A DNA stretch of 40,321 bases, taken from positions 1-40,321 of the IMG/VR virus record IMGVR_UViG_3300025728_000379; one strand, written 5' to 3'. Shown piece after piece: positions 1 to 40,321 of the stretch (the first letter of the stretch is position 1; the number at the start of each line of letters is the position of its first letter). The stretch comes from a virus. The notes beneath the pieces are model-generated. The model was not told where the DNA came from, searched no databases, and saw nothing but the letters and a program-made list of their open reading frames with translations. The position numbers were made by a program, and so were the translations under genes.

Positions 1-1434
1 ATGTTCAAGAACGCATTTGCAAACCTGCAAAAAGTAGGTAAATCGCTAATGCTGCCGGTGTCCGTACTGCCTATCGCAGGTATCCTGCTGGGCGTCGGTT
101 CCGCCAACTTTAGCTGGCTACCTGCGGTAGTCTCCCACGTGATGGCGGAAGCGGGCGGGTCTGTTTTCGCCAACATGCCGTTAATCTTCGCGATCGGCGT
201 TGCCCTCGGCTTCACGAATAACGACGGCGTTTCCGCGCTGGCGGCGGTGGTGGCTTACGGCATCATGGTGAAAACCATGGCGGTGGTAGCACCGCTGGTG
301 CTGCATCTGCCTGCCGAAGAGATCGCGGCCAAACACCTGGCGGATACCGGCGTGCTCGGGGGGATTATCTCCGGCGCCATCGCCGCCTACATGTTTAACC
401 GCTTCTTCCGCATTCAGTTGCCGGAATACCTGGGCTTCTTTGCCGGTAAGCGTTTCGTGCCGATCATCTCCGGTCTGGCGGCAATCGTTCTGGGCGTAGT
501 GTTGTCCTTCATCTGGCCGCCAATCGGGACGGCTATCCAGACCTTCTCGCAGTGGGCGGCTTATCAGAACCCGGTAGTGGCCTTCGGCATCTACGGCGTG
601 GTTGAGCGTGCGCTGGTGCCGTTCGGTCTGCACCACATCTGGAACGTCCCTTTCCAGATGCAGATTGGCGAGTTCACCAACGCGGCGGGCCAGGTGTTCC
701 ACGGCGACATCCCACGCTACATGGCGGGTGACCCGACCGCGGGCAAACTGTCCGGCGGCTTCCTGTTCAAAATGTACGGTCTGCCTGCTGCCGCTATCGC
801 CATCTGGCATTCGGCCAAGCCGGAAAACCGCGCTAAAGTCGGCGGTATCATGATCTCCGCGGCGTTGACCTCGTTCCTGACCGGGATCACCGAACCGATT
901 GAATTCTCCTTCATGTTCGTTGCGCCGATCCTGTATGCGATCCACGCCATCCTGGCCGGCCTGGCATTCCCAATCTGTATCCTGTTGGGCATGCGTGACG
1001 GCACCAGCTTCTCGCATGGTTTGATCGACTTTATCGTACTGAGCGGCAACAGCAGCAAAATCTGGCTGTTCCCTATCGTCGGCATCATCTACGGTCTGGT
1101 GTACTACACCATCTTCCGTGTGCTGATCGCCAAGCTGGATCTGAAAACGCCAGGCCGTGAAGACACCGCTTCCGAGCAGGTGGCGCAGGGCGGTTCCGAA
1201 ATGTCTGCAGCTTTGGTTCAGGCCTTCGGCGGTAAAGAAAACATCACCAACCTGGATGCTTGCATCACCCGTCTGCGCGTCAGCGTGGCCGACGTATCCA
1301 AGGTTGACCAGGCTGGCCTGAAGAAACTGGGCGCAGCCGGCGTTGTGGTTGCAGGCTCTGGCGTGCAGGCCATCTTCGGCACCAAATCTGACAACCTGAA
1401 AACCGATATGGACGAATACATCCGTAATCATTGA
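1..1434 (+). CDS. ptsG: PTS glucose transporter subunit IIBC
   Basis: Inner-membrane EIICB of the phosphotransferase system; it imports glucose and phosphorylates it to glucose-6-phosphate with phosphate received from EIIA-Glc. The 477-aa length equals that of E. coli PtsG. Residues 1 to about 390 form the hydrophobic EIIC permease, including the [10 protein letters not shown] substrate-site motif. After a linker, the EIIB domain (about 400-477) carries the phosphorylated cysteine in [10 protein letters not shown]; this Cys falls at codon 421, as in E. coli. The window starts exactly at the ATG, so promoter and operators are not visible. The gene ends in TGA and is followed by a strong terminator that doubles as the prophage attachment site. 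Identification is by clear family resemblance along the whole length. Confidence 0.98.
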
Positions 1435-1454
1435 TTCAGGCAGGGGAGTTTCAA

Positions 1455-1480
1455 GGGAGGCGAAAGCCTCCCTTTTTTGT
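1455..1480 (+). terminator. Rho-independent terminator of ptsG
   Basis: A 7-bp perfect stem GGGAGGC/GCCTCCC closes a GAAA tetraloop and is followed by six T. It begins 20 bases after the ptsG stop codon. The right half overlaps the phage att core, but integration preserves the complete hairpin on the ptsG side. Confidence 0.93.
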
Positions 1481-1485
1481 TGTTT
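1459..1485. repeat. attL core (27-bp direct repeat, left copy)
   Basis: The 27 bases starting GGCGAAAGCCTCCC and ending TTGTTGTTT are identical to positions 37052-37078. The repeat starts inside the left arm of the ptsG terminator stem and runs 7 bases beyond the T-tract. The sequences outside diverge at once apart from short GG matches, which marks the crossover segment of the integrase. Confidence 0.93.
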
Positions 1486-1494
1486 ATTTTATTG

Positions 1495-1517
1495 AAAAAT
1501 ATAAGTTTTATATTTTT
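1495..1517. repeat. AT-rich inverted repeat next to attL
   Basis: AAAAATATAA and TTATATTTTT form a perfect 10-bp inverted repeat around a GTT loop, ten bases inside the phage from the attL core. It could be an integrase or IHF arm site, or a weak back-up terminator; the sequence alone does not decide. Confidence 0.6.
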
Positions 1518-1580
1518 AGTGACCACATTTTTGCCCATCTAATTTGCTCTGTGGCTGGCATCTCTATGAAAACAGATGAT

Positions 1581-1603
1581 AAAAACCCCGCTCAAAGGCG
1601 GGG
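1581..1603 (-). terminator. Terminator of ogr (minus strand)
   Basis: Read on the minus strand, CCCCGC-CTTTGA-GCGGGG is a 6-bp GC stem followed by five T. It lies just after the ogr stop codon and would end the D-ogr transcript before attL. Confidence 0.88.
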
Positions 1604-1608
1604 CCGGT

Positions 1609-1857
1609 TTACAGTGACAGGTTGAGCTGATCGCGCCCATAGTGGGAGGTGGGGAAGGCGTCTTGCGGGATAAAGTCAGGCGGTAACTCTTCGCGCGGGC
1701 CGCGTTTCGTTACCAACTTTTCAACGCTGTTCAGCGTCGTAAACGTGATGCTGCATTCGAAATTCTGACACTGGTGATACTGCCGAATCGTCATTTCACT
1801 GAGGCGGCGACTGGTGCGTGTACGGGCCACGGCACCACAGATCGGGCAAACAAACAT
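1609..1857 (-). CDS. ogr: Ogr/Delta-type late transcription activator
   Basis: Zinc-finger activator of P2-type late promoters; it binds TGT-N12-ACA dyads upstream of the late operons and contacts host RNA polymerase. The 82-aa protein has the family's four cysteines at residues 4, 7, 30 and 35 (C-x2-C-x22-C-x4-C) and the RYHQCQN-like segment seen in P2 Ogr (here RQYHQCQNFEC). It is about ten residues longer than P2 Ogr, with a divergent C-terminus. The ATG is preceded by GGGAGG. It lies directly downstream of D, the same position as in P2, and has its own terminator before attL. Two candidate binding boxes in this window (3117-3134 and 21088-21105) fit its expected role. Confidence 0.95.
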   Translation of the reverse strand: MFVCPICGAVARTRTSRRLSEMTIRQYHQCQNFECSITFTTLNSVEKLVTKRGPREELPPDFIPQDAFPTSHYGRDQLNLSL

Positions 1858-1902
1858 GATGGCCTCCCATGGCGGGAGTTGAACTCCCTGTCATTATGGC
1901 CG

Positions 1903-3057
1903 TCACTGTTCACTTTCTGCAATCCATTCGGGTATTTTGGCCTCAAATTCCAACCGGGTGGTAAAGCCGTTCCCGTCAATAGAATGGCTGGCCCGGGCTA
2001 TAATCCAGTCCTGATTATCGATATCCGTTTTAAATCCCGTTACCGTGCCGTGCATTTCTGGGTATAAGTCGGCGCAGCCGTAAGCCAGGGTAAGGGTAAA
2101 TTCAGCAGCGCCGCGTTTCAGCTGCTGCCATTTAGCGGCGGCGGCCCGCTTTGCGGCTGTTTCGCTATTGTAGGTTTTACGCAACACATAAACGTTGCCG
2201 TCTTCCCCCTCGATATAATCGCCTTCGCGGTTGCTGCTGCGGGCCGGTTTCTTTTTCGCCGGCTTGCGGGTTTTCACCGTGACCTTTTTCTTCTTTCCAA
2301 ACTCCAGATCCAGCCAGTAGGCGCGCACACCGGTATAGGCGTCACGGTCAGCAATGCGGAACGAATGTCTGTCACCGCTGCTGCGGGTGATGGCGAAGGA
2401 GGGTAGCGCCTTGCCGTTAGCGCTGACGCCACCGCCTGGCAGGATAAACAGCAGGCTGCCATTCTTCACCGTGGCGATGGCGCCCAGCATTTCGGCCATG
2501 CGCGTCAGGAATGACATATCGCTTTCTTGAGTTTGGTCGGCGTGGTCGATCTCCAGTTCCATGAGCTGCTGCGAGATGATGGCTTTCAGGTTGTATCGCC
2601 TGGCGATCGCTGATACCACCCGTTCTACGGTGACGTCATGCCAGGACACTTCGCGCTTGACGTTGAACTCGTCACGAAAATCGGCGCTGCGTGCGGTGAT
2701 CGTCAGCGTATCAGGCGGCCCGGAATGCGCCACTTCATCCACGATGAAAACACCTTTGTACACCAGTGCTTCACCGTGCCAGCCCATCGATGCGGACACT
2801 TCGGCGCCGCGCGGCGGCAGCTGCAGCTGGCCGTCCGTATCGTCCACGGTGATCGTCAGCTCGTCGGCTTCAAAGCCGCGGTTATCGGTCATTTCCAGTG
2901 ACAAGACGCGTTCATCCAGTGCGGTCAGCTCTTTGCCGCCGAGCAGGACGCTGAACGCCGGTACGCGCGACAGCTCCGCCTGGTAACCGTTGAACGTGCC
3001 GGCTCTGTTATCCAGCAGTGTTCTGGCCTTGTCGATTGCGTCAGTAGTCAGTGCCAT
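1903..3057 (-). CDS. D: Tail protein gpD (baseplate hub / late control protein)
   Basis: 384-aa tail hub protein of the P2 gpD family (P2 D is 387 aa), structurally comparable to the T4 gp27 hub; it sits at the tube-baseplate junction and holds the gpV spike. The reading frame is open further upstream. The start is set at 3057 because the protein from there begins MALTTDAIDKARTLL and an AAGGGGGAG ribosome site lies just before it. The extra upstream residues would overlap the FI promoter region. The middle contains a Lys/Arg-rich stretch near residues 260-280 (KKKKVTVKTRKPAKKKPAR). It is divergent from FI across a shared Ogr box and leads into ogr. Confidence 0.95.
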   Translation of the reverse strand: MALTTDAIDKARTLLDNRAGTFNGYQAELSRVPAFSVLLGGKELTALDERVLSLEMTDNRGFEADELTITVDDTDGQLQLPPRGAEVSASMGWHGEALVYKGVFIVDEVAHSGPPDTLTITARSADFRDEFNVKREVSWHDVTVERVVSAIARRYNLKAIISQQLMELEIDHADQTQESDMSFLTRMAEMLGAIATVKNGSLLFILPGGGVSANGKALPSFAITRSSGDRHSFRIADRDAYTGVRAYWLDLEFGKKKKVTVKTRKPAKKKPARSSNREGDYIEGEDGNVYVLRKTYNSETAAKRAAAAKWQQLKRGAAEFTLTLAYGCADLYPEMHGTVTGFKTDIDNQDWIIARASHSIDGNGFTTRLEFEAKIPEWIAESEQ

Positions 3058-3116
3058 GGCTCCCCCTTTGGCGCTGATGGTTTCATGCGCGCGCGACGGG
3101 GAAAACAGCGCATTGT

Positions 3117-3134
3117 TGTCGCCGGTGGATGACA
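3117..3134. promoter_or_regulatory. Candidate Ogr box between D and FI (divergent late promoters)
   Basis: TGT-N12-ACA, the Ogr/Delta recognition pattern, occurs within the longer dyad TTGTTGTC...GACAACC. Its centre (about 3125) is 55 bases upstream of a plausible FI start site near 3180, with GAATAT-like -10 bases at about 3169-3174. The TTGTTGTCG and CCGGCACCGC flanks match the second box at 21088-21105. In the other direction the D start lies 60 bases away, so one dyad may serve both operons. Confidence 0.8.
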
Positions 3135-3208
3135 ACCGGCACCGCGTGTCGGGTATGCATTTTTCAGCGAATATCACCACGAACTCACAAGCATGATGGC
3201 GGTACAGT

Positions 3209-4390
3209 ATGACCGACAATTTTTTCCACGGTGCACGCGTCAAGGAGAACACCGACCTGCAGACCGCGATCAATGACGTTGATTCAACGGTCATTGGTCT
3301 GGTCGCGGTGGCGGATGATGCTGACGCAACCACCTTCCCGTTAGACACTCCAGTGCTGGTTACGCGGGTTATCAGCGTGCTCGGCAAGGCCGGTAAAACC
3401 GGTTCGCTCTATAAATCCCTGAAGGCTATTTCCGACCAGGTCAGCACCCGCGTGATCGTGGTACGTGTAGCGGCAGCCGGCACGGAAGACGGCGCAAAAA
3501 CGCAGTCGCAGCTGATTATCGGCGGCTCCCAGGCGGACGGCAGTTACACCGGCATGTTCGCGCTGCTGACTGCCGAGCAGAAAGTCGGCTACCGGCCGCG
3601 TATTCTCGGTGTGCCGATGTACGACACGCAGGAAGTGACCGCACAACTGCGAGTGATCGCCAAGCAGTTGCGGGCATTCACCTACAACTATTGCGATGGC
3701 TGCGAGACGATCGCCGAGGTGAAAACCTATCGCCAGCAGTTCGCCGAACGTGAGGGCATGCTGATCTGGCCGAACTTTATCGCCTATAACCCGGTGAGCG
3801 GTGAGAACGAAGAGTTCCCGGCGGTGGCCTATGCGTTGGGGCTCCGGGCGAAAATCGATAACGAGCAGGGCTGGCATAAGTCGCTGTCTAACGTGGCGGT
3901 GAGTAACGTGCTCGGTATCACCAAAGACGTCTTCTGGGCGCTGCAGGCGGAGGATTCCGACGCCAACGAACTGAACGCCAACGAAGTCACCACGCTGATC
4001 AAGCGTGAGGGATTCCGTTTCTGGGGCAACCGCACCACGGACAAAGATAAATATATCTTCGAGGTGTACACCCGCACCGCGCAGATCCTGGCGGACACCA
4101 TCGCGGAGGCGCAATTCACCACGGTGGACAGCCCGCTGACTCCGGCCAATGCCAAAGATGTCGTCAGCGGAATCAATGCCAAACTGCAGGGGAAAGTCAC
4201 TGACGGCCAACTGATCGGCGCCGCGTGTTGGTTCGATGTCGTGGATAACCCGACAACCGGCCTGCGCCAGGGTAAGGCAGTGGTGCGCTACGACTACAGC
4301 CCGGTGCCGCCGCTCGAAGATTTGACCATGATCCAGACCTTCACCGATCAATACTACGAAGCGGCCTTCGCGTCGCTGGGAGGGGCATAA
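3209..4390 (+). CDS. FI: Contractile tail sheath protein gpFI
   Basis: 393-aa sheath subunit (P2 FI is 396 aa). Copies stack round the FII tube and contract on adsorption. Strong family landmarks include PRILGVP, ALGLRAKID.EQGWHKSLSNV, GFRFWGNRT and the C-terminal DYSPVPPLEDL. It is first in a plus-strand operon FI-FII-E/E'-T-U driven from the Ogr-box region shared with D. The stop codon abuts the GTG start of FII. In canonical P2 this gene has the same orientation as the fibre genes and D; here it is opposite. Confidence 0.97.
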   Translation: MTDNFFHGARVKENTDLQTAINDVDSTVIGLVAVADDADATTFPLDTPVLVTRVISVLGKAGKTGSLYKSLKAISDQVSTRVIVVRVAAAGTEDGAKTQSQLIIGGSQADGSYTGMFALLTAEQKVGYRPRILGVPMYDTQEVTAQLRVIAKQLRAFTYNYCDGCETIAEVKTYRQQFAEREGMLIWPNFIAYNPVSGENEEFPAVAYALGLRAKIDNEQGWHKSLSNVAVSNVLGITKDVFWALQAEDSDANELNANEVTTLIKREGFRFWGNRTTDKDKYIFEVYTRTAQILADTIAEAQFTTVDSPLTPANAKDVVSGINAKLQGKVTDGQLIGAACWFDVVDNPTTGLRQGKAVVRYDYSPVPPLEDLTMIQTFTDQYYEAAFASLGGA

Positions 4391-4906
4391 GTGGCTATCC
4401 CTAAAAAGCTTCGGTTATTCACGCTGTACGTAGACGGCACCAACCACATTGGCAAGATCCCCAGCGTCACCTTGCCAAAGGTCACCCGCAAGACGGAAGA
4501 CTATCAGGGCGGCGGTATGCTGGGTGCCGTGGGCGCTGATATGGGCCTTGACGGCGGCGCGCTGGATGCGTCTATGGTAGTCGGCGGCGTCGTTGAAGAG
4601 CTGATCCTCAAGTACGGCGGCGATATCGACGGAATGCGCCTGCGCTTCGTCGGTGAAATCTACAGCGGCGGTACCAGCTCACTTATGGAAGTGGAGATGC
4701 GCGGCCGCCTCACCGAAATCGATCAGGGTGAGGCCAAGCAGGGCGATGACACTATCCACACCTACGCCATCAAGAACACCTACTACAAGCTGTCGGTGGA
4801 TGACAAGGCGCTGCTGGAGATCGACCTGCTGAACTTCATCTACAAGCGCGACGGGAAGAACCTGTACCCCGATCGCATTGTTTCAGCTCTGGGCCTTGGC
4901 GGCTGA
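4391..4906 (+). CDS. FII: Tail tube protein gpFII
   Basis: 171-aa tail tube subunit (P2 FII is 172 aa) that polymerises into the inner tube through which DNA passes. The GTG start at 4391 directly follows the FI TAA, giving translational coupling. Family features include the N-terminal P.KLRLF.LYVDG segment and the C-terminal NFIYKRDGKNLYPDRI. It is second in the tail operon. Confidence 0.96.
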   Translation: MAIPKKLRLFTLYVDGTNHIGKIPSVTLPKVTRKTEDYQGGGMLGAVGADMGLDGGALDASMVVGGVVEELILKYGGDIDGMRLRFVGEIYSGGTSSLMEVEMRGRLTEIDQGEAKQGDDTIHTYAIKNTYYKLSVDDKALLEIDLLNFIYKRDGKNLYPDRIVSALGLGG

Positions 4907-4932
4907 TTTTTAACCTTTAAACCCATTTTGAA

Positions 4933-4952
4933 GGCGGCCCATGCGGCCGCCT
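4933..4952 (+). repeat. Hairpin between FII and E
   Basis: AGGCGGC and GCCGCCT pair around a short loop just upstream of the E ribosome site (TGGAGAA). There is no T-tract, so it is not an obvious terminator. It could adjust mRNA stability or translation between the abundant tube protein and the chaperone. Confidence 0.55.
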
Positions 4953-4965
4953 GGAGAACTCGCAC

Positions 4966-5265
4966 ATGCCAGTAACGCTCACTACACCGATCAAACGCGG
5001 TGACAAAGAGATCACCACCGTCATCATCACCGACACCATCAAGCAGGCCGGCTCACTGCGTGGCCTGCGCCTGGTCGACGTGCTCAACTTCGACTATGAC
5101 GCAGTTTCAACGCTGCTCACCCGCGTCACCGCGCCAGCGCTGACCGCCGCCGATATCGCCATGTTGGATACCGGCGACTTTGTCGCGTTCATTGAAGAAA
5201 TGACGCCTTTTTTGACCAAAGCGGCGCCGTCCGTACCGAACGGGGCGGAGACGGGGAACAAGTAA
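4966..5265 (+). CDS. E: Tail assembly chaperone gpE (unshifted product)
   Basis: 99-aa tail chaperone of the P2 gpE family (P2 E is 91 aa); with its frameshifted form E+E' it coats the tape measure T during tail assembly. The position between tube FII and tape measure T is conserved in contractile and siphoviral tails. The start ATG follows GGAGAACTCGCAC. A slippery heptamer TTTTTTG at 5208-5214 lies near the end of the frame. Confidence 0.93.
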   Translation: MPVTLTTPIKRGDKEITTVIITDTIKQAGSLRGLRLVDVLNFDYDAVSTLLTRVTAPALTAADIAMLDTGDFVAFIEEMTPFLTKAAPSVPNGAETGNK

Positions 5266-5441
5266 GGGAACCGCTGTTTGTCAGCGTTGACGATCTCATC
5301 GCTGACATTGCTGTAGTTTTTCACTGGCCGCCCTCCGAGATGTACGGCATGGAGCTGCGCGAGCTGATGGCATGGCGCCAGCGCGCCGCCATCCGTAGCG
5401 GCAACCATGACGATGACGACGAGGACGACCATGGATCTTAG
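4966..5441 (+). CDS. E': Tail assembly chaperone gpE+E', made by -1 frameshift
   Basis: At T-TTT-TTG (5208-5214) a -1 slip joins codons 4966-5214 to the frame starting at 5214 and ending in TAG at 5441, giving a 158-aa fusion. The shifted extension contains WPPSEMYGMELRELMAW, which strongly resembles the P2 E' sequence, while frame 0 stops at 5265. P2 E+E' is 142 aa and uses the same heptamer. The final codons overlap the start of T. The acidic tail DDDDEDD is an unusual local feature. Join: 4966..5214, 5214..5441. Confidence 0.9.
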
Positions 5442-8400
5442 TATTCGCGTCGCGTTCAACGCGATCGATAAGCTCACTCGCCCGGTTAAAGCCGCTAGCA
5501 AAGCTGTTAGCGGTCTTTCTGACTCCCTCAAAAAAACACAGAGCGCCGTTAAAGATCTGGATAAGCAGGCTGCCAGCTTTGACCGCCTGCGCGCACAGGC
5601 CAACGACACGGCACAGAAGATTAACCGTGCGAAGCGCGAATTTAACGGACTGAATCAGACCGTTCGCGAGGGCGGGCAACTGACAGATGCCCAGGCCGCG
5701 CACCTGGAGAACCTGCGCGGCAAGCTCTCTCGGCTGACGCAAACCTATAGCCTGCAAACGGCCAAGCTGCGGGAGGCGGCTCAGGCGGTGCGGCAGCATG
5801 GCGTCAACCTGTCCGCCGGCAGCGGCGCGATACAAAGCGCCATCCGGCGAACGGCACAATACAACCAGCAGCTCGAGCGGGAACGGCGCCAGCTGGCTGC
5901 CGTTACCCAAGCTCAAGCCGGCTACACCCGTGCCAAAGACACCGCCGGCAAGCTGCGCGGTTCCGGCATGGGAATGGCTGTCGGTGCTGCGGCGGCTGGG
6001 TACGCCGGCGGCCGTTTCCTGGCGCCGGCCGTAGGGTTCGATGCCGAAATGTCACGCGTGCAGGCGCTGACGCGACTGGATAAAAGCTCGTCGCAGTTGG
6101 CCGACCTGCGCGCCCAGGCGAAAAAACTCGGCGCCGAAACTGCGTTTACCACTCGTGATGCGGCCAGCGGCCAGGCATTTCTGGCAATGGCTGGCTTTAC
6201 GCCGCAGTCAATTCAGGCCGCGTTGCCTGGCGTGCTCAACATGGCGCTGGCTGGCGGGATGGATCTCGGCGAGTCCGCGGACATCAGTTCGAACATCCTC
6301 TCTCAATTCCGCCTCGATCCGAAGGAAATGGATCGCGTCAGTGACGTGCTGACGGGGGCATTCACCCGCACCAACACCGACCTGCAGAACATCGGCGAAG
6401 CAATGAAGTATGCCGGTACGGGGTTATCTAACCTCGGCGTCAGCGTAGAGCAAACGACGGCGATGATTGGCGTGATGGCGAACGTGGGCCTGCGCGGCAG
6501 TATTGCCGGTACTGGGTTGCAAACCACGTTCTCACGCCTGGCCGCGCCAACGAAAAAGGCCAACGACGCGCTGAAAGAGTTAGGCGTCACCGTGGCCGAC
6601 TCCACCGGCAAGATGCGTCCGGCCGAGGACGTTCTCACTGACCTTTACAAATCGATCAAGAAATACGGCGCCACCGATCAACTCTCGTTCTTCAAGGATA
6701 TTGCGGGCGAGGAAGCCGCGAAGTCATTCCAGGCGCTGGTTTTATCAGCCGGCAGTGGTGAGTTGCAGAAGTTGCTGGCCGACCTGAAGAAATCGCAGGG
6801 TGAGGCGCTGAAGGCCGCCAAGGTGATGGCGGATAACCTCGGCGGCGACCTGAAGGAGCTGGACTCCGCCTGGGAAGGCTTCCGCATCCAGGTTGAAGAA
6901 ACTGCCGACGGCCCGCTGCGCAAACTGACGCAGGGGCTGAGTGAGGTAATCAACGCCGCTAGCCAGTGGGTGAAAGAAAACCCGCGGCTGGCGCAGTCCA
7001 TTCTGTTGACCGCCGGCGCCGTCACCGCCCTGGTGGCCGCGCTGGGGATCGCCAGCCTGGCGACCGGCCTGCTGATTGGGCCGCTGGCTAAGCTGCGTTT
7101 GGGCTTCACATTGCTGACGGGTGGGCGCGGTCTGATGGGAACCGTTAGCGCGCTGCGGAGCTTCGTTGGCGCCGGCGGCAACGCCATGGCGAGGATTAGC
7201 GGCTGGTCGCGTGTGCTGACTTCGCTCTCTGGTGGTTTCCGTGGGCTGCAGGGCTCGCTGGCGACGCTGCGCAGCATGCTGATGGGCGTATTTATGGCGC
7301 CGTCGGCAGCGCTGGGTTCATTGGTGCGTGGCGTGATGGGGTTGGCGCTACGGCTGACGGGCCTGTCTACGTTATGGGGCATTCTTACCGGCGCGCTTTC
7401 GGCTCTGGGTGCTGCGCTGTCATTCCTGCTGAGTCCGATTGGGTTGATTGGCGCCGCATTTGTCGCGGCCGGCGTGCTTATCTGGCGCTATTGGGAACCG
7501 ATCTCGGCGTTCTTTGTTGGTTTCGGCACCAGCGTTATGCAGGCGCTGGCGCCGTTGCGTGATGCCTTTGCCCGCATTGCCCCGATTTTCAGCGTGATTG
7601 GCGACGCCCTTGGGCGCGTGTGGGACTGGTTCGCCAAGCTGCTGACGCCAATGCAGACCAGCAAAGAGACGCTGGAGAAATGCGCCAGCGCCGGCGAGAC
7701 GTTTGGTCGGGTGTTTGGCGCTGCGCTGCAGGTGCTGCTGTACCCACTGTCAAAACTGATGGATGGTGTGGGTTGGCTGCTGGAGAAAATGGGCCTGATC
7801 CCGGATGGCATCGAGCAGGCACGGCGCAAGGCTGAAGAATTACGAAACCAGCCGGCTATGTGGGAGTGGGATCCTCAGCAGAAAAAGATGGTTAAGAAAG
7901 GGTGGAGCTGGGCCGGCCCCGGTCTGCCTACGGGGGCAGCTACCGTCGATCCTAAGCTGGGCGGAACGCCTCCGCCGGTGCTGACGGGGGATACCGGCAC
8001 GCAGCGACGCCTGAACGAGATCGCCGGCAATACTAAGGCCACTGCCGACAACACCAAGGCCGCCAAACGCATTGGCCCGGGGGATATCGTCTTTAAAAAC
8101 CTGCCGCGTGCACTGGCGTTGCGCGGGGCGTACCAGGAAGCACGCGTGATGCCGCAACCGGTACCGCGTGTGGCGGCCGCTGCCGGCGGCGGGGTGCTCT
8201 CAGTGCCGTCGGCGTCACAGCCGGCCGTCATGGCACCAGTGTCTGCCCCTGGTGGCGGCGGGCCCGTTTTCCAGTTGGTCTTTAACGATGTGGGTAAGCG
8301 CTCGGATCAGGAGCTGGAGCGGATGGTGCGCAGCGCGGTGCGCGATGCGATGGCCAGCACAGTCAGAGGTAACCGCGGGTCATTCCGCGATCGAGATTAA
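5431..8400 (+). CDS. T: Tail tape measure protein gpT
   Basis: 989-aa tape measure protein that fixes tail length inside the tube (P2 T is 815 aa). Residues about 20-170 are charged and heptad-like, followed by an Ala/Gly-rich stretch and a conserved PhageMin_Tail-like region (FTTRDAASGQAFLAMAG and similar). Two hydrophobic blocks lie near residues 525-555 and 615-700, and the C-terminus is basic. The frame is open from 5407, but ATG 5431 is preferred because GAGG lies six bases upstream and the product starts MDLSIRVAFNAIDKL like other gpT proteins. It overlaps the end of E' by 11 bases. Confidence 0.95.
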   Translation: MDLSIRVAFNAIDKLTRPVKAASKAVSGLSDSLKKTQSAVKDLDKQAASFDRLRAQANDTAQKINRAKREFNGLNQTVREGGQLTDAQAAHLENLRGKLSRLTQTYSLQTAKLREAAQAVRQHGVNLSAGSGAIQSAIRRTAQYNQQLERERRQLAAVTQAQAGYTRAKDTAGKLRGSGMGMAVGAAAAGYAGGRFLAPAVGFDAEMSRVQALTRLDKSSSQLADLRAQAKKLGAETAFTTRDAASGQAFLAMAGFTPQSIQAALPGVLNMALAGGMDLGESADISSNILSQFRLDPKEMDRVSDVLTGAFTRTNTDLQNIGEAMKYAGTGLSNLGVSVEQTTAMIGVMANVGLRGSIAGTGLQTTFSRLAAPTKKANDALKELGVTVADSTGKMRPAEDVLTDLYKSIKKYGATDQLSFFKDIAGEEAAKSFQALVLSAGSGELQKLLADLKKSQGEALKAAKVMADNLGGDLKELDSAWEGFRIQVEETADGPLRKLTQGLSEVINAASQWVKENPRLAQSILLTAGAVTALVAALGIASLATGLLIGPLAKLRLGFTLLTGGRGLMGTVSALRSFVGAGGNAMARISGWSRVLTSLSGGFRGLQGSLATLRSMLMGVFMAPSAALGSLVRGVMGLALRLTGLSTLWGILTGALSALGAALSFLLSPIGLIGAAFVAAGVLIWRYWEPISAFFVGFGTSVMQALAPLRDAFARIAPIFSVIGDALGRVWDWFAKLLTPMQTSKETLEKCASAGETFGRVFGAALQVLLYPLSKLMDGVGWLLEKMGLIPDGIEQARRKAEELRNQPAMWEWDPQQKKMVKKGWSWAGPGLPTGAATVDPKLGGTPPPVLTGDTGTQRRLNEIAGNTKATADNTKAAKRIGPGDIVFKNLPRALALRGAYQEARVMPQPVPRVAAAAGGGVLSVPSASQPAVMAPVSAPGGGGPVFQLVFNDVGKRSDQELERMVRSAVRDAMASTVRGNRGSFRDRD

Positions 8401-8414
8401 CGGAGGTAATAATC

Positions 8415-8906
8415 ATGATGATGGTATTCGGGATGTTTGTTTTTACGCTGCGCACGACGCCCTATCAGCAACTGCGCCATTCTCAGGACTGGCGCCACGT
8501 CAAGAACGATCGCGTCAACCAGTCCGCCGGTTGGCAGTATATCGGGGCAGGGGATGACAGCATCACGCTTGACGGTGTGCTCTATCCTGAGATCACCGGC
8601 GGCGGCGTGTCGCTGTATACGCTGGAGACTATCGGGTATACCGGCCGGCCCTGGCCGTTGATTGAGGGGGACGGCCGAATTTACGGCATGTACGTGATGA
8701 CGCGCCTGGAGCGTGGAAAATCCGAGTTTGACCGCTACGGTAACGCGAAGAAGATAGAGTTCACTATCAGCCTGAGCCGTGTCGACATCGACTTCCGCGA
8801 GAAGCTGCAAACGACGTCGGCAAGTGATGTGCTGGGCGAGCTGCGCGCGAGCGCCAACAAAGCGGTCAATTCGGTGGCGAACTCGGTAAATGGGTTATTC
8901 GGTTGA
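8415..8906 (+). CDS. U: Tail protein gpU
   Basis: 163-aa tail protein of the P2 gpU family (P2 U is 159 aa), acting at the tail tube end during assembly and needed for plaque formation. The MMM.FG.FVF.L.T.PYQQ N-terminus and the ITLDGVLYPEITGG segment are typical. A strong GGAGGT ribosome site lies 8 bases before the ATG. It is the last gene of the plus-strand tail operon and converges on the fibre operon at a shared terminator. In P2, U is followed by D; here it is separated from D by the inverted block. Confidence 0.95.
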   Translation: MMMVFGMFVFTLRTTPYQQLRHSQDWRHVKNDRVNQSAGWQYIGAGDDSITLDGVLYPEITGGGVSLYTLETIGYTGRPWPLIEGDGRIYGMYVMTRLERGKSEFDRYGNAKKIEFTISLSRVDIDFREKLQTTSASDVLGELRASANKAVNSVANSVNGLFG

Positions 8907-8977
8907 CGCATAGCACTGAATGACTGTGCTCGATACCGGCAGATATAGACGTCACTGGCTGTACTGCAGGAGAAGAA

Positions 8978-8996
8978 AAAGCCCGCGAGGGGCTTT
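8978..8996. terminator. Bidirectional terminator between U and the fibre operon
   Basis: AAAGCCC-GCGAG-GGGCTTT is a perfect 7-bp stem flanked by A-rich sequence on the left and CTTGTTTT on the right, so it has a T-tract in both readings. It separates the converging U and fibre operons. Confidence 0.88.
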
Positions 8997-9015
8997 CTTG
9001 TTTTCTGTCGGCGGA

Positions 9016-10083
9016 TTAGGCCACGCGATGCCACAACATCTGAAGCTTGTGCCGTTCGACAATGTTTAGCGCCTGGCCCTGGCCCAGCCTATCTGTTTCG
9101 CCGCCAGCGAGGACGTGGTTATGTGTTGGGATGGTGAAGGTATGATCGTGCTCTCCGGCCTCATTGGTTTCACCCTGCTGGTACGGGTCGAAAAATACGG
9201 TGTTATTACCGCCTAATTCATATTTGCTATTGCGCATTGGAACACCGCCGTGCGTGTGTTTCCCGGATACTTGGGTGCGTAGCACGCCAAAATCAACTTC
9301 ATCAGTGAACCCCTTCACCCCCAGACTTTCTTCCGGCAGATTGGCGCGCGTGATGTTTACCGTGTCACTGCCGCCGATACTTCCGACGTCTGAGCCGTCC
9401 GCGTTTGCTGTCCTGATGGTCAGGTGCCCCCCGGCATACTCCCATGTTGACCACGGCCAGCGCTCGTTAGGGTTCACGTTCTGGTTGAACATGCGTGACG
9501 AGCCGATGGGGTTGTCCTGTTCCCAGGCGTCGCGAATCGCAGTCTCAACGGCGTTAGCGATGGCATTTTTTATGCTTGCGTCCAATTCGCTGATCGCTTC
9601 GTCCGTGTAGTCTTTTGCCTCGTTTTTGGCATCGTTAACGTCCTGCTCGGTGGCAATGACGACGGCCGGGTCGATAATCAGCGCCACATGCTCTGTGCTG
9701 CTAACAGCCAGTTGCACACGCACGATCTGAGTGCGGCTTGAGCCATCGGTTGTTAAAGGCTTATAGCTTTCCGGCATGTTGCCGATAGCAATACATACGC
9801 CGTCCGAGGCAAACAGGGCGACCTCGCGTAACCACCACCCGCCAGCCTGCGCGGGGATTACCATTTCCGCTTCAACGACATTCGCCGCCGCGACAGCTAA
9901 TTTATTCAGCGGTGCGCGGTACACCTCACCGATCAGAGTCGCCTGATTCGGGTCGGGGGTAGGGAGAGTACCGCCGCCATCGCCGACGGCCATTTCTGCG
10001 ACATCCAGTTGACTCCCAGATGCTATGGCGTCGGCCAGTCTTTCAGAACCAATAGTTGTTATTACTGAGTAATATTTTTTCAT
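9016..10083 (-). CDS. Tail fibre protein, gpH-type N-terminus with collar-like C-terminus
   Basis: 355 aa. Residues 1 to about 160 match the baseplate-attachment domain of P2 gpH (VITTIGSERLADAIASG, MAVGDGGG, GGWWLREVALF, MPESYKP). The rest is short compared with P2 H (669 aa). Near the C-terminus there are histidine-rich motifs (KHTHGG, EHDHTFTIPTHNH) like those of phage collar/needle fibres that bind metal ions in a trimer. ATG 10083 was chosen over an upstream in-frame start because it follows AGAGGG and begins MKKYYSVITTIG. It is the distal gene of the minus-strand late operon. The likely role is host receptor binding or anchoring of the neighbouring spike. Confidence 0.88.
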   Translation of the reverse strand: MKKYYSVITTIGSERLADAIASGSQLDVAEMAVGDGGGTLPTPDPNQATLIGEVYRAPLNKLAVAAANVVEAEMVIPAQAGGWWLREVALFASDGVCIAIGNMPESYKPLTTDGSSRTQIVRVQLAVSSTEHVALIIDPAVVIATEQDVNDAKNEAKDYTDEAISELDASIKNAIANAVETAIRDAWEQDNPIGSSRMFNQNVNPNERWPWSTWEYAGGHLTIRTANADGSDVGSIGGSDTVNITRANLPEESLGVKGFTDEVDFGVLRTQVSGKHTHGGVPMRNSKYELGGNNTVFFDPYQQGETNEAGEHDHTFTIPTHNHVLAGGETDRLGQGQALNIVERHKLQMLWHRVA

Positions 10084-10099
10084 TGCTTGCCCTCTGGGG

Positions 10100-10840
10100 T
10101 TACTCCAGTCCAGCCGCATATTTTTGATATAAATACTGAATCAAACGCAATCTATCGCCTGTTGTAAAAATCCCATCGATAATAAACAGGCATGAAACAT
10201 CCACATCACTAGTAATAGTTGAATTTTGGTTTGAACCTACTAATAGCGTCTTTGTCGATGGAGTGTGAGGCTCCAGCATTGAATCGATAAACTGATTTTC
10301 CAGAACTGGATCATACCCCCCGAAATTAAACCCAATTTCTTTCCAATTCACAAAGTAGCTGTTAAATTCCAATCCGAATTTATTCGTCGGCAGATTCAGG
10401 AATTTAGTTTTCAATCCTGTACCTGATGCCATATAACCCGCAACATCCGCAGCACGAATTTTCATTGCATCACCATTTGACCCTGACGCAACAGGTCCAT
10501 AGTTCGAAATAAAAAAACCATTTGTTTTACTTTCGTCGGCCAGCCGTGCCAATGCTATGACGGTGGTTTCTGCTCCCGGTGCGATTTGCGTATCAAAATA
10601 CCCGAAGTTGTTAACCCGCACGTACCCATTAAAATACCGTGGACTGCCGCGCTGCAATAGCGGCAGCTCTGGATTGGCAAAATTGTAGAGAGGGTCAACT
10701 CTGTTTGAGCCAAAAAAGTATGCCCCCCTTAGAAGCTGACTCACTTCAACAGGAAAATCTGAGGGTAAATTTCGGCTGAAACTGTCGAAATCCTTAGAGC
10801 CTCTGATTTTATTTTGTGTTTTTCCTAAAAGCACAGCCAT
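10100..10840 (-). CDS. Putative LamG/ConA-like tail-module protein
   Basis: 246 aa, start MAVLLGKTQNK with GAGG upstream (an upstream in-frame ATG exists at 10870 but overlaps the spike gene). No firm family call. The pattern of short beta-strand segments (RYFNGYVRVNNFGYF, ETTVIALARL, KTLLVGSNQN) ending in IDGIFTTGDRLRLIQYLYQKYA resembles concanavalin-like lectin modules in phage fibres. It sits between the esterase spike and the gpH-type fibre and shares their low GC. A carbohydrate-binding partner of the spike is the best guess. Confidence 0.6.
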   Translation of the reverse strand: MAVLLGKTQNKIRGSKDFDSFSRNLPSDFPVEVSQLLRGAYFFGSNRVDPLYNFANPELPLLQRGSPRYFNGYVRVNNFGYFDTQIAPGAETTVIALARLADESKTNGFFISNYGPVASGSNGDAMKIRAADVAGYMASGTGLKTKFLNLPTNKFGLEFNSYFVNWKEIGFNFGGYDPVLENQFIDSMLEPHTPSTKTLLVGSNQNSTITSDVDVSCLFIIDGIFTTGDRLRLIQYLYQKYAAGLE

Positions 10841-10844
10841 ATTA

Positions 10845-12512
10845 TTAACCTCGCAGAATTTTATTAACAATATCTTGAGCTATCATGTCAGCACCAACAA
10901 TATTGACATGAAACTGATCATCCCACACGCCTAATGGGTTACTGATTCCGTGCGGCGGTATGTAATCGTACGCACTATAAAACTCATATCCATTTTCACA
11001 GGCAACATCACTAATGATGTCCCGCACCACCGACATTCTGGCTGGTAAATCTGAGAACCCATGTTGCGCCGGAGCAACGGCTATAATAGATACATTTGGG
11101 AATGCATTTTTTAATGTTGACAGATACGCGGCGTAGTAGTTTTTGAACTCCGCCATGTTAACACTGAGTCTGTCATCATTCGTTCCAAGAAAAACAATTG
11201 CCACATCTAGTGCCAGTATGTCCGAGTAATTTTTAATGTTATCCATATAATTGACGGTTTGAAATGCAGCCATGCCTCCGTTGCCGCATTTGTGAACCAA
11301 TAGCCCGCTAGCCCCCTCTATAACTGCGTGAAACATTGTTATACAAATCACGCCATTATTGCCCGTCGTATCAACAGAAATCAGGTGTTTTTCACGTGAA
11401 AGCCCAGACACTTTGCTTTCAAGAATTTTCCCCGTCCCGGTTCCAACAACAGTGATGTAGTCGCCGTTATCAATTTTATATTTAAATGTTCCATTTAAAT
11501 CATAATAAAAAACCGAGAACGTTGTGCCAACAACATTGGTTATTGATATTTTAGCATCGTTGCGTGATGTGTATGCCGCGGCGCCATCAGGCCCACAGCT
11601 GTAAGGGGGCGGTGCGGTTGCTGCCGATGCATCCCACTTTGTCCAGCCAGATGACGTCATAACAACATCACCCCACGGGTACCACTCGGCAACTGGAGCA
11701 CTAATAAACCCGGTTCCGCATTCGCCAAGTTCAGAGTAAGCCGCTTTCAGCCGTAAGGGGATAGCGTCGCGATGTGACCAGGAATCACCGAAACACGCGA
11801 TTCTTGTCACGCCCATTCCCATGACCGCTTTGGCGCGATTTGCCTTGTGTTTATATGCCGTCCGTCCATCAGTTGACAGCTGGAACCTACGCAGGCCCTC
11901 TGAAACCGATTTTCCAACCCGACTAATATTAAACCCGTCTGTGCCATCCCACACCGGCACGTCTGCCGGAAAATCATCAATCTCACTAACAAATAGCGGG
12001 GTGACATCTGGGATTTTTTCTTTAATATTTCTCATCCCCGTCATGTTATCGGCTGCACCCGGGCCATCCAATAAACCATCTGCATTTATAAAATAGACTG
12101 CCTCACCGGCTTCTGTTTTAAATAATGGTGTCATATTGTTTATTGTTTCAATGCTTGGCAGGGATTTTTCCCAAGATTCATAATTGGGTAATTCGTTTCC
12201 TGTTGGTGTTGCGACTCCATTTTTATTTTGATATTCCTCAAGCCATACTCCTGGTGCGTCTCCCCGAACACTGACACGGACATCTAACGCAATTTTGTTA
12301 TCGTCAATGTCTTTCTGAAATTCGCCAGCGGACTGATAAGGGCGCTCACCGCTGGCAATCCCTTCCAGCATCTGCTTTAAATAACATGTGCGATTTGCCA
12401 GTTGCCTGGCTTGAATATTTGCGACACCATCACGACCACCCGAAACGCGTTCTTTGCGGTCTATCTGATGAATCTCGCCTTCCCAATTGGGATTTTCGTT
12501 TATTTTTGTCAT
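10845..12512 (-). CDS. Tail spike with SGNH/GDSL esterase domain
   Basis: 555 aa. The N-terminus (INENPNWEGEIHQIDRKERVSGG, NIQARQLANRT) is a common phage fibre attachment segment. Residues about 235-555 form an SGNH hydrolase: block I FGDSWS with nucleophile Ser244, block III GTND with Asn445, and block V DQFH with Asp532 and His535. This predicts an esterase, plausibly removing O-acetyl groups from surface polysaccharide during adsorption. A beta-rich insert lies between blocks I and III. It follows gene I at the usual fibre position. The ATG at 12512 follows GGGGTG; a GTG two codons earlier is possible. The base composition is clearly AT-richer than the baseplate genes. Confidence 0.87.
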   Translation of the reverse strand: MTKINENPNWEGEIHQIDRKERVSGGRDGVANIQARQLANRTCYLKQMLEGIASGERPYQSAGEFQKDIDDNKIALDVRVSVRGDAPGVWLEEYQNKNGVATPTGNELPNYESWEKSLPSIETINNMTPLFKTEAGEAVYFINADGLLDGPGAADNMTGMRNIKEKIPDVTPLFVSEIDDFPADVPVWDGTDGFNISRVGKSVSEGLRRFQLSTDGRTAYKHKANRAKAVMGMGVTRIACFGDSWSHRDAIPLRLKAAYSELGECGTGFISAPVAEWYPWGDVVMTSSGWTKWDASAATAPPPYSCGPDGAAAYTSRNDAKISITNVVGTTFSVFYYDLNGTFKYKIDNGDYITVVGTGTGKILESKVSGLSREKHLISVDTTGNNGVICITMFHAVIEGASGLLVHKCGNGGMAAFQTVNYMDNIKNYSDILALDVAIVFLGTNDDRLSVNMAEFKNYYAAYLSTLKNAFPNVSIIAVAPAQHGFSDLPARMSVVRDIISDVACENGYEFYSAYDYIPPHGISNPLGVWDDQFHVNIVGADMIAQDIVNKILRG

Positions 12513-12514
12513 TC

Positions 12515-13117
12515 TCACACCCCAGAATAATAAATGTTGCCTTTAAATGCGTAAGTGCCGTCGTAAATAATTGCATCGTCAATTGCTACGTCAGGCGGAT
12601 AAATTGTGATGATGTCGCCATCTGTCACTGCTGCGCCGATGGTGATAGTGCCTGTTGATCGCGTTGCAATGGCGAGGCCGGCAAGATGCCGGCTTACCGG
12701 TTTGGCATCACCGACAAGCCGTTCCAGCTCATTCAACGTTTTAACGGTGATCCCCACGTCATTGACGTCAACTTCAAGCCTGAAGGTGCCCGGCAGATCG
12801 CCGGTGTCGAACCACTCGGTAAACGATGCCGAAAACCCCATATCTTCAATGACGCGACGCACTGCGGCGCGTGTGCCCTTACGGCGATGAAGCCAGTAGG
12901 ATTGCTGGATCGCCGATATCTTTTTCTCTGCCGGCCAGTTCTTGTCCCAGTGGTCGACCGACAGCGCCCAGGCGAGATACGGCAACAAATCAACCGGGCA
13001 GGCGGTCGGCGTCCACAGCGTGCGCAGCGCGACAGTGATCGCCGACAGTCGCGCAGTGACCATTTCGGTGTGGCGCATCCAGGCGCCGGCGGACGGGGGG
13101 AGCAAGGTGTTATTCAT
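12515..13117 (-). CDS. I: Baseplate/tail protein gpI
   Basis: 200-aa gpI family protein (P2 I is 176 aa), required to attach fibres to the baseplate. The start MNNTLLPPSA overlaps the end of J by 8 bases and follows GGTGGGACGG. Residues up to about 150 contain the family core (LPYLAWALSVDHWD, IQQSYWLHRRKGTRAAVRRVIE). The last 45 residues are an extension next to the variable spike gene and may be the spike docking segment. Confidence 0.93.
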   Translation of the reverse strand: MNNTLLPPSAGAWMRHTEMVTARLSAITVALRTLWTPTACPVDLLPYLAWALSVDHWDKNWPAEKKISAIQQSYWLHRRKGTRAAVRRVIEDMGFSASFTEWFDTGDLPGTFRLEVDVNDVGITVKTLNELERLVGDAKPVSRHLAGLAIATRSTGTITIGAAVTDGDIITIYPPDVAIDDAIIYDGTYAFKGNIYYSGV

Positions 13118-14009
13118 CCGTCCCACCGTTCTCTAGTGCATAGCCAACGTTGCGTGCGGCTTGCGTATCGGAGATCTGCAGGTCAGCCGACGGCGAACGC
13201 AGCACCACACGCTGTACCCCCTGCACATGCAGCGAGGCGGAGATCGCCGACCTGGCGACGTCACGCCCGATCTTCTTGTCGTTATCGGCCAAAAAGCCAC
13301 GCAGCGACGCCATGGCGGCGTTGATGATGGGCTCCGACTCCGGCCCCGGATACAAGAACAGCTCTGCATCAATCGAATAGTCGACAATATCCGCGCTGCG
13401 AACTGTCACGCGGTCGCCCAGCGGCCGCACTTCTTCATCGTTGACGGCAGCCGTCACGGCGGCCAGCAGCTCGGGCGAGGCGGTGCCGTCACCGTCGGTC
13501 GACAGAACGGCGATCACCACCTCCGCCGGCGCCGGGCTGGTTGCCCTGGCGTCGGCGACCTTGCCGCTGGCGCTGCGGGCAAAATATTCATACGCCGCCG
13601 ACGGGCCGGCCACGCTCATGCCCTCGAATGCGGATTGCGCGCGCAGGCGCAGGGCTTCGTCACTTTCCATCACTGCGTCTGACGTGTCCGTTTCCGGGGT
13701 GATCGTCAGACGCTCGGTGTCGAGATTAGCGGCCAGGTTGTCCAGGTCGGTGCCTTCGGCGTGGCTCAGCATGCAGGCGGCGGCCCCCTCGTTGATTCGC
13801 CGGCGCAACAGCAATTCGCGGTAGGCCATCGCCTGGGCGATCACGTTGAGCGGCTCGGACTCCAGCGACAGGGCGGCGGCAACCGACGTCTGCTGGCCAG
13901 CAGGAAAGGCGGCGATCATCACTGCCTTGACGTCAACGAGGATCGTCTCGAAGTCGAGCGGCTCGATGATCTGCGGCGATGGCAGTTGCGACAGGTCAAT
14001 CGTTGACAT
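13110..14009 (-). CDS. J: Baseplate assembly protein gpJ
   Basis: 299-aa baseplate wedge protein (P2 J is 302 aa; the T4 gp6-like family). N-terminal IDLSQLPSP.IIEPLDFE is characteristic. It overlaps W by 14 bases and I by 8, so V-W-J-I is translated as a coupled unit. A GGAGCC ribosome site lies within the W coding end. Confidence 0.96.
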   Translation of the reverse strand: MSTIDLSQLPSPQIIEPLDFETILVDVKAVMIAAFPAGQQTSVAAALSLESEPLNVIAQAMAYRELLLRRRINEGAAACMLSHAEGTDLDNLAANLDTERLTITPETDTSDAVMESDEALRLRAQSAFEGMSVAGPSAAYEYFARSASGKVADARATSPAPAEVVIAVLSTDGDGTASPELLAAVTAAVNDEEVRPLGDRVTVRSADIVDYSIDAELFLYPGPESEPIINAAMASLRGFLADNDKKIGRDVARSAISASLHVQGVQRVVLRSPSADLQISDTQAARNVGYALENGGTDE

Positions 14010-14364
14010 CGTTATGGCTCCTTAACTCAATCGTCCCGGCGCTTTTCTCCATACTTTCCGTCAGCATGCCGGCCATCTCGGCGGTGACGGCGCCGGTAGG
14101 CGAATAGCTGATGTTGATGGTGTCCAGCGCAAGGCGAGGCTCCCATGCCGCCAGCGCGATCACGGTCGCGCTCATGAGCTGCAGGCGGGTGACGTCGTTT
14201 TGCGGGCTGTCGAGCAGATCTGGCACCAGCGAACCGTAGTTACGACGCATGACGCGCGAACCGATGGGCGTCAGCAGGATGTCATTGGCTGACTGCCAGA
14301 CGTGATCCGCATCGGTCAGCGTGCCGGTGCCGCTGTTATTCATGCCGCGGTACTTCTCGCTCAT
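13996..14364 (-). CDS. W: Baseplate wedge protein gpW
   Basis: 122 aa, gp25-like baseplate wedge subunit (P2 W is 115 aa). The ILLTPIGSRVMRRNYGS segment is the family signature. The ATG overlaps the V stop codon as ATGA. Confidence 0.95.
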   Translation of the reverse strand: MSEKYRGMNNSGTGTLTDADHVWQSANDILLTPIGSRVMRRNYGSLVPDLLDSPQNDVTRLQLMSATVIALAAWEPRLALDTINISYSPTGAVTAEMAGMLTESMEKSAGTIELRSHNDVND

Positions 14365-14945
14365 CGGGTGCCCTCCGTCCAGTCGCTACCGCGCTGCACG
14401 CCGCCGTGGCCGTGATTGTCGACCTTCACGCCGTTCGACACGAAGGCGCCGCCGGTGTGATTGAAATCACCGTGCATCTCGCCGCCTTCGCTGACGTCGA
14501 ATTGCCGGGTCTTCAGCAGGTTGGTGCATTCGACGACGGGCGAATCCAGGATCACTTTGACCTCTGCCGTTAATTTGGCGGTCTTGGTGCCACTGACTTC
14601 CAGCGCGCCAGCGTCGGCGTCATAACGGAATCTGGCGCCGTCCGGGGCGGTGATCACCATCTCGTTACGCGAGCCGCCGGGGGCGGGGTGATCGTTGCTG
14701 TACAGGCTGCCGCCAATAATGGCCGTCTCCGGATTGCCGCCGATGCACAGCAGCCAGACCTGCTCGCCGAGCGACGGCGGCATCCAGATGTTGAATGCGC
14801 CGGCGCGCTGCGCATTCCAGCGCAGCCAGGTAGTATCTAACCCGCCGGTGGCGACGCGCACGCGCTTATTGTCTTCGTCGATCGTCGTGACCACGCCAAC
14901 GCGGATCAGGTTCTCCAGCAGGCGAATAAGTTCGGCCGCGTCCAC
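14361..14945 (-). CDS. V: Baseplate spike protein gpV
   Basis: 194-aa central membrane-piercing spike (P2 V is 211 aa). The N-terminal OB-fold-like region contains IWMPPSLGEQVWLL and GNPETAIIGGSLY. The C-terminal beta-helix ends with NHGHGG, an HxH motif like the one that binds iron at the tip of P2 gpV. The GTG start shares one base with the S stop codon. In P2 a separate late promoter precedes V; here S and V are fused in one transcription unit with no gap. Confidence 0.95.
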   Translation of the reverse strand: MDAAELIRLLENLIRVGVVTTIDEDNKRVRVATGGLDTTWLRWNAQRAGAFNIWMPPSLGEQVWLLCIGGNPETAIIGGSLYSNDHPAPGGSRNEMVITAPDGARFRYDADAGALEVSGTKTAKLTAEVKVILDSPVVECTNLLKTRQFDVSEGGEMHGDFNHTGGAFVSNGVKVDNHGHGGVQRGSDWTEGTR

Positions 14946-15583
14946 TATTTCACCCCCAACGAGTCAATGACCGAACGGGCGATCGCCATGCGGTCGGCTT
15001 TGGTGATCCCCAGCACCTCGCGGCGTGGGTAGGACGCCATCGCGCCAGACTTGTTTACCCTGTCGCGCAGGCCGTACTGGTGCGTGCGCGCAATACGGCC
15101 CGCAACGCCGGTAAAACCGACGGTGGCGCCGCCGGCATCGGCGCGCGCCTTCAGGAAGCGCGCGGTGCGCAACCGGCGAAACATCGGATCGGCCTTGGTG
15201 GTGTCATTGCGCGTCTGGCTGAAGTTGATATCGAGGTAACGCTCGATATCCTCGCGATAGAAGGAACGGACGGCGCCGCGGCCTTCATCGAAACCGGTCA
15301 GCATGCGGCCGCGGCTGCCCTTGGTGGCCCGCCAGTTTTTCAGGCGGCGGGTTTCGCCGTTCCAGATAAAACCAATCCCGGCCTGTGAGCGCAGCACCTT
15401 GCGGCGGCGCTTCTCGAATTTTGAGCCGTCCGGGTTTTCCTGGCGTGCAATGCGCCGCGACTGGCTCTGGCGCAGCATGCGGCCGACCTCGCGCGCAGTG
15501 CGTATACGCCCGGCGGGTGACATGCCGCCGATAATATCGGCGAACACCTGATCCAGTTCATGAAACAGCGCGGCATCGGTCAT
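14945..15583 (-). CDS. S: Tail completion protein gpS (virion morphogenesis family)
   Basis: 212 aa, longer than P2 S (150 aa). The N-terminal part (RQSQSRRIARQENPDGSKFEKRR) and the later RIARTHQYGLRDRV are typical of the phage virion morphogenesis family that completes tails before head joining. It overlaps R by four bases (ATGA) and V by one. The extra length is internal, a basic segment at about residues 70-140. Confidence 0.9.
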   Translation of the reverse strand: MTDAALFHELDQVFADIIGGMSPAGRIRTAREVGRMLRQSQSRRIARQENPDGSKFEKRRRKVLRSQAGIGFIWNGETRRLKNWRATKGSRGRMLTGFDEGRGAVRSFYREDIERYLDINFSQTRNDTTKADPMFRRLRTARFLKARADAGGATVGFTGVAGRIARTHQYGLRDRVNKSGAMASYPRREVLGITKADRMAIARSVIDSLGVK

Positions 15584-16041
15584 GGCACCAGCTCCCCGTT
15601 ATTCTCAGGATCGAACACGATTTGCCAGTCGCCGCCGTTTATGCGGGGCTTGTCTTCCGCCAGGTGCTGTGTAAGAAGCTTTCCATTTTGGCGTGTTACC
15701 ATGACACGCTCCCAAATTGGCACCTTCAGCAACAGATCGGCAGTGTCGTCGTTTGCAATATCGGCTTCGAACTCAATGCTTTTGTTTTTATCCGGGTTCA
15801 ATAGCAGGTCTGGCTGGTATTCCCATATCCATCCCAACAGTGGCAGCATCAGGTCATCTAGATCACCTGGATAGTTCATCACGAATACCTGGAGCGGATA
15901 AACGTACATAAACGAAGGCTCGCCGGTCGCCTGGATTTCGATATGCCCCTTTTCAACAAAAACGGTGAACAGCTCAGGATTGGCCTTGCACCAGGTGTTG
16001 GCCGCGATCAGCGCGTCGCGCAGCAGTTCGGCTTTTTTCAC
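15580..16041 (-). CDS. R: Tail completion protein gpR
   Basis: 153 aa (P2 R is 155 aa), essential for tail completion. It starts with GTG in a GTGA overlap with the LysC stop codon and ends in an ATGA overlap with S. The core QVFVMNYPGDLDDLMLPLL is recognisable. It links the lysis cassette to the tail genes, as in P2. Confidence 0.93.
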   Translation of the reverse strand: MKKAELLRDALIAANTWCKANPELFTVFVEKGHIEIQATGEPSFMYVYPLQVFVMNYPGDLDDLMLPLLGWIWEYQPDLLLNPDKNKSIEFEADIANDDTADLLLKVPIWERVMVTRQNGKLLTQHLAEDKPRINGGDWQIVFDPENNGELVP

Positions 16042-16349
16042 TTTATCCCCCTGGCGATACGCCGTAGTTCGAGTTCTCGTATGGCCGCCTTGTCGGCGTT
16101 GCAGGTGTCCAGCGCATCCAGCAACCGATCCGCCCAGGGTGCCAGGCTGCCGTAAGTCATCGGTGACGGTGCTGCAGGTGCATCAGTGTTTGCCGTCAGG
16201 CTGGCTGGCAAAGGCTCCTGAATAATCTGCGGCGCGGACTTCCGCGGCGCGTTTTTGCAGGCTGTCAGCGACAGCAGCAGGCACAGGAGTAACGGCGCAC
16301 GTTTCGCTGGCCAGCGCAGTCTTGATGGTTTCACGTCGTTGCTCTCCAT
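16038..16349 (-). CDS. lysC: Outer-membrane spanin LysC (Rz1-like)
   Basis: 103 aa. The hydrophobic N-terminus ends in a lipobox (LLLSLTAC), so the mature lipoprotein would be anchored in the outer membrane. The gene starts inside lysB in another frame, the classic nested Rz/Rz1 layout, and overlaps R. With LysB it would fuse inner and outer membranes at the last step of lysis. The exact start is uncertain; the lipobox fixes the frame. Confidence 0.88.
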   Translation of the reverse strand: MESNDVKPSRLRWPAKRAPLLLCLLLSLTACKNAPRKSAPQIIQEPLPASLTANTDAPAAPSPMTYGSLAPWADRLLDALDTCNADKAAIRELELRRIARGIK

Positions 16350-16566
16350 TGGTGCCGCGCTTCTCGCTCAGCTTCTTCATCTCGGCTTCAATCTCGCCGA
16401 CGTCGGCGCGCAGGGCGCGCACTTCGGCCAGTACATCCCCGGTTTGCTCGACGGCGTGCTCGGCAATATCGCGGCGTTGTTCGGCCAGTTCCCGCTGATG
16501 CTTCTGCCATCCCATCCCGGCCAGCGCCGCCAGAAACAGCAGGATCAATACCGCGGCCGCTTTCAT
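16183..16566 (-). CDS. lysB: Inner-membrane spanin LysB (Rz-like)
   Basis: 127 aa. One N-terminal membrane segment (AAAVLILLFLAALAGMGW) is followed by a long charged coiled coil (about residues 22-90) in the periplasm, the i-spanin design. The ATG overlaps the K stop codon. P2 has lysA between K and lysB; here they are directly joined, so lysA is missing. Confidence 0.9.
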   Translation of the reverse strand: MKAAAVLILLFLAALAGMGWQKHQRELAEQRRDIAEHAVEQTGDVLAEVRALRADVGEIEAEMKKLSEKRGTNGEQRRETIKTALASETCAVTPVPAAVADSLQKRAAEVRAADYSGAFASQPDGKH

Positions 16567-17117
16567 TTGGCGGCCGTCAGTGCCGGGTCAGACAGACACC
16601 AGGCTTTGAACTCTTCCCGACGGTTAACCAGCCCTTGCAGGCGCTTGCCGCCGGAGTTCACAAAGTCGGTCAGGCGCTGGCACACGCCGGGCCAGTTGCC
16701 CGTCTGCGCGTATTTCCACAGCGTGGTGCGCTGTTTTTTGCCCTGGCGATCGGTGAACCAACTGATCCCGGCGCACCCCACGTTGAAACTGACGTCGGTC
16801 AGCGCTTCAAACACGAATTGCGGGGCGGCAGCGCCGTTAAAGTTGCTGTTAATGCACTTTTCCGCGCGTACCAGGTCGTTTACCCAGCGTTCGGCGATCT
16901 CTGTTTCCTGGTACTCGCGATTTTCGACGTGTGTCGTTGAGCCCATGCCGATGGTCAGCACCCCGGCGGGGCAGTAATACGGCGTCTTGCGGCAGTCTTC
17001 GTACTTCGCCATTTTTAACTGTGCCGCCTGGCTGGTGCGCACCTTCTCGGGCCACAGGGCACCGGCCAACGCCACAATGGCGGCCACGCTGCAGGCGATA
17101 ACGCTTTTTCTTCTCAC
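16563..17117 (-). CDS. K: SAR-type endolysin gpK (GH24 lysozyme)
   Basis: 184-aa muramidase of the R21/RrrD family that cleaves peptidoglycan. Residues 6-22 form a weakly hydrophobic, Ala/Gly-rich signal-anchor-release segment, so the enzyme would reach the periplasm through Sec and be activated on membrane release. The catalytic motif is E40-8aa-C49-5aa-T55, with Cys in place of the common Asp, a variant known in GH24 lysozymes. The GTG start overlaps the holin stop codon as GTGA. It differs from the P2 K type, so it is a lysis-module swap. Confidence 0.92.
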   Translation of the reverse strand: MRRKSVIACSVAAIVALAGALWPEKVRTSQAAQLKMAKYEDCRKTPYYCPAGVLTIGMGSTTHVENREYQETEIAERWVNDLVRAEKCINSNFNGAAAPQFVFEALTDVSFNVGCAGISWFTDRQGKKQRTTLWKYAQTGNWPGVCQRLTDFVNSGGKRLQGLVNRREEFKAWCLSDPALTAAK

Positions 17118-17395
17118 CGGTGGCCTCCTTTCAGCTCGCTGATAAGCGCTTTCACATCCTGCCGGTTCTCGGCATCGCTGCGCACCGCGTCAACCAACTG
17201 CGCCAGCAGGGCATTGGTGGTTGCCTGGCTGCGTGCAACCCGGCGGCGGTGGATTTCACCCAGCGCCGCGGCGATAAGACCGATCACCAGCCCGCCGGTC
17301 GCCAGCCATTCGCGCTGCGTCATCATGCCGATGCCCATCAGCACGGTGGAGTAGGAGTAGATCACCCAGCTCCAGAGGCGGTCGATTACGTCCAT
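17114..17395 (-). CDS. Y: Holin (gpY position)
   Basis: 93 aa, the same length as P2 Y. Start MDVIDRLWSW follows GGAGACGG. Two membrane segments lie at about residues 9-25 and 33-48, followed by a cationic, helical cytoplasmic tail. It resembles HP1-type phage holins. With a SAR endolysin it would act by depolarising the membrane. It overlaps X by 10 bases and K by four. Confidence 0.88.
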   Translation of the reverse strand: MDVIDRLWSWVIYSYSTVLMGIGMMTQREWLATGGLVIGLIAAALGEIHRRRVARSQATTNALLAQLVDAVRSDAENRQDVKALISELKGGHR

Positions 17396-17586
17396 AGCTG
17401 CACCGTCTCCTGTTGGGTTGAACGTTCGATCTCCGGCAGCTCGACCACCTGGCCGGCGGTCAAAAATATCTGTTCGGCGATCCCCGGATTGGCGGCCAAC
17501 ACGATTTCGGTCACACCTTGCGTGGTGCCGTAGTGTCGCTGGCACAGCAGATCCAGCGTGTCGCCCTGCATTGCTTGCACCTTCAC
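17386..17586 (-). CDS. X: Tail protein gpX (LysM-like)
   Basis: 66 aa (P2 X is 67 aa). GTG at 17586, sharing one base with the L stop codon, gives MKVQAMQGDTLD with GGAGG eight bases upstream. The longer open frame upstream is an artefact inside L. The pattern QGDTLD...GTTQGVTEIVLAANPG is the tail protein X family, related to LysM peptidoglycan-binding modules. Confidence 0.93.
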   Translation of the reverse strand: MKVQAMQGDTLDLLCQRHYGTTQGVTEIVLAANPGIAEQIFLTAGQVVELPEIERSTQQETVQLWT

Positions 17587-18083
17587 TAAAATGCCTCCGC
17601 AAAATTGCGCACTTCGTCGCGAATATCGGCGATAGCCCAGCGGGCATCCCGCCACAGATCTGCCGCCTGCAGCGTCAACCCGGCGGCGCGTTTCTCGCCG
17701 GCGTCGCCGGTGGTGTCGACGTCGCGATAGTTTTCGATCAGCAGCGCGCGGGTGATGCTGAATACCGCGCGGCGGTAGCGGTGGATCTTCATGCTCACGT
17801 CATTGATTTGACGGGCTGGCACGGTCTCCAGCGACGCGAAGCCGGCTTTCAGCTGTTTTTCTTGCCATCCCGTCAACTGGTCGATCACATGGCCTGTCGC
17901 TTCAATCGCGGCCTGCTTTAAGCGGGTGGTGGTCACCGCACCGGTGATGCGCATCTCAAGGCGCACGTCTTTGAGCGCAATCGCGGGCCAGAAGGGACCG
18001 GCGGTGATGGTCTCGCCGCCATCGTCGGTATCTGGCACATCGTCAGCGGCGGGGGTGACAGTACGCCCGGCAACAAGGCTCAT
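17586..18083 (-). CDS. L: Head completion/stabilisation protein gpL
   Basis: 165 aa (P2 L is 169 aa). It completes the filled head before tail joining. FWPAI.LKDVRLEMRI and the YRRAVFSITRALLIENYRDVDTTG segment are typical. A ribosome site GAGGAGATTGGGCC precedes the ATG. A 103-base gap separates it from M. Confidence 0.94.
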   Translation of the reverse strand: MSLVAGRTVTPAADDVPDTDDGGETITAGPFWPAIALKDVRLEMRITGAVTTTRLKQAAIEATGHVIDQLTGWQEKQLKAGFASLETVPARQINDVSMKIHRYRRAVFSITRALLIENYRDVDTTGDAGEKRAAGLTLQAADLWRDARWAIADIRDEVRNFAEAF

Positions 18084-18186
18084 GGCCCAATCTCCTCAAA
18101 AGGTGGCGGTGAGCGGACGGGGAAAAGCACACGCGAAGCGCTGCAGATCTCCGCCCGCGCCGCCAGCGCACGGGGCGCAAGTCGTT

Positions 18187-19053
18187 TTATTCGGTGGCGT
18201 CCTGCCTGGTTTTCTTACCGGCGGCTTTGCCGGCAGTTTTTTTAGCGGCTGATGGCTTACGCGCGGTGCTGCTGCGCTGCCGGCGCTGGGTGGCCGGTAC
18301 AGTCGTTTTTGATGCTGCTGCAGCGTCGGTTGTGGCGGCGCCGGCGGTGTCGGCATCGTTATCACCTGTGCCGCCGGTAGTCTGGCCGGCTTTCTTGACC
18401 TGGCGTGCCAGGCTCTCGATCGCTTTCTTCACGCCGGCGTTGGCGTCCAGTTTCAGCGCCTGGCGCAGCAGCTCCAGCGCCTTCGCCTGGGCGGCATCAT
18501 CGCCACCGCGTAATGCAAAGCCGCGCGCCTTGAACAGCTTGGCGAGCACGACGTCAGGCATATCTTTGCCATCGACGATTTGCGCGAGCTCGTCCAGCAC
18601 CTGCAGGTGTGTGGTCAAATCGGTGCTCTCGTCGGCCTTGACCTGCACAAGAATGGGATCGCAAAGCTCTTCCACGAGGGCCGTCGCCGCCGTGCGGCGG
18701 AACTGGTCAGGCATCGTGAGGTTGTGCTCGATGACATAGCGGCCGATACGCACCGCCAGCGGGTAATCGCCGGCGTCAATCGCCCAGATCATCAGGGTGA
18801 CGATGACCTCGTCCTGCCGGCCGCTGTTGCCGTCGAGCGTGCCGTCGATCCAGCCGTCGTACTGCGGCAACAGCTGCTTTTTCATCTCCGCTTTCACCTG
18901 GTCGGACTGCACGCGTCGGAGTGCACTCTGATCCATGCGCAAGCGGTGAAGGATTTGTTCATGCGCGGTGCGGGCGGCTTCTGTGAACTCCTCGGTCTTA
19001 CCGTGGCGTTCCGCCATCACGCGCTGAAAATGTCGTTGTGCCGGTGTCAGCAT
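18187..19053 (-). CDS. M: Terminase small (endonuclease) subunit gpM, with long basic tail
   Basis: 288 aa, about 40 longer than P2 M (247 aa). It makes the cos cut and packages DNA with gpP. Residues 1 to about 215 are the family domain (LTPAQRHFQRVMAE, QYDGWIDGTL, LMIWAIDAGDYPLAVRIGRYVI). After about residue 215 the chain is low-complexity Ala/Thr then Lys/Ala/Arg-rich (TARKPSAAKKTAGKAAGKK), like a histone H1 tail. The last two of the three upstream genes are head proteins N and O. Confidence 0.94.
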   Translation of the reverse strand: MLTPAQRHFQRVMAERHGKTEEFTEAARTAHEQILHRLRMDQSALRRVQSDQVKAEMKKQLLPQYDGWIDGTLDGNSGRQDEVIVTLMIWAIDAGDYPLAVRIGRYVIEHNLTMPDQFRRTAATALVEELCDPILVQVKADESTDLTTHLQVLDELAQIVDGKDMPDVVLAKLFKARGFALRGGDDAAQAKALELLRQALKLDANAGVKKAIESLARQVKKAGQTTGGTGDNDADTAGAATTDAAAASKTTVPATQRRQRSSTARKPSAAKKTAGKAAGKKTRQDATE

Positions 19054-19070
19054 TATCCTGTCCCCGAAAG

Positions 19071-19092
19071 GGGGCGGGCAGGCGCCCGCCCG
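19071..19092 (-). repeat. GC hairpin between N and M
   Basis: GGCGGGC-AGGC-GCCCGCC gives a strong 7-bp stem in the 44-base gap after the capsid gene. No T-tract follows. It could protect the upstream capsid mRNA or attenuate transcription into M. Confidence 0.6.
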
Positions 19093-19097
19093 GGTGA

Positions 19098-20144
19098 TTA
19101 ACCGCCGTTCTCAGGCTGCGCGAAGGTGATGCCGTCGATAAAGGCGACGTTGCCGTAGTCCTCGATCACGAAGTCATCGTTCGACGACTGGTAGGTCGCG
19201 ACGCGGTTGTACTCCGGCTCTTCCTTGATGCTGCGGCGCAGGCTTCCGCGCTGGTAGTACACCGACAGGTTTTTAAACGGCGTGATCAGGATGCCGTTCA
19301 CCGGGAAGTACGGCGCGATGAAGGTCGGCATGTTCCCGACGCGTTCCTGCGCAACAATGAGCTGACCGGCCAACATTTCGGTGTTCGGGTTGGTCTGGCT
19401 CATTGCGTTGATCGCCGGGAAATTGCTACTGGTCAGCAGGTCACCGGCCAGGATCACCACGTTATCCGGGTTACGCTTGTGCCACTCGTCCATCAGGCTG
19501 TTTTTGGCGTCATAAACTGCTGACGTCAGGTTGCCGTAGGTGCCTTTGGCGATGATCTTGTTGTCGTCATCACGGGCCGTCACGGTCACACCGGAAATCA
19601 TGCGGTGTGGGGCTTCTGTGCGGATTTTTTCCAGCCAGCCGATGCCGCAGTCCTGCAACAGCGGGTTAGCGGCGCGGTTGGATGGATCGGCATAGTTTGT
19701 GCCGTTGAAGCCGATCATGATGCGGTCAAGCGACATCTGGCGCGCCATTGCTTTGCTGATCAGCTGCTGGAACTCTGGCATATGCGCCCAGGTGTCCAAC
19801 TGCTCGTAACCCAGGCCGTAGTCGTAGTTGACTTTGCGACAGGTGTAGTTGAACGGCTCCATTTTGCTGTTATCGGCCGGGTTGCGTCGCGTGGTGGTGC
19901 TGTTGTTCACGCCGGCCAGCGGGCCTTTGCTGCCAATCAGCACTTTCTGGCCGATCTGTTGGTTCACGCCGAAGACGTTAATTTTGCTCAGGAAGGAGTC
20001 ACTTTGTTGCGCTTCAACCTCCATCTTCTGCTGCCGCGACGGTTCGACAGCGAATTTTGCCGCGACCGCTGCTGGTGACACGCCACTCATTTCGGCTTGG
20101 CGTGCAACGTACTGATCAAACAGTTTGCGGGTATTGTTATCCAT
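19098..20144 (-). CDS. N: Major capsid protein gpN
   Basis: 348-aa capsid precursor of the P2 gpN family (P2 N is 357 aa), processed by gpO. Family landmarks include AVEPS, DSFLSKIN, FNYTC, QMSLDRIMIGFNGT, NPLLQD.GIGWL and the C-terminal LSVYYQRGSLRR.IKEEPEYNR. A GAGAGAAAAAGAGC ribosome site lies before the ATG. It is second in the head operon after O. Confidence 0.97.
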   Translation of the reverse strand: MDNNTRKLFDQYVARQAEMSGVSPAAVAAKFAVEPSRQQKMEVEAQQSDSFLSKINVFGVNQQIGQKVLIGSKGPLAGVNNSTTTRRNPADNSKMEPFNYTCRKVNYDYGLGYEQLDTWAHMPEFQQLISKAMARQMSLDRIMIGFNGTNYADPSNRAANPLLQDCGIGWLEKIRTEAPHRMISGVTVTARDDDNKIIAKGTYGNLTSAVYDAKNSLMDEWHKRNPDNVVILAGDLLTSSNFPAINAMSQTNPNTEMLAGQLIVAQERVGNMPTFIAPYFPVNGILITPFKNLSVYYQRGSLRRSIKEEPEYNRVATYQSSNDDFVIEDYGNVAFIDGITFAQPENGG

Positions 20145-20180
20145 GCTCTTTTTCTCTCGTAGTCAATATCGGTCGCGGGC

Positions 20181-21011
20181 TTAGTAGTCAGCCTGCTGCA
20201 CGTTGCCGCCGCCGGCCGGCGGGCGACGACTGAAGTTACCGTCCGTGGTTTCAACCTTCTGCTGCATCGCAGCCAGGTCAGCGGTCAACTTCGCGATGGC
20301 CTGCTTGTTGCTTGCGCTTTCCTGCGCGGTGGCGCTGAACTGGTCGGTCAAATCGGCCTGCGCCGTCGCCACGGCCTCTACCGCCTGATGCACCTGGTTG
20401 AAACGTTCATCGTCGGTTTTCTTGCCCTTGCCGAGGATGCCCATAACGCGGGAGAACCATTCGTTGCCGGTGGTTGAGCGCGACTGGTCTGCCTGCATCA
20501 ACTCAGCTTCGAAAGCGGTGGTGAACATCGTCGGTTCGGCATCTGCGGAGCTGAAGCGCATGACTTCCCCACGCTTCTCGGCGGCGAATTTCAGCTTGTC
20601 AGTGCCCAGGCTGGCCGGGGTGTCGGTCATCGCCAGGCCGACCAGGTACGGGCCGTTGGTCAATGAAAACTTTGGATGGATCTCGACGCTGGAATAAATC
20701 TTCTTCCCGTCGTCGGTCATGGTCTTCATGCGTGCCGTGGGCTCGATCTCTGCGTACAACGCCGCTTCGCCTGTCAGCGGGCCGTCAGAAATGTCCTCGG
20801 CGGACAGGGCCATCACGTCGCCCATGGCGCAGAAGGTACTGTCCGGGAACGGGGAAAGGTAATGCTCGATATTGACGCGGGCGCCATACACCGCCGGGTT
20901 ATACGACGCCGCCATCGCATGGATCTGATCGCGGGTGACTTGGCGGCCGTCGATAGTGACGCCGGAGGTCATAACGCGGAATTTCTTACGGGTGCTCGTT
21001 GTGCTTGCCAT
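20181..21011 (-). CDS. O: Capsid scaffolding protein/protease gpO
   Basis: 276 aa (P2 O is 284 aa). The N-terminal serine protease domain and C-terminal scaffold helix guide head assembly and cleave N, O and Q. The frame is open much further upstream, but the true start is MASTTSTRKKFRVMTSGVTIDGR at 21011, since the upstream part would run through the O/P promoter and into P. The C-terminal third is coiled-coil and Gln/Ala-rich. It opens the long minus-strand late operon. Confidence 0.94.
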   Translation of the reverse strand: MASTTSTRKKFRVMTSGVTIDGRQVTRDQIHAMAASYNPAVYGARVNIEHYLSPFPDSTFCAMGDVMALSAEDISDGPLTGEAALYAEIEPTARMKTMTDDGKKIYSSVEIHPKFSLTNGPYLVGLAMTDTPASLGTDKLKFAAEKRGEVMRFSSADAEPTMFTTAFEAELMQADQSRSTTGNEWFSRVMGILGKGKKTDDERFNQVHQAVEAVATAQADLTDQFSATAQESASNKQAIAKLTADLAAMQQKVETTDGNFSRRPPAGGGNVQQADY

Positions 21012-21087
21012 GTCTGCTTGCTCACGATTCTGTTGAGTTCCCGGTGATGATGGCAGGGCGTCCGGCCCCCTCTCAACGCGTTGTTGT

Positions 21088-21105
21088 TGTCGGAGAACGG
21101 CGACA
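21088..21105. promoter_or_regulatory. Candidate Ogr box between O and P (divergent late promoters)
   Basis: TGT-N12-ACA within TTGTTGTCG...CGACAGCCGGCACCGC. The flanks match the D/FI box closely. It sits 77 bases from the O start and 54 from the P start, suiting divergent late promoters of the head-lysis-tail operon and the P-Q operon. Confidence 0.82.
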
Positions 21106-21123
21106 GCCGGCACCGCAAGAAAG

Positions 21124-21139
21124 CCCGCGCGCGCGCGGG
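21124..21139 (+). repeat. Perfect GC palindrome in the P leader
   Basis: The 16-base sequence CCCGCGCGCGCGCGGG is its own reverse complement and lies 20 bases before the P start. It may fold in the leader RNA or be a Z-DNA-prone alternating GC tract. It has no T-tract. Confidence 0.6.
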
Positions 21140-21158
21140 TTAACCTCCCCGGCAGGAC

Positions 21159-22892
21159 ATGGGGGAGACAATGACGGTTCAGGAAACATTCACTAGGCAC
21201 CGCGCACGACAGCTTTACTGGCAGGGCTACCCGCCGGCGGAAATCGCGCGCCTGATGGGTATCAACCAGAACACGGTTTACGCCTGGAAGAAGCGCGACG
21301 AATGGGACGAAACGCCACCGATTCAGCGCGTCACCACCTCGATCGATGCGCGTCTGGTGCAGCTGACCGGCAAGGACAAGAAGAGCGGCGGCGACTTCAA
21401 GGAAATCGACCTGCTGACGCGCCAGCTGAAGAAGCTGGACAACGGCACGCCGGCCACCCAGCCCAAAAAGAAGGTGCGCAAGAAGCAAAACTTCTTCTCT
21501 GAATCGCAGATCGCGCAGCTGCGGCAGAACATCCTTGGATCGCTGCACTGGCACCAGCAAGGTTGGTATGACAATCACCACCACCGCAACCGAATGATCC
21601 TGAAGAGTCGCCAGGTGGGGGCGACCTGGTATTTTGCGCGCGAGGCGCTGATCCGCGCGTTATCTGATGATGTGAAGTACAAGCACCAGCTCAACCAGAT
21701 CTTTCTGTCGGCCAGCCGCCGGCAGGCGTACCAGTTCCGCAGCTTCATTCGTTCCGCCGCGGCTGAGGTTGACGTCGAGCTGAAAGGCGGCGACATGATC
21801 CAGCTGTTCAACGGCGCCGAGCTGCATTTTCTCGGCACGTCGGCAGCGACGGCGCAGTCCTACACCGGCAACCTGTTCTTTGACGAGTTTTTCTGGGTGG
21901 GCCAGTTCGCCAACCTGAAAAAAGTCGCCGGCGCCATGGCGACGCTGAAAGGTCTGACGCGTACCTACTTCTCCACGCCTTCGGCGGAAAGCCATGAAGC
22001 CTACCCGTTTTGGACAGGGGAGGCGTTCAACAAGGGACGCGCCAGCAGTAGTCGCGTGGAGTTCGACACGTCCTGGAAGACGCTGAACAGCGGGCTGATG
22101 TGCCCGGACAAGATCTGGCGCCAGATCGTCACCTTGCAGGACGCCATCGATCACGGCTGGGATTTGACCGATATCGATGAAATCCGTGACGAGAACAGCC
22201 CGGAGGAATACGACAACCTCTACGGCTGCCAGTTTATACGCAACGGTGAGTCGGCCTTTGACTACAACATGCTGCTGACCTGCGGCGCTGATGGTTATGA
22301 CGACTGGCTCGACTGGAAACCTTACGCCATGCGGCCGCTGGCCGATCGTCCGGTCTGGATTGGCTACGATCCCAATGGCGCCAGCGGAAAGGGTGACAGC
22401 GGGGGCATCTCCGTTAACGCCGTGCCGCTGGTCGCCGGTGGCAAGTTCCGCACCATCGAGACGCAGCGCATTCGCGGCATGGAGTTCGAGGCGCAGGCCA
22501 ATCTGATCATTGGCATGCTGGATCGCTATAACGTGCAGCATATCGGCATTGACGGGCAGGGGATTGGTGAGGCGGTCTGGCAGTTGGTGAAAAAGAAGTT
22601 CCCGGCGGCGGTCTGCTACCAGTTCAACCCGGCCAGCAAGCGCATGCTGGTATTGAAGATGCAGCAGATCGTTCGCGGTGGCCGTTGGGAGTTCGACAGG
22701 GGGGAGCGCGACCTGATCACAGCATTCAGCGCGGTGCGCAAAGTGGTGACGCCTGGCGGGGTTATCACGTATGACACCGATCGCAGCCGCGGCGTCAGCC
22801 ATGGCGACCTTGCCTGGGCGACGATGCTGGCCATTATCAACGAGCCGCTGGGACAAGATGGCGGCAGCACAATGACGGTTATGGAGTATTAA
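21159..22892 (+). CDS. P: Terminase large (ATPase) subunit gpP
   Basis: 577 aa (P2 P is 590 aa); motor of DNA packaging into heads. The N-terminal helix-turn-helix-like segment (YPPAEIARLMGINQNTVYAWKKRDEWDE) is typical. The ATPase shows a Walker A-like KSRQVGAT (about 149-156) and a Walker B FFDEF (D242, E243). The C-terminal nuclease-like domain has Asp in GYDPNG (404), GIDGQG (465) and HGDLAWA (550). The start is uncertain: ATG 21159, or ATG 21171, which lies just after GGGGGAG. It is followed at once by Q. Confidence 0.96.
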   Translation: MGETMTVQETFTRHRARQLYWQGYPPAEIARLMGINQNTVYAWKKRDEWDETPPIQRVTTSIDARLVQLTGKDKKSGGDFKEIDLLTRQLKKLDNGTPATQPKKKVRKKQNFFSESQIAQLRQNILGSLHWHQQGWYDNHHHRNRMILKSRQVGATWYFAREALIRALSDDVKYKHQLNQIFLSASRRQAYQFRSFIRSAAAEVDVELKGGDMIQLFNGAELHFLGTSAATAQSYTGNLFFDEFFWVGQFANLKKVAGAMATLKGLTRTYFSTPSAESHEAYPFWTGEAFNKGRASSSRVEFDTSWKTLNSGLMCPDKIWRQIVTLQDAIDHGWDLTDIDEIRDENSPEEYDNLYGCQFIRNGESAFDYNMLLTCGADGYDDWLDWKPYAMRPLADRPVWIGYDPNGASGKGDSGGISVNAVPLVAGGKFRTIETQRIRGMEFEAQANLIIGMLDRYNVQHIGIDGQGIGEAVWQLVKKKFPAAVCYQFNPASKRMLVLKMQQIVRGGRWEFDRGERDLITAFSAVRKVVTPGGVITYDTDRSRGVSHGDLAWATMLAIINEPLGQDGGSTMTVMEY

Positions 22893-22893
22893 C

Positions 22894-23949
22894 GTGAGCA
22901 AACGAAAATCACCGCGGCCGCGCCAGCAGCCCGCCGCAGACACGCAGCTTGATCTGGCGACCGAGCTGCAAAAACTCCCTGGCCTGACCACCTTCTCATT
23001 CGACGGCCCCTGGCCGGTCAGCTCGTCCTACGATCTGCTCGACTCGATGTACTGCGCCGACAACGGCCGCTACTACGACACGCCGATCAGCTGGTACGGT
23101 CTGGCGCGCCAGTTCGGCCACGCCAGCTGGCACCAGTCGGCGCTGATATTCAAGCGTAACGTGTTGGCCGGCTGTTTCATTCCACACAAACTGCTGTCGC
23201 GCCAGGCGTTCTCGGCCTTCGCCATGGATTGGGTGGTGTTCGGCAATGCCTATCTTGAGCTGCGCCGTAATGTGCTTGGTGGGCCGCTGGCACTGCATCA
23301 CACGCTGGCGAAGTACACGCGCCGCGGTTCTGACCTGGACACCTACTGGTTTATCCAGGCGGGGCTTGATGATTATCAGTTTCCAACTGGCGCCGTCTGT
23401 CATGTGATCAACCCGGACATTCACCAGGAGATCTACGGTATGCCGGAATATGTCGCCGGCCTGCTGTCCGCGAACCTGTCCCACTCGGCCGACACGTTCC
23501 GCAAGCTGTACTACGACAACGGCAGCCATGCCGGCTGCATCGTCTACGTCAACAGCGCCATTGCCGATCAGGAAAGCCTCGACAAGCTTAAGAAGACGCT
23601 GACCGATACGCGCCGCGGCGGGGCATTCAAAAACATCCTGCTGCACGCACCGAACGGCGGCAAGGACTCGGTGCAGATCCTGCCGTTTAGCCAGATCTCA
23701 GCCAAGGATGAATTCCTGGGCGTCAAGTCCGCCACGCGTGACGATATTCTCGCTGCGCACCGCGTGCCGCCGCAGCTGATGGGCGCCATGCCGGAAGGTA
23801 ACGGCACCTTCGGCGACGTGGAGAAGGCGGCGAGGGTGTTCGCTATCAACGAGCTGACGCCCATCATGGAAGCCATGAAGCACGTCAACGACTGGATGGG
23901 GGAGGAGGTGATCCGCTTCAACCCGTATGCATTGCTGGACGTAGACTAA
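22894..23949 (+). CDS. Q: Portal protein gpQ
   Basis: 351 aa (P2 Q is 344 aa); forms the portal ring at the head vertex. Landmarks include YDTPISWYGLARQFGHASWHQSAL, LEVRRN-like LELRRN, HVINPDIHQEIYG and VPPQLMGAMPEGNGTFGDVEKAARVF. GTG start one base after the P stop. Following it are the cos region and the cargo block. Confidence 0.97.
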   Translation: MSKRKSPRPRQQPAADTQLDLATELQKLPGLTTFSFDGPWPVSSSYDLLDSMYCADNGRYYDTPISWYGLARQFGHASWHQSALIFKRNVLAGCFIPHKLLSRQAFSAFAMDWVVFGNAYLELRRNVLGGPLALHHTLAKYTRRGSDLDTYWFIQAGLDDYQFPTGAVCHVINPDIHQEIYGMPEYVAGLLSANLSHSADTFRKLYYDNGSHAGCIVYVNSAIADQESLDKLKKTLTDTRRGGAFKNILLHAPNGGKDSVQILPFSQISAKDEFLGVKSATRDDILAAHRVPPQLMGAMPEGNGTFGDVEKAARVFAINELTPIMEAMKHVNDWMGEEVIRFNPYALLDVD

Positions 23950-24177
23950 CCCCGGCGCTGCAGCACGGCCGCCGCTGTCTATGGCGGCCATCCCCCGACC
24001 AGTAGCCTCACACGCACCACACCCATCACTTCGAACTGTTCCCCACCGCCAGCCGCGCTATGCGGGCCGCTGGCGCGTTAACACCTGTTCATCATCTCAA
24101 TAGCACCACGACGGCGAGAACCTCATAGCGGCCCGTTCAGGCAGCATATGACCCCCTTCCCATGCCCCGAAGCGCGC

Positions 24178-24197
24178 GCTTACTCCCCCGCCTCGCC
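24178..24197 (-). other. Candidate cos site
   Basis: On the minus strand the sequence GGCGAGGCGGGGGAGTAAGC closely resembles the P2-type 19-base cohesive end (recalled as beginning GGCGAGGCGGGG and continuing AAAGC). It lies in the 424-base gene-free stretch downstream of Q (23950-24373), the position of cos in P2-type phages. The exact nick positions cannot be set from sequence alone. Confidence 0.78.
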
Positions 24198-24241
24198 TGC
24201 GCGCCTCACACCCTCTTTTTTGTGCAAGATCCAAAGTAGAT

Positions 24242-24271
24242 CGAACCCGCGCCAGCACTGGCGCAGGTTCG
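24242..24271. repeat. Near-perfect inverted repeat beside cos
   Basis: CGAACCCGCGCCAG and CTGGCGCAGGTTCG are 14-base arms with one mismatch around a CA centre, 45 bases from the cos-like sequence. It could be a terminase-binding feature or an RNA hairpin; no T-tract follows. Confidence 0.7.
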
Positions 24272-24337
24272 CAATGGGGGAGATCGAATTATTGTGCAAA
24301 ATTGTGCGCGTTTTTGCATTGCAGATGACGCACTTTT

Positions 24338-24358
24338 GAGGCTCAACGGTTGAGCCTC
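24338..24358. repeat. Inverted repeat downstream of hicB
   Basis: GAGGCTCAAC and GTTGAGCCTC pair perfectly around one base, usable as a 7-bp stem with a 7-base loop. In the hicB direction it is followed by AAAAG, so it is not a canonical intrinsic terminator, though TTTT lies on the other side. Confidence 0.65.
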
Positions 24359-24373
24359 GCGTCAGATGAAAAA

Positions 24374-24739
24374 TCAGGCGTGTTTCATGCGCTCGTTGAG
24401 GGTTTCAACGATGAAAGCATTGACCGAAACCTCATGTTCTGCCGCTGCCTGGTTCAGCCGTTCGCCGAACGATTCCGGGTAGCGCAGGGTGAACGTCTTG
24501 ATTTTCTCCTGGCGTGCGTATGGCTCGATGCCGGCGGCGCTGCAATCGTCCAGATATTCGCGCAAAGAGATCTCGCCCTCTTTTTTCAGCCCCTGGATGC
24601 TGTCGGAAACGAAATCACAGTAACCGGACAGGCCGAGAAATTTACCGCGAAATGCGCCCAGCTCAGGAACAAAGCTGATTACCGCCGGTTGCCCGGCGAT
24701 CTCCATGGTGTTTGGTGTTGCTGCTGCTGTCTTCGTCAT
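24374..24739 (-). CDS. hicB: HicB-family antitoxin
   Basis: 121-aa antitoxin of a type II HicAB module. The N-terminal part (about 10-85) contains a partially degraded RNase-H-like fold (GELGAF-like ELGAFRGKFLGLSGYCDFVSDSI). The C-terminal PESFGERLNQAAAEHEVSVNAFIVETLNERM is a ribbon-helix-helix DNA-binding domain. It should bind HicA and repress the operon promoter. The ATG overlaps the hicA stop codon. Toxin-first order is typical of hicAB. Confidence 0.92.
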   Translation of the reverse strand: MTKTAAATPNTMEIAGQPAVISFVPELGAFRGKFLGLSGYCDFVSDSIQGLKKEGEISLREYLDDCSAAGIEPYARQEKIKTFTLRYPESFGERLNQAAAEHEVSVNAFIVETLNERMKHA

Positions 24740-25011
24740 GGCTTAACTCCTATGCTTTCCAGCCATTCGCGGAGGTTGACCACCGCGCCTTTGTCCGTGT
24801 CCGGCGATGGGTGGGGGCGGTGAAAGTTGGCGATGCTGCCATTAAGCAGGAACTTGCAACGTGAACCGCGGCCCTCTTTGACTTCGCCACCCAGCGCCTT
24901 TATCAGTGATTCCACATCTGACCATTTGATCCCGGAGAGAACAGGTGTTTTAAATATCTGTTCTAACGTGTTTTTTTGCCGCTTCCTTAACGCTGAAACT
25001 TGTTCTTTCAT
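24736..25011 (-). CDS. hicA: HicA-family mRNA interferase toxin
   Basis: 91 aa. The HicA core occupies residues about 25-91 (SGIKWSDVESLIKALGG, GSRCKFLLNG, FHRPHPSP, GAVVNLREWLESIGV), a double-stranded RNA-binding-like fold. The histidine in FHRPHPSP is the likely catalytic one. It has an N-terminal extension of about 25 basic residues. It would degrade mRNA when free of HicB and could stabilise the prophage or act against superinfecting phages. The promoter region has four TGAAGTCA repeats. Confidence 0.92.
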   Translation of the reverse strand: MKEQVSALRKRQKNTLEQIFKTPVLSGIKWSDVESLIKALGGEVKEGRGSRCKFLLNGSIANFHRPHPSPDTDKGAVVNLREWLESIGVKP

Positions 25012-25022
25012 GTCGCAGTCCG

Positions 25023-25083
25023 TGAAGTCACTTTATGAAGTCATTTTGATGGTTTGATAATATGAAGTCAAGTTGTGAAGTCA
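25023..25083 (-). promoter_or_regulatory. hicA promoter with four TGAAGTCA repeats
   Basis: TGAAGTCA occurs at 25023-25030, 25036-25043, 25063-25070 and 25076-25083: two pairs with a 13-base period, 27 bases apart. Between the pairs, TATTAT (minus strand, 25057-25062) is a good -10 box for hicA. The arrangement suits cooperative binding of a ribbon-helix-helix dimer such as HicB, giving autoregulation. Confidence 0.75.
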
Positions 25084-25088
25084 TTTTA

Positions 25089-25457
25089 CTATCCTGTGCT
25101 GATGCCGCTCATGATATCTTCGCAAAGATCGATACATTCGCAGCAGATCCATACCTGCGGGCCAGCTACCATTTTTTTTACTTTACGGTGGCTCTTCCCA
25201 CAAAAGCTGCAAAAGTACTCTTTGATTTCACCGGTTTCTGATGGTGCGGGGGATTGGCGTTGCTCTTTTTCTCCCATTCCTTCAAATAGTTCGTGATTTT
25301 TCCTCACGATGCGGGCACACCCAACTAATTCATCTGCGGTGATGTTCGCGGTCAGCATGACGTTTTGTAGGCGGCTGGTGATACCGGCCATCTTTTTGGC
25401 GTGGTCGCTGTGATGATCTGGTTCTGGAATGTGGTGACGATGTATTTCATGTGGCAT
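25089..25457 (-). CDS. ClpX-type C4 zinc-finger protein
   Basis: 122 aa. The last 45 residues strongly resemble the N-terminal zinc-binding domain of Clp[29 protein letters not shown], with zinc ligands Cys83, Cys86, Cys105 and Cys108. The AAA+ part is absent. The N-terminus is His-rich ([17 protein letters not shown]) and then helical. In ClpX this domain dimerises and receives adaptors such as SspB and substrates such as phage replication proteins. A free domain could pair with host ClpX or its adaptors and change ClpXP proteolysis. It lies between hicA and an adenine methylase. Confidence 0.85.
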
Positions 25458-25469
25458 AAATCCCCCTTA

Positions 25470-26180
25470 TTACGGTTCTTGATGCGTTTCTAATAATGCG
25501 GCCATGATCGCTGCGCGCTCGGCAGCAGGCATGGCGCTGTAGTTTCTGGCCCAGCGTTCCGCCTTACGCTTGATTCGTTGGCGATCGATGTAGTTCGCGC
25601 CGGCAAAGGCGTGGCTGTAGGCGTTCCCTTCGGCAAAGTTCATCCATAGCTGCTCGGTGCGCGGGCCGCCGCGAGTCATTACCTGAAACTGGATGCTGCG
25701 CCAGTCGCCGATCAACTCGTCATAGAGCGCGGACGGATAACCGGAGATCATGACGTTGGCGGGCACGGTGCGCAGTACGTCGATCAGGCTGCGGTGATCG
25801 TCGACGGTATACTCGTGACGATACCGCGCGCGGCTGGTGCGGGTTTCTTGAAGATAGGGCGGGTCGACGTATATCAGCGTGCGGCCGTATTTTTCAAAAG
25901 GAACGGCGCGCAGCAGCTTAACCGCGTCGCCGATCTCAATCATAAGGCGATCGGCCTGTTCATCCAGATAGTTCGGGTTTCCCTGGCAAAATGCTTCAAC
26001 GGTTTCCGGATCGATATCCCACCCGATCGTGCGGGCCGCCGGCGGTTTACGCAGCATAACTGCGCCGCCGCCGAGGTGCGTTTCGATGTAGGTTTCGTGT
26101 GGCGGCATCTGGCTAATGATCGCTTGATAAGCGCCGCTTGCCGCCTTGCTCCCCAAATATCCCATTTGTCGGTACCTCAT
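25470..26180 (-). CDS. DNA adenine methylase (D12 class, first copy)
   Basis: 236 aa. Motif I is GYLGSK and THLGGGAV (residues 7-41); motif IV is DPPY at 106-109, which gives N6-adenine methylation from S-adenosylmethionine. It is shorter and not closely similar to Dam. The target site is not known. It could protect phage DNA from host restriction. No cognate endonuclease is nearby, so it appears to be an orphan methylase. The other methylase, at 30533-31354, is Dam-like. Confidence 0.88.
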   Translation of the reverse strand: MRYRQMGYLGSKAASGAYQAIISQMPPHETYIETHLGGGAVMLRKPPAARTIGWDIDPETVEAFCQGNPNYLDEQADRLMIEIGDAVKLLRAVPFEKYGRTLIYVDPPYLQETRTSRARYRHEYTVDDHRSLIDVLRTVPANVMISGYPSALYDELIGDWRSIQFQVMTRGGPRTEQLWMNFAEGNAYSHAFAGANYIDRQRIKRKAERWARNYSAMPAAERAAIMAALLETHQEP

Positions 26181-26285
26181 AGTTGTTAATGACGGTGCTG
26201 CAGCGCAGCTGTTTTTGTTTATGCCGCGTTATGGCCAGAACAGACAAATTCGTCTGTGCGTTCCGGCCAACATCGCCGGCTATGC

Positions 26286-28826
26286 CTATGAAATGCGGCG
26301 CAGCCGCTCGACGCGCGCCAGCAATTCCAACGATTTGTGAAGATGATCCGGCTGGACGGCCGACAAACTGCCGTCGTGATTTGCGTGATAACGCTGTCCG
26401 GCCACGTTTAACGTGGCGCCTTCAGCCAGGCTTATCGCCTCGCGCGTGGTTAACTCGATGCCAATACTGGATGCGGATTCGGCTATCAGTGCCGCGCGTG
26501 GTGCCAGCTGCTCTCGCCGCTTCTGCCGCTGCTCTTTTTGGCGGTGTAAATCATCCGCTGCGCGCTGTTCTTCAACTGATAACGGCGCTTTCTCCGGCGG
26601 TGGGGCACCGTCCGCATCGTTTTTCAGTCGCCGCAGCAGTGCCCGCCGTTCTTTGCGGTCGAGGCTTTCAAAATTTATTGGTGCGTCAGCTGGCACAGCC
26701 GGCGTTGGCTGTACTCGATGCATTTCACTCGTGGATAAACTACCGCCGTTTCTGCTCGGTTCTTGCTCAGGCGGACAGTTATTGCCACGAGTCCAAGGGG
26801 CGGCGGCTGCGCCGCCACCCTCAACGTCAACCCCCTGGCGCGCGGCTTCGCCACTCGCCGGTTTACGTTTGCGCTTCAGTGTCCAGGTGTCGGGGTGGGT
26901 GCAAATACGCGACGCTTCACCGAGCATTGGTGACCAGACGCCGAAGATCTGAATGCCGAGTTCGCCGTAGTCGTTGGGTTTTTCTGCCTGAAGGTAGGCG
27001 GTGTGGACGATGTGAACGTTACGCGGCGTCAAGACGCCGCCTTGTTTCAAGATATACGTTGCGATGCAACCGGCATCGGCGGCATTCATCACGTCATCCA
27101 TGGCTTTATCGCTCAGCCGCTGGGTTTTCTTGGCGTCGATACCCTGCCGATCAAACTGGGTCGCCAGCCGGCGTAACTCGCGGTAAACCTGGCGCGATGG
27201 GATGCCGAAAAACTGGAATTGGTGCACGCGGTGCAGGCTGGCCCAGCCGAGCGCATGCTCGACCGTGTCGGCCATGCTTTTGCCGCTTTCGTGGTCGACT
27301 GGCGGCTCACCGGTATCTTTGTTCGCCTTGCGCAATGGCTCGGCGTCCAGATTCTTACCGATATAGGTCGCGATGTAGCTGATTGGCGATCCCTTTTCTG
27401 CAGTGATCAGTTCGGTCTTGAAGCGCGGTGTTATGTCGTCGCCCAGCTCGGCGCGATCGTCGCGAATGGCGAACTCCTGCAGGATGCTGACAATGCCGTC
27501 GCGGTCATCTGGACGGCAAAAAACCATCATGTGCCAGTGGACGGTGCCGTCGTGATGCGGCTCGGCGACGCGAATACCGTACCAGCGCAGCCCCTGACGG
27601 TTCAGCTTTTTGCGCACGCTGGCAAAGAATCGGTTAACCAAATAGTCGTTACTGTCGCGAACGGTTTTCGTTGCCCATTTGGGGTTTAACCGTCCGTCAA
27701 TCATGGTGGCGTGAAAACGTGACGGTGTGGTAATCGTGCACCAGACCGCGCAATCGCCGCGCATCTCGGCAATGTCCTGCATGCCTTTGACTGTGGTCAT
27801 CATCTCTATGCGGCGGTGGCGTGGGTTGCTGGGGCCAGCGTAATAGGCATCTTCAAGATCGATGGAAAAGCCGTCTTCGTTGGTCAGCTCGAAGGCTTTC
27901 AGAAATTCACGGGTGCGCCGGCGTTGCTCGCGGAAGTGTGTCAGCGCGTCGGCGCTGATGTAGGCGGAATCCTGCTTACGTACCAGGCCGGCGGCGCGTA
28001 ACAGCTCTTCGCGCCAGCGGGAACGTAGCGCCCACAAATTGGTAAACCACCAGTTCGCGCAGCACATTCTGGCTATGGCGCCTGGTATTTTGTCGTAAGG
28101 CGGTTCGCCGCGGCGGCGCAGATAAGGGTTTAGCGCATGCCAGCATGGCGGCGTCACGTTGAAGCGTTCGGCCTCAGTACCCAAAGACACGTAAACGCGC
28201 AGGATTTGGTCAAGCGTAGTATCGCCGGAAAGATGGCGCGTGCTCTGCTGCTCGATCAGGGTTTCAAAGTGGGCGGCCGTGAAGGTTGCCAGCAATTTTA
28301 CCGCGCGCTTGTCCAGCTCAGGCAGACGCAACAGATCGTCGAGTCGTTCACGACGGGCAACCAGCTGCAGGCCAAAGGTAAGCTGTTTGTCCTGCATTTT
28401 TTCGACGCGAGCCAGTATTGTCTTGACCGTCCGCAATATGTAATTGCGGGAGAGTTTCTCACCGTTGCCTTTCTTGCTCTTACGAATGGCACTGATACGC
28501 GCCAGCAGCGGAGAACGAATAAAATCAGGTTGCGCCATAAGGGCGCCAAGTACCAACTGAACCTTGCCTTCACCGCGGCGCTGTTCCGCCAGAATGGAAA
28601 GCTGCGAATCGCGATCACGTTCCTGATCCGCGGTGACCTCAAGCCAACGCTGCCGGCGCCGTTGTGCGTCAGTGAGTTTCAGCTCTTTTTCAGCGTCTTC
28701 GGTGTACGGGTTGATCCCCTGCTTCGGTGCGTTCCAGGGATAGGGCCAGTCAAAAGCAACTGCGCCGCGTCCCGGATAGGGGCGCGGCGGTGATGGCTGG
28801 TATCTTCCACGGGCTGGTTTACTCAC
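26286..28826 (-). CDS. A: Replication initiator gpA (HUH endonuclease)
   Basis: 846 aa (P2 A is 761 aa); nicks the origin and primes rolling-circle replication. The HUH motif is VHWHMMVF (H430, H432) and the paired active-site tyrosines are in SYIATYIGK (Y484, Y488), the same Y-x3-Y spacing as in P2. The C-terminal 190 residues are low-complexity, Gly/Ala-rich then charged, and differ from P2. GTG 28826 is chosen since GTGA overlaps the upstream stop codon; further GTGs lie just upstream. In P2 the origin lies within this gene. Confidence 0.94.
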   Translation of the reverse strand: MSKPARGRYQPSPPRPYPGRGAVAFDWPYPWNAPKQGINPYTEDAEKELKLTDAQRRRQRWLEVTADQERDRDSQLSILAEQRRGEGKVQLVLGALMAQPDFIRSPLLARISAIRKSKKGNGEKLSRNYILRTVKTILARVEKMQDKQLTFGLQLVARRERLDDLLRLPELDKRAVKLLATFTAAHFETLIEQQSTRHLSGDTTLDQILRVYVSLGTEAERFNVTPPCWHALNPYLRRRGEPPYDKIPGAIARMCCANWWFTNLWALRSRWREELLRAAGLVRKQDSAYISADALTHFREQRRRTREFLKAFELTNEDGFSIDLEDAYYAGPSNPRHRRIEMMTTVKGMQDIAEMRGDCAVWCTITTPSRFHATMIDGRLNPKWATKTVRDSNDYLVNRFFASVRKKLNRQGLRWYGIRVAEPHHDGTVHWHMMVFCRPDDRDGIVSILQEFAIRDDRAELGDDITPRFKTELITAEKGSPISYIATYIGKNLDAEPLRKANKDTGEPPVDHESGKSMADTVEHALGWASLHRVHQFQFFGIPSRQVYRELRRLATQFDRQGIDAKKTQRLSDKAMDDVMNAADAGCIATYILKQGGVLTPRNVHIVHTAYLQAEKPNDYGELGIQIFGVWSPMLGEASRICTHPDTWTLKRKRKPASGEAARQGVDVEGGGAAAAPWTRGNNCPPEQEPSRNGGSLSTSEMHRVQPTPAVPADAPINFESLDRKERRALLRRLKNDADGAPPPEKAPLSVEEQRAADDLHRQKEQRQKRREQLAPRAALIAESASSIGIELTTREAISLAEGATLNVAGQRYHANHDGSLSAVQPDHLHKSLELLARVERLRRIS
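26799..26816 (-). repeat. GC hairpin inside A (candidate origin structure)
   Basis: GGCGGCG-GCTG-CGCCGCC is a perfect 7-bp stem with a 4-base loop in the low-complexity linker of gpA (about residue 670), with GAGTCC nine bases to the left. P2-type origins lie within A and rolling-circle nick sites often sit by hairpins. The link to origin function is a guess. Confidence 0.4.
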
Positions 28827-29209
28827 GCCCACGGCCACTCGTCAAAGTAAAACCACGGCGAGTTACGCCACTTACGCGGGCCGTTTTCGGCCGACAGCAG
28901 CGTTAAAGCGCCAGTATCTGGATCGCGCCAAAATACGCACTCAACTGACTGGTCTGCGCCGCTGGCAGGGTCATAACTGACCATCAATTCCGTAAGAGGC
29001 TGCTTTCTTCTGACGTGAAGAAGTCGCAGTGTCGCGCCTGCGGAAAGTTGGATCGCGTCGGTAATTAGTCCTTGTTGCCGTGCAGCATAGGTTTTCCCAT
29101 AGCGGCGACCTCCGCAGGTGAAAACAGGCTGCACATGATAATTTTGGATGTGATTGTGGCGGCCCAAAATAGCAGCAATAACAAGAGCGGCATTAGTTTT
29201 GCGCATCAT
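28823..29209 (-). CDS. Hypothetical early protein
   Basis: 128 aa, no family recognised. The ATG overlaps the previous stop (ATGA) and its own stop overlaps A, so it is translationally coupled and probably real. The N-terminus has a short hydrophobic run (AALVIAAILG). GGRRYGKT at about residues 33-40 fits a P-loop pattern, but the protein lacks the rest of an ATPase, so this may be chance. Confidence 0.7.
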   Translation of the reverse strand: MMRKTNAALVIAAILGRHNHIQNYHVQPVFTCGGRRYGKTYAARQQGLITDAIQLSAGATLRLLHVRRKQPLTELMVSYDPASGADQSVECVFWRDPDTGALTLLSAENGPRKWRNSPWFYFDEWPWA

Positions 29210-30249
29210 TCACATACCCCCGCATAAACGCTACTGCAAGCGGTGTGATCGTTCATGGCGGCAATCAAATCGAACTGCTGCCCACCCCTGGTGGTTAGGG
29301 CCCAATCGCGATAGGTTTCAATGCCATGTGATTCAACCGTGATGCATTCAATACGGCTTTCCGCCTTTTTCGGATCTTGAGTAGCGGGAAAAAAGGTGCT
29401 GTTCTGGCGGCGAGAGCACGCGGCGACCAGCTTTTCCCATCGAGCAACGCGGGCTATCTCCTCCGGCCAGCGGGTAAAGATCTCGGCCAGTTCGGATTTG
29501 CGTGCGTGAATACATGGCATGCAGCCGACGCGGCTACATCCTTGTGTGTACAACGGATTCGGCTTGATGCCGTGATGTTTGGCAATCGCGAAGACGTCGG
29601 CATGTTTCCAATCGAGAATTGGCCGATAAATATTTAGGCCCAGTGTTTTATCGGCATCAGCTTCCCACGCGGGCAGCCCCGCGCGTTGCGGTGATTCCTC
29701 CGCCCGTACCCCTTGCCAACTGATCACCTCGTCGTGCTCGTCCAGCAAAGGCACAACCAGTTGATCACGGATCGGAATGTGCTTTAACTCGAATGTACAG
29801 AAGCGGGCCATTGTTGACGGAAAACGGCCCTTCCACATACAGAGGTCAAGGAATGGCACGCCGGTTGGGTGAAGGGTTTCGAGCGCTAAGGCGACGGTTT
29901 CTACCGCCTGCTGCTCGGTTAATCCGCATTCCTTTACCAGCGACACAGGCCAGTTCTCGGCAATAAATCGGCGCTTACCTTCAATGCGCGCGGTAAAGTC
30001 GGCTTTAACGCGGCGAATCGGCCCTAACTTGGATTCCAGATAATCCAGGTATTCCATTGTTAACGGGTGTTCATGGCCGGTGTCAGCAAATGCGGGAATA
30101 ATCTTGACGCCAGCAGCAAGCGCAAGCAGCCACTGCGCCAGGCTGTCTTTTCCGCCGGAAATGCTGATCACGTTGATGGCATCGCTAGTAAATACGCGAT
30201 CGTCGATCAGCGCCGTTCCGGCGGGATATGAGATAGCGTTCGAAGGCAT
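29206..30249 (-). CDS. Phosphoadenosine-phosphosulfate-reductase-family protein
   Basis: 347 aa, adenine-nucleotide alpha-hydrolase fold. The PP-loop SGGKDS lies at 31-36 and the later motifs ADTGHEHP and QGVRAEESP.RA match phage PAPS-reductase-like and DndC-like enzymes. A CSRVGCMPCIHARK cysteine cluster suggests an Fe-S or metal centre. True cysH acts in sulfate assimilation; phage members more likely modify DNA or RNA bases or nucleotides. ATG 30249 in TGATG overlap with the previous gene and GGAGGT upstream; it lies two genes before A. Confidence 0.85.
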   Translation of the reverse strand: MPSNAISYPAGTALIDDRVFTSDAINVISISGGKDSLAQWLLALAAGVKIIPAFADTGHEHPLTMEYLDYLESKLGPIRRVKADFTARIEGKRRFIAENWPVSLVKECGLTEQQAVETVALALETLHPTGVPFLDLCMWKGRFPSTMARFCTFELKHIPIRDQLVVPLLDEHDEVISWQGVRAEESPQRAGLPAWEADADKTLGLNIYRPILDWKHADVFAIAKHHGIKPNPLYTQGCSRVGCMPCIHARKSELAEIFTRWPEEIARVARWEKLVAACSRRQNSTFFPATQDPKKAESRIECITVESHGIETYRDWALTTRGGQQFDLIAAMNDHTACSSVYAGVCE

Positions 30250-30536
30250 CACCAGTCACCTCCACCGATCTCTGGGCGTGCTGCTGCAATCGCGCTACCG
30301 AAGTTTTGGGCTCTTCCATTTCTGTCATGGGTTTCAGTTAGCATCAGATTTAGCGTGCCGTTTGCGCTGTAATAGTTGGCGTCAGGAAATTCCTTCCTGA
30401 CATCCTCAAGGAGCGCATTTAACCCCTGAGCAAGCCGATTAAATCTACGGTTGGCCTGAGGAAGTTTTTCGTTCAGAACTTCAAATGCGCTTTCACCGCT
30501 TTCATCGATATGCCGCTTCAGTTCTTCGGTGTTCAT
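30249..30536 (-). CDS. Hypothetical early protein
   Basis: 95 aa, no confident family. Mostly helical and charged with a C-terminal NFGSAIAAARPEIGGGDW. ATG at 30536 overlaps the Dam stop as ATGA; the longer open frame upstream lies in Dam and is a shadow. Coupled gene order supports it being real. Confidence 0.75.
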   Translation of the reverse strand: MNTEELKRHIDESGESAFEVLNEKLPQANRRFNRLAQGLNALLEDVRKEFPDANYYSANGTLNLMLTETHDRNGRAQNFGSAIAAARPEIGGGDW

Positions 30537-31354
30537 GCTGATGCCCTCAAGGTTGCGATGATCTCGCCTGCTGCTGCGCGGCTGGCAGCTTTGGCGCTGA
30601 CAGAGCGGCGGGCGGTGATCGAGGTGATAGCGAAATCGGCGTACAGCGCTTTGGCTGCGTCCGTCTCGCTGTTCGAGGCTACGACGTGGCGACCGCGTTT
30701 TGCCGCTATGCGCAGCATGCGCGCCAGCTTTCTCTGCTGTTCGCTGGTAAAGCCGTCGGTGTGGTAGCTGGTAAAGCTGGCGGTGGCGCTGGCCGGGATG
30801 TACGGCGGATCGCAATAAATCACATCGCCGGCCTGGGCCATCCTGATGGCCTCCGGGAATGAGCAGCACAGGAAAATCGCTTTCTTGGCCTGCGCCTTTT
30901 CTGCGAAGGCTCTGATCTCGTCTTCTGGGAAGTAGGGCGCCTTTCGATGACCGAACGGCGAATTAAACTCGCCGCTCAGGTTGTAGCGGCAAACGCCGTT
31001 ATAGGTGTGACGGTTCAGGTAAAGGAACTGCGCGGCACGATAGATAAAATTGCTGTCACAGCGCAGATTGAAATCGGCCCGCACGGCGTAATATCCGACC
31101 TCGCTGGCGTGTTCTTTGAACAGATTACGGGTTTCGCGGATTAGCACTTCTGGCTGGTTTTTTGCGACGTTGTGGAAGTTGATCAGATCGCTGTTGATAT
31201 CGCACAGCAGATAACTGTCATAGTCGGTATTGAGGAAAACCGCGCCAGAGCCGACGAACGGCTCAACCAGGCGCTTACCTTCCGGCAGGTGCTGGCGCAG
31301 TGTGTCGATGATGCGGGCTTTGCTGCCGAGCCACTTCAGCGCCGTACGGTTCAT
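30533..31354 (-). CDS. dam: Dam-like DNA adenine methylase (GATC type)
   Basis: 273 aa (E. coli Dam is 278). Strong similarity in order: LKWLGSKARI, LVEPFVGSGAVFLNTD, CDINSDLI, FLYLNRHTYNGVCRYNLSGEFNSPFG, CDPPY at 181-185, and SATASFTSYHT. Transfers methyl to adenine, most likely in GATC. It could protect phage DNA or act on the early promoter region. The last 30 residues diverge from E. coli Dam. It overlaps the exonuclease by four bases upstream and the next gene downstream. Confidence 0.93.
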   Translation of the reverse strand: MNRTALKWLGSKARIIDTLRQHLPEGKRLVEPFVGSGAVFLNTDYDSYLLCDINSDLINFHNVAKNQPEVLIRETRNLFKEHASEVGYYAVRADFNLRCDSNFIYRAAQFLYLNRHTYNGVCRYNLSGEFNSPFGHRKAPYFPEDEIRAFAEKAQAKKAIFLCCSFPEAIRMAQAGDVIYCDPPYIPASATASFTSYHTDGFTSEQQRKLARMLRIAAKRGRHVVASNSETDAAKALYADFAITSITARRSVSAKAASRAAAGEIIATLRASA

Positions 31355-32211
31355 GCGTCACCGCCTGTAACAGCGACATCAGCTACAGCGAACCCCTTCA
31401 GCTCATTCCCATCATAAATTGCTGCTATCACTTCGGGAGCGATCAGAGCATTGATGATGCCTATCATGCCGATGATGTAGGCGCTGTCGTTAACACCAAC
31501 TGTTGCAGCTGTTTCATGGGCGAATTTTTCCGAACATTCAACGCGATGATCCACCAATGCAGTGATCGCATCAGGATCAGCAACAAACAGCTGCTGAAGG
31601 GTGTCGGCGGCCGCTTGTGCGCTCAGCCCCTGCGGTGCGTAACGAGAGCCACCGGCGGCCATGGCCTTGATTAATCCGAGAGTGGTCAGACAGTCAGAAA
31701 GGGCGCGATGCGGCGTTCCTTCGATAATGACGCCTTGCTGCTCTGCGGCGGCGGTCAGCTTTTGCCACTTGTACCCGCCGCGCTCATTACGCTGCCCGTA
31801 AAACTCGGCGTACTCTTCCATGGCGCACACCATTTGCGGCATGGTATCGGTATCAGTGCTGAACTCGGGCTGAACATCCCAAATCGCATCCGTCTGCATA
31901 AGCAAACGCAAATCGTATTCGGCGTTGTAGGTAACGGTGAGTTTGCCAGCAATCAGGGCATGCACCTGGGCGCTGATCTCCGGCCAGGTAGGCGCATCAC
32001 TAACCATTTCATTCGTAATACCATGGATTGCGGTGGCGTCGGCGGGGATGGGTTTTGATGGTCTAACCAGCGTGTTCAGCAGTACCTTTCCACCGGCGTC
32101 AATGACGGCTATCTCGATGATCTCGGCTAAACCGCTAAGGCCCGTGGTTTCCGTATCCAAAACCAGACAATTTCTATACAAACATTGCTGCGCTTGCTGT
32201 TGTGGTGTCAT
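31351..32211 (-). CDS. DEDDh 3'-5' exonuclease with C-terminal extension
   Basis: 286 aa. Residues about 15-195 are a DnaQ-like exonuclease domain: LDTETTG (D19, E21), YNAEYDLRLL and HRALSDC provide the DEDDh metal and catalytic residues. It would degrade single-stranded DNA or RNA ends. The last 90 residues form a separate helical region with a glycine-containing hydrophobic segment (IIGMIGIINALIAPEVIAAIYDG), origin unknown. ATG after GGGG; coupled with the zinc-finger gene upstream. Confidence 0.87.
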   Translation of the reverse strand: MTPQQQAQQCLYRNCLVLDTETTGLSGLAEIIEIAVIDAGGKVLLNTLVRPSKPIPADATAIHGITNEMVSDAPTWPEISAQVHALIAGKLTVTYNAEYDLRLLMQTDAIWDVQPEFSTDTDTMPQMVCAMEEYAEFYGQRNERGGYKWQKLTAAAEQQGVIIEGTPHRALSDCLTTLGLIKAMAAGGSRYAPQGLSAQAAADTLQQLFVADPDAITALVDHRVECSEKFAHETAATVGVNDSAYIIGMIGIINALIAPEVIAAIYDGNELKGFAVADVAVTGGDA

Positions 32212-32214
32212 GTC

Positions 32215-32433
32215 TTACCCCTTGATATGCCGTGCTTTGGCTTCGTGGATTTCCTGGCAGGTAACGCAGCGCGTTACGCCATGGACGAGGGCGCGGCGCG
32301 CTTCAGGTATCGGCGCGTCACAGGTTTCACAGGTGAAAGCAGATGGCCCGCATTGCTGCGGGCGGGCGTTGGCGATTTGGGCAGCGAGGGTCAGTTCAAC
32401 CTGTTCCTGCGCCATATCGATCTGATCAGCCAT
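32215..32433 (-). CDS. DksA/TraR-family zinc-finger protein
   Basis: 72 aa. C-x2-C-x17-C-x2-C zinc finger (CETC...CVTC) near the C-terminus and N-terminal helix (MADQIDMAQEQVELTLAAQI), the TraR/DksA design. Members bind the secondary channel of RNA polymerase and can mimic DksA with ppGpp. The ATG shares one base with the previous stop. Phage P2 has a similar small gene at this place (orf82). Confidence 0.9.
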   Translation of the reverse strand: MADQIDMAQEQVELTLAAQIANARPQQCGPSAFTCETCDAPIPEARRALVHGVTRCVTCQEIHEAKARHIKG

Positions 32434-33158
32434 TACCTTGCAACCCCGTTAGCTTTCGTTGCTGGCTCTCCTGGGCGCTTTGCGTAGGGCAGGTTGATCA
32501 ACACACGGATTGCCATGGCGCCGACCTGGGCGGCCTCGCGGCGCACCTTTTCCAGTGAGCCGTTGTGATAGTGGTAATCGATCGCCGCCTGGGTCAGTTC
32601 GCCGGCTTCTTCGTTGAGAATGGCGGTTGCGTGAACGGTATCCGTCGGCCAGGTGGGGTGCTTGTTCTCGGCTGCGCTCAATTCTTCTCGGATCTGAGTA
32701 ATAGCAACGCTTCTCAGCACATCGCGGAAATACATGCCCCCTTCATAACGGGAGAATTTCGGAAAGGTATGACTTACGTTAAATAGAAGATCTTCCTTGA
32801 CCTGCTGACTGACGTTTTCACTAACGGTTGCAGCAAAGTCGATACCGATATAGGTGGTTAAGTCGTCTTGTTCGGCAGCTGACTTTTTTAATGCCTGATT
32901 CTGTTCAGCAATAAAAGCGCATGCTTTTTGCCATTCGCTCTCACCGTGATATTTCTCCAACCATAGCGGATCAATTGAATTGATGGTGTTGGTAAGGCTC
33001 AACCAAGCAGCTTTATATTCTTCATGCTGTGCAGTCTCATTAATAAAATTCGCCGCTGTGGTTAATTCATGTATTGAATCATTGCATGGCTCAATAGCAC
33101 GAACAAAACCGATTGCACGATTTACAGCGTTTATTGCGTCTTGTTTGTTAGTCATCAT
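32433..33158 (-). CDS. MazG-like protein with unknown N-terminal domain
   Basis: 241 aa. The C-terminal 70 residues (HPTWPTDTVHATAILNEEAGELTQAAIDYHYHNGSLEKVRREAAQVGAMA) show the EExxE-type metal motif of MazG-like NTP pyrophosphatases; these hydrolyse nucleotides or ppGpp-type alarmones. The N-terminal 170 residues are helical and unrecognised. Start set at ATG 33158 with AAGGTG upstream; the frame extends further but overlaps a small membrane gene. It is coupled to the zinc-finger gene. Confidence 0.75.
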   Translation of the reverse strand: MMTNKQDAINAVNRAIGFVRAIEPCNDSIHELTTAANFINETAQHEEYKAAWLSLTNTINSIDPLWLEKYHGESEWQKACAFIAEQNQALKKSAAEQDDLTTYIGIDFAATVSENVSQQVKEDLLFNVSHTFPKFSRYEGGMYFRDVLRSVAITQIREELSAAENKHPTWPTDTVHATAILNEEAGELTQAAIDYHYHNGSLEKVRREAAQVGAMAIRVLINLPYAKRPGEPATKANGVAR

Positions 33159-33174
33159 TTTCACCTTTACGTGA

Positions 33175-33318
33175 TTAATCGTAATTATGTTGTTCAGGTT
33201 GCAAACACTGCCGATTGAAGGCGCGGTAGAATTTGCAATAACGGTAGGCAACCCAGCCAACCAACCCAAACGCGACAACCGCCCAAACGGCGGCGAGAGT
33301 GAAGAAGAAAGCCATCAT
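33175..33318 (-). CDS. Small membrane protein, 47 aa
   Basis: A short gene in the apparent gap. Start MMAFFFTLAAVWAV at 33318 overlaps the upstream stop codon as ATGA, with GGAG eight bases before it. One membrane segment (about residues 3-24) is followed by a basic, aromatic tail (YRYCKFYRAFNRQ). No function assigned; a single-pass early phage protein. Confidence 0.75.
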   Translation of the reverse strand: MMAFFFTLAAVWAVVAFGLVGWVAYRYCKFYRAFNRQCLQPEQHNYD

Positions 33319-33512
33319 TGAGGTTTCTCCACTTTTGGTGCGTCGGTAGACCGGCGGATGTTTATCCAGTCCTTCAACGTGCTTAATACCTGGTCGCGGG
33401 TGAAGTTATCCGCAGCCAGTCGGTCAAGTTTGCTTTCCAACAACTCAAGCAGTTGTAGCCGCTCAGAGCGGCGGGCATTCATAAACGCTTTGTGCAATTC
33501 GTCGTCTTGCAT
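33315..33512 (-). CDS. Small helical early protein (DUF2732-like)
   Basis: 65 aa, start MQDDELHKAF with GGAGGGG just upstream. Almost all helix (RRSERLQLLELLESKLDRLAADNFTRDQVLSTLKDW). Resembles small P2-phage proteins of the DUF2732 type by pattern, not certain. It couples to the small membrane gene. Confidence 0.7.
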   Translation of the reverse strand: MQDDELHKAFMNARRSERLQLLELLESKLDRLAADNFTRDQVLSTLKDWINIRRSTDAPKVEKPQ

Positions 33513-33585
33513 AACCCCCTCCTGATTCAGGGTGTAAGAAACCCGCCACCATGAAGGCGGCATTATTTTTAATAACGCTGTTTAA

Positions 33586-33894
33586 TTAATCGCAGTCAGC
33601 AATATTTATTAGCGACGGGATATCACGATTTAGCTTTTGCAGAAGTTTTATCCCTCGAAATACGGCCCGCCTTTCTGCGTAACTCATTTCCTCGAACTTC
33701 ATTTCTATGTGTCTAGCCGTTAATTTTGTGCGGCTGTCAATATTGCCTAATGTGCAAATGGCTTTTTTTTCACTCGCCATCAGCTTGTTATAAAAACAGG
33801 CTGTGTGATTTTTGTTTTTAGCGCGCGCCAGCAATGACTTGGCATTATTGACGAAACACTCAACGGATTTTATTTGCTCAACTGTCATGCTCAT
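33586..33894 (-). CDS. Hypothetical early protein
   Basis: 102 aa, start MSMTVEQIKSVECF after GGAGG. Basic and helical; not recognised. AT-richer than its neighbours. The leader holds an 18-bp inverted repeat (33914-33982) that may control its expression. Confidence 0.7.
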   Translation of the reverse strand: MSMTVEQIKSVECFVNNAKSLLARAKNKNHTACFYNKLMASEKKAICTLGNIDSRTKLTARHIEMKFEEMSYAERRAVFRGIKLLQKLNRDIPSLINIADCD

Positions 33895-33913
33895 AAAAAC
33901 CTCCACACTGTTG

Positions 33914-33982
33914 CCTATTTGGGAGCGCACCACGTGACGCCAATCACCCACCGTTAAAGGTTAAGGTACGCTCCCAGATAGG
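33914..33982 (-). repeat. 18-bp inverted repeat in leader
   Basis: Arms 33914-33931 and 33965-33982 match at 16 of 18 positions (CCTATTTGGGAGCGCACC against CCTATCTGGGAGCGTACC) around 33 bases. As minus-strand RNA this folds into a stem with one mismatch and one wobble pair. It lies between two genes that are otherwise in a tight operon, just before the ribosome site of 33586-33894. Confidence 0.85.
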
Positions 33983-33997
33983 GCCGGGCGTACCCGG

Positions 33998-34261
33998 CTA
34001 AGCTGAAATTTCAGGTTGCGGAATATCGCCATTGTTGCAGCGCATGATCAAACGATCGATAACGGCGGCGGCCGGGCCATCTCCTGCAGCCTCTGCTGTA
34101 CTCAGCAGGCCGGTCAGGCCGATGCACAGGCGGAAGGCGTAATCGTTCATCGATACCTGGCGAACCTCTGGCGCCACAGCGGAAGCTCTGTGCAGATTGG
34201 TCGCTTTGGTGTGGTACTGCAGCAGCAGCATGTCAATCAGGATGCGGTAAGGCTGTTTCAT
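33998..34261 (-). CDS. Hypothetical early protein
   Basis: 87 aa, start MKQPYRILIDMLLLQYHT in ATGA overlap with the gene upstream. Helical with two hydrophobic patches; no family recognised. Part of the cox-to-A operon. Confidence 0.72.
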   Translation of the reverse strand: MKQPYRILIDMLLLQYHTKATNLHRASAVAPEVRQVSMNDYAFRLCIGLTGLLSTAEAAGDGPAAAVIDRLIMRCNNGDIPQPEISA

Positions 34262-34506
34262 GCTGGTGTGTCCTCTGAAAATGGCGCCGGCTTTTTGCCG
34301 TAGCACTGCCAATACTTCGCGGCGTTCTCGATAACGATGCTGGCGGCGGGCTGGCCCGCATAGCGCGCGGTGTCTGCGATACGTCCGAGATTGATCACTG
34401 CATTCGCCGATTCGCCGACAGCGCGCTCTGGTTTCATGTACTGCATGCGCTTATCGTATTGAGCGATCACGGCGTTTGCTGCAGCGTAGAATGGGTTGCC
34501 GCTCAT
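34258..34506 (-). CDS. Hypothetical early protein
   Basis: 82 aa (MSGNPFYAAANAVIAQYDKR...). Ala-rich and helical, no family recognised. Its ATG overlaps the previous stop and its stop overlaps the next start, both as ATGA, which supports it being translated. Confidence 0.75.
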   Translation of the reverse strand: MSGNPFYAAANAVIAQYDKRMQYMKPERAVGESANAVINLGRIADTARYAGQPAASIVIENAAKYWQCYGKKPAPFSEDTPA

Positions 34507-34715
34507 GCTGGCTTCTTCCTGTTGATCATCTTGTCCACTGTGCGCATGGCTTCAGCCAGCGCGAAATCACGACCGAAGTAATCTCCGTTGCTCATCAGCT
34601 GATAGGCCGTGCGGCTCGTTTCGCTATGGCGCGGGCACTTCTGAATAGTGAACCCGCGATAGACGAAGGTGTGCTTTGAAAGTTGGATTAGGGCGCGCGG
34701 CTTGATCTCTTTCAT
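34503..34715 (-). CDS. Hypothetical early protein
   Basis: 70 aa, start MKEIKPRALIQ after AAGGAG. Contains FVYRGFTIQKCPRHSETSRTAYQL and a helical end, a compact beta-then-helix pattern. Not recognised. First gene after cox in the early operon. Confidence 0.72.
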   Translation of the reverse strand: MKEIKPRALIQLSKHTFVYRGFTIQKCPRHSETSRTAYQLMSNGDYFGRDFALAEAMRTVDKMINRKKPA

Positions 34716-34726
34716 CGGCAATCTCC

Positions 34727-34996
34727 TTACGCCCCCATGTGCGCGACAAACTTCTCTGCGTGGCGCTTTGCGTTCAGATAGATGGCGTAAAGATTTACCC
34801 GGCGCTTGGCACCTGGACGAGCTTGCAAAATCGGTAGGGCGCCGGTGTCTGCCTGAGTACGGATGGTCTGCGGGTTTTTACCGATGCGGCGTGCATAGTC
34901 GGAGATTGACTCCTCCAACAGATCACCAAATGGATAATCAGCAGGAAGCTGATTTTCCCTCACCCCAATCACCTTTTTTTGTCGGTTTTTGTTCAT
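34727..34996 (-). CDS. cox: Cox-like repressor/excisionase
   Basis: 89 aa (P2 Cox is 91 aa). ISDYARRIGKNPQTIRTQADTGALPILQARPGAKRR fits the P2 Cox/Fels-2-type helix-turn-helix DNA-binding proteins. It should repress the C promoter and act as directionality factor for excision by Int. ATG 34996 follows AGAGG; an upstream in-frame ATG is less likely. First gene transcribed from the early promoter. Confidence 0.85.
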   Translation of the reverse strand: MNKNRQKKVIGVRENQLPADYPFGDLLEESISDYARRIGKNPQTIRTQADTGALPILQARPGAKRRVNLYAIYLNAKRHAEKFVAHMGA

Positions 34997-35028
34997 AGTG
35001 ATAACCTCTAGGATCACGCAGATTTAAG

Positions 35029-35056
35029 TTATTAAGGGTTCATATTTATGAACCAA
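35029..35056 (-). promoter_or_regulatory. Candidate early promoter Pe (minus strand)
   Basis: TTGGTT (35051-35056) and TAATAA (35029-35034) separated by 16 bases, reading toward cox. The spacer holds the C operator at 35037-35054, so bound repressor would block the promoter. Confidence 0.65.
35037..35054. promoter_or_regulatory. C repressor operator O1
   Basis: GGTTCATATTTATGAACC: perfect dyad GGTTCAT-N4-ATGAACC inside Pe. Confidence 0.85.
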
Positions 35057-35065
35057 GGTGACTTT

Positions 35066-35083
35066 AGTTCATAGGAATGAACC
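35066..35083. promoter_or_regulatory. C repressor operator O2, overlapping the C ribosome site
   Basis: AGTTCATAGGAATGAACC: same GTTCAT-N4-ATGAAC dyad, centre 29 bases from O1. It includes AGGA, the ribosome site of C, and ends at the base before the ATG. A degenerate third copy (GTTCATAGTGATAACC) covers the cox start at 34991-35006. Confidence 0.82.
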
Positions 35084-35383
35084 ATGTCAAGTACTCTAGG
35101 CGACAAAGTGAAGGCGATCCGTAAGAGCGAAGGGGTCAGTCAGAGCGAATTTTGCGAAATAACAGGCATTTCAATCAGCACAGTGAAGAAGTATGAAACC
35201 GGTTTAATAGAGCCCGGCGGCACGACGCTAATGAAGATCACAAGCAGTGTGCGTTTCAAAAAATACACAATGTGGCTAATGACAGGGGATGTTGCGCCGG
35301 AAATTGGGCAGATTTCACCTGCTCTCTCCCCTGATGGGCACGACAGCACATCCAACCGCCAAAAAGGCCTGAAGACTGGCTAA
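35084..35383 (+). CDS. C: Immunity repressor C
   Basis: 99 aa, same length as P2 C. N-terminal helix-turn-helix about residues 18-38 (VSQSEFCEITGISISTVKKYETG); KKYTMWLMTGDVAPEIGQISPAL closely follows the P2 C pattern (KYTLWFMTNQIAPESGQIAPAL). It keeps the lytic operon off and gives immunity. It lies divergent from cox, before int. Operators O1 and O2 lie upstream. Confidence 0.95.
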   Translation: MSSTLGDKVKAIRKSEGVSQSEFCEITGISISTVKKYETGLIEPGGTTLMKITSSVRFKKYTMWLMTGDVAPEIGQISPALSPDGHDSTSNRQKGLKTG

Positions 35384-35447
35384 TTATCTGGCGCATATGG
35401 AAATCTTGGGGTAAAGGCGGGATCTGTTCAGAAAGGAGCCTTTGGGG

Positions 35448-36428
35448 ATGAGTATTAAATCTCTTGGCGCAGAAGGTTACATGGTGGATGTGCGCCCGCA
35501 GGGTCGAACGGGTAAGCGTGTCCGCAAAAAATTTAAAACCAAATCGGAAGCCCAGCAATTTGAGCGCTGGATCATCGCGACGCAGAACAATAAAGACTGG
35601 GTCGATAAACCAGCCGATCAACGCCCGCTAACCGACCTTATCGATCTCTGGTGGAACCACCACGGCCAGCATTTGAAAGACGGGGTGAAGAGGGCGCAAA
35701 AGTTGCGTGTCATGGCCGAAAAAATGGGGCATCCCAAAGCCAGCCAGATCACCAGAACCTTTTTTTCCGACTACAGGGCACTGCGGTTTGCAGAAGGCAG
35801 AAAGGCTAAGACGGTAAACCTTGATCAGGAAATGCTGGGCGGCGTGTTCTCCGTTCTCATCGATCTGGGGCATTACCACAGTGAACACCCGCTCAAGGCC
35901 ATGAAGAAAATGAAGTTGCCGGCGCAGGAAATGGGCTTTCTCACCCAGGCAGAGATCGCGGCGCTGCAAGAACGTCTCGACGGCGATCACCTGAAGGCTG
36001 TTCGCCTTTGCCTGGCTACGGGGGCGCGTTGGGGTGAAGTGGCGAAACTGCGAAAGGAAGAGGTGATCGGCAACAAGGTCACCTATCTGAACACCAAGAA
36101 CAATAAGAACCGAACGGTGCCGATCTCGCCTGAACTCTGTAAAGAGATCACCAGCAGCGTGAAGTCGGGGCCGTTGTTCACGGATCTGAATTATCCCTAT
36201 GTCCGGCTGTGCGTGAAGGAAGTCGCTCCCGGTCTGCCTGCGGGGCAAGCGGTGCATGTGCTGCGGCATACTTTCGCCAGTCATTTTATGATGAATGGCG
36301 GCAACATTCTGGCACTGCAGCGAATTTTAGGACACTCAAGCATTTTACAAACAATGGTTTATGCGCACTTTGCGCCGGACTACCTGGAAGATGCTGTCAG
36401 GTTTAATCCTTTAGCCAGCGTGGTTTAG
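35448..36428 (+). CDS. int: P2-type tyrosine integrase
   Basis: 326 aa (P2 Int is 337 aa). Catalytic residues: Arg194 (ATGARWGE), His270 and Arg273 (HVLRHTF), His296 (LGHSS) and nucleophile Tyr305 (MVYAHF). N-terminal Arm-binding and SAM-like core domains before. It recombines attP with the ptsG-terminator attB, and excises with Cox. ATG 35448 follows AAGGAG; a TTG lies two codons upstream. Its gene is followed by one cargo gene, then attR. Confidence 0.96.
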   Translation: MSIKSLGAEGYMVDVRPQGRTGKRVRKKFKTKSEAQQFERWIIATQNNKDWVDKPADQRPLTDLIDLWWNHHGQHLKDGVKRAQKLRVMAEKMGHPKASQITRTFFSDYRALRFAEGRKAKTVNLDQEMLGGVFSVLIDLGHYHSEHPLKAMKKMKLPAQEMGFLTQAEIAALQERLDGDHLKAVRLCLATGARWGEVAKLRKEEVIGNKVTYLNTKNNKNRTVPISPELCKEITSSVKSGPLFTDLNYPYVRLCVKEVAPGLPAGQAVHVLRHTFASHFMMNGGNILALQRILGHSSILQTMVYAHFAPDYLEDAVRFNPLASVV

Positions 36429-36591
36429 ACATGTCGTCTTCGGTCAACCAAACGCGGCCACGAAGTTGGGATATTTCCTCGCGTGTCGCGGGAATGAATG
36501 TTACGCGCCATGCACCGCCACGAAGTACACAAAAAGCGCCAGTAATCATACGGTAAGCAATTTTTAATCTCACATAAAAAGGAGTTTTCAT
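36403..36591 (-). CDS. Possible small protein opposite int
   Basis: 62 aa if started at MKTPFYVRLKIAYRM. The sequence (MITGAFCVLRGGAWRVTFIPATREEISQLRGRVWLTEDD) looks protein-like, with an amphipathic N-terminus and acidic end. It overlaps the int end by 26 bases on the other strand, and the ribosome site is poor. Could be a real phage gene or a remnant. Confidence 0.4.
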   Translation of the reverse strand: MKTPFYVRLKIAYRMITGAFCVLRGGAWRVTFIPATREEISQLRGRVWLTEDDMSKPRWLKD

Positions 36592-36940
36592 GCCGGAAAT
36601 AAATAATCTCATACAAGTCCCGTTTCGCGTTGATGGCTGGAATTCAACCCCATTGCTGAAAGAGCTTAACGAGGCGGGTTTTGAAACGCAATTAACTCTG
36701 CGTCAATTCCATGTAGGCGGTGCTGATTTCTTTGACCTCGCCCTAGCAGTTACTCCGCATGCAATTACTGCATTAGCAAATATTTTTATTGCATTCGTAA
36801 AAAGAGGGAAGAAAGTCAGGATCAATTTTGAAGATGGTCAACTGACCAACCTTGAGGCTGATAACTATAGCGTTGGCGATGTCATCAAGTTACTAGACGC
36901 AGCGAGGTCAATAAAGCGCGTGGACATCTCAAACGACTGA
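36590..36940 (+). CDS. Putative EACC1-like conflict-associated protein
   Basis: 116 aa with an ideal AAAAAGGAG ribosome site. N-terminal beta strand (IQVPFRVDGW), a helix (TPLLKELNEAG), a long hydrophobic helix (ITALANIFIAFVKRGKK), then VRINFEDGQLTNLEA and a helix (VGDVIKLLDAARSI). This order resembles the effector-associated constant component EACC1 family described in bacterial conflict systems; this is pattern recognition, not a search. There are no partner genes. It sits between int and attR, a usual site for phage cargo, in an AT-rich patch. Confidence 0.6.
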   Translation: MPEINNLIQVPFRVDGWNSTPLLKELNEAGFETQLTLRQFHVGGADFFDLALAVTPHAITALANIFIAFVKRGKKVRINFEDGQLTNLEADNYSVGDVIKLLDAARSIKRVDISND

Positions 36941-36986
36941 TCCACAAATTGCCCAAAACGGCCACGCTATACCAATTTTTAGCACG

Positions 36987-37025
36987 CAGTTACAGGTATC
37001 TAAATCACTGATAATCCTGTAACTG
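36987..37025 (+). terminator. Inverted repeat near attR (terminator or Int arm site)
   Basis: CAGTTACAGG and CCTGTAACTG form a perfect 10-bp inverted repeat with 19 bases between, followed by ATTGTTTTT. It could end the gene at 36590-36940; it is also close enough to attR to be an Int arm-binding pair. Confidence 0.6.
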
Positions 37026-37051
37026 ATTGTTTTTCCTAACCTCGAAATGGC

Positions 37052-37078
37052 GGCGAAAGCCTCCCTTTTTTGTTGTTT
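37052..37078. repeat. attR core (27-bp direct repeat, right copy)
   Basis: Identical to 1459-1485. Here the preceding bases (AATGGC) do not complete the ptsG stem: the C/T mismatch weakens the hairpin, so this copy is not a good terminator. Confidence 0.93.
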
Positions 37079-37279
37079 GAAAACGGGTGAGATAACGGTG
37101 GTTATCATCGGCGATTTTTTGAATAAACGAACTTCGGTATATTATTCATTTTGCAATGATTGGTTAATTCTTAAAATGCAGCGGTCAGGGCAAGCTGCAC
37201 TAACTATTTGGCGGCTTGTGCTAGGCTTGGAGTTCGGTACTGCATCTGAAATGAACCTATCACTATAAGGTAAATAGTT
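37079..37279 (+). other. Host intergenic region upstream of slaA
   Basis: About 200 bases of AT-rich host sequence that originally followed the ptsG terminator. The only clear element is the ribosome site before slaA (AAGGTAAAT). No confident promoter can be fixed; TATATTATTCATTTTG near 37138 is a candidate -10 region. Confidence 0.5.
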
Positions 37280-40200
37280 ATGGCATCGTTGAAATATCAA
37301 AAAGAAGCCGCTGCACTGTTATATGCCGTTCTTGGTGTAAAAGCCGATATGATAACGTTCGACACCATCGGGAACAGCTTTGAGAAAGGGTTCCTCACGA
37401 AAGTGGATTACGTCACGTCTCTTTTAAATTCTGACGCCGGGCAAAGTATTTATGCGGGAAAAAGTGATGCCGACATCGTACGGGTGATCTCGAATAAGAT
37501 TTATGGGCCGGAATGGGATGACGATTTAACCTGGCAACTGGAAAGTAAGGGTCTGGCTGGGACCCTGGTGAGTGCTGTCGATACCCTGGTTAACTATCGT
37601 GGCGATGATGATTCTTATCCAGTAATGGTTGCGTCACAGAAAGCTTTTGAAGTGCAATTAAACAACATTATGTACCCCTCTTACGCGGCGGCAGGCAGCG
37701 TGGACGGCGTTTCTAACGTTCTGTCGCTCTACTACCTGGCCGGCATCGATCCTGTGACGTCGACGGTGAATAAACTGGGTGCCTATATCGACACCGATCA
37801 GCGCGCCTTTGTCGAGGTGGCTTCACAATTCGTGAAAGACAGGTCCAAGCTGCAAACGCTCTCCAACGGCGATTTTGCCAAGTTGCTGTTCAAGCAGGGC
37901 TATGAGCGAGAGCCTACCGATACGGAGCTGAATGCGGCTGTTGCATTCCTCAACGATGGCGGAGATCGAGGACAGCTGATGGTGAACGTCATCACGGGTT
38001 TGCGCGGCACGGTTGGGGCGGATGATACGGCGGCGCAGCAATATTTCTTGCATGACACCGCGCCGCACGCTCCGGGGATGAAGGCTGAACTTGCCCTCCA
38101 GGAGCAGGTCGCTTCACTGTTCCTGGCGATACCGCAGCGCAATATCGATGCGCTGGGGCTGGATGACTGGAGCAGCTATTTGGGGAAACACGGCAAATCG
38201 TTGGATACCCTGACGGCCAAACTGATGGCGTCCGTTGAGTTTCAAAAGAAGGGCGCCCAGCTAAGCGGCAATGATTTTATCCAGCATGTTTATGCTGCGG
38301 TGCATGGCGTAAAGGCGACTGACGAGCAGTTAGCTTTGTATGGTAGCCTGAACGGCGATAAAGCTCTGATTACCACGACAATCATCAACGAGCTGCGCGG
38401 CTCTGCCCTAACGAGCGGTCAGGAATTCGAACAGCATCGAGCGTTTGAACAGGCTATCGGTGTCAGCCTGGGGTATAAACCCGTGGCCATGCTATCAACC
38501 GATAAAAACAATAATATTATCGGTCAAGAGAATACCGGCAGCAGCCATATATTGAGCAGGGCGGAAATTGCCGTATTGGAAAGTATCACAATAAATGTTT
38601 TAACAGCAGTGGTTGATCTAAGCTATGCCGGGCACCTGAATAATATAACAATTACTGGTGACTCGACTGATAGCACAATAACACTTTCAAGCAGTAACGA
38701 TCATCGCGGGATAGATGTTTATCTCAATGCACGGGATATAACGTTAAATACGGGGGCCGGCGACGATACTTTGAAATTGGGATACGGTGCAGATGTCGGA
38801 TATCCTGAGCTGGGTTTTTTCGCCACTGATTCGCATTTTAACCTGGGGGCCGGCAACGATGTATTGTATTGGGCTGCGTTGTCTGGAAATAGCCTGAAAC
38901 TTTCCCCCTATGTAACCGCAGACGGCGGAGAGGGCATCGATACCATCTCCGCGAACTATTTTACTAAATATTTATCCTCACGAAATTATAATGGAACCCT
39001 GGAAACGAAAATTATCACTAGCACCGACTCGTTCAAAAGCTTTGAAAAGATTGAAGTCGGGGGTTTTATCGGCGGCGCTGTGACAATTCTAAATAACGTA
39101 GAGGTTAAGGTCAGCGATGGTTATGAGTTCGACTACGGTTTACTGACCGGTAAGGCAACTGCGAACGGAATTGGCGATCCGGGTACGGTGATTAACGTGT
39201 CTCCAACCTCTTTAGGTCAGTTGGGATTCGTTTTATCGATGAGGGCTCGTGACGTGAGCGTGATTAACGTTGAGGGAGGGGATGTCGCACAGCTCCAGGT
39301 GAAAGGGAATGCCGGGGCGGAAAGTGCATTAAGTTTCACCTTCCTGAAAGATGCCACCAATAAGTTTGATATCAACTTCGATTATGCGCTGACGGGCGAA
39401 AGTTTGAAGTATACGGGGGTGAACGCCGGCACAGTCAAAGTCATCAGCAGCAGCTCTGCTGGGGGGACGGCGCTGACGGATATCAACATTCTCTCTAATG
39501 GCCGCAATGACGATCACCACGATTATCTCAACACTCTCAACCTCGGAGGCGTCAACACCGACGTGACCACGCTGAGCATTTCGGGGAAAAATCAGCTGAA
39601 GCTGAATCTGGAGGCCGGTTATTCGCACGTGAGAACTATCGACGCCGCCGCCAACACACGCGGTGTTGATATCACCGCCAACGTCAGCGGCAGCGGCGAC
39701 GGCGTGGTGTTGAATTTCCTCAAGCTGTTCCCGGCCAGCGGCAACAGCGGCCAGGCGATAATCGACCTGTTTGGTTTCAAGGGCGATGATGTGAATATCG
39801 TGGGCACCGAGCAGGCCGATAAGCTCAGCGTCTCGGGCAATTCACAGGTGACGGGCGGCGCGGGCGCGGATGTTTTCACCTTGCTGAGCAGCACGCCGAG
39901 CGCCGGGGTGACCGTCAGGGATTTCAGCCTGCACCAGGACAAGCTGGTCGACGTTAAATCCGGGCTGGCGTTATCCGATAACGCCGGCGGCACCCGGGTG
40001 GCGGACTATGGCGACAGGTCTGACGCGGCTATCCAGGGGGCGCTGGACGGGTTCATCAGCGGTGGTTCGCTTACCTCGACGGTCAACTTCCTTAAAACCC
40101 TGCTCGGCATTCAGGACAAGGCGCTGGCGCAGGTTGGCGTAGTGGGCACCAGCGCGGGCAGCTATCTGATTATCGATCAGAATAAAGACGGCGCGCTGGA

Positions 40201-40321
40201 TAACCGCGATACGCTGGCCTTCCTGGCGGGGGTGAACCACGATGACGCAGCGCAAATCTACTATGCGGCCAACGCCGGCATAACGACCAATGGCGTGCAG
40301 AGTGAAGCCCTGTTTGCCTGA
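37280..40321 (+). CDS. slaA: S-layer protein, SlaA-like, with RTX-type repeats
   Basis: 1013 aa, window ending exactly at the stop codon. No Sec signal. The N-terminal half is helical with DUF4214-like segments (about 198-240, 332-375). RTX-type calcium-binding nonapeptide-like repeats follow (NTGAGDDTL about 489, LGAGNDVL about 522, GGAGADVF about 859), with beta-rich sequence between them. The C-terminus ends NGVQSEALFA, a hydrophobic tail typical of type I (ABC) secretion signals. Composition is poor in Cys. These match the S. marcescens SlaA S-layer protein, exported through LipBCD. The secretion genes are not in the window. Confidence 0.85.
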   Translation: MASLKYQKEAAALLYAVLGVKADMITFDTIGNSFEKGFLTKVDYVTSLLNSDAGQSIYAGKSDADIVRVISNKIYGPEWDDDLTWQLESKGLAGTLVSAVDTLVNYRGDDDSYPVMVASQKAFEVQLNNIMYPSYAAAGSVDGVSNVLSLYYLAGIDPVTSTVNKLGAYIDTDQRAFVEVASQFVKDRSKLQTLSNGDFAKLLFKQGYEREPTDTELNAAVAFLNDGGDRGQLMVNVITGLRGTVGADDTAAQQYFLHDTAPHAPGMKAELALQEQVASLFLAIPQRNIDALGLDDWSSYLGKHGKSLDTLTAKLMASVEFQKKGAQLSGNDFIQHVYAAVHGVKATDEQLALYGSLNGDKALITTTIINELRGSALTSGQEFEQHRAFEQAIGVSLGYKPVAMLSTDKNNNIIGQENTGSSHILSRAEIAVLESITINVLTAVVDLSYAGHLNNITITGDSTDSTITLSSSNDHRGIDVYLNARDITLNTGAGDDTLKLGYGADVGYPELGFFATDSHFNLGAGNDVLYWAALSGNSLKLSPYVTADGGEGIDTISANYFTKYLSSRNYNGTLETKIITSTDSFKSFEKIEVGGFIGGAVTILNNVEVKVSDGYEFDYGLLTGKATANGIGDPGTVINVSPTSLGQLGFVLSMRARDVSVINVEGGDVAQLQVKGNAGAESALSFTFLKDATNKFDINFDYALTGESLKYTGVNAGTVKVISSSSAGGTALTDINILSNGRNDDHHDYLNTLNLGGVNTDVTTLSISGKNQLKLNLEAGYSHVRTIDAAANTRGVDITANVSGSGDGVVLNFLKLFPASGNSGQAIIDLFGFKGDDVNIVGTEQADKLSVSGNSQVTGGAGADVFTLLSSTPSAGVTVRDFSLHQDKLVDVKSGLALSDNAGGTRVADYGDRSDAAIQGALDGFISGGSLTSTVNFLKTLLGIQDKALAQVGVVGTSAGSYLIIDQNKDGALDNRDTLAFLAGVNHDDAAQIYYAANAGITTNGVQSEALFA

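Follow-up and report, generated by a model that had tools for sequence, protein, structure and literature searches.

We consider it highly probable, from sequence comparison, that the window (the whole 40,321-nucleotide stretch analysed here) holds a KSP20-type P2-like prophage in which a single ancestral inversion of the FI-U tail block has become fixed, and in which one shared palindromic Ogr box drives two predicted promoters, pF for FI and pD for D. What carries this reading is seen directly in the sequences: the gene order, its fixation across a clade, the lone branch on which the change falls in the trees of FI and D, the box itself and the mirrored -10 columns around it.

Results

The FI-U tail block is inverted relative to P2

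A preliminary description of the window had proposed that FI to U is inverted relative to P2, with D, ogr and the fibre and baseplate genes on the minus strand. Open reading frames and Pfam matches confirmed this layout: FI, FII, E (with E'), T and U occupy the plus strand from 3209 to 8906, whereas D, ogr, the fibre genes and the baseplate genes I, J, W and V are on the minus strand (Table 1). The FI, FII, E, T, U and D homologues adjoin one another, and the FETUD gene set of P2-like phages (Peduoviridae) is thus present. They do not form a co-directional FI-FII-E-E'-T-U-D operon, as D lies on the opposite strand, here and likewise across the whole lineage described below. The order found in that lineage, D and ogr on minus, FI to U on plus, then fibres and baseplate on minus, is the order of the window. 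D has its ATG at 3057, with AGGGGGAG just 5' of it.

The block also has the signature of an E/E' frameshift. A slippery T_TTT_TTG in E, at about 5208-5214, is predicted to lead into E' in the -1 frame (region 5206-5430, plus strand), and three-frame translation showed this frame to be open into the start of T (frame 2: ...VDDLIADIAVVFHWPPSEMYGMELRELMAW...) and to encode a GpE'-like peptide. P2 likewise has an E-E' frameshift, with E' running into T as in the window.

Two further minus-strand genes were observed outside the block. The protein in fibre position after I (10845-12518) has a GDSL-like lipase/acylhydrolase domain (Pfam, 1.5e-9) and is possibly a tail-borne surface-polysaccharide esterase. 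A HicB-family antitoxin-like gene (24374-24739) adjoins the portal gene.

Table 1. Tail genes and regulatory elements of the window; promoter elements and the terminator are predictions.
Feature	Position	Strand	Description
ogr	1609-1857	-	late-gene transcription activator, 82 aa, zinc finger; Pfam Ogr_Delta 2.9e-19
D	1903-3057	-	baseplate hub, outside the inverted block; Pfam Phage_GPD 2.2e-16
predicted pD -10, AACCAT	3082-3077	-	43.5-48.5 bp from box centre, mirror position
palindromic Ogr-type activator box TGTCGCCGGTGGATGACA	3117-3134	both	perfect TGT-N12-ACA; candidate common to pD and pF
predicted pF -10, GAATAT	3169-3174	+	box offset as in colinear phages (68/68 there)
FI	3209-4390	+	tail sheath; Pfam Phage_sheath_1 4e-24; 95% identical to KSP20 FI
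FII	4391-4906	+	tail tube; Pfam Phage_tube 5e-46
E	4966-5265	+	tail assembly chaperone; Pfam TAC_7, slightly below its cut-off
T	5407-8400	+	tape measure; Pfam PhageMin_Tail 2.2e-52
U	8415-8906	+	tail protein, final gene in the inverted block; Pfam Phage_P2_GpU 2.9e-39
predicted terminator hairpin	8978-8996	both	a T-rich tail on each strand; z about -2 for either strand
collar-type tail fibre	9016-10119	-	last gene of the minus-strand late operon; Pfam Phage_tail_fib 5.7e-49
second Ogr-type box	21088-21105	both	between divergent capsid (O side) and terminase (P side) genes
candidate -10 at second box, CATCAT	21052-21047	-	
candidate -10 at second box, TAACCT	21141-21146	+	

The inverted order is fixed in a large lineage

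We pooled 568 loci from seven viral-contig scans, one genome-contig scan and the named phages. Among the FI loci fetched, D was inverted in 250 and colinear in 259; where both D and the baseplate genes were visible, 174 loci were fully inverted, 206 fully colinear and one (L405) mixed, counts that include near-copies and depend on the queries, and that show fixation within each group and not true frequencies. In all 80 of the nearest IMG/VR loci, found via FI, D preceded FI and lay on the other strand; wherever baseplate genes were visible, these too were opposite FI. The inverted order was present in seven named phages (KSP20, 3LV2017, P88, Shae_phiSM, phiT5282H, ST16-OXA48phi5.4 and SEN4), which span at least five genera according to the taxonomy lines of their records, while P2, 186, Yersinia 42.18, Dobby, ENT90, ST437-OXA245phi4.1 and Momento have the colinear P2 order. 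Named hosts of inverted loci were Enterobacterales in every case. The inverted layout is ordinary for this genome and standard in a large Enterobacterales P2-like lineage.

These numbers dispose of the idea that the rearrangement is peculiar to this phage, since seven named relatives and 250 loci have it. They also bear on the possibility, raised at the outset, that the order was produced by the assembly: relatives sequenced independently, phage isolates and prophages alike, have the identical order, which excludes an assembly error and leaves an assembly or binning artefact with a negligible probability.

The mixed locus L405 was evaluated as a flipped tail block and rejected. An invertase occupies 7345-7908; I, truncated at its 5' end, and fibre genes are on the plus strand, and a second fibre set is on the minus strand. 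The locus also contains runs of N and a broken D, and it reads as a flipped fibre segment beside the invertase. In this locus (7333-12400) the invertase lies by a two-armed fibre segment whose flipped part takes in the 3' portion of I; in this phage, variation of the fibres may extend to tail protein I.

The block borders have no recombinase signature

The proposed borders were also examined. Strand transitions occur at both 3057-3209 and 8906-9016, as the preliminary description had it, but no inverted repeat joining the two was found beyond chance. The only 18-nt pair near both block ends, an 83% match, falls within FI and U. Border repeats as recombinase traces were accordingly rejected, none being above chance level. 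Their absence is expected because the inversion would be old and fixed.

This result is relevant to a different model, in which the FI-U block is phase-variable and switches orientation repeatedly, as invertase-linked fibre segments do. A DNA invertase does lie beside U in several relatives (P88 and Shae_phiSM), and L405 has its flipped fibre segment beside U. However, the window has no border inverted repeats, no colinear copy occurs within the inverted clade, so that close relatives do not show both orientations, and the invertase-linked segment of P88 and Shae_phiSM is a fibre segment outside the block. We regard phase variation of the block as very improbable, and a fixed inversion as the better reading.

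At the right border, the preliminary description had the U end meeting the fibre operon at one terminator, and we found a predicted hairpin there (Table 1), towards which U, ending at 8906, and the fibre gene, with its stop at 9016, both run. In a strict search, a perfect-stem terminator was present after U in 110 of 234 inverted loci; because the proportion is no higher, conservation of the terminator is not claimed.

One Ogr-type box lies between D and FI with predicted mirrored -10 elements

The FI end was expected to face D across a single Ogr box, and such a box was found in the 151-bp D/FI gap. It is the only TTGTC-N10-GACAA in the 40-kb window, and its position is fixed in 81 of 82 close loci. 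TGT-N12-ACA is also the consensus published for late promoters of P2, and in Smp131 the promoters PP' and PO' lie on one box (PMC3931495).

Of the 250 inverted loci, 163 had a strict box, located 80-85 bp before FI in every case; random anchors gave a rate of 0.33%. The strict TGT-N12-ACA search misses annotated P2 sites, which are imperfect, and the 87 inverted loci without a strict box are therefore not counted as siteless. Many of them have TGT-N12-AGA at the equivalent place; once these variants were counted, the number of distinct inverted sequences with a box rose from 117 to 181. The right half-site is degenerate (AGA) in part of the inverted lineage, which speaks against the shared-box reading. 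In colinear phages the FI box lies 78-86 bp from FI. This matching distance suggests that the FI promoter was retained through the inversion.

On the FI side, a -10-like NANNNT motif 43.5-48.5 bp from the box centre occurred in 92 of 117 inverted sequences (most of the others had it one base further) and in 68 of 68 colinear ones. On the D side, the mirror NANNNT at the same offset was present in 113 of 117 distinct inverted sequences versus 4 of 68 colinear sequences (Fisher p about 1e-39, a statistic that ignores relatedness). Among 15 non-redundant inverted sequences, A, T and T at -48.5, -47.5 and -44.5 were 100% conserved, whereas alignment of the colinear set on the box centre gave no conserved column on the D side.

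One could argue that D has its own Ogr-independent promoter and that the box serves FI alone. Consistent with this, the box-to-D distance is variable (55-112 bp), the D-side leader having no fixed length, and the box-to-FI distance is tighter (80-85 bp). Yet the D-side mirror -10 columns are kept in nearly all inverted phages and are absent from that place in colinear ones, and for this reason we hold an independent D promoter to be quite unlikely.

The D/FI gap is thus best read as a predicted divergent pair of Ogr-dependent promoters, comparable to P2 pO/pP and to the candidate pair at the head-gene box of the window. In P2, a single activator site (3057-3087) lies between the pO and pP start sites at 3016 and 3127 and serves divergent late operons. 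In the window, the box at 21088-21105 has candidate -10s on both sides, an arrangement like that at D/FI. The P2 pO/pP site serves head genes, and P2 has no such pair at D/FI. The predicted spacing at D/FI, with TGT-N12-ACA about 55 bp upstream of the start plus a -10, is that of an Ogr-dependent late promoter. By this spacing Ogr would bind at the box and both promoters would fire, in keeping with the earlier suggestion that the layout lets Ogr turn on both sides.

FI and D trees point to one inversion, J to later exchange

FI and D trees were built from 80 representative rows and not rooted with an outgroup. In both, the inverted phages formed one side of a single branch (support 100), and the FI and D of the window fell within the inverted clade (support 100). 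The tree of J, a baseplate gene outside the block, required three orientation changes: rows of the SEN4 and L136 types group with P2-type J, and L151 with the J of Yersinia 42.18. A more careful J tree again needed three changes, a single change was found in 0 of 200 bootstrap trees, and the AU test rejected a single inverted clade (p = 0.035). Given that J does not support a single inverted clade, D+FI-U is probably exchanged between phages as a single cassette. The simplest reading, for which the J evidence is moderate, would be one FI-U inversion, after which D and FI-U were kept together and recombined with different baseplate modules.

As to direction, the colinear order is taken as ancestral because of its wide host range, and the inverted order would accordingly be derived. 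In the FI tree, unrooted as it is, the inverted phages are nested inside the colinear ones with only 85% SH-aLRT. The opposite polarity, with the inverted order ancestral in P2-like phages and the single P2 operon derived, would accommodate the long branch that separates the two groups (0.83 in the unrooted FI tree). Against it, all Pseudomonas, Burkholderia and Acinetobacter phages and many enteric P2-like phages examined are colinear, and the inverted order occurs only with Enterobacterales hosts, where a host is named. Phage Mu also has its sheath, tube, chaperone, tape measure and hub genes in one direction. We judge an inverted ancestor unlikely.

Likely prophage ends

A 27-bp direct repeat, GGCGAAAGCCTCCCTTTTTTGTTGTTT, occurs at 1459-1485 and 37052-37078 and is likely the attL/attR core. 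Its left copy lies within terminator-like sequence behind a PTS EIICB (ptsG-like) gene, and no tRNA was found in the window; the integration site appears to be an intrinsic terminator, not a tRNA. Just outside the right repeat, a large repetitive open frame (37280-40321, plus strand, 1013+ aa, DUF4214) probably encodes a secreted or surface protein of the host, truncated where the window ends.

Discussion

We propose that FI-FII-E-E'-T-U flipped once in the ancestor of a large Enterobacterales lineage and that the new order was then fixed. The inversion would have brought the FI promoter and its Ogr box directly upstream of D, so that one box could drive divergent pF (FI-U, plus strand) and pD (D-ogr, minus strand). 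One box can in principle drive two divergent promoters because it is palindromic and because activators of the Ogr type work from a site about 55 bp upstream of the start, and the inversion may have been tolerated because a symmetric activator site could serve D too. At the other end, the fibre and FI-U operons would run towards each other and stop at a shared two-way terminator. D and FI-U would since have behaved as one cassette, apparently combined with various baseplate modules by recombination.

More tentatively, and as a possibility somewhat short of even, this may be an architecture invented once, in which a palindromic site let a five-gene inversion persist and a self-contained cassette has since passed between P2-like backbones. 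The unit passed on would comprise hub, activator, sheath, tube and tape measure around one promoter pair.

We found no description of the inversion or of the D/FI promoter pair in the open-access literature, subscription literature lying outside the search. Among enteric P2-like prophages, a large share departs from the textbook map of the P2 late operons; from the layout, two divergent promoters driven by Ogr would be expected at D/FI; and the inverted order is a synapomorphy usable in classifying these genera.

Comparison with known systems

P2 has all these genes in one direction (V W J I H G / FI FII E E' T U D / ogr). P2 and 186 share with the window the genes, Ogr/B-dependent late control, the FI promoter geometry and the E-E' frameshift; they differ in having FI-U-D as one operon that reads in the direction of the baseplate genes.

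Among the closest known systems is Serratia phage KSP20 (AB452988), with the order D(-)/FI(+)/FII/E/T and an Ogr box in the matching position. Its DNA is 90.5% identical to the window over the common 5.5 kb; the record is a 6-kb fragment that stops inside T. In this record (locus L082, 838-2268) the annotation places the gpD start within FI, whereas a KSP20 D start about 150 bp before FI, the equivalent of 3057 in the window, agrees better with conservation and with the promoter model.

Klebsiella phage 3LV2017 (Reginaelenavirus) and Escherichia phage P88 (Xuanwuvirus) have FI-U inverted, with D, baseplate and head genes opposite, as in the window, but fibre regions unlike that of the window; P88 has in addition an invertase with an alternative fibre set, and its box lacks the strict right half-site. 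In Salmonella phage SEN4 (Senquatrovirus) the block is likewise inverted, although its FI is only about 60% identical and its J groups with P2-type J proteins, not with the J of the window's group.
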